Below, one piece after another: positions 1 through 64,000 of a stretch of 64,000 nt of DNA (position 1 is its first letter; each line of letters begins with the position of its first letter). The position numbers and the translations under genes are program-made. The notes below the pieces were generated by a model, which did not search any database, was not told the DNA's origin, and was given only the letters and a program-made list of their open reading frames with translations. Source of the stretch: Gemmatimonadota bacterium (GTDB lineage Bacteria > Gemmatimonadota > Gemmatimonadetes > Gemmatimonadales > Gemmatimonadaceae); NCBI GenBank assembly GCA_014192065.1, contig BJHH01000004.1, positions 186,001 to 250,000 on the forward strand, in the 5' to 3' direction.

Positions 1-43
1 CTCGCCCCTCGCCCCTCAGCAAGTCACGCTTCGCGCGTCACCT

Positions 44-1873
44 TCAGATAGCCTGACGCCTCTGCGCGGCATTCAACTCTTTCCGCTTGTCCACGATCTT
101 CGCGGCTTTGCGCAGGTTGTCTAGGTAGATCCGCACCTTCTGGTCGCGCATGGAGTTGGTGACCTGCAGACGCTGCGTGCTCTTCTGCATCGACCACTTC
201 GCCGTGTCCGCGCTGACCCGCTTGTCCACGCGAATCACGAACACCGCATCTTCCGTCCGTACGGGTTCGCTGACCGCGCCGACCGTGAGCGTGAACGCCG
301 CCCCACTCACTTCGCTGACGAAGCCGAACGCCGCCACCGGGGTGCTGCGCGCGAACGGGCCATCCTTCTCGACCGGACGGCCCGCGGTCGTCGCGGCCGC
401 TTCGAGCGTCGAGCCCGCGGCTTCCTTGGCCATCGCCTGAGCCTTCGGGATCACGGCATCCAGCGCCTTCTGGCGCGCGACCAGATCGCGCACCTCGTCC
501 TTGACCACCGCGAGGTTCTGCGCGCCTCCGTCACGGATTGAGTCGAGGCGAACCAGGTAGTACGCCGCCTCGTCGTCGAACAGATCGCTCGATTCACCGA
601 CCGCCACTCCACTGAACGCCCACGCGCTCGCGCTCGGTACCTGACGGCCGAGGTACTCGGCTGGTTGGCCTTCGGTGACGGTAATGCGCGAGATCAGCAG
701 CCCAATGGCCTTCGCCGTGGTGTCGAATGCCGATGCCACGATGGAGCCCGCCGCATGCGTCGCGAGTTGGTCGGCCAGCCGGTCAGTTTTCGTTGCAGCC
801 GAATCTCCCTGCTTCACGAGCTTCAGGAGGTGATGGGCATAGGCGGTGTCGGCCGTCCGCTTGTCCACGCGAACGATGTGGAAGCCAAACTCAGTCTTGA
901 CCGGCTGTGACATTGTGCCGATCGGCAGCGAGAAGATCGCGTCGTCGAACGCCTTCACGTACGCACCCTTCACGCTGCGGCCAAGGTCGCCCCCCTTGGC
1001 TCCTGAGGACGTGTCGTCCGACTCACGCTTGGCAACATCCTCAAACTTGGCACCCTTGGCGATTTCATCGCGCAGCGCCTTGGTCTTGGCAAGCGTTTCG
1101 GCAGTGTCCGCAGCCGTCGGTCGGCGCGGAATCGACACGATCGAGAGTGTCGCCGATCCGGCGCGCTCGAAGTCCTTCCTGTGGGCGTTGTAGTAAGCCG
1201 AGATCTCCGCGTCGGTCACCGCGGTTTTTTGTTCTTTCGTCGGTACCGGCTTGAACGATAGATAGCTGACCGTCGCCGAGTCGTGCGTGTCCTTGTAGAT
1301 CGTCCAGAGACGAGTGTCGCTGATGTAGACATCGCCGGCGATCTGCGAGAAGAGCTTCTGCTTGGGAATCTCGGAGCGGTAGTAGTTCTCCAGATTCACG
1401 AGGATGCCTTGCTGGCGCGCGGCCGGGCTGGCCAGGAACCGCTGATACTTGGCGGCGTCGAAGCGCCCGTCGGTCTGGAGGTCCGGCAGCTGCTGGAACT
1501 GCGGCGGCGGATTGTACCGAGCCATCTCCACGATCTCCGCGTCAGTCACACGGATGCCGCGGCGCTCGTATTCGTTTTCGAGCAGGATGCTGCTGACCAT
1601 CTCGTTGAACGCCTGGTCCTCGACCTGGCGGCGTTCGTCGAGCGTGAGTCCGCGGCCCTGCTGCTGCTCCTGCTGCTGCGCCATCTGGCTCGACGCGTCT
1701 ACCCATTGGGTGTAGAGAATGTCGCGCCCGTCCACCGACGCGACGGTCGTGCTGGTGGTGATGGGACCGAGGCCAAGGAGGCCGGATGTGTCGACGAATA
1801 GGTACGCGCCGACGAACGCCACGGCGATGACGATCCAGATATATGCGGCTTTCGCCCGCATCTGCTGCAACAC
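44..1873 (-). CDS. ppiD: Membrane-anchored peptidyl-prolyl isomerase/chaperone, PpiD/SurA type
   Basis: This 609-residue protein is close in length to E. coli PpiD (about 620). It has a short cytoplasmic N-terminus and one membrane segment at about residues 11-34, followed by a Gln-rich stretch at about 64-72 and a SurA_N-like helical region. A parvulin PPIase domain lies at about 230-350, with the typical GGDLG and FGFHIV motifs, and a second, degenerate parvulin-like region at about 490-570. The family helps fold outer-membrane and periplasmic proteins from the outer face of the inner membrane. The GTG start is supported by AAGGAG nine bases upstream; an in-frame ATG lies four codons later. 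The gene is monocistronic here and divergent from the TPR gene. The function is a family inference; the exact subtype (PpiD or SurA-like) is less certain. Confidence 0.88.
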   Translation of the reverse strand: MLQQMRAKAAYIWIVIAVAFVGAYLFVDTSGLLGLGPITTSTTVASVDGRDILYTQWVDASSQMAQQQEQQQGRGLTLDERRQVEDQAFNEMVSSILLENEYERRGIRVTDAEIVEMARYNPPPQFQQLPDLQTDGRFDAAKYQRFLASPAARQQGILVNLENYYRSEIPKQKLFSQIAGDVYISDTRLWTIYKDTHDSATVSYLSFKPVPTKEQKTAVTDAEISAYYNAHRKDFERAGSATLSIVSIPRRPTAADTAETLAKTKALRDEIAKGAKFEDVAKRESDDTSSGAKGGDLGRSVKGAYVKAFDDAIFSLPIGTMSQPVKTEFGFHIVRVDKRTADTAYAHHLLKLVKQGDSAATKTDRLADQLATHAAGSIVASAFDTTAKAIGLLISRITVTEGQPAEYLGRQVPSASAWAFSGVAVGESSDLFDDEAAYYLVRLDSIRDGGAQNLAVVKDEVRDLVARQKALDAVIPKAQAMAKEAAGSTLEAAATTAGRPVEKDGPFARSTPVAAFGFVSEVSGAAFTLTVGAVSEPVRTEDAVFVIRVDKRVSADTAKWSMQKSTQRLQVTNSMRDQKVRIYLDNLRKAAKIVDKRKELNAAQRRQAI

Positions 1874-2002
1874 GGCTCAGAACTCCTTAATGCGAAGTGG
1901 ATCTTCAGGTGGTGCGTTTCTCGCACGCCGGAATCACGTCCCAGCGCCCGGTGGTGCACAGGACCCGAACGGGCAAAATCTGCTGCTTATCCAGCCTATA
2001 AG

Positions 2003-2030
2003 GTTATCGGTCGCCAGCCCCTAAAATCAA
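2003..2030 (-). promoter_or_regulatory. Candidate sigma-70-type promoter for the PpiD-like gene
   Basis: Read on the minus strand, TTGATT (2030-2025) is followed after 16 bases by GATAAC (2008-2003). This is a four-of-six match to TATAAT, about 130 bases upstream of the GTG start. The 204-base divergent intergenic region is AT-richer than its surroundings. On the plus strand it also contains TATAAG at 1997-2002 without a convincing -35 partner. This is pattern matching only. Confidence 0.28.
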
Positions 2031-2077
2031 GAGACAGCACGACTTCTGATTGACTGGATTCGCCGAGGCGACATATC

Positions 2078-3073
2078 TTGGAGCACCTACCTCTTGAGAC
2101 CGACGGGACCCTGGCTCTATCGCGTTTGGACGAGATCACGAAGCGCTACGAGGAAAACCCTCGCCGCTTTTTCGCGCCCTTGGCCAATGCGTATCGCAAA
2201 GCGGGGGACCTCAGCCGATCGATCTCACTCTGTCAGCGCTATCTGCAGGACCAGCCAGGCAACCTCCACGGACAGGTGGTCTACGGTCGGGCGCTCTTTG
2301 ACGCCGGCCGGCTGGACGAAGCAGGGGTCATCTTCGGAATTGCGTTCGCGCTCGATCCCGAACACCTCATCACACTGCGCCAGCTCGGCGACATCGCGAG
2401 GTTGAAGCACGAAGCGATTGAGGCGATCGAGTGGTATAAGCGAGTACTGGACGCCGACCCCCGCAATGACGAAGTGCTGGCTTTGGTCAACGAACTGAAC
2501 ACAGCGTCGGCGCCGGTCGACCAGATCGTGGAGTCGCCAGCCAGTTCCGACCTCCGGGTCGAAGTCGGGCTGGGCTTGGAGATTGGCGGGAGCGCCGATC
2601 TCGACGCGCAATCGGACGGTGCGGTGTCGAGTCCAAGTGAGTCGCTCGCGGCGCACGAAACACCGTCGGTGTTCGTCACCGCGACGATGGCCGAACTCTA
2701 TCTCAAACAGGGGTTCCGCAACAAAGCGCGCCAGATATACCAGCAGCTCGCGGCGATGAGCCCCAGTGATGCATCGCTCCGCGATTGCGTCAGGCGCCTC
2801 GACCGTGGTGACCGTGCGAGTCCGACGCTCGAGATGGCCACCGCGGCGTCGGTTGCCGCGGTGCCGGTCGTGAGGCCGCAGGCCGCGCCTTCCGTGCTCA
2901 GCTTCAACCAGTTTTTTGATAGGGTCGGAGCCGCCGGGGCCGCGGGATCCGCGTCGGGGGCTGTGCCCATCGCCGGTTCGCCGAGCATCCTGCCGGCCGA
3001 ACCTACGGTACCGGCGTCGCCGGCCAACTATGCGCAGGTCAACTCGTGGTTGACGGTAGTGAGGGGACAGTGA
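2078..3073 (+). CDS. Tetratricopeptide-repeat protein of unknown function
   Basis: The protein has 331 residues. The N-terminal half (about 15-140) carries consecutive TPR-like helical pairs with the usual small/aromatic spacing (for example FGIAFALDP and YKRVLDADP). A linker rich in Ser, Ala and Glu follows, then another TPR unit at about 205-240 (MAELYLKQGFRNKARQIYQQL). The tail is low-complexity, rich in Ala, Pro and Val. No signal peptide or catalytic motif is visible, so it is probably a cytoplasmic scaffold. The TTG start has GAGG nine bases upstream. Its TGA stop overlaps the GTG start of aroQ (GTGA at 3070-3073), so the two are likely coupled in translation. The role is unknown. Confidence 0.82.
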   Translation: MEHLPLETDGTLALSRLDEITKRYEENPRRFFAPLANAYRKAGDLSRSISLCQRYLQDQPGNLHGQVVYGRALFDAGRLDEAGVIFGIAFALDPEHLITLRQLGDIARLKHEAIEAIEWYKRVLDADPRNDEVLALVNELNTASAPVDQIVESPASSDLRVEVGLGLEIGGSADLDAQSDGAVSSPSESLAAHETPSVFVTATMAELYLKQGFRNKARQIYQQLAAMSPSDASLRDCVRRLDRGDRASPTLEMATAASVAAVPVVRPQAAPSVLSFNQFFDRVGAAGAAGSASGAVPIAGSPSILPAEPTVPASPANYAQVNSWLTVVRGQ

Positions 3074-3549
3074 AGATCGCGATCCTGAATGGCCCAAACC
3101 TCAATTTGTTGGGTACGCGCGAGCCGGAAATTTACGGCAAAACGACGCTCGCGGAGATCGAAGGGCGTCTGCACGAAGTCGCCGCCGAGTTGCACATAGA
3201 GATCGTCGTCGCGCAGTTCAATCACGAAGGCGACCTCATTGACGCTATCCATGCACTCGGCGGACGGCCCGCCGCGCCAGGCGTGGCGACCGACCTGCGG
3301 GAGAAAGTGGCGGGCGCGCTGATCAACGCCGGTGCGTGGACGCATACGTCGCTGGCCCTGCGCGATGCGCTCACCGGTGTGTCGCTGCCGTTCGTCGAAG
3401 TCCATCTCTCAAACATCTTTGCGCGCGAACCCGAGCGGCGTCACTCCGTGCTCGCCGGCGCCGCACGCGGTCTGGTGTGCGGACTCGGTGCGGTCGGATA
3501 CGAACTCGCGCTTCGCGGACTTGTCGCTCAGCTTCGCGCAGGGAAGTAG
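3070..3549 (+). CDS. aroQ: 3-dehydroquinate dehydratase, type II
   Basis: This 159-residue enzyme of the shikimate pathway converts 3-dehydroquinate to 3-dehydroshikimate. It has the family N-terminus ILNGPNLNLLGTREP, with Asn and the catalytic Arg/Tyr loop (REPEIYG), then NHEGDLID, NAGAWTHTS and EVHLSNIFAREP. These are the standard type II dehydroquinase blocks. The length is typical for the dodecameric type II enzyme (about 145-160). The GTG at 3070 was chosen over an upstream in-frame GTG at 3046 because it gives the normal family N-terminus and overlaps the TPR gene stop. It is followed within 11 bases by the M24 peptidase gene. Confidence 0.96.
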   Translation: MKIAILNGPNLNLLGTREPEIYGKTTLAEIEGRLHEVAAELHIEIVVAQFNHEGDLIDAIHALGGRPAAPGVATDLREKVAGALINAGAWTHTSLALRDALTGVSLPFVEVHLSNIFAREPERRHSVLAGAARGLVCGLGAVGYELALRGLVAQLRAGK

Positions 3550-3559
3550 GCCCGCCCCG

Positions 3560-4660
3560 ATGCAGTCCGTCGCGGGCGATCCGCGCGAAGGGCGCATTGC
3601 GCGCCTCCGTGCAGGCCTTCTGTCGGCCGGTCTCGACGCGCTGTTGATCTCCTCGCGCGCCAACACGCGCTACCTGACGGGATTCTCCGGCTCGAGCTCG
3701 CTGCTCGTCGTGTCGCAAGCGGCCACGGTGCTCATCACCGACTTCCGGTACCGCGCGCAGGGTCGCGTCGAAGCAGGTGGTGTGGCCGATCTGGAGATCG
3801 AAGGCACGTCGCTCTGGTCGCGGCTCTGGACCGTGCTGCCGCGGTTGGCGGGCGTGTCGTCGGTGGGCTTCGAGAGCCAGCACATGCTGCACGTGGATGC
3901 CCAGCGGGTGGTCGAGTCGGGCGCACGCTGGCAGTGGCGGCCGACTGCCAACCTGGTGGAGTCGTTGCGTCAGCAGAAGGATGCGGGCGAGCTCGAGTGC
4001 ATCAAGGCGGCGGTGGCCATCGCGGAGCTGGCGCTCGAACGGACCGTACCCGAGATCGCGGCCGGGCGTACGGAACTTGAGGTGGCCGCGCGGCTGGAAA
4101 TGTGGCTGCGCGAACTGGGTAGCGAGGCGCATCCTTTCGAGACGATCATTGCCAGTGGCGAGCGGTCGGCCCTGCCGCACGCGCACGCGAGCCGGCGCGA
4201 ACTGCAGGACGGTGACCTGATCATTGTGGATTTCGGCGCGGTGTCGGGCGGGTATTGCTCCGACATCACGAGAACATTCGTGCTGGGCCGGGCAAACGCG
4301 GCGCAGCGCGAGGCATATGACATCGTCCGCGAGGCCAACGCAACGGCCAGCGCGGCGGTATGGGCGGGCATGCGCGGTCGGGATGCTGATGCTATTGCCC
4401 GCGACTACATCGAGCGCCATGGGCTCGGCGCGGAGTTCGGTCATTCGCTTGGCCACGGCATTGGGCTCGAGGTGCATGAGGCTCCGCGCCTGGCCAAGAC
4501 GATCGACGCGCCGCTCATGGTTGGGGCCGTGGTGACGATCGAACCCGGCGTATATCGAGACGGGTGGGGTGGTATTCGGATCGAGGACGACGTCTGGATC
4601 GGCCCGGACGGTCCAGTAGTGCTGACGGCCTTTCCGCGCCAGCTGATGGAGTTGGTGTGA
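3560..4660 (+). CDS. M24-family metallopeptidase, aminopeptidase P (Xaa-Pro) type
   Basis: The protein has 366 residues: a creatinase N-terminal domain (about 10-130) and a pita-bread M24 catalytic domain (about 140-360). Metal ligands are visible in order: VDFGAVSGGYCSDITRTF (two Asp), GHSLGHGIGLEVHE (His), then IEPGVY and IRIEDD (Glu). The family removes N-terminal residues before proline in the cytoplasm using two divalent metals. The ATG at 3560 is the first start after the aroQ stop; the longer reading frame overlaps aroQ and lacks homologous sequence. In many bacteria an aroQ-pepP pair precedes efp-accB-accC. Here efp is absent and a 194-base gap separates this gene from accB. Whether the substrate is a peptide or a dipeptide (PepP or PepQ) cannot be told. 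Confidence 0.92.
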   Translation: MQSVAGDPREGRIARLRAGLLSAGLDALLISSRANTRYLTGFSGSSSLLVVSQAATVLITDFRYRAQGRVEAGGVADLEIEGTSLWSRLWTVLPRLAGVSSVGFESQHMLHVDAQRVVESGARWQWRPTANLVESLRQQKDAGELECIKAAVAIAELALERTVPEIAAGRTELEVAARLEMWLRELGSEAHPFETIIASGERSALPHAHASRRELQDGDLIIVDFGAVSGGYCSDITRTFVLGRANAAQREAYDIVREANATASAAVWAGMRGRDADAIARDYIERHGLGAEFGHSLGHGIGLEVHEAPRLAKTIDAPLMVGAVVTIEPGVYRDGWGGIRIEDDVWIGPDGPVVLTAFPRQLMELV

Positions 4661-4854
4661 CCCGATACTGGTGAGCGGCTGCCAAGCCGCCCACCCGGGA
4701 AATACATTCACGAAGGGCAGTATTTTGCTGTTTCTTCGCGTTTCTTGCGGCATCGTGCTGTTTCGTGCTACATCTTGTTGGACTGGCGACGCGTTATGTG
4801 TCAGCAGGAACATGCCTGCGCAGCCCACCTCACTTTGCCAAAGATAGGGATCCC

Positions 4855-5391
4855 GTGCTCGACCTCCGATACGTAAAGAAGCTGGTAGAGATGCTCGACG
4901 ACTCCTCGTTGGATTCGATTGAGATCTCGACCGAAAAAGGCCTCAAGATCCGCATCAGCAAGGCGGCGTCGCACGGCCATGCGGCACCCGTCGCTGGCCA
5001 ACAGGCTGTTCCAGTCGGCGTGGCAGTCGCCGTACCGGTGCCGACGACGAGCGCGCCTCAGCAGCCAGTAGTTGGCGTCGCGATGCCAGTCGATCCTGCC
5101 GTTGCGGCGATGGTGGCGTCGACGCTCACCGACATCAAGTCACCAATGGTGGGCACGTACTATGGGGCCGCCGAGCCGGGCGGCAAGCCGTTCGTGTCGG
5201 TCGGTTCGCACATCGCCAAAGGGCAGGTGCTCTGCATCATCGAGGCGATGAAGATCATGAACGAGATTGAGTCGGAGCACGCCGGTGTGGTCAAAGAGGT
5301 CGGCGCCACCGATGCGCACCCGGTGGAGTTCGGCCAAGTCCTCTTTCGGATCGATACCACCTCTGGCCACACCGTACAGGACGCTCGGTAG
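4855..5391 (+). CDS. accB: Biotin carboxyl carrier protein of acetyl-CoA carboxylase
   Basis: The protein has 178 residues. The N-terminal region LRYVKKLVEMLDDSSLDSIE is the AccB-specific start. A linker rich in Ala, Pro and Val (about 40-90) leads to the C-terminal biotinyl domain (about 95-172), with the biotinylation motif EAMKIMNEIE (Lys133) and the preceding SPMVGTYY. The protein carries CO2 on biotin between AccC and the carboxyltransferase in fatty-acid synthesis. The GTG at 4855 was chosen because it gives the family N-terminus; the frame is open 30 codons further upstream, but that extension looks non-homologous. The gene lies three bases before accC, forming the usual accBC pair. 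Confidence 0.96.
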   Translation: MLDLRYVKKLVEMLDDSSLDSIEISTEKGLKIRISKAASHGHAAPVAGQQAVPVGVAVAVPVPTTSAPQQPVVGVAMPVDPAVAAMVASTLTDIKSPMVGTYYGAAEPGGKPFVSVGSHIAKGQVLCIIEAMKIMNEIESEHAGVVKEVGATDAHPVEFGQVLFRIDTTSGHTVQDAR

Positions 5392-5394
5392 TTC

Positions 5395-6747
5395 GTGTTC
5401 AAGAAGATCCTGATTGCCAACCGGGGCGAAATCGCCCTTCGCGTGATCCGTGCGGCCCGCGAACTCGGCATCGAAACTGTTGCCGTCTATTCTGAGGCCG
5501 ATCGCGAATCGCTACACGTCCGCTTCGCCGACGACGACGTCTGCATCGGTCCCGCGCCGTCGCGTGAGAGTTACCTCAAGATTCCGCGGATCATCGCCGC
5601 CGCCGAAATCACTGGTGCCGACGCGATCCATCCGGGCTACGGGTTCCTCTCCGAGAACGCCGAGTTCGCCGAGACCTGCGCCAAGTCGAACTTGACGTTC
5701 ATCGGGCCGACGCCAACCCAGATTCGCTTGATGGGGGATAAGGCGACGGCGCGCCGCACCATGGCCGACGTCGGAGTGCCCGTCGTGCCTGGTACGCCAG
5801 GGCCGGTCGAAACGGTCGAGGAGGCCATGGAGTTCGCCGTCCAGGGCGGGTTTCCCGTGATCATCAAGGCCGCCGCAGGTGGTGGTGGCAAGGGGATGCG
5901 CGTCGCGCGCGACGCCGACGAGTTGGCCAAGAGTTTTTCCACGGCCAAGTCTGAGGCGATGGCCGCGTTCGGTAATGGCGAGGTGTACGTCGAGAAGTAT
6001 CTCGACCGCCCGCGCCACATTGAGTTCCAGATTCTCGGCGACTCGCACGGCCACGTGATTCACCTCGGTGAACGGGACTGTTCGATTCAGCGCCGGCACC
6101 AGAAGCTCATCGAGGAAGCCCCGAGCCCAGCGATGACGCCCGAGCTACGCGAAAAAATGGGCGAGGCGGCAGTGCGAGGCGCGAAGGCCATCAACTACGT
6201 CGGTGCCGGCACGGTCGAGATGCTCCTCGACGAAGACGGTTCCTTCTTTTTCATGGAGATGAACACGCGCATCCAGGTGGAGCATCCGGTGACGGAAATG
6301 CTCACGCGGGTTGACCTGCTTAAGGAACAGATTCGCGTGGCGGCTGGCGAGCCGCTTTCCATCGTCGACACACCACCGTTTTGGGGGCACGTCATCGAGT
6401 GCCGCATCAACGCGGAAGATCCTGCGAAGAACTTCCAGCCCTCACCCGGACGGCTCGACGTGTTTCATCCGCCGGGCGGGAACGGCGTGCGAATCGACAC
6501 GCACGCGTACGCCGGGTACACCGTCCCGCCGTACTACGACTCGATGATCGCCAAGCTGATCGTTCACGGCCGGGATCGTTCCGAAGCGCTGGCCAAGATG
6601 CGTCTCGCGCTGGATACGTTCATCGTGCAGGGCGTGCAGACGACGATTCCGTTTCTGCGCCGCGTGATGGACGACCCGAACTTCGTAGCGGGGAATTTCC
6701 ACACGAAGTTCCTCGAGAGAGAAGGGGCGGGGCTCGTGAAAGGCTAG
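5395..6747 (+). CDS. accC: Acetyl-CoA carboxylase, biotin carboxylase subunit
   Basis: The 450-residue ATP-grasp enzyme matches the family length. It has the N-terminal [20 protein letters not shown], the glycine-rich ATP loop [12 protein letters not shown] (about 160-171), [10 protein letters not shown], the catalytic [15 protein letters not shown] and C-terminal [12 protein letters not shown]. It carboxylates biotin on AccB using bicarbonate and ATP, the first half of malonyl-CoA synthesis. The GTG start follows the accB stop by three bases, so translation is probably coupled. A GC-rich hairpin (CGGGGCGC at 6752-6759 with GCGCCCCG at 6781-6788) lies just downstream without a T-tract and may end the operon. 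Confidence 0.97.
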
Positions 6748-6847
6748 GGATCGGGGCGCTGGGCGATGGGTGCCGGTAACGCGCCCCGGCCCTCCCCGTG
6801 ACCCCTCCGGCTGCTGAACCGTCAACTAGGGAAGCCCCCCTTTATAG

Positions 6848-9415
<2,568 letters not shown>

Positions 9416-9487
9416 CGCGCAACGATTCGATTTCAAACGCAATAAGTTGGTGACGGCCTCAGGGGCCGCGTGTGGTACCGTGCCCCC

Positions 9488-9859
9488 ATGACGAAAATCA
9501 CCAACGATTTCGGAGAACTCGGCGAGCGTCTCGCCGCCCGCTGGCTCGAGCGATCGGGTTGGCGCGTCCTCGCCCGACGGTTCCGCGCAGGGCGCCGCGA
9601 TATCGACCTCGTCGTGGAACGCGATGGCCTCGTGGCCTTCGTTGAAGTGAAGGCGCGTACCGGCGACACCTTCGGCGATCCGGTCGAAGCCGTGCACCAG
9701 CGAAAGCAGCATGCGCTGACGAGATCCGCTCAGGTCTGGGTCGGGCGGCACGGACGTGACGGCGAGAACTACCGATTCGACGTCGTCGGCATCCTGCTTC
9801 GGGACCGAAAGGTCTTCGTGAAGCACATACCGGCGGCATTCCAGGCATCGGTCGCATGA
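9488..9859 (+). CDS. yraN: UPF0102/YraN family nuclease-fold protein
   Basis: The 123-residue protein has the YraN signature in order: GELGERLAARWLERSGWRVLAR at the N-terminus, then RRDIDLVVERDGLVAFVEVKAR, a restriction-endonuclease-like D...ExK core (Asp and Glu-Val-Lys), and GDPVEAVHQRKQHALTRSAQVW. The biochemical role of the family is not settled. The fold suggests a Holliday-junction-resolvase-like nuclease, but activity is unproven. The ATG at 9488 gives the standard family start. It sits 72 bases after ftsK and before the long recA leader region. Confidence 0.93.
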   Translation: MTKITNDFGELGERLAARWLERSGWRVLARRFRAGRRDIDLVVERDGLVAFVEVKARTGDTFGDPVEAVHQRKQHALTRSAQVWVGRHGRDGENYRFDVVGILLRDRKVFVKHIPAAFQASVA

Positions 9860-10154
9860 CGTGGACTCATAGGCGTCTAAGCAAGACTGATAGCTGGTAT
9901 CAACGGTATAACTGACAACGACTTAGCCGGCGTGTTGATAAAAATCACGTGGCAGAGTTGTGACCTGTGTGTTTTCTGCAATCAGCGGTGGATTTGGCTG
10001 TTGCATTTCCTGGTACGCTTCGTATTATGTTCGGTATCGGGTTATCAACGGTTTTCAGTGGATTTACAGCTACCCCGGGTGACGGGTACCCCTTCCCCCC
10101 AAGGGTAGATTTCTCCTCACGGGCGCTGAGAGGCGCCACCTTTTCGAGGCTACA
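9860..10154 (+). promoter_or_regulatory. Long recA upstream region with a strong promoter
   Basis: This 295-base non-coding region precedes recA. TTGCAT (10001-10006) and TATTAT (10023-10028) form a good sigma-70-type promoter with a 16-base spacer. The octamer GTTGATAA (9934-9941) has its inverted copy TTATCAAC at 10042-10049, just downstream of the promoter. GTGGATTT is directly repeated at 9988-9995 and 10058-10065. A small GC hairpin (GGCGC/GCGCC around 10123-10138) lies ahead of the ribosome-binding site. No recognised LexA box (neither the E. coli CTGT-type nor the Gram-positive GAAC-GTTC type) was identified with confidence. The repeats are candidates for damage-response control. Confidence 0.55.
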
Positions 10155-11201
10155 ATGGCCGTGACCGCCGCGCAGAACGACGAAAAGAAGAAGGCACTCA
10201 ACCTCGCGATCGCGCAGATCGAGAAGTCATACGGTCGTGGCGCCATCATGAAGATGGGGCCCGACGCGCCCAAGGTGCGCGTCGAGTGCATCCCCACCGG
10301 TGCGATTAATCTCGACGCCGCGATCGGCGTTGGTGGCATCCCCCGGGGCCGGATCACCGAGATCTACGGACCGGAGTCGAGCGGCAAGACGACGCTCTGC
10401 CTCCACGTGGTCGCGAACGCGCAGCGTGCGGGCGGCACGGCGGCATTCATCGACGCCGAGCATGCGCTCGACACCGAGTACGCCACGAAGCTGGGCGTCG
10501 ATGTCGAAAAGCTCCTCGTTTCGCAGCCGGACACCGGAGAGCAGGCGCTCGAGATCTGCGAGATCCTCGTCCGTTCTGGTGCGGTGGACATCATCGTCAT
10601 CGACTCGGTCGCGGCCCTGGTTCCCAAGGCCGAAATCGAAGGCGAAATGGGCGAGTCGCACATGGGCCTCCAGGCCCGTCTGATGAGTCAGGCGCTGCGG
10701 AAGCTCACTGGGGCGATTGCCCGTTCGAAGGTGTCACTGGTGTTCATCAACCAGCTGCGCGAAAAGATCGGCGTGATGTTCGGCAACCCCGAGACGACGA
10801 CGGGCGGCAAGGCCCTCAAGTTCTACGCCTCGGTGCGACTCGACATTCGCCGCATCGGCCCGGTCAAGGAAAAAGAAGAAGTGGTCGGTTCGCACGTCCG
10901 CGTGAAGGTCGTGAAGAACAAGGTCGCGCCGCCGTTCAAGCAAGCCGAGTTCGACATCATGTACGCCGAGGGCATTTCGCACTCGTCGCTCCTCGTGGAC
11001 ATCGGGAGCGAGAACGGCATCATCGACAAGTCGGGAGCCTGGTACAGCTACAACGGCCAGCGTATCGGTCAGGGTCGTGAGAACGCGAAAATGTTCCTCA
11101 AGGACAACCCGTCCGTGATGGCCGAAATCGAGGAGAAGGTGAAGGTGGTGCTGGGGATCAGTAAGGTTGAAGCCGTCGAACCCGAGGCGACCGAAGAGTA
11201 G
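10155..11201 (+). CDS. recA: Recombinase RecA
   Basis: The 348-residue recombinase has the standard length and blocks: N-terminal [13 protein letters not shown], Walker [11 protein letters not shown] (about 72-81), Walker [13 protein letters not shown], loop L1 [15 protein letters not shown], loop L2 region [20 protein letters not shown], and an acidic C-terminal tail. It forms filaments on single-stranded DNA for strand exchange and, in most bacteria, triggers LexA self-cleavage. The ATG has GAGG seven bases upstream. recX follows after an intrinsic terminator. The recA-recX-alaS order is a common bacterial arrangement. Confidence 0.99.
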
Positions 11202-11233
11202 GGAAGCCGAAGGTGTGCTGGGCCTGTCGTGTC

Positions 11234-11318
11234 GTGACGCCGGAAGTTCTATCGCGTGGTGGGTCGGGGCCCGGAATCCCCGATACCACGACCGGTAAGG
11301 CTGCCGGCGTCACTTTTT
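11234..11318 (+). terminator. Intrinsic terminator/attenuator between recA and recX
   Basis: A perfect 10-base inverted repeat (GTGACGCCGG at 11234-11243 with CCGGCGTCAC at 11304-11313) encloses a second nested stem (CGTGG/CCACG and TCGGGG/CCCCGA, 11255-11290). The closing arm is followed at once by TTTTT (11314-11318). This is the form of a Rho-independent terminator with a long rod-like stem. It ends 15 bases before the recX start, so it should reduce recX relative to recA through partial read-through, as is known for recA-recX in E. coli. Confidence 0.75.
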
Positions 11319-11333
11319 ATATGTGGGATCTGC

Positions 11334-11795
11334 ATGCAGACCGCGTATAGTCACGCCCTCGACGCCCTCTCACGCCGCGCCCGCTCGACTGTGGAGCTGC
11401 AGCGGTGGCTCAAGGAGCGCGAACACGACCCAGCGGAGATCGAACTCGCCATTGAGCGGCTCACGGCGAGCGGCTTGCTCGACGACGCCAGGTACGCCAT
11501 GAGTTTTGCGCGCAGTCGCCTGCTAGATCGCAAGCTCAGCAAGCGGCGCGTCTTGGGTGAACTCTCGCGACGGGGTGTGGCGCGTGGGGTGGCCGCCGAG
11601 GCGGTGAACGCCGTGATGGAAGAAGAGGGCATCGACGAGGAGGCGGGCGTCGCACTCGTCGCGGCCCGGAAGTACCGCTCGCTCGCCAAGCTGGATCCGC
11701 AGACGGCGTACCGGCGGCTTGTCGGCTTTCTCGCGCGACGTGGCTACGACGGCGATGTCGTCCGCCGCGCGGTCTCCCGCCTGATCAAGGCGTAG
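11334..11795 (+). CDS. recX: RecA regulator RecX
   Basis: The 153-residue, highly basic helical protein is of the RecX family. It shows the three tandem three-helix units: ALDALSRRARSTVELQRWL, then ERLTASGLLDDARYAMSFARSR, then RKYRSLAKLDPQTAYRRLVGFLARRGYD. RecX binds RecA filaments and limits their extension. The ATG at 11334, preceded by GGGATCTGC, gives the usual family N-terminus. The longer upstream frame (from 11256) runs through the terminator stem and is not believed. alaS begins 42 bases downstream. Confidence 0.93.
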   Translation: MQTAYSHALDALSRRARSTVELQRWLKEREHDPAEIELAIERLTASGLLDDARYAMSFARSRLLDRKLSKRRVLGELSRRGVARGVAAEAVNAVMEEEGIDEEAGVALVAARKYRSLAKLDPQTAYRRLVGFLARRGYDGDVVRRAVSRLIKA

Positions 11796-11836
11796 CGTAC
11801 TGTCTCCGGGCGGAGCGCAGCCGCTGCCCTAACTCA

Positions 11837-14620
11837 ATGGCAGAGCTAGATTTCGGGGATATGCAAGCCGCTGAAGTCCGAAAACGTTTCCTCGCCTACT
11901 TCGCCAGCAACGGCCATGTGGTCCGCGCGTCGTCATCGCTCGTGCCAGGTGACGATCCCACGCTGCTGTTCACGAACGCCGGCATGGTGCAGTTCAAGCG
12001 CGTCTTCCTCGGCGTTGAAGCGCCGCCAGACGACAACCGCCGCGCCACGACAAGCCAGAAATGCGTGCGAGCCGGCGGCAAGCACAACGACCTTGAGCAG
12101 GTCGGTCATACCGATCGTCACAACACGTTTTTCGAAATGCTCGGCAACTTCTCGTTCGGCGACTACTTCAAGCGCGATGCCATCGCCTTTGCCTGGGAGT
12201 TCATCACCGGATCCGTTGCTGAGGGCAATCTCGGCATTCCCAAAGAGCACCTCAGGGTCAGTGTCTTCCACGAGGACGAGGAGGCGCGCGCCCTCTGGAA
12301 GGAGATCGCCGGCCTTCCCGACAGCCGCATCTACGGGCTCGGCGCGGCCGACAACTTCTGGCAGATGGCCGACACCGGCCCCTGCGGGCCGTGCAGCGAG
12401 ATCTACATCGACCTCGTGCACGCTTCCAAGGACTACCGTTTCCCCAAGGGTGCGAGCGGCGAGTGGGTCGATACCACGCGTACCGAGTTCTCGACGCAGG
12501 CCTTTATCGAAGGCGGCGAAGCTGGACGGTTTCTCGAGTTCTGGAACCTGGTTTTCATGCAGTTCGACAAACAGGCTGACGGTACCAACGTGCCGCTGCC
12601 TAAGCCGAGCGTCGACACGGGAATGGGGCTCGAACGCATTACGACCATCATGCAGGGCGTCTCAAACAACTTCCACACGGACCTCTTCGCGCCGTCCCTC
12701 GCGAAAGTGGCTGAGCTGGTGGCGCGTCCGTACGACTTCGAACGCACCGAATGCGCGAGCTATCGCGTGATCGCCGACCATGCCCGCGCGGTAGCGTTTC
12801 TGCTCGCCGACGGAGTGTTCCCGAGTAACGAAGGCCGAGGGTACGTCTTGCGACGCATTCTGCGTCGCGCGGTGCGACACGCCTGGCTGCTCGGACTGCG
12901 CGAGCCGGCGCTCGTGCATGTGGTGGAACTCGTCCTCGCGGGGATGGGTGACGTCTACCCCGAGCTGCGTGCGCGCCACCAACACATCCTCGAGACGACC
13001 CGCGCTGAGGAGGAACGGTTCCTGGCGACGATCGACGGCGGCATGGCACGGTTCGATGAACTCGCGCCGACTACGACCGCTGAGGGCTCAACCGCCAGGC
13101 GGGGCGCCATCTCCGGCGACGATGCGTTCAAGCTCTACGACACCTTTGGATTTCCGATCGATCTCACCGAACTGATGGCGCGCGAGCGCGGCTTCTCTGT
13201 CGATATCGCCGGGTTTGACGTCGCGCTTGCGCGGCAGCGGAAGCAATCGCAGGACGAGCGCAAGTCCAAGCGCATCAGCGTCGTGATCGACGAACTCGCC
13301 GACGCATCGCGCTGGGAGCATGCGCCATCGGCGGCCAAGCAGCAGCAGCAGCAGCAGCAGTTCGTGGGCTACGAAACCACCGAAGTCGAGACGCAGGTCG
13401 CTGCGTGGCGGGCGCTTGACGCCGACCGGGTGGCGCTGATTCTCAGCGAGACGCCGTTCTACGCAGAGTCTGGCGGCCAGGTTGCCGACACGGGCACGAT
13501 CGTTGGTGATGGCTGGCAGGTGAGTGTGGATGATGTCAAGAAAGTGGACGGTCGCATCGCGGTGCTTGGGCAGCTGACGGGAACGCTGCGCATGGGCAGG
13601 GTGGTCGCGAAGATCGCACCCGCTCGCCGAAGAGACATCACGCGCAATCACACGGCCACGCACCTGCTTCACGCGGCGCTGCGCACACTGCTTGGCGATC
13701 ACGTGCACCAGGCGGGCAGTGTCGTCGACCCCGACCGGCTTCGGTTCGACTTCACCCACCATGGCCCGCTGACGCCGAGCGAAATCGCGAAGGTCGAGCG
13801 GTGGGTGAACGAAGGCATCTGGCAGCACAGCGCCGTGAAGACGTCGGAGAAGGCCTACGCGGACGCTGTATCCGGCGGTGCGATGGCGCTCTTCGGCGAG
13901 AAATACGGCGCGGTGGTGCGGGTGGTGGAGATTGCGCCGCGGTCGGTCGAACTCTGCGGTGGCACGCATGTCGCGAACACCGGGCACATTTTGCTCTTCA
14001 GGGTTGTGAGCGAGACGGGTGTGAGCGCGGGCGTTCGGCGCATCACGGCCGTGACTGGTCCCAAGGCATTCGAGATGCTACGCGAGCGGGAGCGCGCGCT
14101 CGAGGAGATCGGAGAAAAGCTCAAGGTGAACCTGCACGCCGCGGGGCCCGAGGCGGTGGCGCGCCGTGTAGACCAACTCCTCGCCGACAAGAAGGCCTTG
14201 GAGAAAAAGCTTGACGAGGCGCAACGCGGCGGCGGCGGTGGATCAGCGATGCAGGACCTTCTGGCGTCGGCGAAGGCCATTGGTGCTTGGAGCGTCGTCG
14301 TCGGCAAGACGGATGCGGGTGCGCTCCCCGAGTTGCAGACGCTCGGCGACACCGTGCGCGCGCAACTGCCAGCGGCCGTCGGCATACTTGGCGGCGTGTT
14401 CGAGGAAGGGAAGGCGACACTCGTGTTCGTGGTCGGCGATACCCTGCGCGCCAAGGGTGTGAGTGCCGGAGAGATTGTGAAAGGCTTCGCCGCCAAGACG
14501 GGCGGACGTGGCGGCGGCAAGCCGCACATGGCGCAGATGGGCGTGGCGCCGGAAGAAATGGATGCGACGCTCTCGGCGGCTCGTGAGTTTGTTGAGGCCG
14601 CCTTGGCCGGTCTTTCGTGA
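11837..14620 (+). CDS. alaS: Alanyl-tRNA synthetase
   Basis: The 927-residue enzyme charges tRNA-Ala and edits Ser/Gly mischarging. The class II catalytic domain is N-terminal (RKRFLAYFASNGH, then FTNAGMVQFKRVFLG, QKCVRAGGKHNDLEQVG, and FWNLVFMQF). The editing domain carries HTATHLLH (HxxxH) and CGGTHVANTG (CxxxH) zinc ligands, followed by a coiled coil and a C-terminal DHHA1 domain ending GGRGGGKPHMAQMG. It is somewhat longer than E. coli AlaRS (876). An uninterrupted run of seven CAG codons (13340-13360, about residues 502-508) lies in the linker before the editing domain. The TGA stop overlaps the next start (GTGA). Confidence 0.98.
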   Translation: MAELDFGDMQAAEVRKRFLAYFASNGHVVRASSSLVPGDDPTLLFTNAGMVQFKRVFLGVEAPPDDNRRATTSQKCVRAGGKHNDLEQVGHTDRHNTFFEMLGNFSFGDYFKRDAIAFAWEFITGSVAEGNLGIPKEHLRVSVFHEDEEARALWKEIAGLPDSRIYGLGAADNFWQMADTGPCGPCSEIYIDLVHASKDYRFPKGASGEWVDTTRTEFSTQAFIEGGEAGRFLEFWNLVFMQFDKQADGTNVPLPKPSVDTGMGLERITTIMQGVSNNFHTDLFAPSLAKVAELVARPYDFERTECASYRVIADHARAVAFLLADGVFPSNEGRGYVLRRILRRAVRHAWLLGLREPALVHVVELVLAGMGDVYPELRARHQHILETTRAEEERFLATIDGGMARFDELAPTTTAEGSTARRGAISGDDAFKLYDTFGFPIDLTELMARERGFSVDIAGFDVALARQRKQSQDERKSKRISVVIDELADASRWEHAPSAAKQQQQQQQFVGYETTEVETQVAAWRALDADRVALILSETPFYAESGGQVADTGTIVGDGWQVSVDDVKKVDGRIAVLGQLTGTLRMGRVVAKIAPARRRDITRNHTATHLLHAALRTLLGDHVHQAGSVVDPDRLRFDFTHHGPLTPSEIAKVERWVNEGIWQHSAVKTSEKAYADAVSGGAMALFGEKYGAVVRVVEIAPRSVELCGGTHVANTGHILLFRVVSETGVSAGVRRITAVTGPKAFEMLRERERALEEIGEKLKVNLHAAGPEAVARRVDQLLADKKALEKKLDEAQRGGGGGSAMQDLLASAKAIGAWSVVVGKTDAGALPELQTLGDTVRAQLPAAVGILGGVFEEGKATLVFVVGDTLRAKGVSAGEIVKGFAAKTGGRGGGKPHMAQMGVAPEEMDATLSAAREFVEAALAGLS

Positions 14621-14859
14621 TCGCCAAGGGGCTGTTCGACCCGATGATGGATGCCGGTGACTCGGCATTGGGCCGCGTGCTCGACGCCGGCGCAGCGGAA
14701 CGGAAGTCGGCGTTCGACCTACTGGCGGCCGACGCGTTTGTGACGTGGGCATTCGAGGCTGCGGCTGAACAACCGTCAACGATCGCGGCCCGCGCCGATG
14801 CGGCGATGCGACGCATGTCGGCGCAGGCCGTACGGCACCTTGGTCCGGGAGAAGGATGA
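14617..14859 (+). CDS. Small hypothetical protein between alaS and gmhA
   Basis: This 80-residue ORF starts with GTG overlapping the alaS stop and ends with TGA overlapping the gmhA ATG (ATGA at 14856-14859), so it is wedged between two translationally coupled neighbours. The sequence is Ala-rich and mostly helical, with Asp/Glu in the first half and Arg/Met near the end (for example RADAAMRRMSAQ). There is no signal peptide, membrane segment or recognised motif. The double overlap and the lack of any extra spacing support a real gene. The family and role are not recognised; it could be a lineage-specific protein. Confidence 0.68.
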   Translation: MIAKGLFDPMMDAGDSALGRVLDAGAAERKSAFDLLAADAFVTWAFEAAAEQPSTIAARADAAMRRMSAQAVRHLGPGEG

Positions 14860-15422
14860 ATCATCTCGTCGCGCATCTGAACGATCTTTCGGCCACGGCG
14901 GCCAGAGCGGCCAATACACTCGGCCCGTCAATCGAAAAGGCCGCAGCCATGGTACAAGCCACCGTTGACCGAGGTGGCACGCTGTTCTTCTGCGGCAACG
15001 GTGGCAGTGCGGCCGATGCGCAGCACCTCGCGACGGAGTACGTGGTGCGGTACCAGCGCGAGCGGCGCGCGATCGCGGCCATCGCGCTCACGACCGACAC
15101 ATCGCTGATTACGGCGGCGGCGAACGACTATGCATTCGAACAGATCTTCGCGCGCCAGATCGAGGCGCTCGGGAAGCCGGGTGACCTGCTGGTGATGCAT
15201 ACGACGAGCGGCAAGTCCGCCAACCTGCTTCGTGCCGCCGAGGTGGCGAAACAGAAGGGCGTGGCCACGCTCGCGCTCTCTGCTAAGGGGGGCGGGCCGA
15301 TCGCGGCGATGGTGGACCACTGCATCGTGGTCCCGACCGATCGTACCGACCGCGCGCAGGAGATCCAGTTGGCGATCCAGCATGCGATCTGCGACGCGGT
15401 CGACGCGAAGGCCGCCGGTTGA
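14856..15422 (+). CDS. gmhA: Phosphoheptose isomerase (sedoheptulose 7-phosphate isomerase), SIS domain
   Basis: The 188-residue single SIS-domain protein carries FCGNGGSAADAQHLATE, the hallmark of GmhA (and of the related DiaA), then TTDTSLITAAANDYAF, HTTSGKSANLLRA and CIVVPTDRTDRAQEIQLAIQH. GmhA converts sedoheptulose 7-phosphate to glycero-manno-heptose 7-phosphate, the first step toward ADP-heptose for lipopolysaccharide core. A heptose-7-phosphate kinase gene (22158-23186) occurs 7 kb downstream, which supports this role over the replication-linked DiaA. It is likely co-translated with the small ORF upstream. Confidence 0.92.
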   Translation: MNHLVAHLNDLSATAARAANTLGPSIEKAAAMVQATVDRGGTLFFCGNGGSAADAQHLATEYVVRYQRERRAIAAIALTTDTSLITAAANDYAFEQIFARQIEALGKPGDLLVMHTTSGKSANLLRAAEVAKQKGVATLALSAKGGGPIAAMVDHCIVVPTDRTDRAQEIQLAIQHAICDAVDAKAAG

Positions 15423-15491
15423 TGCGACGTTGTTGGTGGCCACCGGCGCACGCTCTCTGCGCCTCTCGTGGACTTGTCCAGGGCTGACGAC

Positions 15492-16268
15492 ATGACTGAC
15501 CCATTTTCCCTGAGGGGCAAACGCGCGCTCGTCACTGGCGGCACGCGTGGTATCGGCGCGGCGGTGGCACGGTTGCTTGCACGTGTCGGCGCAGACGTCT
15601 GTGTGGGCTACCGGTCGCGCCACTATGAAGCCGCCGCGATCCGCGACGAACTCACGGCGCTCGGCGTGAAGGGGGCATCGCTCGCGGCCGACATCGGTTC
15701 GGCGTCCGGTGCGCAGGCTCTGGTGGACCACACCGTTGGAGAACTCGGTGGCCTCGATATCCTCGTCCACTCAGCGGGTATCTGGCCGGTTGAGGAAGCT
15801 GCTGTCCACGAAATGACCGACGAGCGTTGGGCGCACACCATGCGTGAGAACGTGGACGCCACATTCTTTATCGCTCGGGCGGCGGCGCGGACGATGATGG
15901 CGGCCCGCCCGCAGGGTGGGCGCATCGTGATGATCGCGTCCACCGCCGGTCAGCGTGGAGAGGCGATGCACGCCGATTACGCGGCAAGCAAAGGCGCGAT
16001 GATCTCGTTCGTGAAGTCGATGTGCGGCGAGCTCGCCCCCTACAACATCACGGTGAACGCCGTCGCCCCCGGCTGGGTGGACACCGAGATGTGCGCCGAG
16101 CCGTTCGCCAAGGGCGGGCGTGAGCGCATTGCCGCCGGGATCCCCGTGCGGCGCATCGCGAGCACGGATGACATCGCTTTCCCGGTCGTGTCGCTCTGCT
16201 TTGGTGGCGCGCGCCACATCACGGGCGAAATCGTGAACGTGAACGGTGGATCGGTCCTTGCCGGATAG
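15492..16268 (+). CDS. Short-chain dehydrogenase/reductase (FabG-like)
   Basis: The 258-residue classical SDR has the NAD(P)-binding TGGTRGIGAAVA (TGxxxGIG) near residue 15, HSAGIWP (NAG-equivalent), the catalytic Ser in MIASTAGQRG and the YxxxK pair in DYAASKGAM. It ends with the substrate-loop block VAPGWVDTEM and GEIVNVNGGSVLAG. It resembles 3-oxoacyl-ACP reductases in form, but the substrate cannot be read from sequence. It is not next to other fatty-acid genes, so FabG is only one option. ATG 15492 was chosen; an in-frame GTG lies eight codons upstream. Confidence 0.9.
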   Translation: MTDPFSLRGKRALVTGGTRGIGAAVARLLARVGADVCVGYRSRHYEAAAIRDELTALGVKGASLAADIGSASGAQALVDHTVGELGGLDILVHSAGIWPVEEAAVHEMTDERWAHTMRENVDATFFIARAAARTMMAARPQGGRIVMIASTAGQRGEAMHADYAASKGAMISFVKSMCGELAPYNITVNAVAPGWVDTEMCAEPFAKGGRERIAAGIPVRRIASTDDIAFPVVSLCFGGARHITGEIVNVNGGSVLAG

Positions 16269-16314
16269 TCCGCGGCGCATCGCTCCGCCCACTGCGGACT
16301 CGCAGGCGTAGCCG

Positions 16315-17583
16315 TTGGCCATTAATCCGCCGCTAGCGGTTGTCGCGCTTGCCGCGCAGTTGAGGCACGCCGGCTTTGAGGCATGGTGCGTCGGCGGTGC
16401 TGTCCGCGACGCGCTGCTTGGGCATGCACACCTCGACTGGGATCTTGCGACGAGCGCGCGGCCGCAGGAGATCCAACGCGTGTTCAAGCGCACGGTGCCT
16501 GTCGGAATCGAATTCGGCACGGTGGGCGTGTTCGACGCCGACGGTCTGATGCACGAGGTCACCACCTTCCGTAAAGACGTGAAGACCGATGGGCGGCACG
16601 CGGTTGTGGAGTTCGGCGTGTCGCTCGACGATGACCTCGCGCGGCGGGATTTTACGATCAATGCCATTGCGTACGAGCCGGAGCGTGGCGAGCTGCGCGA
16701 CCCGTACGAAGGTCAGGCCGACCTCAAACGCAAGATCGTTCGCGCGGTGGGCGTGCCCGGTGAGCGTATGCGCGAGGACCGGTTGCGCGCACTGCGCGGC
16801 ATTCGATTCGCGTCCCGTTTTGATTTCGAAATCGAGCCCGATACCTGGAGAGCGATCGTCGCGTCCGCGCCGCATATGGACCGGCTCAGCGCGGAGCGGG
16901 TCAAGCAGGAGTTGGAAAAGACGATGGAGCAGGTGGAACGACCGAGTGCGGCGCTGACACGATGGCGAGAGAGCGGGGCGTTGGCCGTGTTGGTGCCCGC
17001 GCTCACGAGCGCGCCTGCCGAACGGTTCAGCGCGCTCGACCGGTTGCCGCGCGCGGCGGACGACGCCGACGAGGGCACGGCTAAGGGGGCGACGTTAAGT
17101 CGGCTTGCGATGCTCTTCTTCGGCGACGAGCCCGGCGCGGTGGAGCGGGCGACGAAGGCGCTCAAGTTCTCCAATGCGGATGGCGCGTGGATCGTGCAGT
17201 TGGCTCGGGCGAGACGCGAAGTTGGTTCCGCGATCGGTGCGGCGTGTGCGGCTGATGCGCCGGTGCCCGATGCGCAGCTCCGCCGCTGGGTCGCGACGAT
17301 CGGGCGGATACGCACGGACACCTTCTTCCGGCTGAGCGCGGCACTAAATCCAGCCGTCGAATCGTTGCGTGAGCGCGCCGTGACGATCGCGTTCCGTGAC
17401 CCGATCGAGATTGCCGACCTCGCGGTGGACGGCGAGGATCTCCGCGCGGCCGGAGTCCCCGCTGGCCCGCAGATGGGGCGGGTGCTCAAGGCGTTACTGG
17501 AACAGGTGATCGAGGATCCGGCGCTGAACACGGTCGCGCAGTTGAGCGCACTGGCGAAAACGATCGTCACGGCCAGATCATAA
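16315..17583 (+). CDS. CCA tRNA nucleotidyltransferase/poly(A) polymerase family
   Basis: The 422-residue class II nucleotidyltransferase has the head domain GGAVRDALLG with the catalytic pair in LDWDLAT, the RRDFTINAIAYEP motif, then REDRLRALRGIRFASRF and the neck helices. The remaining helical body has no HD domain motif that I can see. The family either adds CCA to tRNA 3' ends or polyadenylates RNA. Both tRNA genes in this window lack an encoded CCA, so a CCA-adding enzyme is required and this is the natural candidate. The start is TTG; no strong Shine-Dalgarno site is visible. Confidence 0.88.
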   Translation: MAINPPLAVVALAAQLRHAGFEAWCVGGAVRDALLGHAHLDWDLATSARPQEIQRVFKRTVPVGIEFGTVGVFDADGLMHEVTTFRKDVKTDGRHAVVEFGVSLDDDLARRDFTINAIAYEPERGELRDPYEGQADLKRKIVRAVGVPGERMREDRLRALRGIRFASRFDFEIEPDTWRAIVASAPHMDRLSAERVKQELEKTMEQVERPSAALTRWRESGALAVLVPALTSAPAERFSALDRLPRAADDADEGTAKGATLSRLAMLFFGDEPGAVERATKALKFSNADGAWIVQLARARREVGSAIGAACAADAPVPDAQLRRWVATIGRIRTDTFFRLSAALNPAVESLRERAVTIAFRDPIEIADLAVDGEDLRAAGVPAGPQMGRVLKALLEQVIEDPALNTVAQLSALAKTIVTARS

Positions 17584-17590
17584 GCAGGCC

Positions 17591-18301
17591 ATGCACGCTC
17601 TGTTCTACGCCTCGATCGCCGCCGCCGGCAACCTCGCCGGTGGGCTCGTGCTTACGGCGCGCGACCAGTGGAGCCGGCGGTCGATCGAGTTCGTGCTCGC
17701 GTTTTCTGCGGGCTTCCTCGTGGCGGTGTCGCTCGGCGAGCTCGTTCCGGAGTCGGTGATTCGCGGGGGCGCGCAGGCGGGCTGGTGGATGCTTGGCGGA
17801 TTCGTGATGGTGCACCTCACGCAGCACGCGCTCGTGGGCCATTTCCACTTCGGCGAGGAAACTCACGCGGTCAGCCGGAGCGTGGGCATCAGCGCGCTCA
17901 TCGGGCTGATGTTGCACACCCTGGTAGATGGCGTCGCGATCGCGACATCGTTCGCTGTGAGCGACGGCATGGGCTACGTCGTGCTCGCCGCTATCGTCCT
18001 GCACAAGCTCCCTGAGGGACTCGCCATTGGGTCGTTGTTTATCGCCAGCGGTCGGTCGGTCGCGGCGGCCATCGGCGCGGCGGGGGCCTTGGGCCTGGCG
18101 ACGATCATCGGTGCCGCGCTCGCTGGGCAGGTGGACTTTCTGGCGACGCACGGCCTCGCGCTCTCGGCGGGCGTGACTCTCTATGTGGGTGGCTCCAACC
18201 TGATCCCCGAATTCCAAGGCCGGACCGGCTGGAGCCACAACGCCTGCTTTTTCGGCGGCGTGGCCGCGTACGCTGCGGTCGCCGTCACACTGGCTCAGTA
18301 G
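17591..18301 (+). CDS. ZIP-family divalent metal transporter
   Basis: This is a 236-residue integral membrane protein with about eight hydrophobic segments. The ZIP signature is in the fourth and fifth helices: HTLVDGVAIATSF and HKLPEGLAIGSLF, where His, Asp and Glu bind the transported metal. A short His-containing loop (HLTQHALVGHFHFGEETH) lies between helices three and four. ZIP proteins move Zn or other divalent metals into the cytoplasm. The closest general types are ZupT/GufA-like; the metal is not predictable. The ATG lies seven bases after the CCA-enzyme stop and the stop is eight bases before rarA. Confidence 0.9.
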   Translation: MHALFYASIAAAGNLAGGLVLTARDQWSRRSIEFVLAFSAGFLVAVSLGELVPESVIRGGAQAGWWMLGGFVMVHLTQHALVGHFHFGEETHAVSRSVGISALIGLMLHTLVDGVAIATSFAVSDGMGYVVLAAIVLHKLPEGLAIGSLFIASGRSVAAAIGAAGALGLATIIGAALAGQVDFLATHGLALSAGVTLYVGGSNLIPEFQGRTGWSHNACFFGGVAAYAAVAVTLAQ

Positions 18302-18308
18302 CCCCGTC

Positions 18309-19658
18309 ATGGCCCGCACCAAGCCCAGCCCGAGCCAGTCGACGCAGCCGTCCGTCTTCACGCACCTCGCCGGCGCCGCGCCGCTCGCCGCCCGGATGCG
18401 GCCGCGCACGCTCGACGAGGTCGTCGGACAGCGCCACCTCCTCGCTTCCGGCAAGGCGCTTCGCGCTGCCGTCGACGCGGGCGACACGGGCTCGATCCTC
18501 TTCTGGGGCCCTCCCGGTTCAGGCAAGACCACCATCGCCCGCACCATCGCCCAACACATCAGGGGCGAGTTCGTGCCGTTTTCGGCGGTCAGCGAGGGAG
18601 TGCAACGCATCCGTGAGGTTGTGGCCGAAGCAGAGCAGCGGCGCGCACTTGGTCGGCGCACGATCGTCTTCATCGACGAGATCCATCGCTTCAATCGAGG
18701 CCAGCAGGACGCGCTGCTTCCGCATGTGGAGGCCGGCACGATCACGCTCGTGGGCGCGACCACGGAGAACCCAAGTTTTGAGGTGAATGGCGCGTTGCTT
18801 TCGCGGATGCGCGTGTTCGTGCTGGAGCCGCTCTCGGCGGAGGACCTGGCCGTCCTGATCAATCGCGCGTTGGATGACGCCGACCGTGGCCTCCGAACGT
18901 CTGGTGTATCGGCTACCGTGGATGGGGTTGCCGCGATCGTGGAGCAGGCCGACGGCGACGCGCGGCGCGCGCTGACGATTCTTGAAGCGGCCGCCACGCT
19001 GGCGCTCGGAAGCGGTGGTGATGTTATCGGCGTCGACACGGTCAAGGAAGCGGCGCAACTACGATTCGCCCGCTACGACAAGTCCGGCGAGGAACACTTC
19101 AATCTCATCAGCGCGTACCACAAGTCGCTCCGTGGCAGCGATCCTGACGGCGCGCTCTACTGGCTTGCGCGGATGATCCAGGGCGGGGAGGATCCGCTGT
19201 ACATCGTCCGTCGTATGGTCCGTTTCGCCAGCGAAGATGTCGGCCTCGCCGACCCCAGGGCCCTCGAGCTGACCATCGCCGCCCGCGACGCCTATCAGTA
19301 CCTCGGTTCACCCGAAGGCGAACTCGCCATCGCCGAGGCCTGTGTCTACCTCGCGACGGCGCCGAAGAGTAACAAGGTCTATGAGGCGTGGGGTGCGGCG
19401 CTCAAGGCTGCGAGCGAGACGCCCTCCGCCGGCGTGCCCAAGCACATCCGCAATGCGCCGACAGCTCTCATGAAGGAACTCGACTACGGGAAAGGCTATC
19501 AGTACGCGCACCACGTGCCGCAGGCGTACATCCCGCAGGAGTACCTGCCAGACGAGGTCGCGGGCCGGCGGTTTTACCTGCCTGGAACATTCGGCTTCGA
19601 GAAGGAGATTGCAAAGCGGCTCGAGTGGTGGCGCAGTCTCAAGGAAGCGGCGCAGTAA
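18309..19658 (+). CDS. rarA: Replication-associated recombination AAA+ ATPase RarA (MgsA)
   Basis: The 449-residue clamp-loader-like AAA+ protein has AARMRPRTLDEVVGQRHLL, Walker A FWGPPGSGKTTIAR (about 65-78), Walker B FIDEIHRFNRGQQDALLPHVE, sensor 1 GATTENPSFEVNGALLSR, and the C-terminal tetramerisation block with DPDGALYWLARMIQGGEDPLY and VRFASEDVGLADP. It acts at stalled replication forks, with SSB as the usual partner. The length matches the family (about 440-450). Confidence 0.97.
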   Translation: MARTKPSPSQSTQPSVFTHLAGAAPLAARMRPRTLDEVVGQRHLLASGKALRAAVDAGDTGSILFWGPPGSGKTTIARTIAQHIRGEFVPFSAVSEGVQRIREVVAEAEQRRALGRRTIVFIDEIHRFNRGQQDALLPHVEAGTITLVGATTENPSFEVNGALLSRMRVFVLEPLSAEDLAVLINRALDDADRGLRTSGVSATVDGVAAIVEQADGDARRALTILEAAATLALGSGGDVIGVDTVKEAAQLRFARYDKSGEEHFNLISAYHKSLRGSDPDGALYWLARMIQGGEDPLYIVRRMVRFASEDVGLADPRALELTIAARDAYQYLGSPEGELAIAEACVYLATAPKSNKVYEAWGAALKAASETPSAGVPKHIRNAPTALMKELDYGKGYQYAHHVPQAYIPQEYLPDEVAGRRFYLPGTFGFEKEIAKRLEWWRSLKEAAQ

Positions 19659-19734
19659 GTGGATCGCCTGGGCGGCTGATACCAGTACGGCCGATCCGGG
19701 GTATCATCAGGCGTTCACACTTCCACGGGCCTCC

Positions 19735-20208
19735 ATGCGGTTTTGCCGATCCTTCACGCTCGTTCTTGGGCTGCTCTCGCTCACCGGTTGCGCCTCGCTG
19801 GCCAGGGCCGCGTTTCGCACGCCCACGGTGGAGTTGCGCGACATTCGCGTGCGCGGCCTGGGGCTCGAGGGCGGTTCATTGGATCTCGTACTCGACGTGT
19901 TCAATCCCAATGACTACCGGATGGACGTCACGCGGCTCACCTATGCGCTCAGCAGCGATTCGGGCACTGTCGCGAGAGGTGCCGTGACGAAGCGGGTGAC
20001 GCTGGACAAGTCCACGCGCAGCGAAGTGACCTTGCCGGTGAACTTCACGATGCAGGAGTTGTTTGGCGTCGCGCAGCTGATGCTGCGCAAGGGATCGGTG
20101 GAATACGTCGTGAAGGGCAACGTGACCGTCGACTCGCCCTTTGGCAGTTTGACGCGGCCCTATGAGTCCAAGGCCCGGATCGACATCGCCTCGTTGATCC
20201 CGCGGTAG
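19735..20208 (+). CDS. Lipoprotein with LEA type 2/WHy-like domain
   Basis: This 157-residue precursor has a lipoprotein signal: basic start MRFCR, a hydrophobic core and lipobox LTGC at about residues 17-20, so the Cys should be lipidated. The mature part fits the LEA14/WHy immunoglobulin-like fold (VELRDIRVRGLGLEGGSLDLVLDV, then NPNDY). The NPN-type motif is the family mark. The function in bacteria is unclear; stress-related binding of hydrophobic surfaces has been proposed for the family. ATG 19735 was chosen because it starts the signal peptide; the frame is open upstream inside rarA. Confidence 0.82.
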   Translation: MRFCRSFTLVLGLLSLTGCASLARAAFRTPTVELRDIRVRGLGLEGGSLDLVLDVFNPNDYRMDVTRLTYALSSDSGTVARGAVTKRVTLDKSTRSEVTLPVNFTMQELFGVAQLMLRKGSVEYVVKGNVTVDSPFGSLTRPYESKARIDIASLIPR

Positions 20209-20265
20209 GAGTTCGGCTCGGGCAGGTCAGCTCTTCGCTGCTCGCCGGCGGGATAGATTGCAGGC

Positions 20266-21621
20266 GTGTCAAGAGAAATGATCGACCTTGTGCCGCCGCA
20301 GGAACGCGCCATTCTCGTCGGCGCGCCGCTCAAGCGCAGCAATGCCAAGTTCCTCGTTGATGAGCATCTGCGCGAGCTCGAACGCCTCGCCGACACCGCC
20401 GGCGCGCGCGTCGTTGGTGAACTCCAGCAACAGATCGACCGGCCCGATCCCGCGACCTATGTCGGCAAGGGCAAGGTCGAGGAACTCAAAGCGCTGGTCC
20501 TCGACAAGGAAGCCACGCTCGTCATCTTCGACGACGAACTCAGTCCCGCTCAGGGCAAGAATCTCGAGGATGCGATCGGCAAGCGGGTCATCGACCGCGC
20601 CGAACTGATCCTCGACATCTTTGCCGTGCGCGCGCGGAGCGCCGAGGCGAGGATGCAGGTCGAACTTGCGCAACTCGAATACTCCCTGCCGCGGCTGCTC
20701 CGGATGTGGACTCACCTCGAGAAGTTCCGCGGTGGAATCGGCGTGCGTGGCCCAGGCGAAACACAGCTCGAATCCGACCGTCGTCTCGTCGGCCAGCGGG
20801 TCAAAGTGCTCAAGGACCGGCTCGCTGAGGTGCAGAAAAGTCGCGAGGTGCAGCGCAAGAACCGTCGTGGCACGTTCCGCATCGCACTCGTCGGCTACAC
20901 AAACGCCGGCAAGAGTTCACTGTTGCGTGCGCTGGTGCGCGCCAGCGCGGCGCGTACCGAAGCCCGGGGCGGGGCAGAGAAACTGGCCGACAAGGGCGCC
21001 GATATTTTCGTGGAAGACCGGCTCTTCGCCACGCTCGATCCGCTTACCCGCGATGTCTCGCTCGGCAGCGGTTCGATGCCGGTCGTCGTGACCGATACCG
21101 TCGGATTCATCCGCAAGCTGCCTCACCATCTCGTCGCGAGTTTCCGCGCGACACTCGAGGAAGTGCGCGAGGCGGATCTACTCATTCACGTCATCGATGC
21201 CGGCAATTCCACCTGGGAGGAACAACGCCTTGTCGTGGACGAAGTGCTTGCTGAGCTCGGCGTGCACGACCGGCCAACGCTCCATGTATTCAATAAGGTC
21301 GATCAACTAGCGCCCGGTCACTTGAGCGCGCTCGCCGAGCGGATGTCCAACCTGCTCCCGGGCTCCTCGTACGCGAGCGCGGTTGCACCGGGCGGAGTGG
21401 ACGGTCTCGTGGCCGCGCTACGCACGGCGGCGGAGCAGGCAAGGCCTGTGGTGCGCTTGCGAGTCCCAGCCGCAGAAGGAAAGCTGCTCGCCGAGATTCA
21501 CCGCGGCGCGCAGGTCGTGGAGTCGGCGAACGATGAGACCACCGGCGATGTCCTGTTGGGCGTGCGAGCCGACGCGGCGGAGCTCGGCCGATGGGAGCGG
21601 TGGATCCTGAGCGAGGAGTAG
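20266..21621 (+). CDS. hflX: Ribosome-associated GTPase HflX
   Basis: The 451-residue GTPase has an N-terminal HflX domain with YVGKGKVEELK, IFDDELSPAQGKNLE and the glycine-rich GGIGVRGPGETQLESDRR linker (about 155-175). The G domain follows with G1 GYTNAGKSSL, an insert typical of some lineages, G3 DTVGFIRKLPHHLV and G4 NKVD. HflX splits stalled ribosomes. A 15-20-residue Ala/Arg/Glu-rich insertion after G1 (about 225-245) makes the switch region longer than in E. coli. The start is GTG. An 11-base inverted repeat lies just downstream. Confidence 0.97.
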   Translation: MSREMIDLVPPQERAILVGAPLKRSNAKFLVDEHLRELERLADTAGARVVGELQQQIDRPDPATYVGKGKVEELKALVLDKEATLVIFDDELSPAQGKNLEDAIGKRVIDRAELILDIFAVRARSAEARMQVELAQLEYSLPRLLRMWTHLEKFRGGIGVRGPGETQLESDRRLVGQRVKVLKDRLAEVQKSREVQRKNRRGTFRIALVGYTNAGKSSLLRALVRASAARTEARGGAEKLADKGADIFVEDRLFATLDPLTRDVSLGSGSMPVVVTDTVGFIRKLPHHLVASFRATLEEVREADLLIHVIDAGNSTWEEQRLVVDEVLAELGVHDRPTLHVFNKVDQLAPGHLSALAERMSNLLPGSSYASAVAPGGVDGLVAALRTAAEQARPVVRLRVPAAEGKLLAEIHRGAQVVESANDETTGDVLLGVRADAAELGRWERWILSEE

Positions 21622-21630
21622 ATCCGCTCG

Positions 21631-21701
21631 GCGCTGGCGTGTCGCCGCAATCCGCATCGTTGGGAGCCCACGCATCGCGGCGGGAGAGATCACGCCAGCG
21701 C
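21631..21701. terminator. Large GC-rich stem between hflX and tRNA-Val (possible bidirectional terminator)
   Basis: GCGCTGGCGTG (21631-21641) and CACGCCAGCGC (21691-21701) form a perfect 11-base inverted repeat. A second nested stem (CGCCGC 21643-21648 with GCGGCG 21677-21682) extends it. No T-tract follows on either strand. It lies ten bases after the hflX stop and 13 bases past the 3' end of the minus-strand tRNA-Val, so it could end transcription from both sides or protect RNA ends. Its role as a terminator is inferred from position only. Confidence 0.45.
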
Positions 21702-21714
21702 GAGTTGTGGCCAG

Positions 21715-21788
21715 TGGGCGCAAAGGGACTCGAACCCCTGACCTCTGCTGTGTGAAAGCAGCGCTCTAACCAGCTGAGCTATGCGCCC
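21715..21788 (-). tRNA. tRNA-Val (anticodon CAC)
   Basis: Read on the minus strand this is a complete cloverleaf: acceptor GGGCGCA/TGCGCCC, D arm GCTCAGCTGGTTAGAGC, anticodon stem CTGCT/AGCAG with loop TTCACAC (anticodon CAC, reading GTG), and T arm with loop TTCGAGT. The discriminator is A (21715). CCA is not encoded; the next minus-strand bases are CTGG. It should decode the Val codon GTG, common in this GC-rich genome. Confidence 0.96.
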
Positions 21789-21963
21789 TGAAGCGGTGGA
21801 AGATAACGGGCGCGGTGTCCGGACCAAAGGGCACCGTCCGGCACGGTCCAGAGGCGTCTGGGCCGCCTGGTCTTTCTCTTTTCGACCCAGCGCGCGGCCG
21901 ACGGTTCATCGTTCGATGGACATTGCCCGTGCGCCGCGAAGGTGGTGCGTCGCGTACATCCAA

Positions 21964-22035
21964 TGGGCCCTGATGGATTCGAACCATCGCACGTCGGATT
22001 ATGAGTCCGCTGCTCTACCGCTGAGCTAAGGGCCC
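21964..22035 (-). tRNA. tRNA with anticodon CAU (probably tRNA-Ile2; elongator Met possible)
   Basis: Minus-strand cloverleaf: acceptor GGGCCCT/AGGGCCC, a short D arm (AGCTCAGCGGTAGAGC), anticodon loop CTCATAA (CAT) and T arm with loop TTCGAAT. It is not an initiator: base 1 pairs with base 72 and the anticodon stem lacks the three G:C pairs. The GG-CCCTTAGCTCAG acceptor/D region and ACTCATAATC loop context resemble E. coli tRNA-Ile2, whose C34 becomes lysidine through TilS. Elongator tRNA-Met cannot be excluded from sequence alone. CCA is not encoded. Confidence 0.9.
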
Positions 22036-22157
22036 GGCCCATCAAAGATAGACCGACCGACATGGTCGCGCCGCAGCCCTTTCGCGTCCTAACGGCCTGC
22101 TCGCTCAATCGCCCCTGACCCGTCGCCCGCCCCGTTCGCCTCGGTTAGGTTCCTGAC

Positions 22158-23186
22158 GTGCCTAGCGATCTGATCTCCCGCGCCCGGCTCGCCGCGCTAC
22201 TTGACGGTGCCCGCGGCAAGCACATCGCGATCATCGGCGATGCGATGCTCGATGTCTACCTCCGCGGTGATGTCGATCGCGTCTCTCCCGAGGCGCCGGT
22301 TCCCGTGGTCCGCGTCCGTGACCGCAAGTTCGCCCTCGGGGGCGCCGCCAACGTCGCGCAGAACGTGATTGCTGCCGGTGGCCGGGCCGATCTCGTCGCC
22401 GCGATCGGCAAGGACGAAGCGGGCCGCCAGGTCCGCGAGATGTTGCGCGAGCTCGGCGCTGATTCCGGCGGACTCGTTATCACCGATCGACCGACTACCA
22501 CGAAGACCCGCGTGATGGCCAAGTCGCAGCAGCTCCTGCGCGTGGACGAAGAACGCGACGACGATCTCGATGCTGGCGACGCGGCCCATGTCGCCGAGGC
22601 GGCGCTGGCGGCCGTGGCGCGCGCCGATGCCGTCGTGTTCGAGGACTACAACAAGGGATTGCTGGTCGAGTCGCTCATTACGATCACCATGTCCGCCGCG
22701 CGGGCGAAAAAGATCCCCATCGTTGTGGATCCAAAGTACAAGAACTTTTTCGCCTACGCCGGCGCGACCATCTTCAAGCCGAACCGACGCGAGCTCGAGT
22801 CGGCGATGGGCGCAGCCGTCGATCTCGACCACCCTGACGCCTTGCCGGGCGTGGTAGAAGGCCTCGGGGTTGGTGCGCTGCTGCTGACACTCAGTGAACG
22901 CGGGATGGCGCTGATCGAGCGCGGCAACACAGGCGCGGCGCCGGCCGGTGCGACGCGCGGTGTGCATCGTATTCCGACGACCGCGCGGGAAGTCTATGAC
23001 GTCGTGGGTGCAGGTGACACGGTGACGGCCTACCTCGCCGCGATGCTAGCGGCCGGTGCCACCCCGCTCGAGTCGGCCATCATCTCAAACTTCGCGGCTG
23101 GCGTTGAAGTGCGAAAGAGTGGCGCCGCGACGGTCTCGGCAGCGGAAGTGCTGGCGGCCTACGACCTGCATCTCGCAGAGCGCTAG
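22158..23186 (+). CDS. rfaE1: Heptose-7-phosphate kinase (RfaE domain I, PfkB family)
   Basis: The 342-residue ribokinase-fold enzyme has the N-terminal ISRARLAALLDGARGKHIAIIGDAML start, DVYLRGDVDRVSPEAPVPV, GGAANVAQNV, and the PfkB C-terminal signature with catalytic Asp VVGAGDTVTAYLAA. SPEAPVPV and GGAANVA are characteristic of RfaE/HldE. It phosphorylates heptose 7-phosphate at C1 for ADP-heptose synthesis, acting after GmhA. It contains only the kinase half; the adenylyltransferase half of bifunctional HldE is absent and must be encoded elsewhere. The start is GTG. Confidence 0.94.
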   Translation: MPSDLISRARLAALLDGARGKHIAIIGDAMLDVYLRGDVDRVSPEAPVPVVRVRDRKFALGGAANVAQNVIAAGGRADLVAAIGKDEAGRQVREMLRELGADSGGLVITDRPTTTKTRVMAKSQQLLRVDEERDDDLDAGDAAHVAEAALAAVARADAVVFEDYNKGLLVESLITITMSAARAKKIPIVVDPKYKNFFAYAGATIFKPNRRELESAMGAAVDLDHPDALPGVVEGLGVGALLLTLSERGMALIERGNTGAAPAGATRGVHRIPTTAREVYDVVGAGDTVTAYLAAMLAAGATPLESAIISNFAAGVEVRKSGAATVSAAEVLAAYDLHLAER

Positions 23187-23236
23187 ATGGAAAATCCACA
23201 TCGCCCGTCATCCGTCATCTCTCGCCGCTCGTCCCA

Positions 23237-24235
23237 TTGACTCTCCGCGAGCTGTTCCTCGACGTCGAAGTCACCAGAGCGGACGTCGTTGAGTCCCGCC
23301 ACCGCGTCCACGCTGCTGTCGTCGGCAGCGACGATGCGCTGACGAGTTTCGCGCGCGATCATACGCTGGTCACGATGTGGCGCTCGTGTGCGAAGCCCTT
23401 TCTGGTCTTGCCCTTTCTTGCGAGCGGCGGTTTCGACCAGCTCGGATGGGGGAACGAGGAACTCGCGCTGTCCTGCGCATCACACGGTGGCGAACCCGAG
23501 CACGTCGCGCTGGCCGCGCGCATGCTCGACTCCATCGGCCTCGAAGAAGGCGACCTCGTCTGTGGGTCGCACGAGCCGCTCTCCGTGCGCGGCGTCAAGA
23601 TGGCACGCGAACTCGGCGTCCCGTGGTCACGGTTGCACAACAACTGTTCGGGCAAGCATGCGGCAATGCTCGCGCGTGCGTTCACCGCGGGTTACCACAC
23701 GGGCGGCTACGAACGCGTCGATCACGGCGTGCAGCGGTCGTGCCTTGCAGAGGTTGCCGCCTGGACTGGTGTCTCCACCGACGACATGCCGGTCGGGGTT
23801 GACGGCTGCGGCGTCCCGGTGATGGCACTTCCGATTGACCGCATGGCGCTCGCCTATGCGCGCTGGGGTCGCGCGGTGGCTGCCGGCGATGAACTTCCCG
23901 CCCGGACCGCCGATGCGATTCGCGCGCATCCGCACCTGCTGGGTGGCACCGATCGGTTCGATACCATCCTGGTTGAAGAGACTCAGGGCGCGATTATTTC
24001 CAAAGTCGGCGCCGAAGGTGTGCACTGTGCGGCTGTGCCGGCGATGGGTATCGGCGTGGCCGTCAAGGTCGAAGACGGGGCTGCCCGCGCGCAGCACATC
24101 GCGCTGCTGCGTGCGCTCCAGTCGGTGGGCGCATTGCCAGAAACGCTTCCACCGCGGCTCGCTGACTGGAAACGCCGCGGGATCCGCAACACGCGTGGCG
24201 AGGTGGTGGGCGGTGTGCGGAGCGTCGCCGAGTAG
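23237..24235 (+). CDS. Asparaginase, type II-like (Asparaginase_II family)
   Basis: The 332-residue cytoplasmic protein is of the family typified by Rhizobium etli asparaginase, distinct from the E. coli AnsA/AnsB fold. Visible blocks are TMWRSCAKPFLVLPFL (catalytic Ser-Lys region), ALSCASHGGEPEHV, GSHEPLS, HNNCSGKHAAMLA (Cys and Lys near the zinc/active site), DGCGVPVMALP and GGTDRFDT. It should hydrolyse asparagine to aspartate and ammonia. There is no signal peptide. The start is TTG, after a 50-base gap from rfaE1. The family assignment is confident; the substrate is inferred. Confidence 0.9.
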   Translation: MTLRELFLDVEVTRADVVESRHRVHAAVVGSDDALTSFARDHTLVTMWRSCAKPFLVLPFLASGGFDQLGWGNEELALSCASHGGEPEHVALAARMLDSIGLEEGDLVCGSHEPLSVRGVKMARELGVPWSRLHNNCSGKHAAMLARAFTAGYHTGGYERVDHGVQRSCLAEVAAWTGVSTDDMPVGVDGCGVPVMALPIDRMALAYARWGRAVAAGDELPARTADAIRAHPHLLGGTDRFDTILVEETQGAIISKVGAEGVHCAAVPAMGIGVAVKVEDGAARAQHIALLRALQSVGALPETLPPRLADWKRRGIRNTRGEVVGGVRSVAE

Positions 24236-24324
24236 TCGTTGCTCACCGGTCGACAGTTGGCTCGCACGTCCACCCCTTCGATTCCAGGTGCAGGCACGAA
24301 ACCGGTACGGACTGCAAGGTTTCG

Positions 24325-25023
24325 ATGACGCTAAGCGGTCCTGGAGTGGCTAACGTTCTCCAGAAGATGGGGAATCCACTGAACGCATCAGAGCCGTTGG
24401 TCTCGCTGGACCCGCAGACGACCGCGCTCGTCCGCCTCGCCGCCCGGATCACGGGCGGGAGCGAACTGGACGTGCGGTCCGGGCTCGCGGAGTGCGGGGC
24501 GGTGGCGGTGCCTGACCTGTGGGTGGAGGAACTGATTCTCCAGTCGTACCTGTTCGCAGGCTTTCCGAGGGCACTCAATGCGGCGCGAGAGTGGCGGCGG
24601 GTCGGTGACCTCGCCCGCGTGACTCGTGATCCGGAGGCCGGCGCCGAGTCATACGCTGACGTGGACGACTGGCGCGCGCGCGGCGAGGCAACCTGCGCCA
24701 TGGTCTACGGCGAGATGTACGAGAAGCTTCGCGGCAACATTCGTCGGTTGCATCCCGAATTCGACCAATGGATGATCGTCGAGGGCTACGGAAAGGTTCT
24801 CTCCCGCAAAGGGTTAGATTTACCTCGGAGAGAGTTGTGCATCGTGGCGGCGTGCGTGGCCGCTCAGCAGGACCGGCAACTCCATTCGCATCTGCACGGC
24901 GCGCTCAACGCGGGTGCATCGCGGGCTGCAGTGGACGCCACCCTCGCGGCCATTCGCGACGTAGTGCCCGAGGGCGCGATCGTGTCTGCTTCGCTCCTGT
25001 GGAACCGGGTGAAATCGAAATAG
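24325..25023 (+). CDS. Carboxymuconolactone decarboxylase/AhpD-fold family protein
   Basis: This 232-residue helical protein has two similar halves (about 10-90 and 120-225), each with the CMD-type pattern; the second is clearer (GLDLPRRELCIVAACVAAQQ, then HSHLHGALNAGASRAAVDATL). The CxxC pair of AhpD peroxidase proteins is missing, so a peroxidase-reductant role is unlikely. Many family members have unknown roles. ATG 24325 has AAGG eight bases upstream; another in-frame ATG is 14 codons in. It precedes obgE by 70 bases. Confidence 0.82.
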   Translation: MTLSGPGVANVLQKMGNPLNASEPLVSLDPQTTALVRLAARITGGSELDVRSGLAECGAVAVPDLWVEELILQSYLFAGFPRALNAAREWRRVGDLARVTRDPEAGAESYADVDDWRARGEATCAMVYGEMYEKLRGNIRRLHPEFDQWMIVEGYGKVLSRKGLDLPRRELCIVAACVAAQQDRQLHSHLHGALNAGASRAAVDATLAAIRDVVPEGAIVSASLLWNRVKSK

Positions 25024-25093
25024 TACGCCTCCGTACATCACCCGTCGCTCGTTCGTCCCTGATCCGTCAATAGTCCCCCTCGCCAACGCAGCC

Positions 25094-26086
25094 GTGTTCA
25101 TCGATCTTGTAAAAGTCCATGTTGAAGCCGGCACTGGCGGTTCCGGTTGCACCTCGTTCCGTCGCGAGTGGCGCGAGCCCATGGGCGGCCCCGACGGCGG
25201 CGATGGCGGTCGCGGTGGGGACATCTCCATCCGCGGCGATTCGAACCTTGCAACCCTCCTCGATTACACCTACCGCGACAAGTGGACGGGTGAACGCGGC
25301 GAGCACGGAATGGGTTCCAATAAAAGTGGCCGCTCCGGTAAGTCGGTGGTGATGCCGGTGCCCCCAGGCACCATCGTGAAGAACGCCGACACCGGCGCGA
25401 TTCTCGGCGAAATCCTCGGCGATGGCGAGGAGTTCATCGTCGCCAAGGGCGGCCGTGGCGGAAAGGGTAACGCGTTTTTCGTCACCGCCACGCACCAGTC
25501 GCCGCGCGAGTGGCAGCCTGGCGAAGAGGGCCAGGTGATGAATCTCGAGCTTGAACTCAAGCTCATCGCTGACGTCGGGCTCGTCGGCCAGCCAAACGCT
25601 GGCAAGTCGACACTGCTGTCGGTGGTGTCTGCCGCGCGCCCCAAGATCGCTGACTATCCGTTCACCACGCTGCAGCCGAACCTCGGCGTCGTGCAGATGT
25701 CCGACCACCGCACCTTCGTGGTCGCCGACATTCCCGGCATTATCGAGGGCGCGCACGAGGGGAAAGGGCTCGGCCTCAAGTTCCTCAGGCACATCGAACG
25801 TACCCGCCTCCTCGCCTTCATGATTCCCATCGATGCGATGGACTGGCAGGAGGAGTACGACAAGCTCCGTGAAGAGATTCGTCGCTACTCGGCGGAGCTC
25901 GCCTTGACCCCGCACTGCGTGGTGTTCAGCAAGCTCGATCTGATGGGCGAGGATTACACCCCTGACATCAAGACCGAGGGCGCGTTCGCGATGTTCTCGA
26001 TCTCCGCGCCCGCCCGTCAGGGCTTGGACGCGCTCAAGGACGGGCTTTGGAGGAAGATTCTCGAGATCAAGAAGGCCAGTGCGTAG
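25094..26086 (+). CDS. obgE: Obg-family GTPase (ObgE/CgtA)
   Basis: The 330-residue protein has the glycine-rich Obg fold at the N-terminus (FIDLVKVHVEAGTGGSGCTSF, GGDGGRGGDI), KSGRSGKSVVMPVPPGT, then the G domain: G1 GQPNAGKSTLL (about 166-176), YPFTTLQPNLGVV, G3 DIPGIIEGAHEGKGLG and G4 SKLD. It acts in late 50S subunit assembly and stress control. The protein ends soon after the G domain without the extra C-terminal domain of Bacillus Obg, as in many Gram-negative forms. The start is GTG. Confidence 0.98.
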   Translation: MFIDLVKVHVEAGTGGSGCTSFRREWREPMGGPDGGDGGRGGDISIRGDSNLATLLDYTYRDKWTGERGEHGMGSNKSGRSGKSVVMPVPPGTIVKNADTGAILGEILGDGEEFIVAKGGRGGKGNAFFVTATHQSPREWQPGEEGQVMNLELELKLIADVGLVGQPNAGKSTLLSVVSAARPKIADYPFTTLQPNLGVVQMSDHRTFVVADIPGIIEGAHEGKGLGLKFLRHIERTRLLAFMIPIDAMDWQEEYDKLREEIRRYSAELALTPHCVVFSKLDLMGEDYTPDIKTEGAFAMFSISAPARQGLDALKDGLWRKILEIKKASA

Positions 26087-26121
26087 AATGCGCTCAGGCG
26101 CGCGCAGGCTGGGCTCGGCTG

Positions 26122-27018
26122 GTGCGTAGCACCAAGCTGGCCCCGAGCGTCGTTCGGCTGGTGCAGGGCGGGCCGGGCTACCCGGCCTGCCTCGGCGCCC
26201 TCCCCGATCCGCCGCGTCAGCTGTTTTGCATCGGAGATCTCACCGCCCTGGGGCCGGCGCCTGAGGCCTTGGTGGCCATCGTAGGGACCCGGGAGGCCAC
26301 GTTGTACGGGCTCCGAGTGGCCACGGCGCTTGGGCGGGCGTTTGCCGAGGCAGGGGCCATCGTGGTCTCGGGGATGGCGAGAGGGGTTGATTCGGCGGCG
26401 CACGACGCAGCGATCAAGGCGGGGGGGAAAACCATCGCTGTGCTTGGTACTGGCCCCGATCTGCCCTATCCCGTGGGCAACCGCGACCTCCATGCTCGGG
26501 TGGCCGCGAGCGGACTGATCGTATCCGAAAGTGAGCCGGGGACCAAGGCCTTTCAGGGCTGTTTCCCGCGCCGAAACCGGATCATCGCGGCCTTGGCCAA
26601 AGCCACGATTGTGGTTGAGGCGGGGCACAGGTCCGGCGCCATAAACACCGCAACCCATGCCGGTGTCATCGGGCGCCTCTTTGCGGCCGTCCCCGGCCCG
26701 ATCGACTCTCCACGTTCGGCAGGCGCCAACCAGTTGATTCGGGACGGAGGGCACCTGATTGGCTCGATCGACGACGCGCTCGGCCTCCTTGGGCTGTCCA
26801 GAAGCAGGGCGGTGGACCGGCCGGCAATGGGGGTTACCGAGGCTGAGGTCTGGGACTGTCTTGGCGCTGGCGAGCATGGGGTGGACGCCCTCTGCGCGCG
26901 GTCAGGGCTTCCTGTCAGGAGCGTGATGGAAGCGGTGAGTCGGCTCGAGTTGGCCGGGCTCGTTACGCGGTCTCCTGATGGGCGGATTGGGAGATCGCTG
27001 GCCTCGCTCACCGCCTGA
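26122..27018 (+). CDS. dprA: DNA-processing protein DprA
   Basis: The protein (298 residues from GTG 26122) has the DprA Rossmann-like domain: GYPACLGALPDPP, AIVGTREATLYG, VVSGMARGVDSAAHDAA, VLGTGPDLPYPVGNRDLH, ESEPGTKAFQGCFPRRNRIIA, EAGHRSGAINTATHA and a C-terminal winged-helix region (about 235-298). DprA loads RecA on incoming single-stranded DNA during transformation. The usual N-terminal SAM-like domain (about 70-100 residues) is missing. The frame opens at a TTG (26047) inside obgE, but those extra residues look non-homologous. No clear Shine-Dalgarno site fixes the start. Confidence 0.9.
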   Translation: MRSTKLAPSVVRLVQGGPGYPACLGALPDPPRQLFCIGDLTALGPAPEALVAIVGTREATLYGLRVATALGRAFAEAGAIVVSGMARGVDSAAHDAAIKAGGKTIAVLGTGPDLPYPVGNRDLHARVAASGLIVSESEPGTKAFQGCFPRRNRIIAALAKATIVVEAGHRSGAINTATHAGVIGRLFAAVPGPIDSPRSAGANQLIRDGGHLIGSIDDALGLLGLSRSRAVDRPAMGVTEAEVWDCLGAGEHGVDALCARSGLPVRSVMEAVSRLELAGLVTRSPDGRIGRSLASLTA

Positions 27019-27093
27019 TATTGCCAGATGATACGACTGTTGGAGATGCATGGAAGGCAGGTGAACGTGTTTAGAGGCAACGTGCGTAACTCG

Positions 27094-27123
27094 TTGACAT
27101 GGTGTAATTTGAGAAAATACATT
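27094..27123 (+). promoter_or_regulatory. Candidate promoter upstream of hemW
   Basis: A perfect -35 box TTGACA (27094-27099) is followed after 18 bases by TACATT (27118-27123), a four-of-six match to TATAAT. Both sit in a 188-base intergenic patch (27019-27206) that is clearly AT-richer than the surrounding genes. Transcription would start near 27130, about 75 bases before the hemW ATG. Apart from this promoter I see nothing else defined in the patch. Confidence 0.6.
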
Positions 27124-27206
27124 AAGTCATTCTCAACAGCCTTTTGTTGCGCCGTTGTCAGTCGCGTTTGTGCCTACAGGCCAGCTCTCGGTCGCGCTGC
27201 GCGCTG

Positions 27207-28364
27207 ATGTCTGATCCTATCCGCCATCTCTACGTGCACGTCCCGTTTTGTGGACGCCGTTGCAGCTACTGCGACTTCTCGATCGCGGTCCGGAAGGAGG
27301 TTCCGGCCACCGAGTTTTCCACATCGGTGATCGGCGAGCTGAAACGTCGTAGCGACCGCGGCCAGTTGGCCAATCTCGAGACTGTCTACTTCGGAGGCGG
27401 CACGCCGTCCAAGCTTGGTGGCGCGGGAGTCGCTGGGTTGTTGGCAGGGCTTAGGGCTGCCGGAGTGGTCTTCGGGGAGGGCGCCGGTACGCCTGCTTTT
27501 GGGGTCGGTTCAATCGCCGGTTCTGGAACGGAAGTGACGATCGAGGTGAACCCGGAGGACCTGACGCAGGAGGCCGCCGAGGCCTGGCTGGCTGCCGGCG
27601 TAAACCGGCTCTCGCTCGGGGTCCAGTCGTTCTCGCCCGAAGCCCTGACCTGGATGCACAGGACGCACTCCGCCGGCCAGGCTCACGAGGCCGTCCGGGT
27701 TGCCCGCGCTGCCGGGTTCAGTAACCTGTCGATCGACCTCATCTACGCCGTGCCAAGTCGGGTCCACCGTTCCTGGGACGACGATCTGACGGCCGCGATC
27801 GAACTCAACCCTGAGCATCTCTCTGTTTACGGGCTGACAATCGAGCCCCGGACTCCACTCGGCAAATGGACGGCCCGTGGCGCCGAGCTGCCCCAGACGG
27901 ATGACCGGGCCGCGGACGAGTTCCTTGAGGGCCACGAGCGCCTGACCAGCGCAGGGTTCGAGCACTACGAGGTCTCCAGCTACGCCAAGCCTGGCCGCCG
28001 CAGCCGCCACAACTCGGCGTATTGGCGGCGGGTGCCCTACCTAGGCCTTGGGCCCTCGGCGCATTCGTATGATGGGCAGAGCCGCCGCTGGAACATCGCG
28101 GCGTTGGCGGCGTGGGAGCAGGCGGTGGCGGCGGGTGTGGACCCGGTAGCGGGCACCGAGCAACTGACTGCCGAGCAGAACGCCGCCGAGGAGCTCTATC
28201 TCGCCCTGCGTGCAGACACGGGTGCGCGTCTCTCGGGGGCGGATCTGGTGGCGGCGCGCAGCTGGGTCGCAGCGGGTTGGGCGACAGAGGAATCCGGACT
28301 GGTGCGGCTGAGGGCAGAAGGCTGGCTGAGGCTCGACGCGTTGGTGGGAGCGCTCTCGAGGTAG
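27207..28364 (+). CDS. hemW: Radical SAM heme chaperone HemW
   Basis: The 385-residue radical-SAM protein has YVHVPFCGRRCSYCDFSI near the N-terminus (CxxxCxxC for the 4Fe-4S cluster), FGGGTPS, VTIEVNPEDLT, RLSLGVQSF, and the C-terminal HemW domain with YGLTIEPRTPLG and ARHNSAYW-like SRHNSAYW. The residue after the third Cys is Asp-Phe rather than the fourth Cys found in coproporphyrinogen dehydrogenase HemN. This marks it as the HemW heme-delivery type. A short Gly-rich insertion (about 85-115) follows the GGGTPS motif. ATG 27207 was chosen; the upstream extension is Arg/Cys-rich and non-homologous. Confidence 0.93.
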   Translation: MSDPIRHLYVHVPFCGRRCSYCDFSIAVRKEVPATEFSTSVIGELKRRSDRGQLANLETVYFGGGTPSKLGGAGVAGLLAGLRAAGVVFGEGAGTPAFGVGSIAGSGTEVTIEVNPEDLTQEAAEAWLAAGVNRLSLGVQSFSPEALTWMHRTHSAGQAHEAVRVARAAGFSNLSIDLIYAVPSRVHRSWDDDLTAAIELNPEHLSVYGLTIEPRTPLGKWTARGAELPQTDDRAADEFLEGHERLTSAGFEHYEVSSYAKPGRRSRHNSAYWRRVPYLGLGPSAHSYDGQSRRWNIAALAAWEQAVAAGVDPVAGTEQLTAEQNAAEELYLALRADTGARLSGADLVAARSWVAAGWATEESGLVRLRAEGWLRLDALVGALSR

Positions 28365-28399
28365 CAGCGCATCGTGGCAACGCTAGATTTCACTTCAGC

Positions 28400-29449
28400 A
28401 TGGCATCCGTTGAACTGAACGATCGCGAGCGGCAGGTCCTAGCAGCGGTGATCCGGTCGTACGTCGAGACCGCTGAACCCGCTGGATCGCGCACGGTCTC
28501 TCGCCAGTTCGCGCTCGGCGTGTCGCCGGCGACCATTCGCAACACGATGAGTGATCTGGAACAGAAGGGATTCCTGTTCCATCCGCACACGTCGGCCGGG
28601 CGTATCCCCACGGAAAAGGCATACCGCGTCTACGTGGACGAACTGATGCGTGTTACCCCGCTCGAGCAGGCGCAGCGCGCGCGCCTGCAGACGGAGATTG
28701 GTCAAGGCACGACCACGCTCGAGAGCGTCCTTCGCCGCGCTGCGCAGAGCCTCGGCGTGCTGACGCAGGAACTTGGCGTCGCGCTCGGACCGCGACTCGA
28801 CGACACCGTGCTGACCCGCCTCGAACTCGTGCGCCTGTCGTCGGAGCGCCTGATGCTCGTGCTCTCGCTCCGTGGTGGCGCCGTGCGGACGATCTTCATT
28901 GAAGTGCGCGGCGTCATTGGCGATGATGCGCTCGCGGAAGTGCAGCTCGTGCTGAACGAGCGCCTCGCGGGCCTGACGTTGTTGGCGATCCGCGGCTCGC
29001 TCAGTGAGCGGTTGCGTGACACGGGTTCCACCGGCGATTCGACGGAACTGCTCAACATTTTCCTGCAGGAAGGCGACCAGTTGTTCGACGTGGCGTCGCC
29101 CTCCGAAGGCGATGCGGTCGTGCTTGGCCAGACGTCGGTACTCGCCGACCAGCCCGAGTTTGCCGGCAGCGGCGACAAGCTGCGGCAACTGATCGAGCTC
29201 ACCGAAACGCGCACGCAGCTGGCGACACTGCTCCGCTCCCGCAAACAAAACGCGGGTGTGCAGATCACGATCGGCAACGAAAACGGCGAGACGCTGCTTG
29301 GCGGTCTCACTGTGGTCACCGCGGAGTACCGGGCGGGGAGTCTCTCCGGGGTGATCGGTGTGATCGGCCCGACGCGCATGCCGTATGAAAAGGTGATCTC
29401 GCTGGTCTCACACACATCGTCTCTCGTGACGGAACTTCTCCACGGATGA
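28400..29449 (+). CDS. hrcA: Heat-inducible transcription repressor HrcA
   Basis: The 349-residue repressor has the N-terminal winged-helix domain LNDRERQVLAAVIRSYVETAEPAGSRTVSRQF (shown here in two parts: LNDRERQVLAAVIRSYVETA and EPAGSRTVSR), SPATIRNTMSDLEQKGFL and HTSAGRIPTEKAYRVYVD. The GAF-like sensor domain and C-terminal GxIGPTRMPYEKVI follow. HrcA represses chaperone genes by binding the CIRCE inverted repeat and uses GroEL as a folding sensor. dnaJ follows by 36 bases, but grpE and dnaK are not in between. No CIRCE element (TTAGCACTC-N9-GAGTGCTAA) was seen near this gene. ATG 28400 has no clear Shine-Dalgarno site. Confidence 0.95.
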   Translation: MASVELNDRERQVLAAVIRSYVETAEPAGSRTVSRQFALGVSPATIRNTMSDLEQKGFLFHPHTSAGRIPTEKAYRVYVDELMRVTPLEQAQRARLQTEIGQGTTTLESVLRRAAQSLGVLTQELGVALGPRLDDTVLTRLELVRLSSERLMLVLSLRGGAVRTIFIEVRGVIGDDALAEVQLVLNERLAGLTLLAIRGSLSERLRDTGSTGDSTELLNIFLQEGDQLFDVASPSEGDAVVLGQTSVLADQPEFAGSGDKLRQLIELTETRTQLATLLRSRKQNAGVQITIGNENGETLLGGLTVVTAEYRAGSLSGVIGVIGPTRMPYEKVISLVSHTSSLVTELLHG

Positions 29450-29485
29450 CGCGACTTCTTTCCCGCACGGCGAGCGTGAACGCGA

Positions 29486-30622
29486 ATGGCTGATTTTTAC
29501 GCGATCCTTGGCATCGAGCGCACCGCGTCTGCCGAGGACCTCAAGCAGGCATATCGTCGCCTCGCGATGCAGTACCATCCCGACAAGAATGGCGGAAGCA
29601 AGGAAGCGGAAGACAAGTTCAAGGAACTGTCTGAAGCGTACGACGTGCTGCGCGACCCGCAGAAGCGCGCGGCGTACGACCGATACGGCGAGGCCGGACT
29701 ACGCGGTGGCGGCGGAGGCGGGCAGGGGGGATTCCACCACGTGGATCTCTCTGAGGCGCTCAATATTTTTATGCGCGACTTTGGGCTCGGCGACATGTTT
29801 GCGCAGGCCGGCGGGCAGCGGCAGTCGGGGCCGCGTGCCGGCGCGGACATCAAGATCGATCTGCACCTGACGATGGCCGAGGTGGCCATGGGCGCGAACA
29901 AGACGGTCAAGGTCAAGCTGCTTGATCCGTGCGAACGCTGCGCCGGATCCGGCGCCGAATCGGGCACGAAGCCCAAGCGGTGCACCACCTGCGCTGGCGT
30001 CGGCGAAGTGCGTCGTTCGCAGCGGTCGTTCTTCGGGCAGTTCGTGAGCGTCGCGCCATGTCCAACGTGTAGCGGCGAGGGTGTGATGATTTCGTCGCCC
30101 TGTAAGTCGTGTCGCGGCGAAGGACGGCAGCGTGGTGACCATACGATCCCGATCGAAGTGCCCGCGGGTGTCGCGACGGGGCAGTACATGCATATGCGCG
30201 GCGTCGGCAACGCGGGCACGCGAGCCGGTCCGCGTGGCGACATCCTCGTGATGTTCGACGTGGACGAGGACGACCGGTTCGAGCGTGACGGTGAGGATCT
30301 CTTCACCGAAGTGCTGGTGTCGTTCCCGCAGGCCGTGAAGGGCGCTGATGTCGAAGTGCCCGGCGTCCTCGGTCCGATTTCGCTACGCATCCCGGCGGGT
30401 ACGCAGAGCGGTCAGCTGTTCCAGGTGCGCGGTCGCGGCCTGCCGCGCGTAAACGCAAGCGGCACGGGGGACATGCACGTGCGGGTGCAGGTGTGGGTGC
30501 CGACCGATCTCACAGCGGATGCGGCCAAGGCGGTCGAGCTGCTTGGTCCGCTGCTCGGGCCGGTGCCGGAACGTCGCGAGAAAGGGTTCTGGCAGAAGAT
30601 GAAAGAAGCGCTCGGCGCGTGA
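29486..30622 (+). CDS. dnaJ: Chaperone protein DnaJ (type I, with zinc-finger domain)
   Basis: The 378-residue co-chaperone has a J domain at 1-70 with the HPD motif in [10 protein letters not shown] short Gly-rich linker follows, then four CxxCxGxG repeats ([32 protein letters not shown], about 150-215) that bind two zinc ions, and the C-terminal client-binding domain. It stimulates DnaK ATPase and binds unfolded proteins. The G/F linker is short and low in Phe compared with E. coli DnaJ. The stop overlaps the prmA GTG start (GTGA at 30619-30622). Confidence 0.97.
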
Positions 30623-31449
30623 CCATTCGTCTCAGTGTTGTCCCGTCGGCTGACACACTCGATGCAGTGAGCACGGCGATGTTCGCCGCGGGCGCCGAGG
30701 CGTTGCAGGAAGCCAACGGTGCGCTGCTGACCAATGTGCCCGACGATGCGACGGCGCGGACGCTCAGCGCGGCGGCGCTGGCCATCGATCCCGGCGCGAT
30801 CATCGAGACGGCTGAATCGCCGCACGTCGACTGGTCCACCGCGTGGCGCTCACAGATTCGCGCGCACACAGTGGGTCTGCTCACGGTCGCCCCGCCCTGG
30901 CTTGCCGATTCGTTCCTGCCCGAACGGTTGATCGTGATCGATCCGGCGATGGCGTTTGGTACCGGCGATCACGAAACAACGCGGGGGGTGTTGCGGGTGA
31001 TGCAGGACGTCATTCGCCCTGGCGACGTCGTCGCGGATCTCGGGGCGGGAAGCGCCGTGCTCGCGATCGCGGCGGCCAAGCTTGGTGCCGCGCGCGTGTT
31101 CGCGATCGAGAACGACCCCGACGCTATTGGAAATGCCGAGGCGAACGTGCAGGCCAACGGCGTCGCGCAGCAGGTCTGCGTGTTCGCGGGAGACGCGCAT
31201 GTGTTATTGCCGCTCGCGTCGCTGGCGCAGCCAGTGCGTGTGGTGCTCGCCAACATTGTCTCCGGCGTGATCCGCGAACTGCTGCCGGTGATCGGCCGCT
31301 CGCTCGCTGAGGGAGGAGTAGTCATCTTCTCCGGAATGCTGGTCACCGAACGCGATGTCATGGTGGAGCTGTTCGAGACCGCCGGTTGGGCGTTGGGTCC
31401 TGAGCATGCTGAAGGCGAATGGTGGACGTGCAGCGTGGTACGCTCGTGA
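30619..31449 (+). CDS. prmA: Ribosomal protein L11 methyltransferase PrmA
   Basis: The 276-residue class I SAM-dependent methyltransferase has [16 protein letters not shown], motif [21 protein letters not shown], acidic loop [16 protein letters not shown] and LANIVSGVI in place of the more usual ANIL block. The WSTAWRSQ region and FxGTGxH motif are specific for PrmA, which trimethylates ribosomal protein L11. The GTG overlapping the dnaJ stop was chosen. The stop overlaps the rsmE start (GTGA at 31446-31449), so dnaJ-prmA-rsmE look translationally coupled. Confidence 0.93.
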
Positions 31450-32240
31450 GCACGCCGATATTTGTCACTGCCGAACCCATGGTCGCAGGCAAGCAGCTCA
31501 CGCTTGGCGAGCAAGAGGCCCATCACATCCGGGTGCGCCGCCTCGACGTCGGCACGCCGGTCGGGCTCCTCGACGGGCAGGGCTCGCGTGGTTCCGGCAT
31601 TCTGGTGCGGCTGGCGAAGCGCAGCGCCACCGTTGAGGTCCACGAAGTGCGCGCCGAGCCGCCGCGGCGGCCCGTGCATCTGTTGCTCCCGATCGCGGAC
31701 AAGGAACGGATGCTCTGGCTCGCCGAGAAAACGACCGAGCTTGGCGCCGCCAGTTGGCGGCCAGTGAAGTACCGCCGGTCGCACAGCGTCGCTTCGCGCG
31801 GCGAGGGGACGATGTTTACCCAAAAGGTGGCCGCGCGCATGGCGAGCGCGCTCGAGCAGTCGAACAACGCCTGGCTGCCGTCGATCTTTCCTGATGCCAC
31901 GCTGGAGCGTGCTATTGCTGCCGCGCCGCAGGGCGTTCGCATGATTCTTGATGGCAGCGGCACGCCGCTCGCGCGGGTGGCTGCGCTCGTCGAGCAGCCC
32001 GTCGTGCATCCGGATGCAGGCGAGCAGATGGCGCCGATCGTGATCGCCGTGGGTCCCGAAGGTGGGATTGAGCAGGACGAGCTCGACCGATTGGTGGAGG
32101 CCGGCTTCGTTCCCGTGAGCATCGGCGCAACAATCCTGCGATTCGAAACCGCCGCGATCTCCGCGCTCGGAATCGTCCAGTCGTTGATCGGTGCGGAGTC
32201 GTGTGGCGACGCATCGCGTGATCGGAGTGACCGGTCATGA
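31446..32240 (+). CDS. rsmE: 16S rRNA m3U1498 methyltransferase RsmE
   Basis: The 264-residue SPOUT methyltransferase has an N-terminal PUA-like domain (EQEAHHIRVRRLDVGTPVGLLDG) and a C-terminal knot domain with LLLPIADKERMLWLAEKTTELGA, KVAARMASALEQSNNAWLP, VGPEGGIEQDELD and LRFETAAISALGIVQSL. It methylates U1498 of 16S rRNA. GTG 31446 overlaps the prmA stop. The stop overlaps the start of the HIT gene (ATGA at 32237-32240). In place of the usual SRSQ run the sequence has ARMASALEQSNN. Confidence 0.93.
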   Translation: MSTPIFVTAEPMVAGKQLTLGEQEAHHIRVRRLDVGTPVGLLDGQGSRGSGILVRLAKRSATVEVHEVRAEPPRRPVHLLLPIADKERMLWLAEKTTELGAASWRPVKYRRSHSVASRGEGTMFTQKVAARMASALEQSNNAWLPSIFPDATLERAIAAAPQGVRMILDGSGTPLARVAALVEQPVVHPDAGEQMAPIVIAVGPEGGIEQDELDRLVEAGFVPVSIGATILRFETAAISALGIVQSLIGAESCGDASRDRSDRS

Positions 32241-32575
32241 GCGCTTGCCTCTTCTGCAGAATCGTTGCCGGCGACGTTTCAGCCACGATCGTTGCACAGA
32301 ACGAGCTCTGCATGGCCTTCCGGGACATTGGGCCACAGGCGCCGACGCACATCGTGGTGATTCCCAAGGCACACTGTCGGTCGCTGAACGACCTGGGCGA
32401 CGCGACGCTTGCTGCCGCCCTATTCCAGATGGCCCGCGAGGTCGCGAACGCCGAGCATGTCGACGAGAGCGGCTACCGCGTGGTCATCAACACGGGACGG
32501 GATGGGGGGCAGAGCGTGGATCACCTGCACTTGCATGTGCTCGGCGGGCGGGCGATGCACTGGCCCCCGGGGTAA
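32237..32575 (+). CDS. HIT-family nucleotide hydrolase (HinT-like)
   Basis: The 112-residue protein has the N-terminal CLFCRIVAGDVSATIVAQNE and the C-terminal histidine triad DHLHLHVLGGRAMHWPPG, typical of HinT-type purine nucleoside phosphoramidases that cleave AMP-NH2-like bonds. The Cys pair near the start (CLFC) is a common zinc site in bacterial members. It is the last gene of the dnaJ-prmA-rsmE-HIT series and ends nine bases before the convergent sdhB stop. Confidence 0.94.
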   Translation: MSACLFCRIVAGDVSATIVAQNELCMAFRDIGPQAPTHIVVIPKAHCRSLNDLGDATLAAALFQMAREVANAEHVDESGYRVVINTGRDGGQSVDHLHLHVLGGRAMHWPPG

Positions 32576-32584
32576 CGGCGCGCC

Positions 32585-33403
32585 TTACTTCTCCTTGCGG
32601 CGCGAGAAAATCTGGACCAACTGCCCGATCGGATCGTAGGCGTGATCCACGACGCGTTCCTTGAGTGGAATAATCGCGTTGTCCGTGATGTGGATGTTCT
32701 CAGGGCAGACTTCGGTACAGCACTTCGTGATATTGCAGTAGCCGATACCAAATTCGTCCTTGAGCGCCGGTACGCGATCGGCCGTGTCCAGCGGGTGCAT
32801 TTCAAGGGCCGCCACCTGCATGATGAAACGCGGTCCGACAAACTGGTCGTGCATGTGGTGATCGCGGAGGACGTGACAGACGTCCTGGCAGAGGAAGCAC
32901 TCAATGCACTTCCGTAACTCCTGCACACGATCCGCATCCGCCTGCTGGATACGGTATGTTCCGTCCGGCATGTCCGGTTTGCGTGGCTGAAACTTCTGGA
33001 TCCGTTTCTTGACTTCGTAATTCCACGATACGTCCGTGACGAGGTCCTTCACGTGCGGGAAGGCGCGCATCGGCTCCACCGTGATGGCCTGATCGGCCGG
33101 CAGCTGGTCGAGGCGCGTCATGCACATCAACTTCGGTTTGCCGTTAATCTCGGCGGAACATGATCCGCACTTGCCGGCCTTGCAGTTCCAGCGGCAGGCG
33201 AGGTCGTTTGCCTGCTCGGCCTGGATCTGGTGCACCGCGTCGAGCACGACCATACCGTCGCTCACCTGTGCGGTGAACTCCTTGAACTCGCCCGTGCCGC
33301 GCTCGCCACGCCAGAGCTTGAACGTCTGTGTGCGCGTCTGCTCGGTCGGTCCCTCACCCGTCGCGCCCGTCGAGACGCCGGTCGTTGGCATTGTTTGCAT
33401 CAT
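32585..33403 (-). CDS. sdhB: Succinate dehydrogenase, iron-sulfur subunit
   Basis: The 272-residue protein carries all three cluster sites: plant-ferredoxin [2Fe-2S] motif CRWNCKAGKCGSCS with a later Cys (about 72-100), then CIECFLCQDVC and CNITKCCTEVCPENI for the [4Fe-4S] and [3Fe-4S] clusters. It passes electrons from SdhA flavin toward the membrane anchor. The first about 20 residues are Thr/Gly-rich and could be shorter in the true protein, as there are two adjacent Met codons. The start overlaps the sdhA stop by four bases, and the gene closes the sdhCAB operon. Confidence 0.96.
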   Translation of the reverse strand: MMQTMPTTGVSTGATGEGPTEQTRTQTFKLWRGERGTGEFKEFTAQVSDGMVVLDAVHQIQAEQANDLACRWNCKAGKCGSCSAEINGKPKLMCMTRLDQLPADQAITVEPMRAFPHVKDLVTDVSWNYEVKKRIQKFQPRKPDMPDGTYRIQQADADRVQELRKCIECFLCQDVCHVLRDHHMHDQFVGPRFIMQVAALEMHPLDTADRVPALKDEFGIGYCNITKCCTEVCPENIHITDNAIIPLKERVVDHAYDPIGQLVQIFSRRKEK

Positions 33404-35217
33404 CTGTTCTCCTCGACGGCTGCCTTGAGGTGAGCCGGCATCTCCGGAATCGTCTCGCGCTTTAGCTGCATCTCGCCGTCCGTGCCTTTGGTGATCACGA
33501 AGTTGAAGGTGCCGAACGCGGGGTCCTTGTCCGGCATGTCTTCACGGAAATGGCCGCCGCGGCTTTCCTTGCGTTCGATCGCGCAGCGCGTGATGGCCTC
33601 CGATACCGTCAGCAGGTTCGGTAGGTCGAGCGCCGTGTGCCAGCCCGGGTTGTATTCGCGGTTGCCGCGCACATGCACCGTCGCCGCCTTCTGCTTGAGC
33701 GTCTGAATGGCGGCGAGCGCCGTCTGCATTTCGTCTTCAAGGCGCACGATGCCGACGTTCTGCTGCATCGTAGTCTGCAGTGCATCCTGCACCTGATACG
33801 GCCCGTCGTCATTGGCTGGGCGATCGAATGGCGCGAGTGCCGCGCGCGCGGCGGCGTCGGCTTGTGTTGTGTCGATCGTGTAGTTGGGATGCTCTTTCGC
33901 GAACGCGGCGGCATGCTCGCCGGCGCGTTTGCCGAACACGACGAGGTCGGACAGCGAATTGCCACCGAGGCGGTTGGCGCCGTGCAGTCCTGCGGCGACT
34001 TCGCCACACGCAAAGAGGCCGGGCACCGTAGTCATCTGCGTGTCGCCGTCGACGCGCACGCCGCCCATCACGTAGTGGGTGGTCGGGCCGATTTCCATCG
34101 GCTCCTTGGTGATGTCGATCCCCGCGAGTTGCATGAACTGATGGTACATGGACGGGAGTTTGCGCTTGATGTGCGCTTCGGCCTGCGGGATCTTCTCCTT
34201 GATCCACGCAATGTCGAGGAAGACGCCGCCGTGCGGTGAGCCGCGGCCGGCCTTCACTTCGCGATTGATCATCCGTGAGACGTGGTCGCGCGTGAGGAGT
34301 TCGGGTGGGCGGCGTGCCTCTTTGTCGCCCGTCACGTAGCGCCAGCCCTCTTCTTCGTTGTCGGCAGTGGACGACTTGTAGTTGTCCGGGATGTTGTCAA
34401 ACATGAACCGCCTGCCGTCCTTGTTTTTCAAAATCCCGCCCTCGCCCCGCACACCTTCGGTCACGAGAATGCCCCGTACCGACGGTGGCCAGATCATTCC
34501 GGTCGGGTGGAACTGCACAAACTCCATGTCCTGGAGCGCCGCGCCCGCGTGGTACGCCAGTGATTGGCCGTCGCCCGTATACTCCCACGAATTGGACGTG
34601 ATCTTGTACGCGCGGCCAATACCGCCTGTAGCCATGACGACTGCTGCTGCCTTGAACAGGCGGAAGGTGCCGCGATCGCGATCGTAGCCGAACGCGCCAC
34701 ACACGCGCCCACCATCGGTGAGCAGGGTGAGCACGGTCACTTCCATGTGGACGTCGATGCCCTGATGGATGCCGTGATCCTGCAGCGTGCGGATCATTTC
34801 GAGGCCGGTGCGATCGCCGACGTGGGCGAGGCGCGGATACCGGTGGCCGCCGAAATTGCGCTGGAGGATGCGGCCGTCTGGCGTGCGGTCGAAAAGCGAA
34901 CCCCACGCCTCAAGCTCGTTTACGCGATCGGGCGCTTCTTTGGCGTGCAGCTCGGCCATGCGCCAGTTGCTGAGGTACTGCCCGCCACGCATCGTGTCGG
35001 CGAAGTGCACCTTCCAGCCGTCGCGATCATCCACGTTGGCCATCGCGGCGGCTATGCCGCCCTCGGCCACCACCGTGTGCGCCTTGCCGAGAAGCGACTT
35101 GCACACAAGCCCGACGCGGAGGCCGGTCGAGGCCGCTTCGATGGCGGCACGCAATCCGGCGCCACCCGCGCCGATCACGAGGACATCGTGTTCCACCGTC
35201 TGGTAGTCACCGGCCAT
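33400..35217 (-). CDS. sdhA: Succinate dehydrogenase, flavoprotein subunit
   Basis: The 605-residue flavoprotein has the FAD-binding DVLVIGAGGAGLRAAIEA at the N-terminus, the covalent FAD attachment region SLLGKAHTVVAEGGIAAAMAN (His), QFHPTGMIWPPSVRG, HYVMGGVRVDGD, GLFACGEVAAGLHGANRLGGNSLSD and the capping domain. It oxidises succinate to fumarate. VEHDVLVIG and the RG(T/D)xxRLFKAAAVVMATGGIG-type region resemble the actinobacterial Sdh1 class; this comparison is from memory. The ATG overlaps the sdhC stop (TAATG). Confidence 0.96.
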   Translation of the reverse strand: MAGDYQTVEHDVLVIGAGGAGLRAAIEAASTGLRVGLVCKSLLGKAHTVVAEGGIAAAMANVDDRDGWKVHFADTMRGGQYLSNWRMAELHAKEAPDRVNELEAWGSLFDRTPDGRILQRNFGGHRYPRLAHVGDRTGLEMIRTLQDHGIHQGIDVHMEVTVLTLLTDGGRVCGAFGYDRDRGTFRLFKAAAVVMATGGIGRAYKITSNSWEYTGDGQSLAYHAGAALQDMEFVQFHPTGMIWPPSVRGILVTEGVRGEGGILKNKDGRRFMFDNIPDNYKSSTADNEEEGWRYVTGDKEARRPPELLTRDHVSRMINREVKAGRGSPHGGVFLDIAWIKEKIPQAEAHIKRKLPSMYHQFMQLAGIDITKEPMEIGPTTHYVMGGVRVDGDTQMTTVPGLFACGEVAAGLHGANRLGGNSLSDLVVFGKRAGEHAAAFAKEHPNYTIDTTQADAAARAALAPFDRPANDDGPYQVQDALQTTMQQNVGIVRLEDEMQTALAAIQTLKQKAATVHVRGNREYNPGWHTALDLPNLLTVSEAITRCAIERKESRGGHFREDMPDKDPAFGTFNFVITKGTDGEMQLKRETIPEMPAHLKAAVEENR

Positions 35218-36011
35218 TAGAACAGTCTCCAGTCGGTGATATAGCCGCCAGCACAGAGGCGGATGTAGAGATCGGTGAAGGCCACGCTAAACATCGACCA
35301 TCGCGCGAGCGCGCCGTGCTTCTGGTTGAGTCGCGAGCAGCCGGCGTAGCAGGCCGCGCGAATCGGCTGGCCGCTGAGGCGGTCCTTAAAACCGCCGATC
35401 ACGTGGCGCAGCGAGTGGCAGCCGAGCGTATAGCTTGCGAGCAGCGCCACGTTCGCCCACATGAGAATCGTGCCGAGCCCGATACCGAACTGGGTCCCGC
35501 CGGCGCCATTGTCCCAGAAGAAGGCGAGCCACGCGTCGTACCCGAGCAGCGAGATGAAGAGCAAAGCGACATACATCGAGTAGCGGTGCAGGTTCTGCAG
35601 CCAATTGGGGAACGGCTTCTCGCCGCGGTACGTCGTGCGCGGCTCGCCGACGGCGCAGGCGGCGGGGTCGGCCCAAAATCCCTTGTAGTAGGCCCCGCGA
35701 TAGTAGTAACAAGTGAATCGGAAGAGGCCAGGGAAGGGCAGGATCAGCAGCGCAGGATAGAAGAACATCTCTGGCCACCACGCGGGCCGCGGGCCAAACC
35801 ATGCGTGTTGCGTGGGGCCCCAGATCTCCGGCGCGTGGAAGGGAGAGAAGTAGGGGCCGAACACATAATCGCTCGTCTGAAAGGCAGACCACGTTCCGTA
35901 GATGAGAAACGTGCTGAATGAGATGAGTACGAGGAGCGGGGAGACCCACCAGAGGTCGCGGCGAAGTGTCTCGCCAAAACTTCTCTGGATGGGGAGCGGT
36001 TGATGAGTCAT
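35217..36011 (-). CDS. sdhC: Succinate dehydrogenase membrane anchor, five-helix Sdh1-like type
   Basis: The 264-residue integral membrane protein has five predicted helices (about 22-40, 80-97, 144-162, 176-196, 236-256). It is a single large anchor rather than the usual SdhC/SdhD pair of three helices each. It is rich in conserved-looking Cys and His: RFTCYYYRGAYYKGFW (Cys101), DPAACAVGEP (Cys119), NLHRYSMY (His142), LGCHSLRHVIGG (Cys198, His199, His203) and ACYAGCSRLNQKHG (Cys221, Cys225, His232). Mycobacterium smegmatis Sdh1 has a five-helix anchor with a membrane-embedded Rieske-type cluster and no heme; this protein seems to be of that kind. ATG 36011 has CAGGA just upstream and removes a Pro/Ser-rich extension. 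Confidence 0.85.
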   Translation of the reverse strand: MTHQPLPIQRSFGETLRRDLWWVSPLLVLISFSTFLIYGTWSAFQTSDYVFGPYFSPFHAPEIWGPTQHAWFGPRPAWWPEMFFYPALLILPFPGLFRFTCYYYRGAYYKGFWADPAACAVGEPRTTYRGEKPFPNWLQNLHRYSMYVALLFISLLGYDAWLAFFWDNGAGGTQFGIGLGTILMWANVALLASYTLGCHSLRHVIGGFKDRLSGQPIRAACYAGCSRLNQKHGALARWSMFSVAFTDLYIRLCAGGYITDWRLF

Positions 36012-36177
36012 GGTTCCTGAATGATAGTTGTCGGCGCCGTGCATGGAACTGCAGGGATCGCGCGCCAGATGCGCCAGACGCGGCGGAACCGGCAGACTGT
36101 GCGCTGAGCCGGCCGACACCTGTGCTCGAGCCCCGCCATCAGATCCGACCTTCGCGCATCCTTGATATAGGGCCCTG

Positions 36178-36196
36178 CACTCAACTAACTTGAGTG
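36178..36196. repeat. 19-base inverted repeat upstream of rpsU
   Basis: CACTCAA (36178-36184) and TTGAGTG (36190-36196) are perfect inverted copies separated by CTAAC. The element lies 46 bases before the rpsU TTG start and eight bases after a TATA-like GATATAG (36164-36170), so it could be an operator at the transcription start or a hairpin at the 5' end of the rpsU message. Otherwise the 231-base region between the divergent sdh and rpsU genes shows no defined element. Confidence 0.45.
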
Positions 36197-36242
36197 GCTA
36201 CCATCCGGCGCCCAGGGCGCCACCTAAGGGGGGAAGACCAGG

Positions 36243-36431
36243 TTGTCAGAAGTCATTATCCACGAGGACGAGAACTTCGAACGAGCTCTCAAGCGCTTCA
36301 AGAAGAAGTGTGAGAAGGCCGGAATTCTCTCGGACCTCAGGAAGCACCGCCATTACGAAAAGCCCAGCGAAAAGCGCAAGCGAAAGATGAACGCCGCCAC
36401 GCGAAAGAATCGCCGTACGCGCTCCAGCTAG
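36243..36431 (+). CDS. rpsU: 30S ribosomal protein S21
   Basis: The 62-residue, strongly basic protein has the S21 start [26 protein letters not shown] and the basic C-terminal stretch [15 protein letters not shown] (quoted here in pieces shorter than the family alignment). S21 binds the 30S platform near the anti-Shine-Dalgarno helix. The TTG start is supported by a strong purine run, AAGGGGGGAAG, about seven bases upstream. It is transcribed alone between divergent sdhC and a good intrinsic terminator. Confidence 0.95.
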
Positions 36432-36508
36432 TGACGGTTGCAGCCTCAAACCCCTCTTGGGAGCCGGGACGAGCGGCGTGATCCCGGTCGGTACGCATGA
36501 CCCAGAAG

Positions 36509-36545
36509 CCCGAACGAGCGATCTCGATCGCCCGCTCGGGTTTTT
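36509..36545 (+). terminator. Intrinsic terminator after rpsU
   Basis: The arms CCCGAACGAGCGAT (36509-36522) and ATCGCCCGCTCGGG (36527-36540) pair at 12 of 14 positions around a CTCG loop and are followed directly by TTTTT (36541-36545). It is a typical Rho-independent terminator that separates rpsU from mutS2. Confidence 0.85.
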
Positions 36546-36578
36546 GATACCGCGGATCTCGCCAAGAGGTTGCTGTCG

Positions 36579-39095
36579 GTGAGTGAGCCGCGGCACGTCA
36601 ATCCTAGCGTCGCGGGCCCAGTGCCCGCGGCGGACGCGCATGCACTGGCGCCCCTGCAGTTCGATCGTGTGCTCGACAGCGTCGCGGGGTTTGCGGCTAC
36701 GCCGCTCGGAGCGGAACGCGTGCGAGGGTTGGTCCCGCGCAGTGTGCCCGGTGGTGATCTGGTCGCGCGCGCGGCCGTGCTCGCCGAGCATGCGCGGGTA
36801 GACGCCATGCGCCGCGTCGTCGCGAGCGAAGGCGGCTGGCCATCCGAGCCGATCGCCGACCTCTGGTCGGCGCTGGCGCGGCTGGCGGTGCCGGGCACCG
36901 TCTGGCATGCGCCAGAGTTCCGCGCGGTCATCACGTTGCTCACGTCGTCACGGTCGCAGTTCAACGCGTTCCGCTCGGCGCGTTTGCGCGCACTCGATGT
37001 CGATGCGGTGGAGCCGATCGCGGCGTCTCTGCTCTCCGAGGCCGCGCTTGAACAGTCGCTGGACCGGATCGTCGATGAAGACGGCGTGGTCCGCGATGGC
37101 GCATCGCCCGAACTGCGGAAGATTCGCAAACAGCTCAGCGGCGCCCAGGCAGATCTGATTCGCTTGCTCGAACGGGTGATGGCAAAGCTCGACCCAAGCC
37201 ATCGGGTGGACGACGCGTCGGTCACCATGCGCAACGGCCGTTGGGTCGTGCCTGTCCGGCGCGAAGGGCGGGGCGCCGTGGGTGGCATTGTGCATGACCA
37301 CTCGCACAGTGGCGCGACGGTGTTTGTCGAACCGCCAGCGGCCGTCGAGTTCGGCAATCGCATTCGCGAGCTCGAAACGGCGGAGATCCGTGAAATCGAA
37401 CGCATCCTACTCGAGGCAACCGACTACCTCCGCCCCAGAGTGGATGAACTCGCGGCCACGCTCGACGCGCTCGTGACACTCGACGCGCTCGTCGCGCGCG
37501 CCAGGTTCGCCGAACGCTATCGTTGCGCGCCAGTCGCGTTCGCCAGCGCGGGCGAGGGGTTCGCGATCGTCGAGGGGCGCCACCCGCTGCTCGTGGTGAA
37601 GGATGCGCTGTCGGTCGTCCCGTTTAATCTCTCGCTCCTGCCCGACGAACACACACTGCTCGTGAGCGGCCCGAACACGGGCGGCAAGACGGTGCTCCTC
37701 AAGGCGGTCGCCCTCCTTTCGCTGATGGCGCAGGCTGGTGTTCCGGCGCCTGTGGCCGCCGGCTCGGCGTTGCCGCTCTTTGATCGCGTCTTCGCGGACA
37801 TTGGCGACGAGCAGTCGATCGAGGCGTCACTCTCCACGTTTAGCGGCCACATTCGCAACCTCATCGAGATCGTGGAGCAGGCCACGCCGGCGTCACTCGT
37901 ACTCGCCGACGAGCTCGGGTCGGGCACGGATCCCAACGAAGGCGCGGCGCTCGGTGCGGCGATCCTCCAAGTGTTGACGATTCGCGGGGTCACCACGATC
38001 GCGACGACGCACCTTGGCGCACTCAAGCAGCTCGCGCTCGAAGTACCCGGCGTGGTGAACGCGTCGCTGCAGTTCGACGAAGTGCAGCTCGCGCCGACGT
38101 ATCGCCTACTCAAGGGCATTCCCGGGCGGTCGTACGGGATCAGCATTGCCCGGCGTCTCGCGATGCCGGCCGCGATTTTGGAGAACGCGGAAGCGCGCGT
38201 GCCGCAGGCGGAGCGCGACGCAGCCGCCTTGATCGAGGACCTCGAGCGTCGCCAAGCCGTCGTCGAAGCGCGGGAGTGTGACGCCGAAGATCGCGAAGTC
38301 AGTTACGCCAGCCGCGCCGACACCGTGCTCGCGCGCGAGCAGGCCGTGCGCGCACGCGAACGCGAGATCGAACGCGATGCGCGCGAACAGTCGCGGCGGT
38401 ATCTGTTGGATGCGCGAAAGGAAATCGAAGCGGCTATTGCGGCGGTAAAGGGCGCGGCTTCTGGGCAGGTGGCCGAGGCTGGTGCGAGTGCCAGGCGGCT
38501 CGCCGAACAGTTATTGGCCTCCGAGCGTGACGCCGTGCGGGCGCTCGATGCGAAGGAGGTGGCCGAACTGTTGGCTGACGGCCTCAGCGCAGCCGGCACC
38601 ACGGATCTGAGTCCGTTGCGCGTGGGTGACCTGGTCGCCGTGGCCACCTTCGGTGGCGCCATCGCGAAGGTGCTCGAGGCGCGTGACGATGCGCTCGTTG
38701 TGGTTATTGGCTCGGTGCGTACGACCGTGCCCACGGGTGCCGTGCGTCGTGTGTCGCGCAAGGAGGCCGGTCGGCTGGATCGTGGGCGCCGCGAGCCGTC
38801 GAGCGCGGCGCTCCTGGCCGTCCCTGCGTCGGGCGACCAGCCCGAGTTATACGCGCGGCACGAGATCGATGTGCGGGGCGTGCGCATCGGCGAAATTGAT
38901 GGCGTGGTCCAACCCGCCCTCGACCGTGCCATCCTCGCTGATCTGCCCGCGCTCCGCATCATCCACGGGAAGGGTACCGGCGCATTGCGGGTGCGCATCG
39001 GTGAACTGCTCGCCGACGACCGCCGCGTGAAGAGCTTCCGGCTCGGCGCGTGGAACGAAGGCGGTTCCGGCGTGACGGTGGTGGAGATCGCATGA
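36579..39095 (+). CDS. mutS2: MutS2-type DNA-binding ATPase/endonuclease
   Basis: The 838-residue protein has no MutS mismatch-recognition domain at the N-terminus. It begins with helical core LQFDRVLDSVAGFAATPLG, then the ATPase with Walker A SGPNTGGKTVLLKAV (about 361), Walker B LADELGSGTDPNEGAALGA and TTHLGALKQLA. A long charged coiled coil (about 540-640) and a C-terminal Smr nuclease domain (about 760-838, with DVRGVRIGEID and IIHGKGTGALR) complete it. MutS2 acts in recombination control or on collided ribosomes, depending on species. GTG 36579 has AAGAGG ten bases upstream; an in-frame TTG at 36570 is too close to that site. The stop overlaps dnaG. Confidence 0.96.
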   Translation: MSEPRHVNPSVAGPVPAADAHALAPLQFDRVLDSVAGFAATPLGAERVRGLVPRSVPGGDLVARAAVLAEHARVDAMRRVVASEGGWPSEPIADLWSALARLAVPGTVWHAPEFRAVITLLTSSRSQFNAFRSARLRALDVDAVEPIAASLLSEAALEQSLDRIVDEDGVVRDGASPELRKIRKQLSGAQADLIRLLERVMAKLDPSHRVDDASVTMRNGRWVVPVRREGRGAVGGIVHDHSHSGATVFVEPPAAVEFGNRIRELETAEIREIERILLEATDYLRPRVDELAATLDALVTLDALVARARFAERYRCAPVAFASAGEGFAIVEGRHPLLVVKDALSVVPFNLSLLPDEHTLLVSGPNTGGKTVLLKAVALLSLMAQAGVPAPVAAGSALPLFDRVFADIGDEQSIEASLSTFSGHIRNLIEIVEQATPASLVLADELGSGTDPNEGAALGAAILQVLTIRGVTTIATTHLGALKQLALEVPGVVNASLQFDEVQLAPTYRLLKGIPGRSYGISIARRLAMPAAILENAEARVPQAERDAAALIEDLERRQAVVEARECDAEDREVSYASRADTVLAREQAVRAREREIERDAREQSRRYLLDARKEIEAAIAAVKGAASGQVAEAGASARRLAEQLLASERDAVRALDAKEVAELLADGLSAAGTTDLSPLRVGDLVAVATFGGAIAKVLEARDDALVVVIGSVRTTVPTGAVRRVSRKEAGRLDRGRREPSSAALLAVPASGDQPELYARHEIDVRGVRIGEIDGVVQPALDRAILADLPALRIIHGKGTGALRVRIGELLADDRRVKSFRLGAWNEGGSGVTVVEIA

Positions 39096-40993
39096 TCCCC
39101 GAAGACGTCATCGATCAGGTCTCGGCGGCGGCCGACATCGTAGCGATCCTCAGCGAGTATGTGAAGCTCAAGAAGGTCGGTTCGGTGTATCGCGGACCCT
39201 GTCCGTTCCATCAGGGCACCGGACCGAACTTCTCCGTGGTGCCGCGCGGCGGCTACCACTGCTTCGTGTGTCACGAGAAGGGTTCCGTCTTCACGTTCGT
39301 GCAGAAGCGGCTCGGCATGACGTTCGTTGAGGCGGTGAAATACGTCGGAGAGAAGTCGGGCGTCGAAGTGCGCGACGTGCATCGCAAGCGCGAGGGGCCC
39401 GATCCACGAGAGCCGCTTTGGGAAACCAATGCAACGGCGGCTGGCTGGTTCACGACGATGCTCTGGGAAAGCGACTTCGGAAAGCCGGCTCGCGACTACC
39501 TCGCCAAACGTGCGATCTCGCGCGAGACGGCGGACCTGTTCCGTATGGGCTACGCGCCGCACGAGATCGGCCTGATGCGGGCGTTCATGAACGGGCTCGG
39601 TTTCGAGAACAACCGACTGCTCGAAGTGGGCCTGCTTGTGCAGAAGGACGAGCAGGAGGAGCCGCGTCCACGATTTCGCGACCGGCTCGTCTTCCCGATC
39701 CATGACGCGACCGGCAACGCGGTTGGGTTCGGCGGGCGCATCCTTGGACAGGGCGAGCCCAAGTATCTGAATTCGCCTGAGAGTCCTGTCTTCTCGAAAG
39801 GGCGCGTCCTATACAACTACGCCGGCGCGCGTCACGCGATCCGCCGCGCGGAACGGGTGCTGCTGGTCGAGGGATACTTCGACGTGGTGCGCCTCGTGGC
39901 GGCCGGGCTCGAGGAAGTCATCGCCCCGATGGGCACGGCACTCACCGATGACCAGGCCGACCTGCTCGCGCGCAGTGCGCCGACCGTCTTCCTGCTGTAC
40001 GACAGTGACGCCCCGGGGCAGAAGGCGAGCTTTCGTGCCGCGGACGTGCTGCTGTCGCGCGGGCTCACCGTGCGTATGGTAACGCTGCCCGATGGCGAGG
40101 ATCCCGACACCTTCGTCGCGAAGCATGGCGGCGCGGCGATGGAGAAACTGCTCGACCAGTCGCTCGACGTGTTCGACCGCAAGGTGCAGTTGCTTGAACG
40201 GGGTGGTTGGTTCGCCGACCTCCAGCGCAAACGCCGAGCACTCGACCGGTTGATGCCGACGATTCGCGCCACGACTGACCCGATCACCCGCGACCTCTAC
40301 TTGGCGCGCACGGCCCAAGCTGCGGGCATTGAGCGCGACGTGCTCGTCCGCGAGCTCGAGATGTTGCCGCGCCGTGGCCGTGCTAGGCAGCCCGAACGGC
40401 CGCAGTCGCCGGTCTCGGGTGTCGGTCGGATTGGTGCGCCGATGCGTGACATGTCGCCGCGCGAGCCGGATTTCGTGCCCCGTGTTGAACATGCGCCCGA
40501 GAGTTCGGCCGAGAAGGAGCTGCTCCGCGTGATGGTGTTGCACCCCGAACTCATTGAACAGATCGTCGAGGATGTCGCCCGGGTCGAAATCGACGACGGC
40601 GACCAGCCTGATGTGGATCTCGAACAGCTGACTGGGACATCATCAGTGATCCGCGACCCGATCTATTTCCAAATTTTCCAGGAACTCTCGTCCGGCGGCG
40701 ACTTGTCGCCCGAAGCGTTGGCCGAACGACTCGGCCTGCTTGAGAACGATGTGGTTGAAACGCTGCGCGCGGAGCCGGGCGCGGTGGTCAACCCGCCGCA
40801 GACGGTGGTCGACTCGATTCGGATGCTGCGCGCACGCGCGCTGCGCGAGCGAATCGATGAGCATACGCGTATGCTCCCCCTTGCGGCCGAGGCGGAGAAA
40901 AATGGTTTACTGAGGCGCGCGGAGGCCCTGCGCAAGGAACTGGCGGCCGTTGGTGGCCGCGAATGGCGCAGTGTGCGCCGGCAGGTGCAGTAA
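39092..40993 (+). CDS. dnaG: DNA primase DnaG
   Basis: The 633-residue primase has an N-terminal zinc-binding domain with CPFH (from residue 37) and CFVC about 20 residues later, then the RNA polymerase/Toprim domain (ETADLFRMGYAP, FPIHDATGNAVGFGGRIL, LLVEGYFDVVRLVAAG, YDSDAPGQKA). The C-terminal helical region binds the DnaB helicase. It makes the RNA primers of lagging-strand synthesis. The ATG overlaps the mutS2 stop (ATGA). The rpoD gene that often follows dnaG is not here; a zinc-ribbon gene follows instead. Confidence 0.97.
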   Translation: MIPEDVIDQVSAAADIVAILSEYVKLKKVGSVYRGPCPFHQGTGPNFSVVPRGGYHCFVCHEKGSVFTFVQKRLGMTFVEAVKYVGEKSGVEVRDVHRKREGPDPREPLWETNATAAGWFTTMLWESDFGKPARDYLAKRAISRETADLFRMGYAPHEIGLMRAFMNGLGFENNRLLEVGLLVQKDEQEEPRPRFRDRLVFPIHDATGNAVGFGGRILGQGEPKYLNSPESPVFSKGRVLYNYAGARHAIRRAERVLLVEGYFDVVRLVAAGLEEVIAPMGTALTDDQADLLARSAPTVFLLYDSDAPGQKASFRAADVLLSRGLTVRMVTLPDGEDPDTFVAKHGGAAMEKLLDQSLDVFDRKVQLLERGGWFADLQRKRRALDRLMPTIRATTDPITRDLYLARTAQAAGIERDVLVRELEMLPRRGRARQPERPQSPVSGVGRIGAPMRDMSPREPDFVPRVEHAPESSAEKELLRVMVLHPELIEQIVEDVARVEIDDGDQPDVDLEQLTGTSSVIRDPIYFQIFQELSSGGDLSPEALAERLGLLENDVVETLRAEPGAVVNPPQTVVDSIRMLRARALRERIDEHTRMLPLAAEAEKNGLLRRAEALRKELAAVGGREWRSVRRQVQ

Positions 40994-41058
40994 CCGGCAG
41001 GTCCGGACCATCGAAGGGTTCGCCACATCGCATGCAGGTATAACCAGGGAGGTCGGGA

Positions 41059-41766
41059 GTGCAGACGGAATTGCAGGTGTTGTTGGTGGTGCAGGCGGAC
41101 GATGTGGTGATCCATGGTCTCGAGGAACGGCTGGTCGCGCTCGAGCCGCGCATTCGTGAACTCGACATCAAGAAGGAGCGCGTCTCGGAAGCCATCGAGC
41201 GCACCTCGGCCGCCGTGGAAACCGAGGAGAAGAAGCAGGCCTATATCCGCGACAAAATCGTGGAACACCGCGAACTGATCGACCGCAACGAGGCCGCGAT
41301 GGACTTGGTGAAGACGCTCAAGCAGGCGACGGCCGCCGCGATCCAGATCGAGCAGGCGAAACTGATCGTCTCCAGCGAAGAGAGCGACCTGCTCGCGGTG
41401 AACCGTCGGCTCGACGAGTGCCGTGGCGCGCTCGCCAACCAGACGACAGAGCTGGCGTCATTGGAGGCCGCGCAGCTGGCCGCGCGAGCCGAAGTTGCTG
41501 TCGAGAAGGCCGAGATTGACGTCGAAATCGTCGACGCGCGTAGCAAGCGCGCAGCCAGCGCCAAGGATGTCCCGGCCGCACTGCTCAGCCGGTACGACCG
41601 GATTCGCGGACGCAAGCGCGTCGAAGCCGTGTACGCAATGCGTGGCATGTCGTGCGGCAACTGTGATACCTCGATCCCCATGCAGCGTCGCCACCTCATG
41701 GCCCAGAGTGAGACGATCGATCTCTGTGAAGGGTGCGGTGTCCTGATGTACTACGTCCCGGGGTGA
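41059..41766 (+). CDS. Coiled-coil protein with C-terminal C4 zinc ribbon (DUF164/CT398 type)
   Basis: The 235-residue protein has a long antiparallel coiled coil (about 10-175) and a C-terminal zinc ribbon with MSCGNCDTSIPM and LCEGCGVLMYY, giving four Cys ligands. The family is widespread; Chlamydia CT398 was structurally studied and proposed to touch sigma-54 or secretion parts, but a general role is unknown. It lies between dnaG and recJ. The GTG start has GGGAGGTCGGGA upstream. Confidence 0.87.
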   Translation: MQTELQVLLVVQADDVVIHGLEERLVALEPRIRELDIKKERVSEAIERTSAAVETEEKKQAYIRDKIVEHRELIDRNEAAMDLVKTLKQATAAAIQIEQAKLIVSSEESDLLAVNRRLDECRGALANQTTELASLEAAQLAARAEVAVEKAEIDVEIVDARSKRAASAKDVPAALLSRYDRIRGRKRVEAVYAMRGMSCGNCDTSIPMQRRHLMAQSETIDLCEGCGVLMYYVPG

Positions 41767-41797
41767 GGACGCCGGGTCGGTGGTGGTGGGGTGGTCG

Positions 41798-43507
41798 ATG
41801 AAGCGCGCTGAGGCGCGATGGGTGCTGGCCCCGCCGCCCGATCAGGCGGCGGCGGTCGCGCTGGCATCCGCGCTTGCACTGCCGATGCCGCTTGCACAGC
41901 TGCTCGTGGCCCGTGGTCATGCTGCTGACGCCAGCGCGCGCCGATACCTCCGGCCCGATCTGGAGCACCTCGCTGAGCCGTTGCTGATGGCCGACATGCA
42001 GGTGGCTGTGGATCGGCTGTCGGCAGCGATCACGAAGGGGGAGATGATCCTCGTGCACGGCGACTACGACGTGGACGGGATGGCGTCGACCGCATTGATG
42101 ACTCGTTCGCTGCGTGCCCTCGGCGCGCAGGTCTCGCCATTCATTCCCGACCGGCAGCGTGACGGCTACGATCTGGGTCCCGCTGGCGTGGAGGCCGCGA
42201 TCCGCGTGCGCGCCGGCGTGGTGCTCACCTGTGATTGCGGTACGACGGCGGTGCAGGCCGCCATCGATCTCGCCGCGGCCGGCATCGACCTGATCATCAG
42301 CGACCACCACCTGCCTGGGCCGACGCTGCCGATTGCGTTGGCAATCCTGAACCCGCGTCGAGCAGACGACACATCACCCGACAAGGATCTCGCAGCGGTT
42401 GGCGTCGCATTCAAGCTCGCGATGGCCCTCACCCGTGCGATGGGCGGCAATGTCAACGTCGTCCTGAATCAGCTCGATCTCGTGGCCCTCGCGACCGTGG
42501 CCGACGTGGCGCCGCTGCGCGGAGAGAACCGCGTGTTCGTGCGACGCGGGCTTGCGCTGATGCGCGAGACAAAGAACCTCGGTCTTCGTGCGTTGCTTCG
42601 TTCGTCGGGCCTCGACGGCAAGGAGATCACGGCGGGGCGCGTGGGATTCAATCTCGCGCCGCGACTCAACGCGCTGGGGCGAGTGGATCGTGCGCTCCTC
42701 GGCGTCGACCTACTGCTCGCCGAACGCGACGAGGATGCCCTCGCGCTCGCGCGTCACTGCGAGGAGCGCAATCGTGAACGCCAGGAACTCAACACCGGAA
42801 TTCTCGACGAGGTGATGCGGCGAGTTGAGGCGCTCGATCTAGGTGCCACTTGGGGTATCGCGCTCGCCGACGAATCATGGCACCCCGGCGTGATCGGTAT
42901 CGTGGCGTCACGCGTGGTCGAGCAGACGGGACGCCCGACCTTTCTCGTCTCTGTGCGCGACGGTGTCGGCAAGGGATCTGGGCGCTCGATCCCAGCGTTC
43001 GACCTGCACTCGGCGCTTGGTCAGTGCACGGACCTCCTGATCAGGCATGGAGGGCACAAGGCGGCGGCGGGCCTGACCATCGACGCCACGCGTATGGATG
43101 AGTTTGCGGTCCGCTTCAATAGCGTCGCCCGCGAACGGCTCACGCCGGAAGATCTGCAGCGCACCCTGCATGTGGACCTTGAGCTCTCGCTGGCCGATGC
43201 GACGAGCGACCTCGAAAAACTCCTGCGAAACTTCGAGCCGTTCGGGATCGGAAATCCTGGGCCGATATTTGTGGCGCGCGGAGTACCAGTGGCCGGCTCG
43301 GTGAGCAAGATCGGCGCGGACGGCGTGAAGTGCCTCATCGAGGCACCGTCGGGGCCGGTCGAGGCCGTTGGCTGGGGTCTCGCACATCGTGCTGCGGAGC
43401 TGCGGTTGGGTGCGCGCATCGACCTCGCATACCGGATCGAGCGCAATGTCTTCCGTGGGACCGAACGCCTGCAGCTCGCGATCGTCGATTTTCGGCCGGC
43501 GGCGTAG
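41798..43507 (+). CDS. recJ: Single-strand-specific exonuclease RecJ
   Basis: The 569-residue DHH-family 5'-3' exonuclease shows HGDYDVDGMASTALM (motif I), CDCGTTAVQAAIDLAAAGID, ISDHHLPG (the DHH motif), LDLVALATVADVAPLRGENR, the DHHA1 domain RHGGHKAAAGLTI and a C-terminal OB fold. It digests single-stranded DNA in recombination and repair. ATG 41798 was preferred to GTG 41780 because a purine run (GGGGTGG) lies just upstream. The preceding zinc-ribbon gene ends about 30 bases earlier. Confidence 0.95.
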   Translation: MKRAEARWVLAPPPDQAAAVALASALALPMPLAQLLVARGHAADASARRYLRPDLEHLAEPLLMADMQVAVDRLSAAITKGEMILVHGDYDVDGMASTALMTRSLRALGAQVSPFIPDRQRDGYDLGPAGVEAAIRVRAGVVLTCDCGTTAVQAAIDLAAAGIDLIISDHHLPGPTLPIALAILNPRRADDTSPDKDLAAVGVAFKLAMALTRAMGGNVNVVLNQLDLVALATVADVAPLRGENRVFVRRGLALMRETKNLGLRALLRSSGLDGKEITAGRVGFNLAPRLNALGRVDRALLGVDLLLAERDEDALALARHCEERNRERQELNTGILDEVMRRVEALDLGATWGIALADESWHPGVIGIVASRVVEQTGRPTFLVSVRDGVGKGSGRSIPAFDLHSALGQCTDLLIRHGGHKAAAGLTIDATRMDEFAVRFNSVARERLTPEDLQRTLHVDLELSLADATSDLEKLLRNFEPFGIGNPGPIFVARGVPVAGSVSKIGADGVKCLIEAPSGPVEAVGWGLAHRAAELRLGARIDLAYRIERNVFRGTERLQLAIVDFRPAA

Positions 43508-43522
43508 GGCGGGGAGCCGAGC

Positions 43523-44047
43523 GTGCGCATCATCGCCGGCGAGTGGAAGGGACGCCAGATCAAGGCGCCGAAGGGCAGGGTCGTGCGACCCACCTCCGAC
43601 CGCGCGCGTGAGGCGTGGATGAGCATCGTGCACCCGGTGCTCCCCGGCGCACGCGTGCTGGACCTCTTCGCCGGCACTGGCGCGCTCGGCCTCGAGGCGC
43701 TCTCGCGCGGGGCGGCATTCGTGGATTTCGTTGAGCAGTCGCCAATGACCGTGATGGCGCTGGGCGAGAACGTCGCGACGCTTGGCGCGGGCCCGCGTTG
43801 CGAGATTCACCGCGGCGACGCACTCGCTTGGCCGGCCAGGGTGGTCTCTCGTGGCGTCCGGTATGATGTCGCCTTTGCCGATCCGCCGTATCACAAGGAC
43901 CTCGCGGTCGAGATTGCCACCTGCTGGCTCGCCGGGCCATTCGCGACGATCTTCGGGGTGGAGCATGAAGCGACCACCACGTTGCCCGAAGGGGGCGACG
44001 TGCGTCGGTACGGCGACACCGCGATTACCATCTACAGGACCCCCTGA
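43523..44047 (+). CDS. rsmD: 16S rRNA m2G966 methyltransferase RsmD
   Basis: The 174-residue Rossmann methyltransferase has the family start MRIIAGEWKGRQIKAPKG, RPTSDRAREAWMSIV, the SAM site LDLFAGTGALGLEALSRGA and catalytic ADPPYHKDL. It methylates G966 of 16S rRNA. It is followed by coaD three bases after its stop, the common rsmD-coaD pair of bacteria. Confidence 0.94.
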   Translation: MRIIAGEWKGRQIKAPKGRVVRPTSDRAREAWMSIVHPVLPGARVLDLFAGTGALGLEALSRGAAFVDFVEQSPMTVMALGENVATLGAGPRCEIHRGDALAWPARVVSRGVRYDVAFADPPYHKDLAVEIATCWLAGPFATIFGVEHEATTTLPEGGDVRRYGDTAITIYRTP

Positions 44048-44050
44048 CTC

Positions 44051-44539
44051 ATGCCAACCGTCGCGCTCTACGCCGGAAGTTTTGATCCCATCACGAACGG
44101 GCATACCGATCTGATCCGCCGGAGTCTTGGCTTCGTGGACCGGCTCGTGGTTGCCGTTGCGGTGAACGTCGCAAAACAGCCGTTATTCAACACGGACGAA
44201 CGGGTTGCGATGATCGGCCAGGCGCTCGCCGACGAGACGCGGGTTGAGGTGAAGAGTTTTCAGGGACTCCTCGTCAACTTTGCCCGCGCCAACGGCGTCC
44301 GGATGATCATCCGCGGCCTCCGGGCCGTCAGCGACTTTGAATACGAATACCAGATGGCCTTGATGAACCGCCATTTGGCCCCAGAGATGGAGACGGTGTT
44401 CATGATTCCCTCACTCGACACGACGCATGTGAGTTCGAGTCTCGTGCGCGAGATCGCCCGATATGGCGGAGACGTGTCGAGTCTGGTGCATCCGGCGGTC
44501 GTGGCGGCCTTGAAATCCAAGTACACGACGGACGCATGA
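44051..44539 (+). CDS. coaD: Phosphopantetheine adenylyltransferase
   Basis: The 162-residue enzyme has ALYAGSFDPITNGHTDLIRR (T/HxGH nucleotidyltransferase motif at GH), the substrate-binding FARANGVRMIIRGLRAVSDFEYEYQM region (shown here in parts: MIIRGLRAVSDFEYEYQM), NRHLAPEMETVFM and SSSLVREIARYGGDVS. It makes dephospho-CoA from phosphopantetheine and ATP, the fourth step of CoA synthesis from pantothenate. The start lies three bases after rsmD. Confidence 0.97.
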   Translation: MPTVALYAGSFDPITNGHTDLIRRSLGFVDRLVVAVAVNVAKQPLFNTDERVAMIGQALADETRVEVKSFQGLLVNFARANGVRMIIRGLRAVSDFEYEYQMALMNRHLAPEMETVFMIPSLDTTHVSSSLVREIARYGGDVSSLVHPAVVAALKSKYTTDA

Positions 44540-44671
44540 GCAGCTGACGGCTGGGGACTGATTGCCCGCAGCTGAATGCGCGCAGGCGTTGACTATCCAC
44601 GGTTCGCCGTTCATGCGGTTTCATGTGTATTTTCATCGCAGTATCAGCCAACACACCGGAGCCTTCCTTTT

Positions 44672-45004
44672 ATGAGCTTCACCGTAGCGCGTCTGGGCGA
44701 CGTCACCGTCGTCGAGGTCGAAGGTCAGCTCATCGTCGGCAACCGCCAGGAACTCAAGCAGCGGGTGCTTGACGAGGTCGACAAGGGCGCCCGTAAGGTG
44801 CTGATCGACTTCGAACGTACTGGGTACATCGACAGCTCCGGCCTCGGCGTGCTCGTCTCGCTGGCGAAGCGTATCCGCGATGCCGGCGGTGAACTCCGTC
44901 TCGCCAACTTGCACGACGAACTGCAGACACTGTTCGAGCTCACGAAGCTCGACACACTCTTCCAGATCTCGACGACCCGAGCCCACGCCCTCGAGAGTTT
45001 CTAG
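44672..45004 (+). CDS. STAS-domain anti-sigma factor antagonist (RsbV/SpoIIAA-like)
   Basis: The 110-residue single STAS domain carries the phosphorylation loop YIDSSGLGVLV, with Ser55/Ser56 as the likely target. In partner-switching systems the unphosphorylated protein binds the anti-sigma kinase and frees its target; kinase phosphorylation inactivates it. ATG 44672 is preceded by GGAG at ten bases. The stop is directly followed by the ATG of the kinase gene (45005), so the two are co-expressed. The three-gene module at 44672-46756 has no sigma factor gene. Confidence 0.93.
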   Translation: MSFTVARLGDVTVVEVEGQLIVGNRQELKQRVLDEVDKGARKVLIDFERTGYIDSSGLGVLVSLAKRIRDAGGELRLANLHDELQTLFELTKLDTLFQISTTRAHALESF

Positions 45005-45445
45005 ATGGCGGTGGGCGAGTCCCTGGATTTTCGCATCCCGAGCGACGTCCAGTACATCGAAGGGATCGTAGGGCAAGTGGTCGCACGGTGTACGGCACTC
45101 GCGTGGTCCAGGCGCCATGTGGCACTGAACGTCCCGGTCGCGCTCACCGAGGCGCTCTCCAACGCGATTCTGCGCGGGAACGGCGACGATGTCCGCCGCT
45201 CAGTGATGTTGCGTGTGCGCATCGACGATGTGCAGCTCGTGGCCGAGGTGCGCGACGAGGGGCAGGGATTCGATCTCGAGGCCTGCACCGAGGATGCGAC
45301 GCTGCCAGAAAATCTCCACCGCGAAGACGGGCGTGGCCTCTTCCTGATGGAGAAGTTGATGGACCGTGTCGAACGGTTTCGCGACGGTGGCGACGGCGAC
45401 AGTGCAGGCGGCAACGTGGTGCGCCTCGTTCTCCATCGCGCCTAG
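45005..45445 (+). CDS. Anti-sigma regulatory factor, serine kinase of the RsbW/SpoIIAB type
   Basis: The 146-residue GHKL ATPase domain has the N-box VALTEALSNAILRGN, G1 box VRDEGQGFDLEA and G2 box EDGRGLFLMEKLMD. Family members phosphorylate their STAS antagonist and hold a sigma factor or other target. The start follows the STAS stop with no gap. The last residues include an acidic Asp/Gly loop (RDGGDGDSAGGN) before the final strand. The target cannot be named from sequence; no sigma gene is adjacent. Confidence 0.92.
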   Translation: MAVGESLDFRIPSDVQYIEGIVGQVVARCTALAWSRRHVALNVPVALTEALSNAILRGNGDDVRRSVMLRVRIDDVQLVAEVRDEGQGFDLEACTEDATLPENLHREDGRGLFLMEKLMDRVERFRDGGDGDSAGGNVVRLVLHRA

Positions 45446-45460
45446 GCGTCGGCGACCACG

Positions 45461-46756
45461 GTGGACGAACTCGAGCGCGCGCGCAGCGAGGTCCGCCTCA
45501 CTGCCCAGGCCCTTGCTGCGAGCTGGGAGGAGATCACCCTCCTCTACTCGATCGGCGAAATCCTCGGTCGCACGGTACAGCTCGAGGACGCGGCGGGTAC
45601 GATCCTCACGGAAATCTCCGACACGGTTGGTGCCGATCTCGGCGCGATCTATGTGCTCGACGCGCCCCGCGGACTGCTGGTGCCCATCGCGGCGCGCGGT
45701 GTCGCGCCCAAGAGCATCGATGCGATCCCGATCGACGACATGGCGACGATTGCCGCGCGCGTCTTCGCTCAGGCCACCCCGCGCATCTATGATCCCGAAG
45801 CGGCACCGTCGCCATGCGAAGTGCCCGTTCGTCGGGGCCAGGCGCTCGGTGTGCCGATCACTTGGGGGACGCCGAAGGGAAGCGTCGGACTTGGCGTCGT
45901 GACGCTGTCGGCCCCACGGTTTGACCGCACCTTCACCGCCGGCGACCTGAAGCTCGTTGCGGCGATTGCGTCGCAGATTGGCACCGCCATCCAGATCACC
46001 CGGCTCGTGCGCGCGTCGGTGGAACAGGAGCGTCTCGAACACGAGATGCAGTTGGCGCACGAACTGCAGATGCGGCTCCTGCCGGCGCCAGGAGTCGTCG
46101 CGCCGGACGCGAGTTGCGCGGCCCGGGTTGAACCGGCGCGCAGTGTCGGCGGAGACTTTTACCATTTATTCCGGCTTGGCGGTGGTCGCGTCGGCGTCCT
46201 GATTGGCGATGTCTCAAGCCATGGCTACCAAGCCGCGCTCATCATGGCGCACACCATGAGCGCGATGGCGATTCACGCCCAGAAGGGTGACGATCCAGCG
46301 ACGACGGTCGCCGCGTTGCTCAGCACGATCGCAGACGATCTCACGGAAACGGACATGTTCCTTGCGCTCTTTTACGCCGTCGTGGACCCCGCGGCCGGTG
46401 AGATTCGCTGGGTCAATGCCGGCCAGCCCGGAACCTTCGTCATGTCAGGAGACGGGACCATGCATCGACTCCCGGCCACCGACCCGCCGCTCGGCATGAC
46501 CTCCGCCGCCCCGCACCAGTCCGCCCGCGCGTGGAACAAGCAGACCGACACCCTCGTGCTGTTCACGGACGGCGTGTGCGATGCGCGTGACATCGAGGGA
46601 CGGACGCTCGGCGAGGCAAAGGTCCTTGAGGTGGTCAAGGCGCGTCGCAAGGAACGGCCAGAACGGATCGTGGACGGTGTCTTTGCGTTACTCGAAGGGC
46701 ATATGGGCTCGGTTGCGCCGCCGGATGACCAGGCGCTGCTCGTGCTGCGGACCTGA
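45461..46756 (+). CDS. GAF-domain PP2C-type serine phosphatase (RsbU/SpoIIE-like)
   Basis: The 431-residue protein starts with a short coiled coil. A GAF sensor domain follows at about 30-180 (TLLYSIGEILGRTVQLEDAAG), a helical linker (LEHEMQLAHELQMRLLPAPG), then a SpoIIE-type PP2C domain at about 215-430 with SVGGDFYHLFRLGG, VGVLIGDVSSHGYQAAL, MFLALFYAVVDP, LVLFTDGVCDARD and PPDDQALLVLR. The Asp residues for two Mn ions are visible. It should dephosphorylate the STAS antagonist in response to a GAF-bound signal. The start is GTG, 15 bases after the kinase gene. Confidence 0.93.
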   Translation: MDELERARSEVRLTAQALAASWEEITLLYSIGEILGRTVQLEDAAGTILTEISDTVGADLGAIYVLDAPRGLLVPIAARGVAPKSIDAIPIDDMATIAARVFAQATPRIYDPEAAPSPCEVPVRRGQALGVPITWGTPKGSVGLGVVTLSAPRFDRTFTAGDLKLVAAIASQIGTAIQITRLVRASVEQERLEHEMQLAHELQMRLLPAPGVVAPDASCAARVEPARSVGGDFYHLFRLGGGRVGVLIGDVSSHGYQAALIMAHTMSAMAIHAQKGDDPATTVAALLSTIADDLTETDMFLALFYAVVDPAAGEIRWVNAGQPGTFVMSGDGTMHRLPATDPPLGMTSAAPHQSARAWNKQTDTLVLFTDGVCDARDIEGRTLGEAKVLEVVKARRKERPERIVDGVFALLEGHMGSVAPPDDQALLVLRT

Positions 46757-46820
46757 TCGACCGATGAACGAGCAGTCGCTCAACTCCGCCTCGCGGCTGA
46801 TGGCGCGCGGTCACCTGCGT

Positions 46821-46841
46821 CGCCGAGCCGAGGGCTCGGCG
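46821..46841 (+). repeat. Perfect 9-base hairpin upstream of rsmA
   Basis: CGCCGAGCC (46821-46829) and GGCTCGGCG (46833-46841) form a perfect stem around GAG. No T-tract follows, so it is not a classic terminator. The 3' arm touches GGAG (46841-46844), which could serve an alternative rsmA start at ATG 46850. The hairpin could therefore affect translation if that start is used. The rest of the 120-base gap (46757-46876) holds only a doubtful 29-codon ORF. Confidence 0.5.
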
Positions 46842-46876
46842 GAGTGCCCATGACGCGGCGCGCCGGAGGGGAAGGG

Positions 46877-47701
46877 ATGCGCGAGCCGAAGCCAGCGGTC
46901 GCGATCACGCACGGTGCCCGCAAACGGTTCGGCCAGCACTTCCTCACCGATCCAAGTATCCTCGGTCGCATTGCCGACGCCGTCGGCATCGTGGCCGGCG
47001 CTACGGTTGTTGAGATTGGACCAGGCCGCGGTGCGTTGACCGCTCCGCTCGTTTCGCGCGTCGGCCCCTCAGGGCGCCTGATCGCCGTCGAGGTGGACCG
47101 CGATCTCGCCGCGTCGCTGCGAACGCACTACGCGGAGCGCCCAGAGGTGACGATTCACGGCGGCGACGTGCTCGATACCGACATCGGGGCGCTCGCTGGC
47201 GGCCCCTATCTGCTTGCCGGCAACATCCCGTACAACATCACGACGCCAATTCTTTTCCGCGCGCTCGAACGGCCGCGTGCCGAGCGGATGGTGTTCCTCG
47301 TACAACGCGAGGTGGCGGAACGACTCGCCGCGGCGCCCGCGTCGGAGACGTACGGCGCACTGTCGGCCAACGTGCAGGCCGTGGCGACGATCGAAATCCT
47401 GTTCAAGGTTTCGGCCGGAGCATTTGTGCCGCCGCCTCAGGTGGACAGTGCGGTGATTCGAGTGACGCCACGCACGGATCCCGACATCGAAGCGCATGAA
47501 GAGGCGGCGTTTCGCACGATGGTGCAGGGACTCTTTTCGTTTCGGCGCAAGCAGATGGTGCGTGGCGTCCGCGATGTCTGCGCTGTGAACGGACAGGGCG
47601 CGGTGGAACTGCTCGACCGCGCGGGAATCCGCCACACCGACCGGCCGGAGGTACTCGGCCCCGCGGACTTTGCGCGGTTGCTCAGGGCGTGGATGCGCTA
47701 G
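46877..47701 (+). CDS. rsmA: 16S rRNA dimethyladenosine transferase RsmA (KsgA)
   Basis: The 274-residue methyltransferase dimethylates A1518 and A1519 of 16S rRNA. It has the family start KRFGQHFLTDPSILGRIADA, SAM motif VVEIGPGRGALTAPLVSR, the catalytic LLAGNIPYNITTPILFR (NxPY) and VPPPQVDSAVIRV. ATG 46877 is preferred: it has a strong GGAGGGGAAGGG just upstream and gives a normal N-terminus. ATG 46850, with GGAG and a hairpin next to it, is possible. The gene ends convergent with rex. Confidence 0.96.
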   Translation: MREPKPAVAITHGARKRFGQHFLTDPSILGRIADAVGIVAGATVVEIGPGRGALTAPLVSRVGPSGRLIAVEVDRDLAASLRTHYAERPEVTIHGGDVLDTDIGALAGGPYLLAGNIPYNITTPILFRALERPRAERMVFLVQREVAERLAAAPASETYGALSANVQAVATIEILFKVSAGAFVPPPQVDSAVIRVTPRTDPDIEAHEEAAFRTMVQGLFSFRRKQMVRGVRDVCAVNGQGAVELLDRAGIRHTDRPEVLGPADFARLLRAWMR

Positions 47702-47754
47702 CTGAGGCCTTGCCCTTCACCGCGATGCTCCGCGGCCACGCAACCGTAGGAGGG

Positions 47755-48381
47755 TCATGCCATTGCGCTCGTCAGTGTGTACGAAAGAAGTTCGAGTTCC
47801 AATGCCATGTCCACGGAACGCAGTGTCACACCCGACGGTGCGTGGAGTGGTGTCGGCGCGAAGTTGAGAACGCCGCGGATGCCCGCTTTGGTCACGCGCT
47901 CCAGGAGCGGCTGCGCCGCTTCGGCCGGAACGGCGATGAGTACGATGTCCGGCTTCACGGATTGGAGGTCGGCGTCCAGCTCGCGCTGATCCTTCACGAT
48001 GGTTCCGTCGAGCGACACGCCGATTCGCGCCGGGTCCACGTCATAGATCCCCACGATGCGAAAGCCGCGCTCGCCAAACGCGCGGTACTGGGCGAGTGCC
48101 GCGCCGATCTTACCCGCGCCGACGATGATCACTTGCCACTCGCGCTCGAGGCCGAGAATTTCACGGATACGATGTGCAAGCGCGTTCACCGAATAGCCTA
48201 GACCGCGGGTGCCGAACGACCCAAAGAACGAGAGATCCTTCCGCACCTGCGCCGAGGTCATGCCGCCGAGCGATGCGAGGTCGCCACTCGAGATCGTCTC
48301 GAGCCCCTGACGCCGATAGTCCTCCAGAAAGCGGAGGTAGAGCGAAAGACGTCGAACCGTGGACTCAGCGATCTGCTTCAT
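47755..48381 (-). CDS. rex: Redox-sensing transcriptional repressor Rex
   Basis: The 208-residue protein has an N-terminal winged helix (ISSGDLASLGGMTSAQVRKDLSFFG, in which SAQVRKDLSFFG is the Rex signature) and a C-terminal NAD(H)-binding Rossmann domain with VGAGKIGAALAQY. Rex represses anaerobic or respiratory genes and leaves DNA when NADH is high. ATG 48381 matches the family start (KQIAESTVRRL). An upstream GTG (48435) lies inside the operator and is rejected. No purine-rich Shine-Dalgarno site precedes the ATG. A perfect Rex box lies 39 bases upstream, so self-repression is likely. Confidence 0.96.
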   Translation of the reverse strand: MKQIAESTVRRLSLYLRFLEDYRRQGLETISSGDLASLGGMTSAQVRKDLSFFGSFGTRGLGYSVNALAHRIREILGLEREWQVIIVGAGKIGAALAQYRAFGERGFRIVGIYDVDPARIGVSLDGTIVKDQRELDADLQSVKPDIVLIAVPAEAAQPLLERVTKAGIRGVLNFAPTPLHAPSGVTLRSVDMALELELLSYTLTSAMA

Positions 48382-48419
48382 GGGAGGGAATACGGGTGTG
48401 TCTGAGAAGCACAGGGTGC

Positions 48420-48437
48420 TTGTGAATGTTTTCACAA
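48420..48437. promoter_or_regulatory. Rex operator (ROP) upstream of rex
   Basis: TTGTGAA (48420-48426) and TTCACAA (48431-48437) form a perfect inverted repeat with a four-base spacer. It matches the known Rex consensus TTGTGAA-N4-TTCACAA. It lies between divergent rex and the DnaQ-like exonuclease, so it may control rex itself and perhaps the plus-strand gene. The rest of this 192-base intergenic region shows no other clear element. Confidence 0.88.
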
Positions 48438-48573
48438 CTTATTGGACTGTCCCCAAATCCTGATAGGGGAGGTCGCGGAGCCTCACCGGCGGTGCCGGAT
48501 CTGGAGTGCGCGAGGTCTTTCGTGCGCATTCGGAGGCTTCACTCGAATCGCGACGCGTAGCCAGATTTATGGT

Positions 48574-49263
48574 ATGGCATTGCCCGAACGCATCCCGTCC
48601 GACGAGTCGGAAGACGACGCCCCGAAGGGAACGCCTCACGGCAGCGTGGAGTTCATCGTCGTCGACCTCGAAACCACGGGAACGGGCTCGCGCACGGGCG
48701 ACCGGGTGACGGAGGTGGCGGCGGTTCGGGTGCAGGGCGGAGTGATCGAGCCGGTTTTTCATTCGCTCGTGAATCCCGGTCAGCCGATCCCGTACCAGAT
48801 CACGAGCCTGACTGGCATCGACGACGGGATGGTGCGTGATGCGCCGTCGTTCGCCAACATCGCGGGGGAACTCGCGACGCATCTCGCGCGCCGAGTGTTC
48901 GTGGCCCATAACGCGCCGTTCGACTGGGGCTTTCTCGATGCCGAGTTTGGCCGGATCACGCCGGGTGTGTTCAGTACGCTCGTGCCGTCGCGGTTGTGCA
49001 CGGTGCAATTGGCGCGGAAACTGCTGAGTCACTTGCCGCGTCGGAATCTCGATGCCGTCTGCTGGCATTACGGGATTTCGAATGATGGTCGCCACCGCGC
49101 AGCGGGCGACGCTCACGCGACCGCTCGGGTGCTGGTACAGCTGCTGGCCGATGCCGATCGCGCCGGCCTGTGGTCGCTGGAGTCGCTGGCCAAGCACGCG
49201 TCTGGTCGGCGGCCGCGCCGGCGGGCCACGCCGAGGTGGAGCGAGGGCGCCGATGGCGCTTAG
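48574..49263 (+). CDS. DnaQ-like 3'-5' exonuclease (DEDDh family)
   Basis: The 229-residue protein has Exo I VVDLETTGTGSR (Asp, Glu), Exo II HNAPFDWGFLD and Exo III HRAAGDAHATARV, the DEDDh set found in DNA polymerase III epsilon and related nucleases. No polymerase-binding tail or UvrC-type domain follows, and the last 30 residues are Arg-rich. It could be a proofreading subunit or a stand-alone nuclease. ATG 48574 (after TATGGT) was chosen; the upstream frame is Arg-rich and non-homologous. The MBL gene begins ten bases downstream. Confidence 0.87.
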   Translation: MALPERIPSDESEDDAPKGTPHGSVEFIVVDLETTGTGSRTGDRVTEVAAVRVQGGVIEPVFHSLVNPGQPIPYQITSLTGIDDGMVRDAPSFANIAGELATHLARRVFVAHNAPFDWGFLDAEFGRITPGVFSTLVPSRLCTVQLARKLLSHLPRRNLDAVCWHYGISNDGRHRAAGDAHATARVLVQLLADADRAGLWSLESLAKHASGRRPRRRATPRWSEGADGA

Positions 49264-49272
49264 CTTCAGCAC

Positions 49273-50172
49273 ATGACGCCGCCGCTGCCCTTCGTCCAGT
49301 CGCGCCAGATCGGGCGCTACACCGTCCATGCCATTCAGGCCGGCTATCAGGCGCTTGACGGTGGCGCGATGTTCGGCGTCGTCCCGAAGACGCTCTGGCA
49401 GCGGCGTATCTTGCCCGATGAGAAGAATCGCATCACGCTCGGTATGCGCTGCTTGCTGGTCGAGCACGAGTCCGGGCTCGTCCTGGTGGATACCGGCGCC
49501 GGCAACAAGGAAGACGCCAAGTTCAAGGATATCTACGGCCTCCAAAATGAGGCCACGGAACTCGAGGCCGATGGCTCGCGTCGTACGGCGCTGGAAGCTG
49601 GCCTCCGCACGCTCGGGTACACGCCCGACGATGTCGCGGTGGTCATCAACACACACCTGCACTTCGATCATGCGGGCGGTAACACCTTCGTCGATGCGGC
49701 GGGCACGGTGCGCGCGAGTTTTCCCAAGGCGCGTTATGTCGTCCAGCAGGGCGAGTACCACTGGGCGATGCATACAAACGAGCGGACGGCGGCGAGCTAT
49801 TTCGCCCGCAATTGGGAGCCGATCATTGCGGCCGGGAGCTTTGATCTGCTCGAAGCGGACGGCGAAGTCCTGCCGGGTATCAGCGTGCTGCGGACGCCGG
49901 GACATGTGCCGCACCATCAGAGCGTCCTCGTGGACGGCGGCGACGGCATTGCCTGTTTTCTCGGCGACATCTGTCCGACCAGCGCGCACCTGCCGCTCCC
50001 CTGGATCATGGGATACGACGTCGAGCCGCTGGTGAGCCTGGAGACCAAGCGATGGCTGTTTAAGCGGGCTGCGGACGAGCGGTGGCTGATGATCTTTGAG
50101 CATGATGCGACGCATCCGTGGGGGCGCGTATACCACGACGGAAAGGCGTACACGCTTCAGTCGGACCCGTGA
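49273..50172 (+). CDS. Metallo-beta-lactamase-fold hydrolase
   Basis: The 299-residue protein has the MBL signature INTHLHFDHAGGN (HxHxDH), GHVPHHQSVL (His), LGDICPTSAHL (Asp) and IFEHDATHPWG (His), giving both zinc sites. The layout resembles the AHL-lactonase-like group, but many members act on other esters or thioesters, so the substrate is not assigned. There is no signal peptide. It is the last gene before the infC leader. Confidence 0.87.
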   Translation: MTPPLPFVQSRQIGRYTVHAIQAGYQALDGGAMFGVVPKTLWQRRILPDEKNRITLGMRCLLVEHESGLVLVDTGAGNKEDAKFKDIYGLQNEATELEADGSRRTALEAGLRTLGYTPDDVAVVINTHLHFDHAGGNTFVDAAGTVRASFPKARYVVQQGEYHWAMHTNERTAASYFARNWEPIIAAGSFDLLEADGEVLPGISVLRTPGHVPHHQSVLVDGGDGIACFLGDICPTSAHLPLPWIMGYDVEPLVSLETKRWLFKRAADERWLMIFEHDATHPWGRVYHDGKAYTLQSDP

Positions 50173-50229
50173 CGGTTGGTCAGGCGTTTGGGCAGGTCGT
50201 GAGATCTGCACGCAACGCCCGCCGAGCAG

Positions 50230-50258
50230 TTGACCCAACTGCCCGCGCTGCTTAGGTT
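50230..50258 (+). promoter_or_regulatory. Candidate promoter of the infC leader
   Basis: TTGACC (50230-50235, five of six) is followed after 17 bases by TAGGTT (50253-50258, three of six). Transcription would start near 50265 and give a leader of about 195 bases before infC. The -35 box is good, the -10 box weak. Confidence 0.45.
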
Positions 50259-50343
50259 TATCGGACATCGTAGAAAGTGGTTCGGCCTCGCAGCCGTACC
50301 CACCCTCTGGCCTCCGCTCTCAATTTAGAAGCGCCGTGCTGCC

Positions 50344-50435
50344 GGGTCCGCAGGGAGACCGTCACGCCACCTTGGTGGTTGCGTGATCTGAATCCTTTTT
50401 CGCGGACCCTCTCAACAGGGGTCCGCGATTTTTTT
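50344..50435 (+). promoter_or_regulatory. Attenuator-like leader with terminator and alternative pairing upstream of infC
   Basis: A strong intrinsic terminator is formed by CGCGGACCC (50401-50409) and GGGTCCGCG (50419-50427), followed by seven T (50429-50435). Upstream, GGGTCCGC (50344-50351) is perfectly complementary to eight bases (50402-50409) of the terminator's 5' arm, so the two pairings exclude each other. A nested hairpin (50363-50385; CCAC/GTGG and CACG/CGTG) would bring the distant arms together. This is the layout of transcription attenuation. The signal could be a ribosomal protein (such as L20) or IF-3, as in other infC-rpmI-rplT leaders; this is inferred. Confidence 0.62.
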
Positions 50436-50460
50436 CCCCTCGTGTTGGAGGATTGCAGAG

Positions 50461-50979
50461 ATTCAGGATACAACCAAGCGGCCGCCGCGCGTCAACCGGC
50501 AGATCCGCATCAGTCCGGTCCGTGTGATTGGAGCGGATGGTTCGCAGCTCGGAATCATGGAAGTGGATGCGGCGCTTGCTCAGGCGGTCGAGCAGGGGTT
50601 TGATCTCGTCGAGGTCGCTCCGCTCGCGAGGCCCCCAGTCGTCCGAATCATGGACTATGGGAAGTACAAGTTCGAAATGGCGAAGCAGGCCCGGGTCGCC
50701 AAGAAGAAGCAGCACATCATCCTGATCAAGGAAGTGAAGTACCGGCCGGGAATCGAAAAGCATGACTTCGACACCAAGACGAATCATGCGCGCCGTTTCC
50801 TGTCCGAGGGCAACAAGGTGAAGGTGACGTTGATGTTCCGCGGCCGTCAGATTGCGCATCCGGAAATCGGGCGCGCGGTGGTCGGGCGGGTCGCAGCGAC
50901 GCTTGCCGATGTGGCCAAGATCGAAACCGATGCGCGCCTTGAAGGCAAGGCGCTAACGATGATTCTGACGCCCAAGTAG
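50461..50979 (+). CDS. infC: Translation initiation factor IF-3 with ATT start
   Basis: The protein has 172 residues when started at ATT 50461. It matches the IF-3 N-terminus ([21 protein letters not shown]), then [36 protein letters not shown] and the C-terminal domain with [16 protein letters not shown] and [10 protein letters not shown]. No ATG, GTG or TTG exists at the right place. GGAGG (50447-50451) lies nine bases before the ATT. Rare starts (AUU) are a known device by which IF-3 limits its own synthesis. From the first GTG (50524) the protein would lose the conserved N-terminal segment. rpmI follows 16 bases on. Confidence 0.93.
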
Positions 50980-50995
50980 GGCAGGGATACCCAGC

Positions 50996-51193
50996 ATGCC
51001 GAAAATGAAGACACACAAGGGCGCGAAGAAGCGCTTTTCAGTGACGGGGACGGGCAAGGTGCGCCGTATGAAGGCGTACAAGAGCCACATCCTCACCAAA
51101 AAGACGTCCAAGCGGAAGCGCAACCTCCGCCGTCCCGCGATCGTCGGGCCGCTGGGCGACACGAAGCGCATGCTCCGTCTGCTCCAAGCCTAG
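50996..51193 (+). CDS. rpmI: 50S ribosomal protein L35
   Basis: The 65-residue basic protein has the L35 pattern [22 protein letters not shown], then [20 protein letters not shown] (Lys/Arg-rich) and a C-terminal block [14 protein letters not shown]. It is the middle gene of the conserved infC-rpmI-rplT operon, 16 bases after infC and 12 before rplT. Confidence 0.97.
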
Positions 51194-51205
51194 GGAGAAC
51201 TCACT

Positions 51206-51568
51206 ATGCCACGCGTAAAATCGAACGTCGTCCGACTGAAGCGAAAGAAGCAGATCATGAAGCTGGCCCGCGGTGCATTCGGCGGGCGAAGCAAGCTGTG
51301 GAAGGCCGCGAAGGAAACCGTCGAGAAGGGCTGGGTGTACGCATACCGGGATCGGAAGAACAAGAAGCGCGAGTTCCGGAAGTTGTGGATCATCCGCATC
51401 AACGCCGCGGCGCACCTGAACGAACTGACCTACAGCAAGTTCATGAACGGACTCCGCATTGCGGGCATCGAAGTCGATCGCAAGATCCTCTCCGATATCG
51501 CGATCAAGGATCCGGCCGCGTTTACAGATCTCGCACAGCAGGCCAAGAAGGCACTCGCTGCGGCGTAA
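51206..51568 (+). CDS. rplT: 50S ribosomal protein L20
   Basis: The 120-residue protein has the basic N-terminal extension [23 protein letters not shown] and the globular part [33 protein letters not shown] (in pieces: [29 protein letters not shown]), then [17 protein letters not shown]20 assembles early on 23S rRNA and in E. coli and Bacillus represses its own operon by binding the leader, which makes it a candidate ligand for the infC leader here. Confidence 0.97.
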
Positions 51569-51647
51569 TCGGAAGCCGGTCGTGGGTGCCACCCGCTGCG
51601 GGTAGGCAGCCCCCAGTAGACCGTCGTCCAGAGCAGGCGTACAACCG

Positions 51648-51683
51648 GCGGGGCCGGCTTTCGGAAACGAGAGCCGGCCCCGC
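51648..51683 (+). terminator. Strong 15-base hairpin between rplT and pheS
   Basis: GCGGGGCCGGCTTTC (51648-51662) and GAGAGCCGGCCCCGC (51669-51683) pair over 15 bases with a single G-T wobble, around a GGAAAC loop. There is no T-tract, so it is an imperfect candidate terminator for the infC operon or a structure in the pheS leader. Two shorter overlapping palindromes lie upstream around 51583-51603 (GGGT/ACCC). The region has no run of Phe codons, so E. coli-type pheS attenuation is not supported. Confidence 0.5.
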
Positions 51684-51752
51684 GTGCGTCTGGTCGCTAC
51701 GGCCGCGGCGCGGTTGCTGTCCCGTTTGCCATCCGCCGAATAGCTTTCATTG

Positions 51753-52796
51753 GTGACCGATCCCGCCCTCACGCTGAACGAATTCACTGCCGCGCTCGGT
51801 TCATTCGAAGCGGAGGCAGGGCCGGCCGTCGCTGCCGCGACCGAAGCCGACGCGCTCGAGGCCGTCCGCGCCAAGTATCTCGGTCGCGCGCATGGGTGGC
51901 TCAAGGACCTCTCGGCGAAACTCGGACAGCTCCCCAAGGCCGACCGTGCCGCCGCCGGTGCCGCGTTCAACGAGGTACGGCTCCGTGTTGAGGCCACGCT
52001 CGACGCTCGGCGCGTCGCGCTGGCGCCGGTGCGCGATGCCGGTGCCCTCGCCGACCCGACGATGCCCGCCCGCGAGACCTGGCCGGGCGGTGTGCATCCG
52101 GTCACGCAGGTCATCGACGAGATGATCGAGATTTTCCGTGAGCTCGGTTTCACGGTCGCGCTCGGACCGGAAGCGGAGAGCCCGTGGTACAACTTTGGCT
52201 CGCTGAACTTCCCGGCCGACCATCCGGCGATGGACCTGCACGACACGCTCTATCTCTCCGACGACCTGGTGCTGCGCACGCACACGTCGCCGGTCCAGGT
52301 GCGCACGCTCCAGGCGTATCCGCCGCCGATTCGGGTGCTGATTCCCGGAAACGTGCATCGTCGCGATCCGTTCGATGCGTCCCACGCGCCGACCTTTGCG
52401 CAGGTTGAGGGACTCGTCGTCGATGAAGGAATCTCGTTCGCCGACCTGAAGGCGACCCTGACGCATTTCGCGAACCGCTTCTTCGGCGCCACCAAGACGC
52501 GGTTCCGTCCATCGTATTTTCCGTTCACGGAGCCGAGCGCCGAGATGGACGTACTCTGCGGCGTCTGCCGCGGTTCGGGCTGCGGCGTCTGCAAGCAGTC
52601 GGGCTGGATCGAAATCCTCGGCAGTGGCCTCGTACACCCTGCGGTGCTCGAGTCCGCCGGCGTGGACAGCGAGAAGTACACCGGCTGGGCATTCGGTATG
52701 GGTCCGGCACGCACGGCGCTCGCGCGGCATGGCATTCCGGACATCAGGCTCCTCTACGATTCGGACGTGCGGTTTCTCGGCCAGTTCGCGAAATGA
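51753..52796 (+). CDS. pheS: Phenylalanyl-tRNA synthetase, alpha subunit
   Basis: The 347-residue class II subunit has the N-terminal coiled coil (about 1-90), then HPVTQVIDEMIEIFRELGF, the motif 2 region with RTHTSPVQVRTL and VHRRDPFDASHAPTF, VEGLVVDEG, RPSYFPFTEPSAEMDV, and motif 3 FGMGPARTALARHGIPDIR. It includes the paired CxxC segment (CGVCRGSGCGVC) seen in many bacterial PheS. The start is uncertain by one codon (TTG 51750 or GTG 51753). Its stop overlaps pheT by four bases. Confidence 0.96.
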   Translation: MTDPALTLNEFTAALGSFEAEAGPAVAAATEADALEAVRAKYLGRAHGWLKDLSAKLGQLPKADRAAAGAAFNEVRLRVEATLDARRVALAPVRDAGALADPTMPARETWPGGVHPVTQVIDEMIEIFRELGFTVALGPEAESPWYNFGSLNFPADHPAMDLHDTLYLSDDLVLRTHTSPVQVRTLQAYPPPIRVLIPGNVHRRDPFDASHAPTFAQVEGLVVDEGISFADLKATLTHFANRFFGATKTRFRPSYFPFTEPSAEMDVLCGVCRGSGCGVCKQSGWIEILGSGLVHPAVLESAGVDSEKYTGWAFGMGPARTALARHGIPDIRLLYDSDVRFLGQFAK

Positions 52797-55228
52797 ATAT
52801 TTCGCACGAGTGGTTGAAAGCCTTCGTTCCCCACGCGCTCACGGCCGAGCAGCTGCGTGATCTGATGACCGCACATGTTGCGACGGTGGAGGGTTTTGAG
52901 CGCACGCGCGCCGAACTCGAGCCGTTTGTCGTGGCCCAGGTGATCGAAAGCGAGAGGATCCCGGAGACGCGCCTTTCATTCAATAAGGTTGACGACGGCT
53001 CTGGCACGCTCCTCGAGGTGGTGTGCGGTGCGCCGAATGTGACCGTTGGCGCGAAGTATCCCTTCGCGCGCTCCGGTACGACGATGCCAGGCGGCATGCT
53101 CATTGAACGGCGGAAGATCCGCGGATTTGCGTCGAACGGGATGCTCTGTTCGCCACGCGAGCTTGGGCTTGGCGACGACCACGACGGAATCCTCGAACTC
53201 AGGACAGACGCGCCGACCGGTACGCCGCTGCTAGAGGTGATGCCGCTGTCGGACGTCCGGCTCGTCATGGACGTGTTGCCGAACCGGCCGGACCTGCTGT
53301 CACATCAGGGTGTGGCGCGCGACGTCGCGGCGGTGACGGGAGTGGCGACGCAGTTGCCGCCTGAACTCACGGGCATCCCCGCGACGCCGACTGCCATGCG
53401 CGGCGACACCTCGGCGGTCTCCGGAGGAGTCTCGGTCCGGCTCGAATCGGTCGCCGATTGCCCCCGCTACTGCGCCGTCGTGATTCGGGGACTCACCGTC
53501 GGTCCAAGCCCAGACTGGCTGCGACGTCGCATCGAGGCGATCGGGTCACGCTCGATCAATAACGTGGTGGACGCGACGAACTATGTGCTGCATGGGTTCG
53601 GACAACCGGTGCATGCGTTCGATCTGTCGAAACTGGCTGGCAACGCAATCGTCGTGCGTCGCGCGCGTGCGGGCGAATCGTTGACGACGCTCGACGGCAC
53701 GGCGCGCAAGCTCGATCCCTCGATGCTGGTCATCGCCGACGAGGAGCAGGCAACGGCGCTGGCAGGCATCATGGGCGGGCAGCCGAGCGAAGTGAGCGCG
53801 TCCACGACTGATGTCCTGCTCGAAGTGGCGACGTTTGCGCCGAAAGTGGTGCGCGGCGCACGCCGTGCGCTCGGGCTCTCGACTGACGCGAGCTATCGCT
53901 ACGAACGCGGTATTGATGATGCGGCGGTGTCGCGCACGGCGGACATTGCTGCCGGGCTCATCGCCCTCGTCGGTGGTGGCACTATCGCCCTGAAGCTCGA
54001 TGTCGGTGCCGATGTAGCGGCACGGCCTCCCGTGTCGCTCAAGCCGGAGCGGGTGTCGCGGTTGCTCGGCGATGCGGTGTCGGCAGACGAGACGGCGAGG
54101 CTCCTGCAGTCGCTCGGTTTTGCGGTGGTGGCGAGCGAAGCGGAATTTCGCGTGACGCCGCCCTCGTGGCGCCACGACGTCTCGCGCGATGTGGACCTCG
54201 TCGAGGAAGTCGCGCGCCTGCGGGGGTACGACCGGTTGCCCGACGCGCTCACGGGCGCACGGCCGAGCACGGTGCCGGATCATCCGTTGCATCTGATCGC
54301 ACATCGCGTGCGTCAGGCGCTGGCCGGTCGCGGCCTGCTTGAGGTGCGACCGCTGCCGTACACGCGGGGATCTGCTGTCGCTGCAGATGCGCTGGTGCGC
54401 GTGCGCAATCCGATCGGTGACGACGAGCCGTTCCTCCGCCAGGAACTGCTGTTCACCCTTGGGCGCCGGGCCGAATACAATCTCTCGAGAATGCAGGGCG
54501 ACGTGCGAATCTTCGAGATCGGCACCGCGTTCCTCTCGGGCGCGAACGGCGCCGTAAAGGAAGAGATTCGCGTCGGCGCGTTGATCATGGGTGCGAGGCG
54601 CCCGCGCCACTTTACTGAGCCAGAACCGCCGCCATTCGACGCCTGGGATGCCAAGGCGCTCGCGGAGGCCATTGCGCACGCCACCTGGCCGGGCGCGCGC
54701 GTGGTACTCGTTGCGGGCGAGGCGGACCTGCTCTGGTCAGTCATGGTGGAGGGAACCGACCGCGGCAGCGTGTGCGCGGTACCGCTCGACGCGCCGGTCT
54801 GGGCCAAGCGGGCCTTCGGCATCGAAATCACGCTCGGCAAAATGCCCGCAATGCCGGTGGCTGCCCGCGGGGCCCATGACTACTCGCATGGTGTGGCACA
54901 GGGGCCGTCGCGAACGCCGGTGCGGTACGCCGCGCTGCCGGTGCATCCGGCCGCCGAGTTTGACCTCGCGCTAATCGTACCGGATGCCGTCGCGGCTGCG
55001 ACCGTTGAGGAGACGATTCGCGGCACGGCCGGTGAACTGCTTGAGACGCTGGTGGTGTTTGATGAGTATCGGGGCGAAGGACTGCCGGCCGGCACCCGAT
55101 CGCTCGCCTGGCGGTTGACCTTCCGGCATCCGGAACGCACTCTACGCGACAAGGAGATTGAGGGGAGGCGTGCGCAGCTCCTCAAGACACTCCACACGGA
55201 GATTGGTGTTGTCGCCCGAACCAACTGA
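52793..55228 (+). CDS. pheT: Phenylalanyl-tRNA synthetase, beta subunit
   Basis: The 811-residue subunit has an N-terminal EMAP-II-like tRNA-binding domain (about 40-150), the B3/B4 editing domain with RSINNVVDATNYVLHGFGQPVHAFD and TLDG, the B5 domain, a catalytic-like core (VDLVEEVARLRGYDRLP) and a C-terminal ferredoxin-fold anticodon-binding domain (YAALPVHPAAEFDLALIV, then LRDKEIEGRRAQLL). The size matches the family (about 800). The ATG overlaps the pheS stop, so the two subunits are co-translated as needed for the alpha2beta2 enzyme. Confidence 0.97.
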   Translation: MNISHEWLKAFVPHALTAEQLRDLMTAHVATVEGFERTRAELEPFVVAQVIESERIPETRLSFNKVDDGSGTLLEVVCGAPNVTVGAKYPFARSGTTMPGGMLIERRKIRGFASNGMLCSPRELGLGDDHDGILELRTDAPTGTPLLEVMPLSDVRLVMDVLPNRPDLLSHQGVARDVAAVTGVATQLPPELTGIPATPTAMRGDTSAVSGGVSVRLESVADCPRYCAVVIRGLTVGPSPDWLRRRIEAIGSRSINNVVDATNYVLHGFGQPVHAFDLSKLAGNAIVVRRARAGESLTTLDGTARKLDPSMLVIADEEQATALAGIMGGQPSEVSASTTDVLLEVATFAPKVVRGARRALGLSTDASYRYERGIDDAAVSRTADIAAGLIALVGGGTIALKLDVGADVAARPPVSLKPERVSRLLGDAVSADETARLLQSLGFAVVASEAEFRVTPPSWRHDVSRDVDLVEEVARLRGYDRLPDALTGARPSTVPDHPLHLIAHRVRQALAGRGLLEVRPLPYTRGSAVAADALVRVRNPIGDDEPFLRQELLFTLGRRAEYNLSRMQGDVRIFEIGTAFLSGANGAVKEEIRVGALIMGARRPRHFTEPEPPPFDAWDAKALAEAIAHATWPGARVVLVAGEADLLWSVMVEGTDRGSVCAVPLDAPVWAKRAFGIEITLGKMPAMPVAARGAHDYSHGVAQGPSRTPVRYAALPVHPAAEFDLALIVPDAVAAATVEETIRGTAGELLETLVVFDEYRGEGLPAGTRSLAWRLTFRHPERTLRDKEIEGRRAQLLKTLHTEIGVVARTN

Positions 55229-55238
55229 GGTCGCAGAC

Positions 55239-55511
55239 ATGACGGCCTTTCGCGAGCTCGAACTGCTCGTCCGGAACCTCGGCGAAGAACTCGCCGGGTT
55301 CCGGAAACGCGCGCACGCCGCCGAGGCGCGGCTGCAGGCTATCGCGACGAAGGGCGGTGGCGGCGACGCCGCGGCGGAGGAACGGGTTGGCCAGCTGGAG
55401 ACGGAGAACGCGGCCCTTCGCGCCCGCCTCGCCGCAGCGTCAGACCGCACCGGCAAGGTGCTTGACCGCGTGCGGTTTCTGCGCCAACAACATGAGGAGG
55501 GCGCGCGATGA
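55239..55511 (+). CDS. Small coiled-coil protein upstream of zapA
   Basis: The 90-residue protein is almost entirely helical and heptad-like (LELLVRNLGEELAGFRKRAHAAEARL; shown as two halves in a Gly-rich break GGGGDAAAEERV, then LETENAALRARLA). The stop overlaps the zapA start (ATGA at 55508-55511). A small coiled coil translated with ZapA suggests a ZapB-like or other divisome partner. No clear homology to ZapB can be claimed. ATG 55239 follows the pheT stop by ten bases. Confidence 0.78.
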   Translation: MTAFRELELLVRNLGEELAGFRKRAHAAEARLQAIATKGGGGDAAAEERVGQLETENAALRARLAAASDRTGKVLDRVRFLRQQHEEGAR

Positions 55512-55807
55512 GTGGGCCCAAGCACTCCACCAAGATCACGATTTGTGGTGAGGACTACACGATTCGCAGTGACGTGCCGCCCGAGCACACCAAGGCAGTG
55601 GCGGCCCACGTGGACAACACGATTCGTCAGGTGATGTCAAACTCGACGGTCACGGAGTCCCACAAGGCGGCGATCCTCGCGGCGCTGTCGATCACCGACG
55701 AACTGTTTCGCGAACGCGCGGATCGCGACGAACTCGCGGGATCGATGCAAAGTCTCTCCAGCGAACTGCGGCGCTGGCTCCCGCCCGGCAAGCGCGGCGA
55801 GAAGTAG
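55508..55807 (+). CDS. zapA: Cell division protein ZapA
   Basis: The 99-residue protein has the ZapA start KITICGEDYTIRSDVPPEHTKAVAAHVD, then the conserved helix with SHKAAILAALSITDELFRER and a coiled C-terminus. ZapA bundles FtsZ protofilaments at mid-cell. It is the last coding gene before the 290-base non-coding region that carries the 6S-like RNA candidate. Confidence 0.9.
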   Translation: MSGPKHSTKITICGEDYTIRSDVPPEHTKAVAAHVDNTIRQVMSNSTVTESHKAAILAALSITDELFRERADRDELAGSMQSLSSELRRWLPPGKRGEK

Positions 55808-55849
55808 GGGACGCTCCCGCTCGGCGCGACATTGCCACAGGGCGCGATG

Positions 55850-55878
55850 TTGCCGGACTCAGCTGGGTGTCGTATCTT
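55850..55878 (+). promoter_or_regulatory. Candidate promoter of the structured RNA between zapA and rny
   Basis: TTGCCG (55850-55855) and TATCTT (55873-55878) are separated by 17 bases; both match the consensus at four of six positions. Transcription would start at about 55885, just before the structured RNA candidate. Confidence 0.45.
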
Positions 55879-55885
55879 GAGCTTG

Positions 55886-56091
55886 CGTCGACGGGCGACG
55901 CCGTAGGTTCAAGCCTCAGAGGCAGTTAGCCCACTCCGACGCGCACCCATCGAGCCAGCTCGACGGTGCCCGACCGGGTGGCTCGACCGCCAACGGAGCT
56001 GCGACCGATGGCCAAGGCGTCGCGTGTGGGTTCCCTGAATCCGCGATCGGTTTGCCGGTTTTCCGACGGCATCTGCGTCGCTTCGAGGCAT
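55886..56091 (+). ncRNA. 6S-like structured RNA candidate (possible ssrS)
   Basis: This non-coding region between zapA and rny can fold into one long rod. Nested perfect helices are GCCTC 55913-55917 with 56085-56089, GCAG 55922-55925 with 56073-56076, CCCAC 55930-55934 with 56026-56030, GACGC 55938-55942 with 56017-56021, CCATCG 55947-55952 with 56006-56011 and CGAGCCA 55951-55957 with 55979-55985 (the last overlaps its neighbour by two bases). A large asymmetric gap on the 3' side (56031-56067) contains a small hairpin CGG-TTTG-CCG. Closing stem, central bubble with a 3' mini-hairpin and terminal rod are the layout of 6S RNA, and ssrS follows zapA in many bacteria. The exact ends are uncertain. 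The fold was found by eye, not computed. Confidence 0.5.
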
Positions 56092-56097
56092 ACGAAT

Positions 56098-57687
56098 ATG
56101 TCGGGACTGGAGATACTCGCGATCGTGCTCGCTGCGATCGGCGTTGCAGGTTCGACGGTTGCATTTGTGATGGGTCGCAAGACTGGCAGAGACGCGGAGC
56201 TGCGGGCCCGTGAGTCCGCCCATGACACCGCCGAAGACTTGGCCAAGCGCATCCTCGGTGACGCCGGCCGCGATGCCGAGGGGCTGCGCAAGCAGGCGAT
56301 TCTCGCGGGCAAGGAAGAGGCCATGCGCGCCCGTGAGGAATGGGAGGCCGACGCCCGCCGCCGCCGCGAGGAAATCGAGCGAGAGGAAAAGCGCCTGCAG
56401 GAACGCGAGAACGTCCTCGACCGCAAGGTCGATGTCATCGAGACGCGCGACAAGGATCTTGGCAAGCGGGCCAGCGAACTCGGCCGCAAGGAAAAGACGG
56501 TCGAGGACAAGCAGCTCGAACTGGAGCGAGTGGTATCGGACGAAAAGCGCCGCCTCGAGCAGCTGGCCGGTCTTTCGGCGCAGGAAGCGAAGAACGAGTT
56601 GATGCGCCGGATGGAAGAGGAGGCGCATGCCGAAGCGGCAAGTAAGCTGCGCGAGATCCGCGAGACGGCCAAGCGCAATGCGGACCGCGAAGCGCGCAAG
56701 ATCGTCGCGCTCGCCGTGCAGCGGATCGCCGCCGAGCACACGGCAGAAATCACGGCCAGTGCGGTGTCGCTGCCTAAGGACGACATGAAGGGACGCATCA
56801 TCGGGCGTGAGGGTCGGAACATCCGCGCGTTCGAGTTGGCGACCGGTGTGGACGTGATTATCGACGACACGCCGGACACCGTCGTGGTCAGCTGCTTCGA
56901 CCCGGTACGTCGCGAAGTGGCGCGCCTCGCGCTCGAAAAGCTCGTCGCCGACGGCCGTATCCATCCAGGACGGATCGAGGAAGTCGTCGAGAAGGCACGG
57001 AAGGAAGTGGATGCCGGCATCATCGAGACCGGTGAACACGCTGCGTACGAAGTCAACATTCACGGACTGCACCCGGAGCTCATCAAGCTCATCGGGCGGA
57101 TGAAATGGCGGACGAGCTACGGCCAGAACATCCTGCAACATTCGAAAGAAGTGGCTTGGCTCGCAGGCATCATGGCCGATGAACTCGGGCTCGATGCGGT
57201 GATGGCGCGGCGCGGCGCGCTCCTCCACGACATCGGCAAGGTGCTGACGCACGAGCACGAGGGTACGCACGTGCAGCTGGGCGTCGAGGTCGCCACGAAG
57301 TACGGGGAGCATCCGCTCGTGGTAAACTGCATCGCGGCACACCACGACGACGTGCCGCACGAGAGTGAAGTGAGCGTGCTGGTCCAGGCGGCCGATGCGA
57401 TTTCGGGTTCCCGTCCCGGTGCGCGGCGCGAAGCGTTCGAAACGTATGTGAAGCGTCTCGAGGGACTCGAGAAAATCGCATCGAGCTATAAGGGCGTGGA
57501 CCGGGTGTTTGCGATCCAGGCAGGCCGTGAGATTCGCGTGCTCGTGAACCCGGACGACATCGACGATGCCCGGATGCAGTCGCTCACTGAGGAGATCGCG
57601 CGTCGCGTCGAGAGCGAGCTCCAGTACCCCGGACAGATCAAGGTCGTGGCCATCCGCGAAAAAAGGGCGATGGACATTGCCCGCTGA
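56098..57687 (+). CDS. rny: Ribonuclease Y
   Basis: The 529-residue membrane-bound endoribonuclease has an N-terminal membrane helix ([21 protein letters not shown]), a long Arg/Glu/Lys coiled coil (about 30-210), a KH domain with [19 protein letters not shown], and an HD domain with [21 protein letters not shown] and AAHHDD. It starts decay of many mRNAs. ATG 56098 was chosen because it gives the standard membrane helix; the frame is open upstream through the structured RNA region. folD overlaps its last 11 bases. Confidence 0.97.
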
Positions 57688-58558
57688 ACTGATCGACGGC
57701 GCCGCCGTCGCCAAGAAAGTCCGCGCCGAGGTCGGCGAGCGCTGCAAGGCTCTCGCGGCGCGTGGAGTCGTGCCCGGTCTCACCGTCGTGCTCGTCGGTG
57801 ATGACGGCGGCAGCGCTGTGTACGTACGCAACAAGGAGAAGGCCAGTCACGAAGTCGGCATGAATGGGGCGACGATTCGCATGCCCGCGACGACGACGCA
57901 GACAGAACTTCTCGCCGTCGTGGATCGGCTGAACGCTGACAAGGCCGTGCACGGAATTCTCGTGCAGATGCCGCTGCCAAAGCAGATCGATCCGCAGGCT
58001 GTGATCCGGCGCATTGCGGCCGCGAAGGACGTGGATGGCTTCCACCCGGTGAATGTCGGCAAGGTGCTGATTGGCGAGCGCGACGGTTTCGCGCCGTGCA
58101 CCCCCGCCGGAGTGCAGGTGCTGCTCCAGGAGTACGGTGTGGAGACCGCCGGCAAGCACGTGGTGATCATCGGGCGGAGCAACATCGTCGGGAAGCCGAT
58201 GGCCGCGTTACTCGTGCAGCCGGGCCCTGGCGGCGACGCCACTGTGACGATCTGTCACTCGAAGACGCCGGACCTCGCGTGGCACACCAAGCGCGCCGAT
58301 ATCGTGATCGCGGCGGTCGGTCGGCCGGGCACAGTGACGGGGGAGATGCTGAAGCCGGGCGCCGTCGTGATCGATGTCGGCACGACGCGCATCGTCGATC
58401 CATCGGCCAAGTCGGGCATGCGACTGATGGGTGACGTGGACTTTGCGTCGGTGAGCCAGGTGGCGTCGAAGGTCACGCCAGTGCCAGGCGGCGTCGGCCC
58501 GATGACCATCGCCATGTTGCTCCGCAATACCGTGCGTGCCGCGGAGCAGGCTTCCTGA
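57677..58558 (+). CDS. folD: Methylenetetrahydrofolate dehydrogenase/cyclohydrolase
   Basis: The 293-residue bifunctional enzyme has [29 protein letters not shown] (catalytic Lys), [25 protein letters not shown], the NADP site [16 protein letters not shown] and [16 protein letters not shown]. It interconverts one-carbon units of tetrahydrofolate. The TTG at 57677 was chosen: it gives the family N-terminus and has AAAAGGG about ten bases upstream; a longer in-frame extension inside rny is non-homologous. The stop TGA shares one base with the xseA ATG (TGATG). Confidence 0.95.
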
Positions 58559-59847
58559 TGCCGCCGCGCGGCGCCGGGCGAACTGCCAGCGCGGCGCGCG
58601 GGATGATCGATGCCGACGCGGCGCCCGGCGGCGCCCCCGAGCACGCGATTCCGGTATCGGTACTCACGGCGGCCCTCAAAGACGCGATCGAGGGGGCCTT
58701 TCCTGCACTCTGGGTCTCTGGTGAGGTGAGCGGCTTTAAATCGCATCGCAACGGGCACTGGTATTTCACGCTCAAGGACGCCACCGCGTCGATTGAGTGC
58801 GTGGTCTGGTCGCGCGATCAGGCGCGGTTTCCTGCGATGCCCGACGAGGGGATGCAGGTCGTGGCGTTCGGACAGTTCTCGGTCTGGGTCAAGAACGGGA
58901 AAGCGACCTTCGCGGTCAAGCAGATGGAAGCCGAGGGCGAGGGGTTGTGGCGAAAGGCGTTCGAGAAGGCGCGCGCAGCGCTGGAGCGCGATGGATTGCT
59001 GGCTGCAGAGCGCAAACGTCCGATCCCACGCTTTCCGCGTTGCGTCGGTGTGGTGACGAGCGCTGACGGTGCGGCGATGCATGACATCATTGCCGTTATT
59101 GCGCGTCGTAACCCGACGATCGACATCGTCATTATCCCGGCGGCGGTACAGGGTGACTCGGCTCCGGAATCGCTCGTGCGTGCGCTCGAGCGGGCGGCAC
59201 GGTGGGGCGGCGCGGACGTGCTGATCATCGGACGGGGCGGCGGCTCACGGGAAGACCTCTGGTGCTTCAACGACGAACGCGTTGCGCGGGCCATCGCCGC
59301 GTCACCGATCCCCACGGTGAGTGCCGTCGGACATGAAGTGGATGTGACGATCGCAGACCTCGTGGCAGACCACCGCGCAGCAACGCCGAGCGCCGCCGCC
59401 GAGTTGGTCGCGCCCGTGCTCGCCGACATTCGGCTCGACCTGCAGGCGTTGGCCGCGACGATGCGCTCGGCACTGGTGCGGCGGGCACGCGATAGCCGTC
59501 GCGCGCTGGACGCCGTGCGCGATGCCATGACGCGGGCGCTCCAGCGCAGGGCCGGCGGGGCGCGCCGAGAGCTGGTGACGGTGCGCAACGACCTCCGCGC
59601 GCGGGCGACTCGCGTGGTGGAGCGCCGTCGTGACCGCCTGCAGGGCGTGGCCGGCCGTCTCAATGCGCTTTCGCCGCTGCGCACCCTCGAGCGGGGCTAT
59701 GCCTTTCCCCTGTCACTCGACGACGTTGCCATTCCGCGCGCTGCGCTGTTCACGCTGGGCGACCGGTTTCGGCTGAAAATGCAGGACGGTGAAGTGGATG
59801 CCACGGTCGACGCGGTGCGCGTCGGCGAAACAGGGGAGCCTGCATGA
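58558..59847 (+). CDS. xseA: Exodeoxyribonuclease VII, large subunit
   Basis: The 429-residue subunit has the N-terminal OB fold (PALWVSGEVSGFKSHRNGHWYFTLKD, quoted up to the FTLKD block), KRPIPRFPRCVGVVTSADGAAMHDI, ARRNPTIDIVIIPAAVQGD, the GRGGGSREDLWCFNDERVARAIAASPIP catalytic block (in pieces), GHEVDVTIADLVADHRAATPSAAAE, and a long coiled coil. It degrades single-stranded DNA from both ends together with XseB. An in-frame ATG at 58603 is an alternative start that would remove a basic Pro/Gly-rich leader. Confidence 0.95.
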   Translation: MPPRGAGRTASAARGMIDADAAPGGAPEHAIPVSVLTAALKDAIEGAFPALWVSGEVSGFKSHRNGHWYFTLKDATASIECVVWSRDQARFPAMPDEGMQVVAFGQFSVWVKNGKATFAVKQMEAEGEGLWRKAFEKARAALERDGLLAAERKRPIPRFPRCVGVVTSADGAAMHDIIAVIARRNPTIDIVIIPAAVQGDSAPESLVRALERAARWGGADVLIIGRGGGSREDLWCFNDERVARAIAASPIPTVSAVGHEVDVTIADLVADHRAATPSAAAELVAPVLADIRLDLQALAATMRSALVRRARDSRRALDAVRDAMTRALQRRAGGARRELVTVRNDLRARATRVVERRRDRLQGVAGRLNALSPLRTLERGYAFPLSLDDVAIPRAALFTLGDRFRLKMQDGEVDATVDAVRVGETGEPA

Positions 59848-60095
59848 AAGTGCCGTCGTTTGAGGACCAGCTGAACCGTCTCGAGGAGATCGCGGGCTCG
59901 CTCGATCGCGTGGATGTGCCGCTCGACAAGGCGCTGGCGTTGTTCGAGGAAGGCATCCAACGGTTGCGTGCCGCGCAGGCCACGCTCGAGGCCGCCGAGG
60001 GCCGGCTGCGCGAGTTGGTGGAGCGCGCTGACGGCACGTTGGAGCCGACCGAGGGTAAGCTCCTGGATTCCGCGGACGGCGATGAAGAAGACTGA
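59844..60095 (+). CDS. xseB: Exodeoxyribonuclease VII, small subunit
   Basis: The 83-residue helical protein has the family start SFEDQLNRLEEIAGSLDRVDVPLDKALALFEEGIQ (in parts: FEDQLNRLEEIAGSLD, PLDKALALFEEG) and an acidic tail. It pairs with XseA. The ATG overlaps the xseA stop (ATGA at 59844-59847), and the next gene overlaps its last 14 bases, which fits the common xseA-xseB-ispA-dxs series. Confidence 0.95.
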   Translation: MKVPSFEDQLNRLEEIAGSLDRVDVPLDKALALFEEGIQRLRAAQATLEAAEGRLRELVERADGTLEPTEGKLLDSADGDEED

Positions 60096-61002
60096 GTCGG
60101 TCGTGGCAGGTGTGGCGTCCACGATTCGCTTTGACGTCGAGCGCGAAGCCGTTGCGGCGGCGCTCGAGACGCTGGCCGACCGCGCAGCGCGCGCGCTCGA
60201 CCCGCGCGTTGCCGACAGCGTGCGCTATGCGCTCCTGGGGGCGGGCAAGCGACTCCGCGCCATCCTCCTGATCGCCGCGTACCGTGCGACCGGCGGCCGT
60301 GGTGATGCGAGCGCGCTCGCCGCTGCTGTCGAAGTCGTACACGCCTATTCGCTTGTGCACGACGACCTCCCGTGCATGGATGACGACGATGTACGGCGAG
60401 GGCGTCCGACGGTGCATCGCAAACACGGGGTCATCGCGGCCACGGCCGCTGGTGTTGCGATGGTTCCACTGGCCGCGCAGGCAGCCGTCGAGGCCGCCAG
60501 CGCGCTCGGCCTCAGCGAGGCAGCCCAGGGCGAAATCGTCCGGACCTTGATGCAGGCGTCTGGCGCCAGCGGAATGATTGGAGGCCAGTTGCTCGACCTC
60601 GAGGCCGAAGGCCAGGCGCTCGATGCGACGCAGCTTGAGCGCATCCACCGGCTCAAGACGGGCGCGCTTATTCGGGCGTCGGTTCGACTCGGTGGTCTGG
60701 CCGCCGAGGCAGCTCCGTCTGTGATGTCGGCGCTCGAGCGCTACGGCGATGCGGTGGGTCTCGCGTTTCAGATCGCCGACGATGTGTTGGATGTGACCGC
60801 GACGACGGACCAGCTCGGCAAGACCGCGGGCAAGGATGCCGCGCACGGCAAGAGCACCTATCCGGCCGTCCTCGGACTCGACGCAGCACGTGCCCGTGCC
60901 GACGCGCTGGCCGACGAGGCCTGTGAAGCGCTGCAGCAGGCTGGCATCCAGTCGGCGGAGCTGGAGTACCTAGCCCAGTACGCCGTGGCGAGGCCCTCAT
61001 AA
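60082..61002 (+). CDS. ispA: Polyprenyl diphosphate synthase (farnesyl/geranylgeranyl type)
   Basis: The 306-residue trans-prenyltransferase has GKRLRAILLIAAYRATGG, the first Asp-rich motif DDLPCMDDDDVRRGRPTVH (the DDxxxxD form of bacterial farnesyl/geranylgeranyl synthases), GGQLLDLEAEGQ, KTGALIRASVRLGG and the second motif QIADDVLDVT with KSTYPAVLG. It condenses isopentenyl diphosphate into a C15 or C20 chain. Product length cannot be set from sequence. ATG 60082 lies inside xseB, which is common in this gene pair. dxs follows by 51 bases. Confidence 0.92.
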   Translation: MKKTESVVAGVASTIRFDVEREAVAAALETLADRAARALDPRVADSVRYALLGAGKRLRAILLIAAYRATGGRGDASALAAAVEVVHAYSLVHDDLPCMDDDDVRRGRPTVHRKHGVIAATAAGVAMVPLAAQAAVEAASALGLSEAAQGEIVRTLMQASGASGMIGGQLLDLEAEGQALDATQLERIHRLKTGALIRASVRLGGLAAEAAPSVMSALERYGDAVGLAFQIADDVLDVTATTDQLGKTAGKDAAHGKSTYPAVLGLDAARARADALADEACEALQQAGIQSAELEYLAQYAVARPS

Positions 61003-61053
61003 GGATGATTCGGAAGAGGCGCGCAATTTCATCGAATACGGTACTCTTCTAGC

Positions 61054-62964
61054 ATGGGTAACTCTCCCAGCGCCGGTATTCTCTCGCGAATCAGCGGTCC
61101 CGCCGACCTCAAGTCGTTGTCGGCGCCGGAGCTACAGCTGCTCGCCGAGGAAGTGCGCGCATTCTTGATCGACAACTGCTCGCGAACCGGAGGTCACATC
61201 GGTGCCGGGCTCGGCGTTGTCGAGCTGACCGTTGCGCTGCATCATGTGTTCGACACGCCACGCGACCAACTGGTCTGGGATGTCGGCCATCAGGGATATC
61301 CGCACAAGGTCCTCACCGGCCGCGCCGGGCGGATGGGGTCGTTGCGCCAGGAAGACGGACTGTCTGGATTTCTCAAACGGTCAGAGAGCGCCTACGATGC
61401 GTTCGGCGCCGGTCATGCGGCGACGTCGATTTCTGCGGCCTACGGCATGGCTGTGGCGCGCGACATCAACAAGGATGCCTTCAAAGTGGTCGCGATTATC
61501 GGTGACGGCTCTCTAGGCAGCGGCCTCGCCTACGAAGGGCTCAATAACGCGGGCGCATCGCATCGCGACATGATTGTAGTCCTCAACGACAACGAGATGT
61601 CCATCGCGCCCAACGTTGGCGCGATGCACAAGTATCTCACGTCGGTGCAGCGCAACTCGCTGTACAACCGTGTGCGCATGAAGATCGGTGACCTGGCACG
61701 CCAGGCGCCCGGGCCGTTTAAGGATGCGGAACGGATGCTGCACAAGTGGGAGGAGAGTCTGAAGGCATTCCTCACTCCCGGCGTGCTGTTCGAGGAACTG
61801 GGATTCCGCTACTTCGGGCCGATCGACGGACACGATATTGCGCAGATGGCCGAGACGTTCCGCGCCATTCGCGAGATGAAAGGCACGATCCTCGTCCACG
61901 TGATCACCCAAAAGGGGAAGGGCTTCCCGGCGGGTGAACATCTCGAGAAGTGGCACGCCCTGCCGCCGGGCCATGACCCCGCAACTGGCAAACAGCTCAC
62001 GGCGTCCACGGCGAATGCGAACTACACTGCGGTGTTCGGGAAGGGCCTCGCGGAGTTGATGGACGAGGATCCGCGCATTGCGGTGATCACAGCCGCCATG
62101 CCAAGCGGCACGGGCACGGCCCAGATCGCCAAGGCGCACCCGACGCGGTTCTTCGACGTCGGCATCGCCGAAGGGCACGGCGTCACGATGGCCGCCGGGA
62201 TGGCAACGCAGGGCGTTCGTCCCGTGGCCGCGATCTATTCGACGTTCATCCAGCGCGCCTACGACAGCATCATTCACGACGTCGCGATCCAGAATCTGCC
62301 CGTGGTGCTCTGTCTCGACCGTGCCGGCCTCGTCGGCGAAGATGGCGAAACGCACGCTGGGCTCTACGACATCGCGTTCCTGCTCGCGGTGCCGAACACC
62401 ACCGTTACGGCGCCAAAGGACGGGCGTGAACTGCTTGGGCTGCTCCGCACGGCCACGACCCACGGCGCTGGACCGTTCTCGATCCGTTACCCGCGTGATG
62501 CGGCCCCTGACATCGTGCCGTCGATCAAGGCGATCGAAGCGGTGCCGTATGGAACGTGGGAAATCATGCGACGGGGGAGTGAAGTGGCGATCCTTGCCGT
62601 GGGCACGATGGTACTGCCGTCGCTCCGCGCCGCCGAGACGCTCGCCCTCGATGGATATGATGTCACGGTAGTGAACTGCCGCTTTCTCAAGCCGTATGAT
62701 GCCGCGGCACTCGCGGCCATCGTGGCCGAGCATCGGCAGATCCTCGTGGTCGAGGAAGGGACGGTCGTGAACGGGTTCGGCGCGATGCTGGCCGCGGTCG
62801 TGGCTGGCATGGACGGCGGCGTCTGCGTGCATGCGCACGGCGTACCGGACAAGATCGTGTATGCGGCGGCGCGGGCGCGGCAGCTGGCCGCCTGCGGCCT
62901 GAATGAAGAGGGTATCGCGGATCGTGTGCGGGCGCTGCATGGCAGCGAGGCGGTGTCGCGCTGA
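61054..62964 (+). CDS. dxs: 1-deoxy-D-xylulose-5-phosphate synthase
   Basis: The 636-residue thiamine diphosphate enzyme starts the MEP pathway from pyruvate and glyceraldehyde 3-phosphate. It has SRTGGHIGAGLGVVELTVALHHVF (catalytic His region, quoted in part), WDVGHQGYPHKVLTGR, SLSGFLKRSESAYDAFGAGHAATSISAAYGMA-type block (in part GAGHAATSISAAYG), the cofactor motif GDGSLGSGLAYEGLNNAG, and LDRAGLVGEDGETHAGLYDIAF. The ATG is preceded by no obvious Shine-Dalgarno site. The stop TGA shares one base with the nadK ATG. Confidence 0.96.
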   Translation: MGNSPSAGILSRISGPADLKSLSAPELQLLAEEVRAFLIDNCSRTGGHIGAGLGVVELTVALHHVFDTPRDQLVWDVGHQGYPHKVLTGRAGRMGSLRQEDGLSGFLKRSESAYDAFGAGHAATSISAAYGMAVARDINKDAFKVVAIIGDGSLGSGLAYEGLNNAGASHRDMIVVLNDNEMSIAPNVGAMHKYLTSVQRNSLYNRVRMKIGDLARQAPGPFKDAERMLHKWEESLKAFLTPGVLFEELGFRYFGPIDGHDIAQMAETFRAIREMKGTILVHVITQKGKGFPAGEHLEKWHALPPGHDPATGKQLTASTANANYTAVFGKGLAELMDEDPRIAVITAAMPSGTGTAQIAKAHPTRFFDVGIAEGHGVTMAAGMATQGVRPVAAIYSTFIQRAYDSIIHDVAIQNLPVVLCLDRAGLVGEDGETHAGLYDIAFLLAVPNTTVTAPKDGRELLGLLRTATTHGAGPFSIRYPRDAAPDIVPSIKAIEAVPYGTWEIMRRGSEVAILAVGTMVLPSLRAAETLALDGYDVTVVNCRFLKPYDAAALAAIVAEHRQILVVEEGTVVNGFGAMLAAVVAGMDGGVCVHAHGVPDKIVYAAARARQLAACGLNEEGIADRVRALHGSEAVSR

Positions 62965-63824
62965 TGCGTCTCGGGATCTTTGGGCACCGCGCATACGAGG
63001 GTATTCCGGAGATTGTGGCGATGGTGCTGCGCGAAGCGCCGCGCCTCGCGATGGATGTGCGCGTCGAACGCTCGTTGATGGACGTCGCGCCGGGCTCCGA
63101 GGAACTGACCGAACCCGGCCAGGTCGATGCGCTCGTTTCGCTTGGTGGAGACGGCACGCTGCTCCGCGCCGCACGTTTTCTCAATGGCGCCGACGTGCCG
63201 GTGCTCGGCGTCAACCTTGGCCGGCTCGGGTACCTCACGAGTTGTTCGGCGCGTGAGTTCCAGCGCGTCCTGCCGAAACTCGCCAAAGGGAACTACGCGA
63301 CGGAATTGCGGATGGTGTTGGAAGCGACGACCGGCCTCGCCGACGCCCCGACCGGCGTGCTCATGCGGGCGATGAACGACGTCGTCGTGCATAAGGGTGG
63401 ATTCGCGCGCGTGCTGCGCATGCGGCTCTTCGTAAACGACGAGGAGATCGGCGTACTGGCCGCGGACGGCGTGGTCATCTGCACGCCCACCGGATCGACC
63501 GCGTACTCGATGTCGGCTGGCGGGCCGATCGTTGAGCCAACGGTCGAGTCGATCTTGCTCACGCCGATCGCGCCGCACACGCTGGCGATCCGGCCGCTGG
63601 TGCTGCGTCCGGACACCAAGATTGTGGTGCAACCGGAAGATGCGCCGGAAGAAGTGTTGGTGACGGTGGACGGCCAGGTTGGTGCCAGCTTGGGACGCGG
63701 TCATGCGCTCACGCTGCGTCGCGCCGAACATCCCGTCCGGATCGTGCGATTTCCAGGCACGACCTTCGTGGGTCGGCTCCGCCGCAAGCTCGGCTGGGGC
63801 GGACTCGCGGACCGCGACGGGTAG
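62964..63824 (+). CDS. nadK: NAD kinase
   Basis: The 286-residue enzyme makes NADP from NAD and ATP. It has the GGDG motif in VSLGGDGTLLRAARFLNG, GVNLGRLGYLTS, the substrate block AMNDVVVHKGGFARVL and GVVICTPTGSTAYSMSAGGPIV, and LRPDTKIVV near the end. The ATG overlaps the dxs stop (TGATG). recN follows with 23 bases between, a common nadK-recN neighbour pair. Confidence 0.97.
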   Translation: MRLGIFGHRAYEGIPEIVAMVLREAPRLAMDVRVERSLMDVAPGSEELTEPGQVDALVSLGGDGTLLRAARFLNGADVPVLGVNLGRLGYLTSCSAREFQRVLPKLAKGNYATELRMVLEATTGLADAPTGVLMRAMNDVVVHKGGFARVLRMRLFVNDEEIGVLAADGVVICTPTGSTAYSMSAGGPIVEPTVESILLTPIAPHTLAIRPLVLRPDTKIVVQPEDAPEEVLVTVDGQVGASLGRGHALTLRRAEHPVRIVRFPGTTFVGRLRRKLGWGGLADRDG

Positions 63825-63847
63825 CCCCGGGACCGCTGGAGGACCGC

Positions 63848-64000
63848 GTGCTCACGCAGCTCCGGATCAGAAACGTCGCCATCATCGAGTCCGTCACGCT
63901 CCCGTTGCAGCGGGGGCTGAACGTGCTGAGCGGTGAGACCGGGGCTGGCAAGTCCATTATTATCGGTGCGCTCGGTCTGCTCATTGGCGAGCGGGCGTCG
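63848..64000 (+). CDS. recN: DNA repair protein RecN, N-terminal part (cut by window end)
   Basis: The 51 visible codons give LTQLRIRNVAIIESVTLPL and then the Walker A region LSGETGAGKSIIIGALGLLIGERA (in parts: SGETGAGKSIIIGA), which is the RecN start. RecN is an SMC-like ATPase in double-strand break repair. The GTG start is supported by GGAGG (63838-63842) five bases upstream. The gene continues past the window. Confidence 0.93.
   Translation, partial: MLTQLRIRNVAIIESVTLPLQRGLNVLSGETGAGKSIIIGALGLLIGERAS

Follow-up and report, generated by a model that had tools for sequence, protein, structure and literature searches.

The L20 leader is known from Bacillus and other Firmicutes (L20_leader, Rfam RF00558), and its ligand in B. 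subtilis is ribosomal protein L20 (PMC6097659). One study reported it as restricted to Firmicutes (PMC6097659), and another listed Thermotogales besides Firmicutes and presumed a transfer (PMC3766115). Escherichia coli has the same infC-rpmI-rplT operon with an ATT-type infC start, but there L20 acts on the translation of rpmI and rplT by binding the operon mRNA at a long-range pseudoknot and at an irregular hairpin, rather than through attenuation before infC (PMC10931766). A Deltaproteobacterial L20 leader candidate has also been described, for which an AA dimer plus two consecutive G-C pairs was proposed as the L20 site (Eckert and Weinberg 2020, PMC7247131). The main text of this 2020 survey of ribosomal leaders mentions neither Gemmatimonadota nor infC (PMC7247131), and we found no report of a Gemmatimonadota infC leader in the open-access papers searched, an absence that is in itself no proof of being unreported.

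Here we analyzed the leader of infC-rpmI-rplT in a Gemmatimonadota bacterium, in a window of 64,000 nucleotides (contig BJHH01000004.1, positions 186,001 to 250,000) in which all features described lie on the forward strand. A first-pass annotation of this DNA had proposed an attenuator-like leader resembling no known arrangement.

Results

The infC leader has a conserved promoter and terminator

A promoter consisting of TTGACC (50230-50235), a 17-base spacer and TAGGTT (50253-50258) was predicted, with a transcription start at about 50265. The DNA similarity with the leaders of close relatives begins at 50230, namely at this very site, and 87 of 117 Gemmatimonadaceae leaders have a promoter-like pair there, mostly 16–19 bases away from the downstream AAG motif, versus 4 of 117 shuffled ones. 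The −10 element in this promoter family reads TAGGTT, TAGCTT or TAACTT and not TATAAT, and may represent the house-keeping promoter of the phylum.

At the other end of the leader, the intrinsic terminator (50400-50435), with arms CGCGGACCC (50401-50409) and GGGTCCGCG (50419-50427), seven T at 50429-50435, and 11 bases between the T run and the Shine-Dalgarno GGAGG (50447-50451), agreed with the first-pass annotation to the base, as did the position of GGGTCCGC at 50344-50351. Its stem of 11 pairs, eight of them G-C, is the longest among the terminator-like sites within 2 kb, and 104 of 117 Gemmatimonadaceae leaders have a terminator at the same place, generally 28–32 bases 5′ of infC, compared with 21 of 158 base-shuffled downstream stretches. 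The whole leader folded better than shuffled versions of itself (z = −2.2; 5/200 shuffles).

The operon downstream comprises infC for IF3 (50461-50979; PF05198, PF00707), with an ATT start codon, rpmI for L35 (50996-51193; PF01632) and rplT for L20 (51206-51568; PF00453, E = 1e-42), the last encoding the proposed ligand of the leader, and pheS and pheT lie 3′ of rplT in the operon region. Between rplT and pheS, a very strong hairpin spans 51650-51685 (GGGGCCGGCTTTC...GAGAGCCGGCCCC) and has no T tract.

The leader is most conserved in a covarying 5′ domain

The most conserved part, 50265-50349, had been overlooked in the first-pass annotation. Beginning about 10 bases past the predicted start, the relatives share a core made up of AAGY, hairpin P1 and CACC(C/U), followed by the enclosed hairpin P2 and by GG(A)GU(C/U)C. 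In the window, AAG plus Y (50275-50278) supplies the 5′ side of the junction predicted to bind protein, and the AAG is invariant in 75 sequences, is unpaired in the model and recurs in the RF00558 consensus. It is followed by P1 (50279-50300; 50279-50286 pairing with 50293-50300) and by ACCC (50302-50305), the 5′ strand of P3, which is predicted from conservation and folding to pair with GGGU (50344-50347) and was a second, previously overlooked partner for this part of GGGTCCGC. P3 encloses, at 50309-50340, an inner helix, GGC (50309-50311) with GCU (50338-50340), and P2 (50315-50318 with 50330-50333).

Covariation was assessed in an alignment of 75 sequences made without structure (A1). P1 displayed both-sided changes at all eight pairs with 93–94% of cells paired, and its covariation is very strong. 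The inner and P2 helices also showed both-sided changes, such as GAU/AUU in L092. Over P1, P3, the inner helix and P2 together, standard pairs made up 88.9% of cells versus 73.9% in shuffled and 39–46% in slid controls, 216 cells had both-sided changes as against 66 for shuffled and no more than 75 for slid controls, and the covariation score was 0.383 versus 0.135. Two class-wide alignments (A2 and A3), both fitted to the model, yielded the same outcome. For P3, the A-U and the first C-G pair are invariant in 75/75 sequences, and the U-A at the inner edge often fails; this predicted pairing draws mainly on conservation and one covarying edge pair, not on full covariation. Pairing P3 as UCUG with CAGG was dropped, and ACCC(U) with (A)GG(A)GU holds in remote families.

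One strand is shared by P3 and a candidate antiterminator

GGGTCCGC (50344-50351; GG(A/C/T)GUYC or GGGUYC in relatives) constitutes a three-way hub, being either the P3 3′ strand or the antiterminator 5′ strand, and is complementary over eight bases to the terminator 5′ arm, whose positions 50402-50409 double as the antiterminator 3′ strand. A small hairpin claimed earlier to be nested between the antiterminator arms was found at about 50361-50387 (P4); by folding it lies inside the antiterminator and varies among genomes. Constrained folds placed the two states about 1 kcal/mol apart (−65.8 kcal/mol for P3 plus terminator versus −64.9 for the antiterminator), and in growing-chain folds P3 was present at the RNA end 50352 and the antiterminator at ends 50409 and 50418.

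The mutually exclusive pairings put forward in the first-pass annotation gained support from relatives, in which both partners are kept and a genome's own antiterminator pair is better than mixed-genome pairs. Namely, for the 126 distinct leaders in which a terminator was detected, the mean antiterminator duplex energy was −13.3 kcal/mol with the own terminator arm. It was −11.7 ± 0.2 when arms were permuted among genomes, a procedure taking no account of relatedness (0/300 permutations as good), and shuffling the 5′ arms brought it to −7.8. Restricting the comparison to the 33 remote leaders reduced the contrast (−12.2 versus −11.2 ± 0.35 kcal/mol), and some permutations were then as good. 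Changes on three strands that keep both pairings were exemplified by L118 and L172 (GGAGTTC / GAACTCC / GGGGTTC) and by L290 (CCGGGTTCG / CGAATCCGG / GGATTCGCC). A subgroup (L018, L084 and L086) carries another terminator, GGTCTTC/GAAGACC, the 5′ arm of which still pairs with most of a GGAGTCC hub. In only 74 of 138 leaders is the P3 3′ strand the place in the 5′ domain where the terminator arm pairs best; the antiterminator may therefore vary from lineage to lineage, and such differences are likely. An alternative structure excluding the terminator, which is among the features of RF00558, is supported by statistics and folding energy.

The leader occurs throughout Gemmatimonadota

A model built from Gemmatimonadaceae and close kin (R1) matched 141 of 298 Gemmatimonadota genomes. 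A second one, built from the whole class and containing no other phylum (R2), matched 196 of the 298, in 83 of 119 genera, nearly always once per genome. In the genome under study, the sole significant R2 match was the infC leader (E = 5e-10, the next match having E = 9.8), and all 20 remote class-level matches that were fetched lay directly 5′ of infC. Judged from these alignments and searches, the leader is a real, conserved RNA element before infC across Gemmatimonadota. The earlier suggestion of a lineage-specific ribosomal leader proved too narrow, since the leader is phylum-wide and its core also precedes infC in Bacillota and Actinomycetota.

The core is shared with the Firmicutes L20 leader

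No Rfam model matched the leader in the window, at gathering and permissive thresholds alike. RF00558 had no match in the own genome and none over the cut-off in 30 Gemmatimonadota genomes (0/30), where the matches were weak and only two of them fell on or beside the leader. The claim in the first-pass annotation that the arrangement corresponds to none known was not upheld: the core of AAG, hairpin, [A/G]CC and GG is that of RF00558, the consensus of which (AAG-aAGAAG..CUUCUC-gCC-U..-CAGGc-..-terminator) contains the elements of this leader, arranged as they are here. Position 5′ of infC-rpmI-rplT, the AAG/H1/RCC/H2/GG junction and an intrinsic terminator at the 3′ end were all found in the leader, and the two have in common P1, the RCC...GG around a second hairpin and an optional third hairpin before the terminator. 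They differ in that the P3 3′ strand of Gemmatimonadota can also serve as the antiterminator arm and that a bulged base (AGG-A-GU) is frequent in this P3. In several Bacillota examples, by duplex energies only, the best partner of the terminator arm is instead the P1 loop or the P1 3′ strand. By Rfam score, the Gemmatimonadota leader falls outside RF00558 as the model stands, but it shares the defining junction.

When R2 was run on 30 infC loci of other phyla (Bacillota, Actinomycetota and others), 11 matches were obtained up to E = 10, all on the coding strand and within about 350 bases upstream of infC, RF00558 matches included. The probability of such placement at random is about 1e-16 if the loci are taken as independent, which is generous as some are related. 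In whole-genome R2 searches, the infC leader ranked first in three genomes of other phyla (E = 0.007–0.03). Few genomes gave significant scores, the best two (E = 0.007 and 0.02) coming from Coriobacteriaceae and lying 5′ of infC, so that the cross-phylum claim relies on position and not on single scores. Four actinomycetotal infC leaders (L205, L212, L223 and L225; Acidimicrobiia and Coriobacteriia) have the same AAGY-hairpin-CACC core. In Mycobacterium tuberculosis, the infC 5′ UTR is long and abundant (PMC3207917).

Discussion

We consider, at a probability of roughly 80%, that the leader is an L20-controlled attenuator of infC-rpmI-rplT working like the Bacillus leader, by analogy with which the ligand and the direction of response are assigned. 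Transcription would start near 50265, and in the emerging RNA AAGY-P1-CACC and GGGU (50344-50347) would fold into the P1/P3-P2 domain, whose junction, with AAG and the CC/GG pairs, is the putative L20 site. Once L20 exceeds the free 23S rRNA sites, it would bind the P1/P3 junction and lock P3, making GGGUCCGC unavailable, upon which the terminator (50400-50428) would form and stop transcription before infC. Without L20, GGGUCCGC would pair with 50402-50409 as the antiterminator, allowing read-through into infC, rpmI and rplT. The invariant AA and the CC/GG pairs of the Gemmatimonadota leader recall the site proposed for the Deltaproteobacterial candidate, which is described as another scaffold from another phylum (PMC7247131).

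The same attenuation could instead be driven by another product of the operon or another factor. The leader precedes infC, making IF3 the first gene product, and the operon also produces L35. This we regard as unlikely, given that the core is the L20 leader core and L20 is the ligand in B. subtilis (PMC6097659). As to IF3, the infC start codon in 116 Gemmatimonadaceae relatives is ATT in 83, ATC in 32 and ATA in one, and never ATG, GTG or TTG, which already offers IF3 a translational control of its own; an in-frame ATG, GTG or TTG lies within 36 bases upstream of this start in 24 of the 116. In E. coli, IF3 autoregulates its translation via the AUU start codon of infC. The start codons suggest that this autoregulation is kept beside the leader in Gemmatimonadaceae.

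Still less probable is a constitutive processing or partial termination site that has no ligand and merely tunes infC down: it would account for a strong and conserved terminator, but leaves unexplained the covarying P1/P3/P2 domain, the invariant single-stranded AAG and the alternative partner of the terminator arm. In E. coli, pheST, beside infC-rpmI-rplT, is under leader-peptide attenuation, and as pheS and pheT come after the operon here too, a ribosome-mediated or tRNA-sensing attenuator, perhaps tied to these genes, was also considered. A short ATG frame (6–40 codons) was present in only 25 of 119 leaders, with spacing not kept in multiples of three, and the leader-peptide attenuator was rejected for want of a conserved short frame; no covariance-model match to the T-box (RF00230) was obtained on the window. 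We deem this class of attenuator highly improbable.

The leader could plausibly share its ancestry with the Firmicutes leader. We put at about even odds that the AAGY-hairpin-CACC-...-GG(U) core goes back to a single ancient L20-sensing RNA, inherited in common by Bacillota, Actinomycetota and Gemmatimonadota and not a Firmicutes invention, which each phylum has connected to its terminator through a different antiterminator arm. Alternatively, the two leaders may have come independently to mimic the same site in 23S rRNA. The 23S rRNA of the own genome (L228) has an AAGCGG resembling the AAGYGG of the leader and adjoining what we take, by E. coli numbering, to be helix 40; AAG[CT]GG occurs nine times in the same 6-kb 23S locus, so this likeness is counted as a lead only.

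L20-leader attenuation as a type is already known in Firmicutes, and what is new is most likely its phylum-wide Gemmatimonadota form. That Rfam missed this version suggests that the known distribution of L20 leaders partly reflects model sensitivity. The broad Gemmatimonadota alignment can be used to seek L20 leaders elsewhere, and it also bears on whether these leaders share descent or originated repeatedly by mimicry of 23S rRNA.
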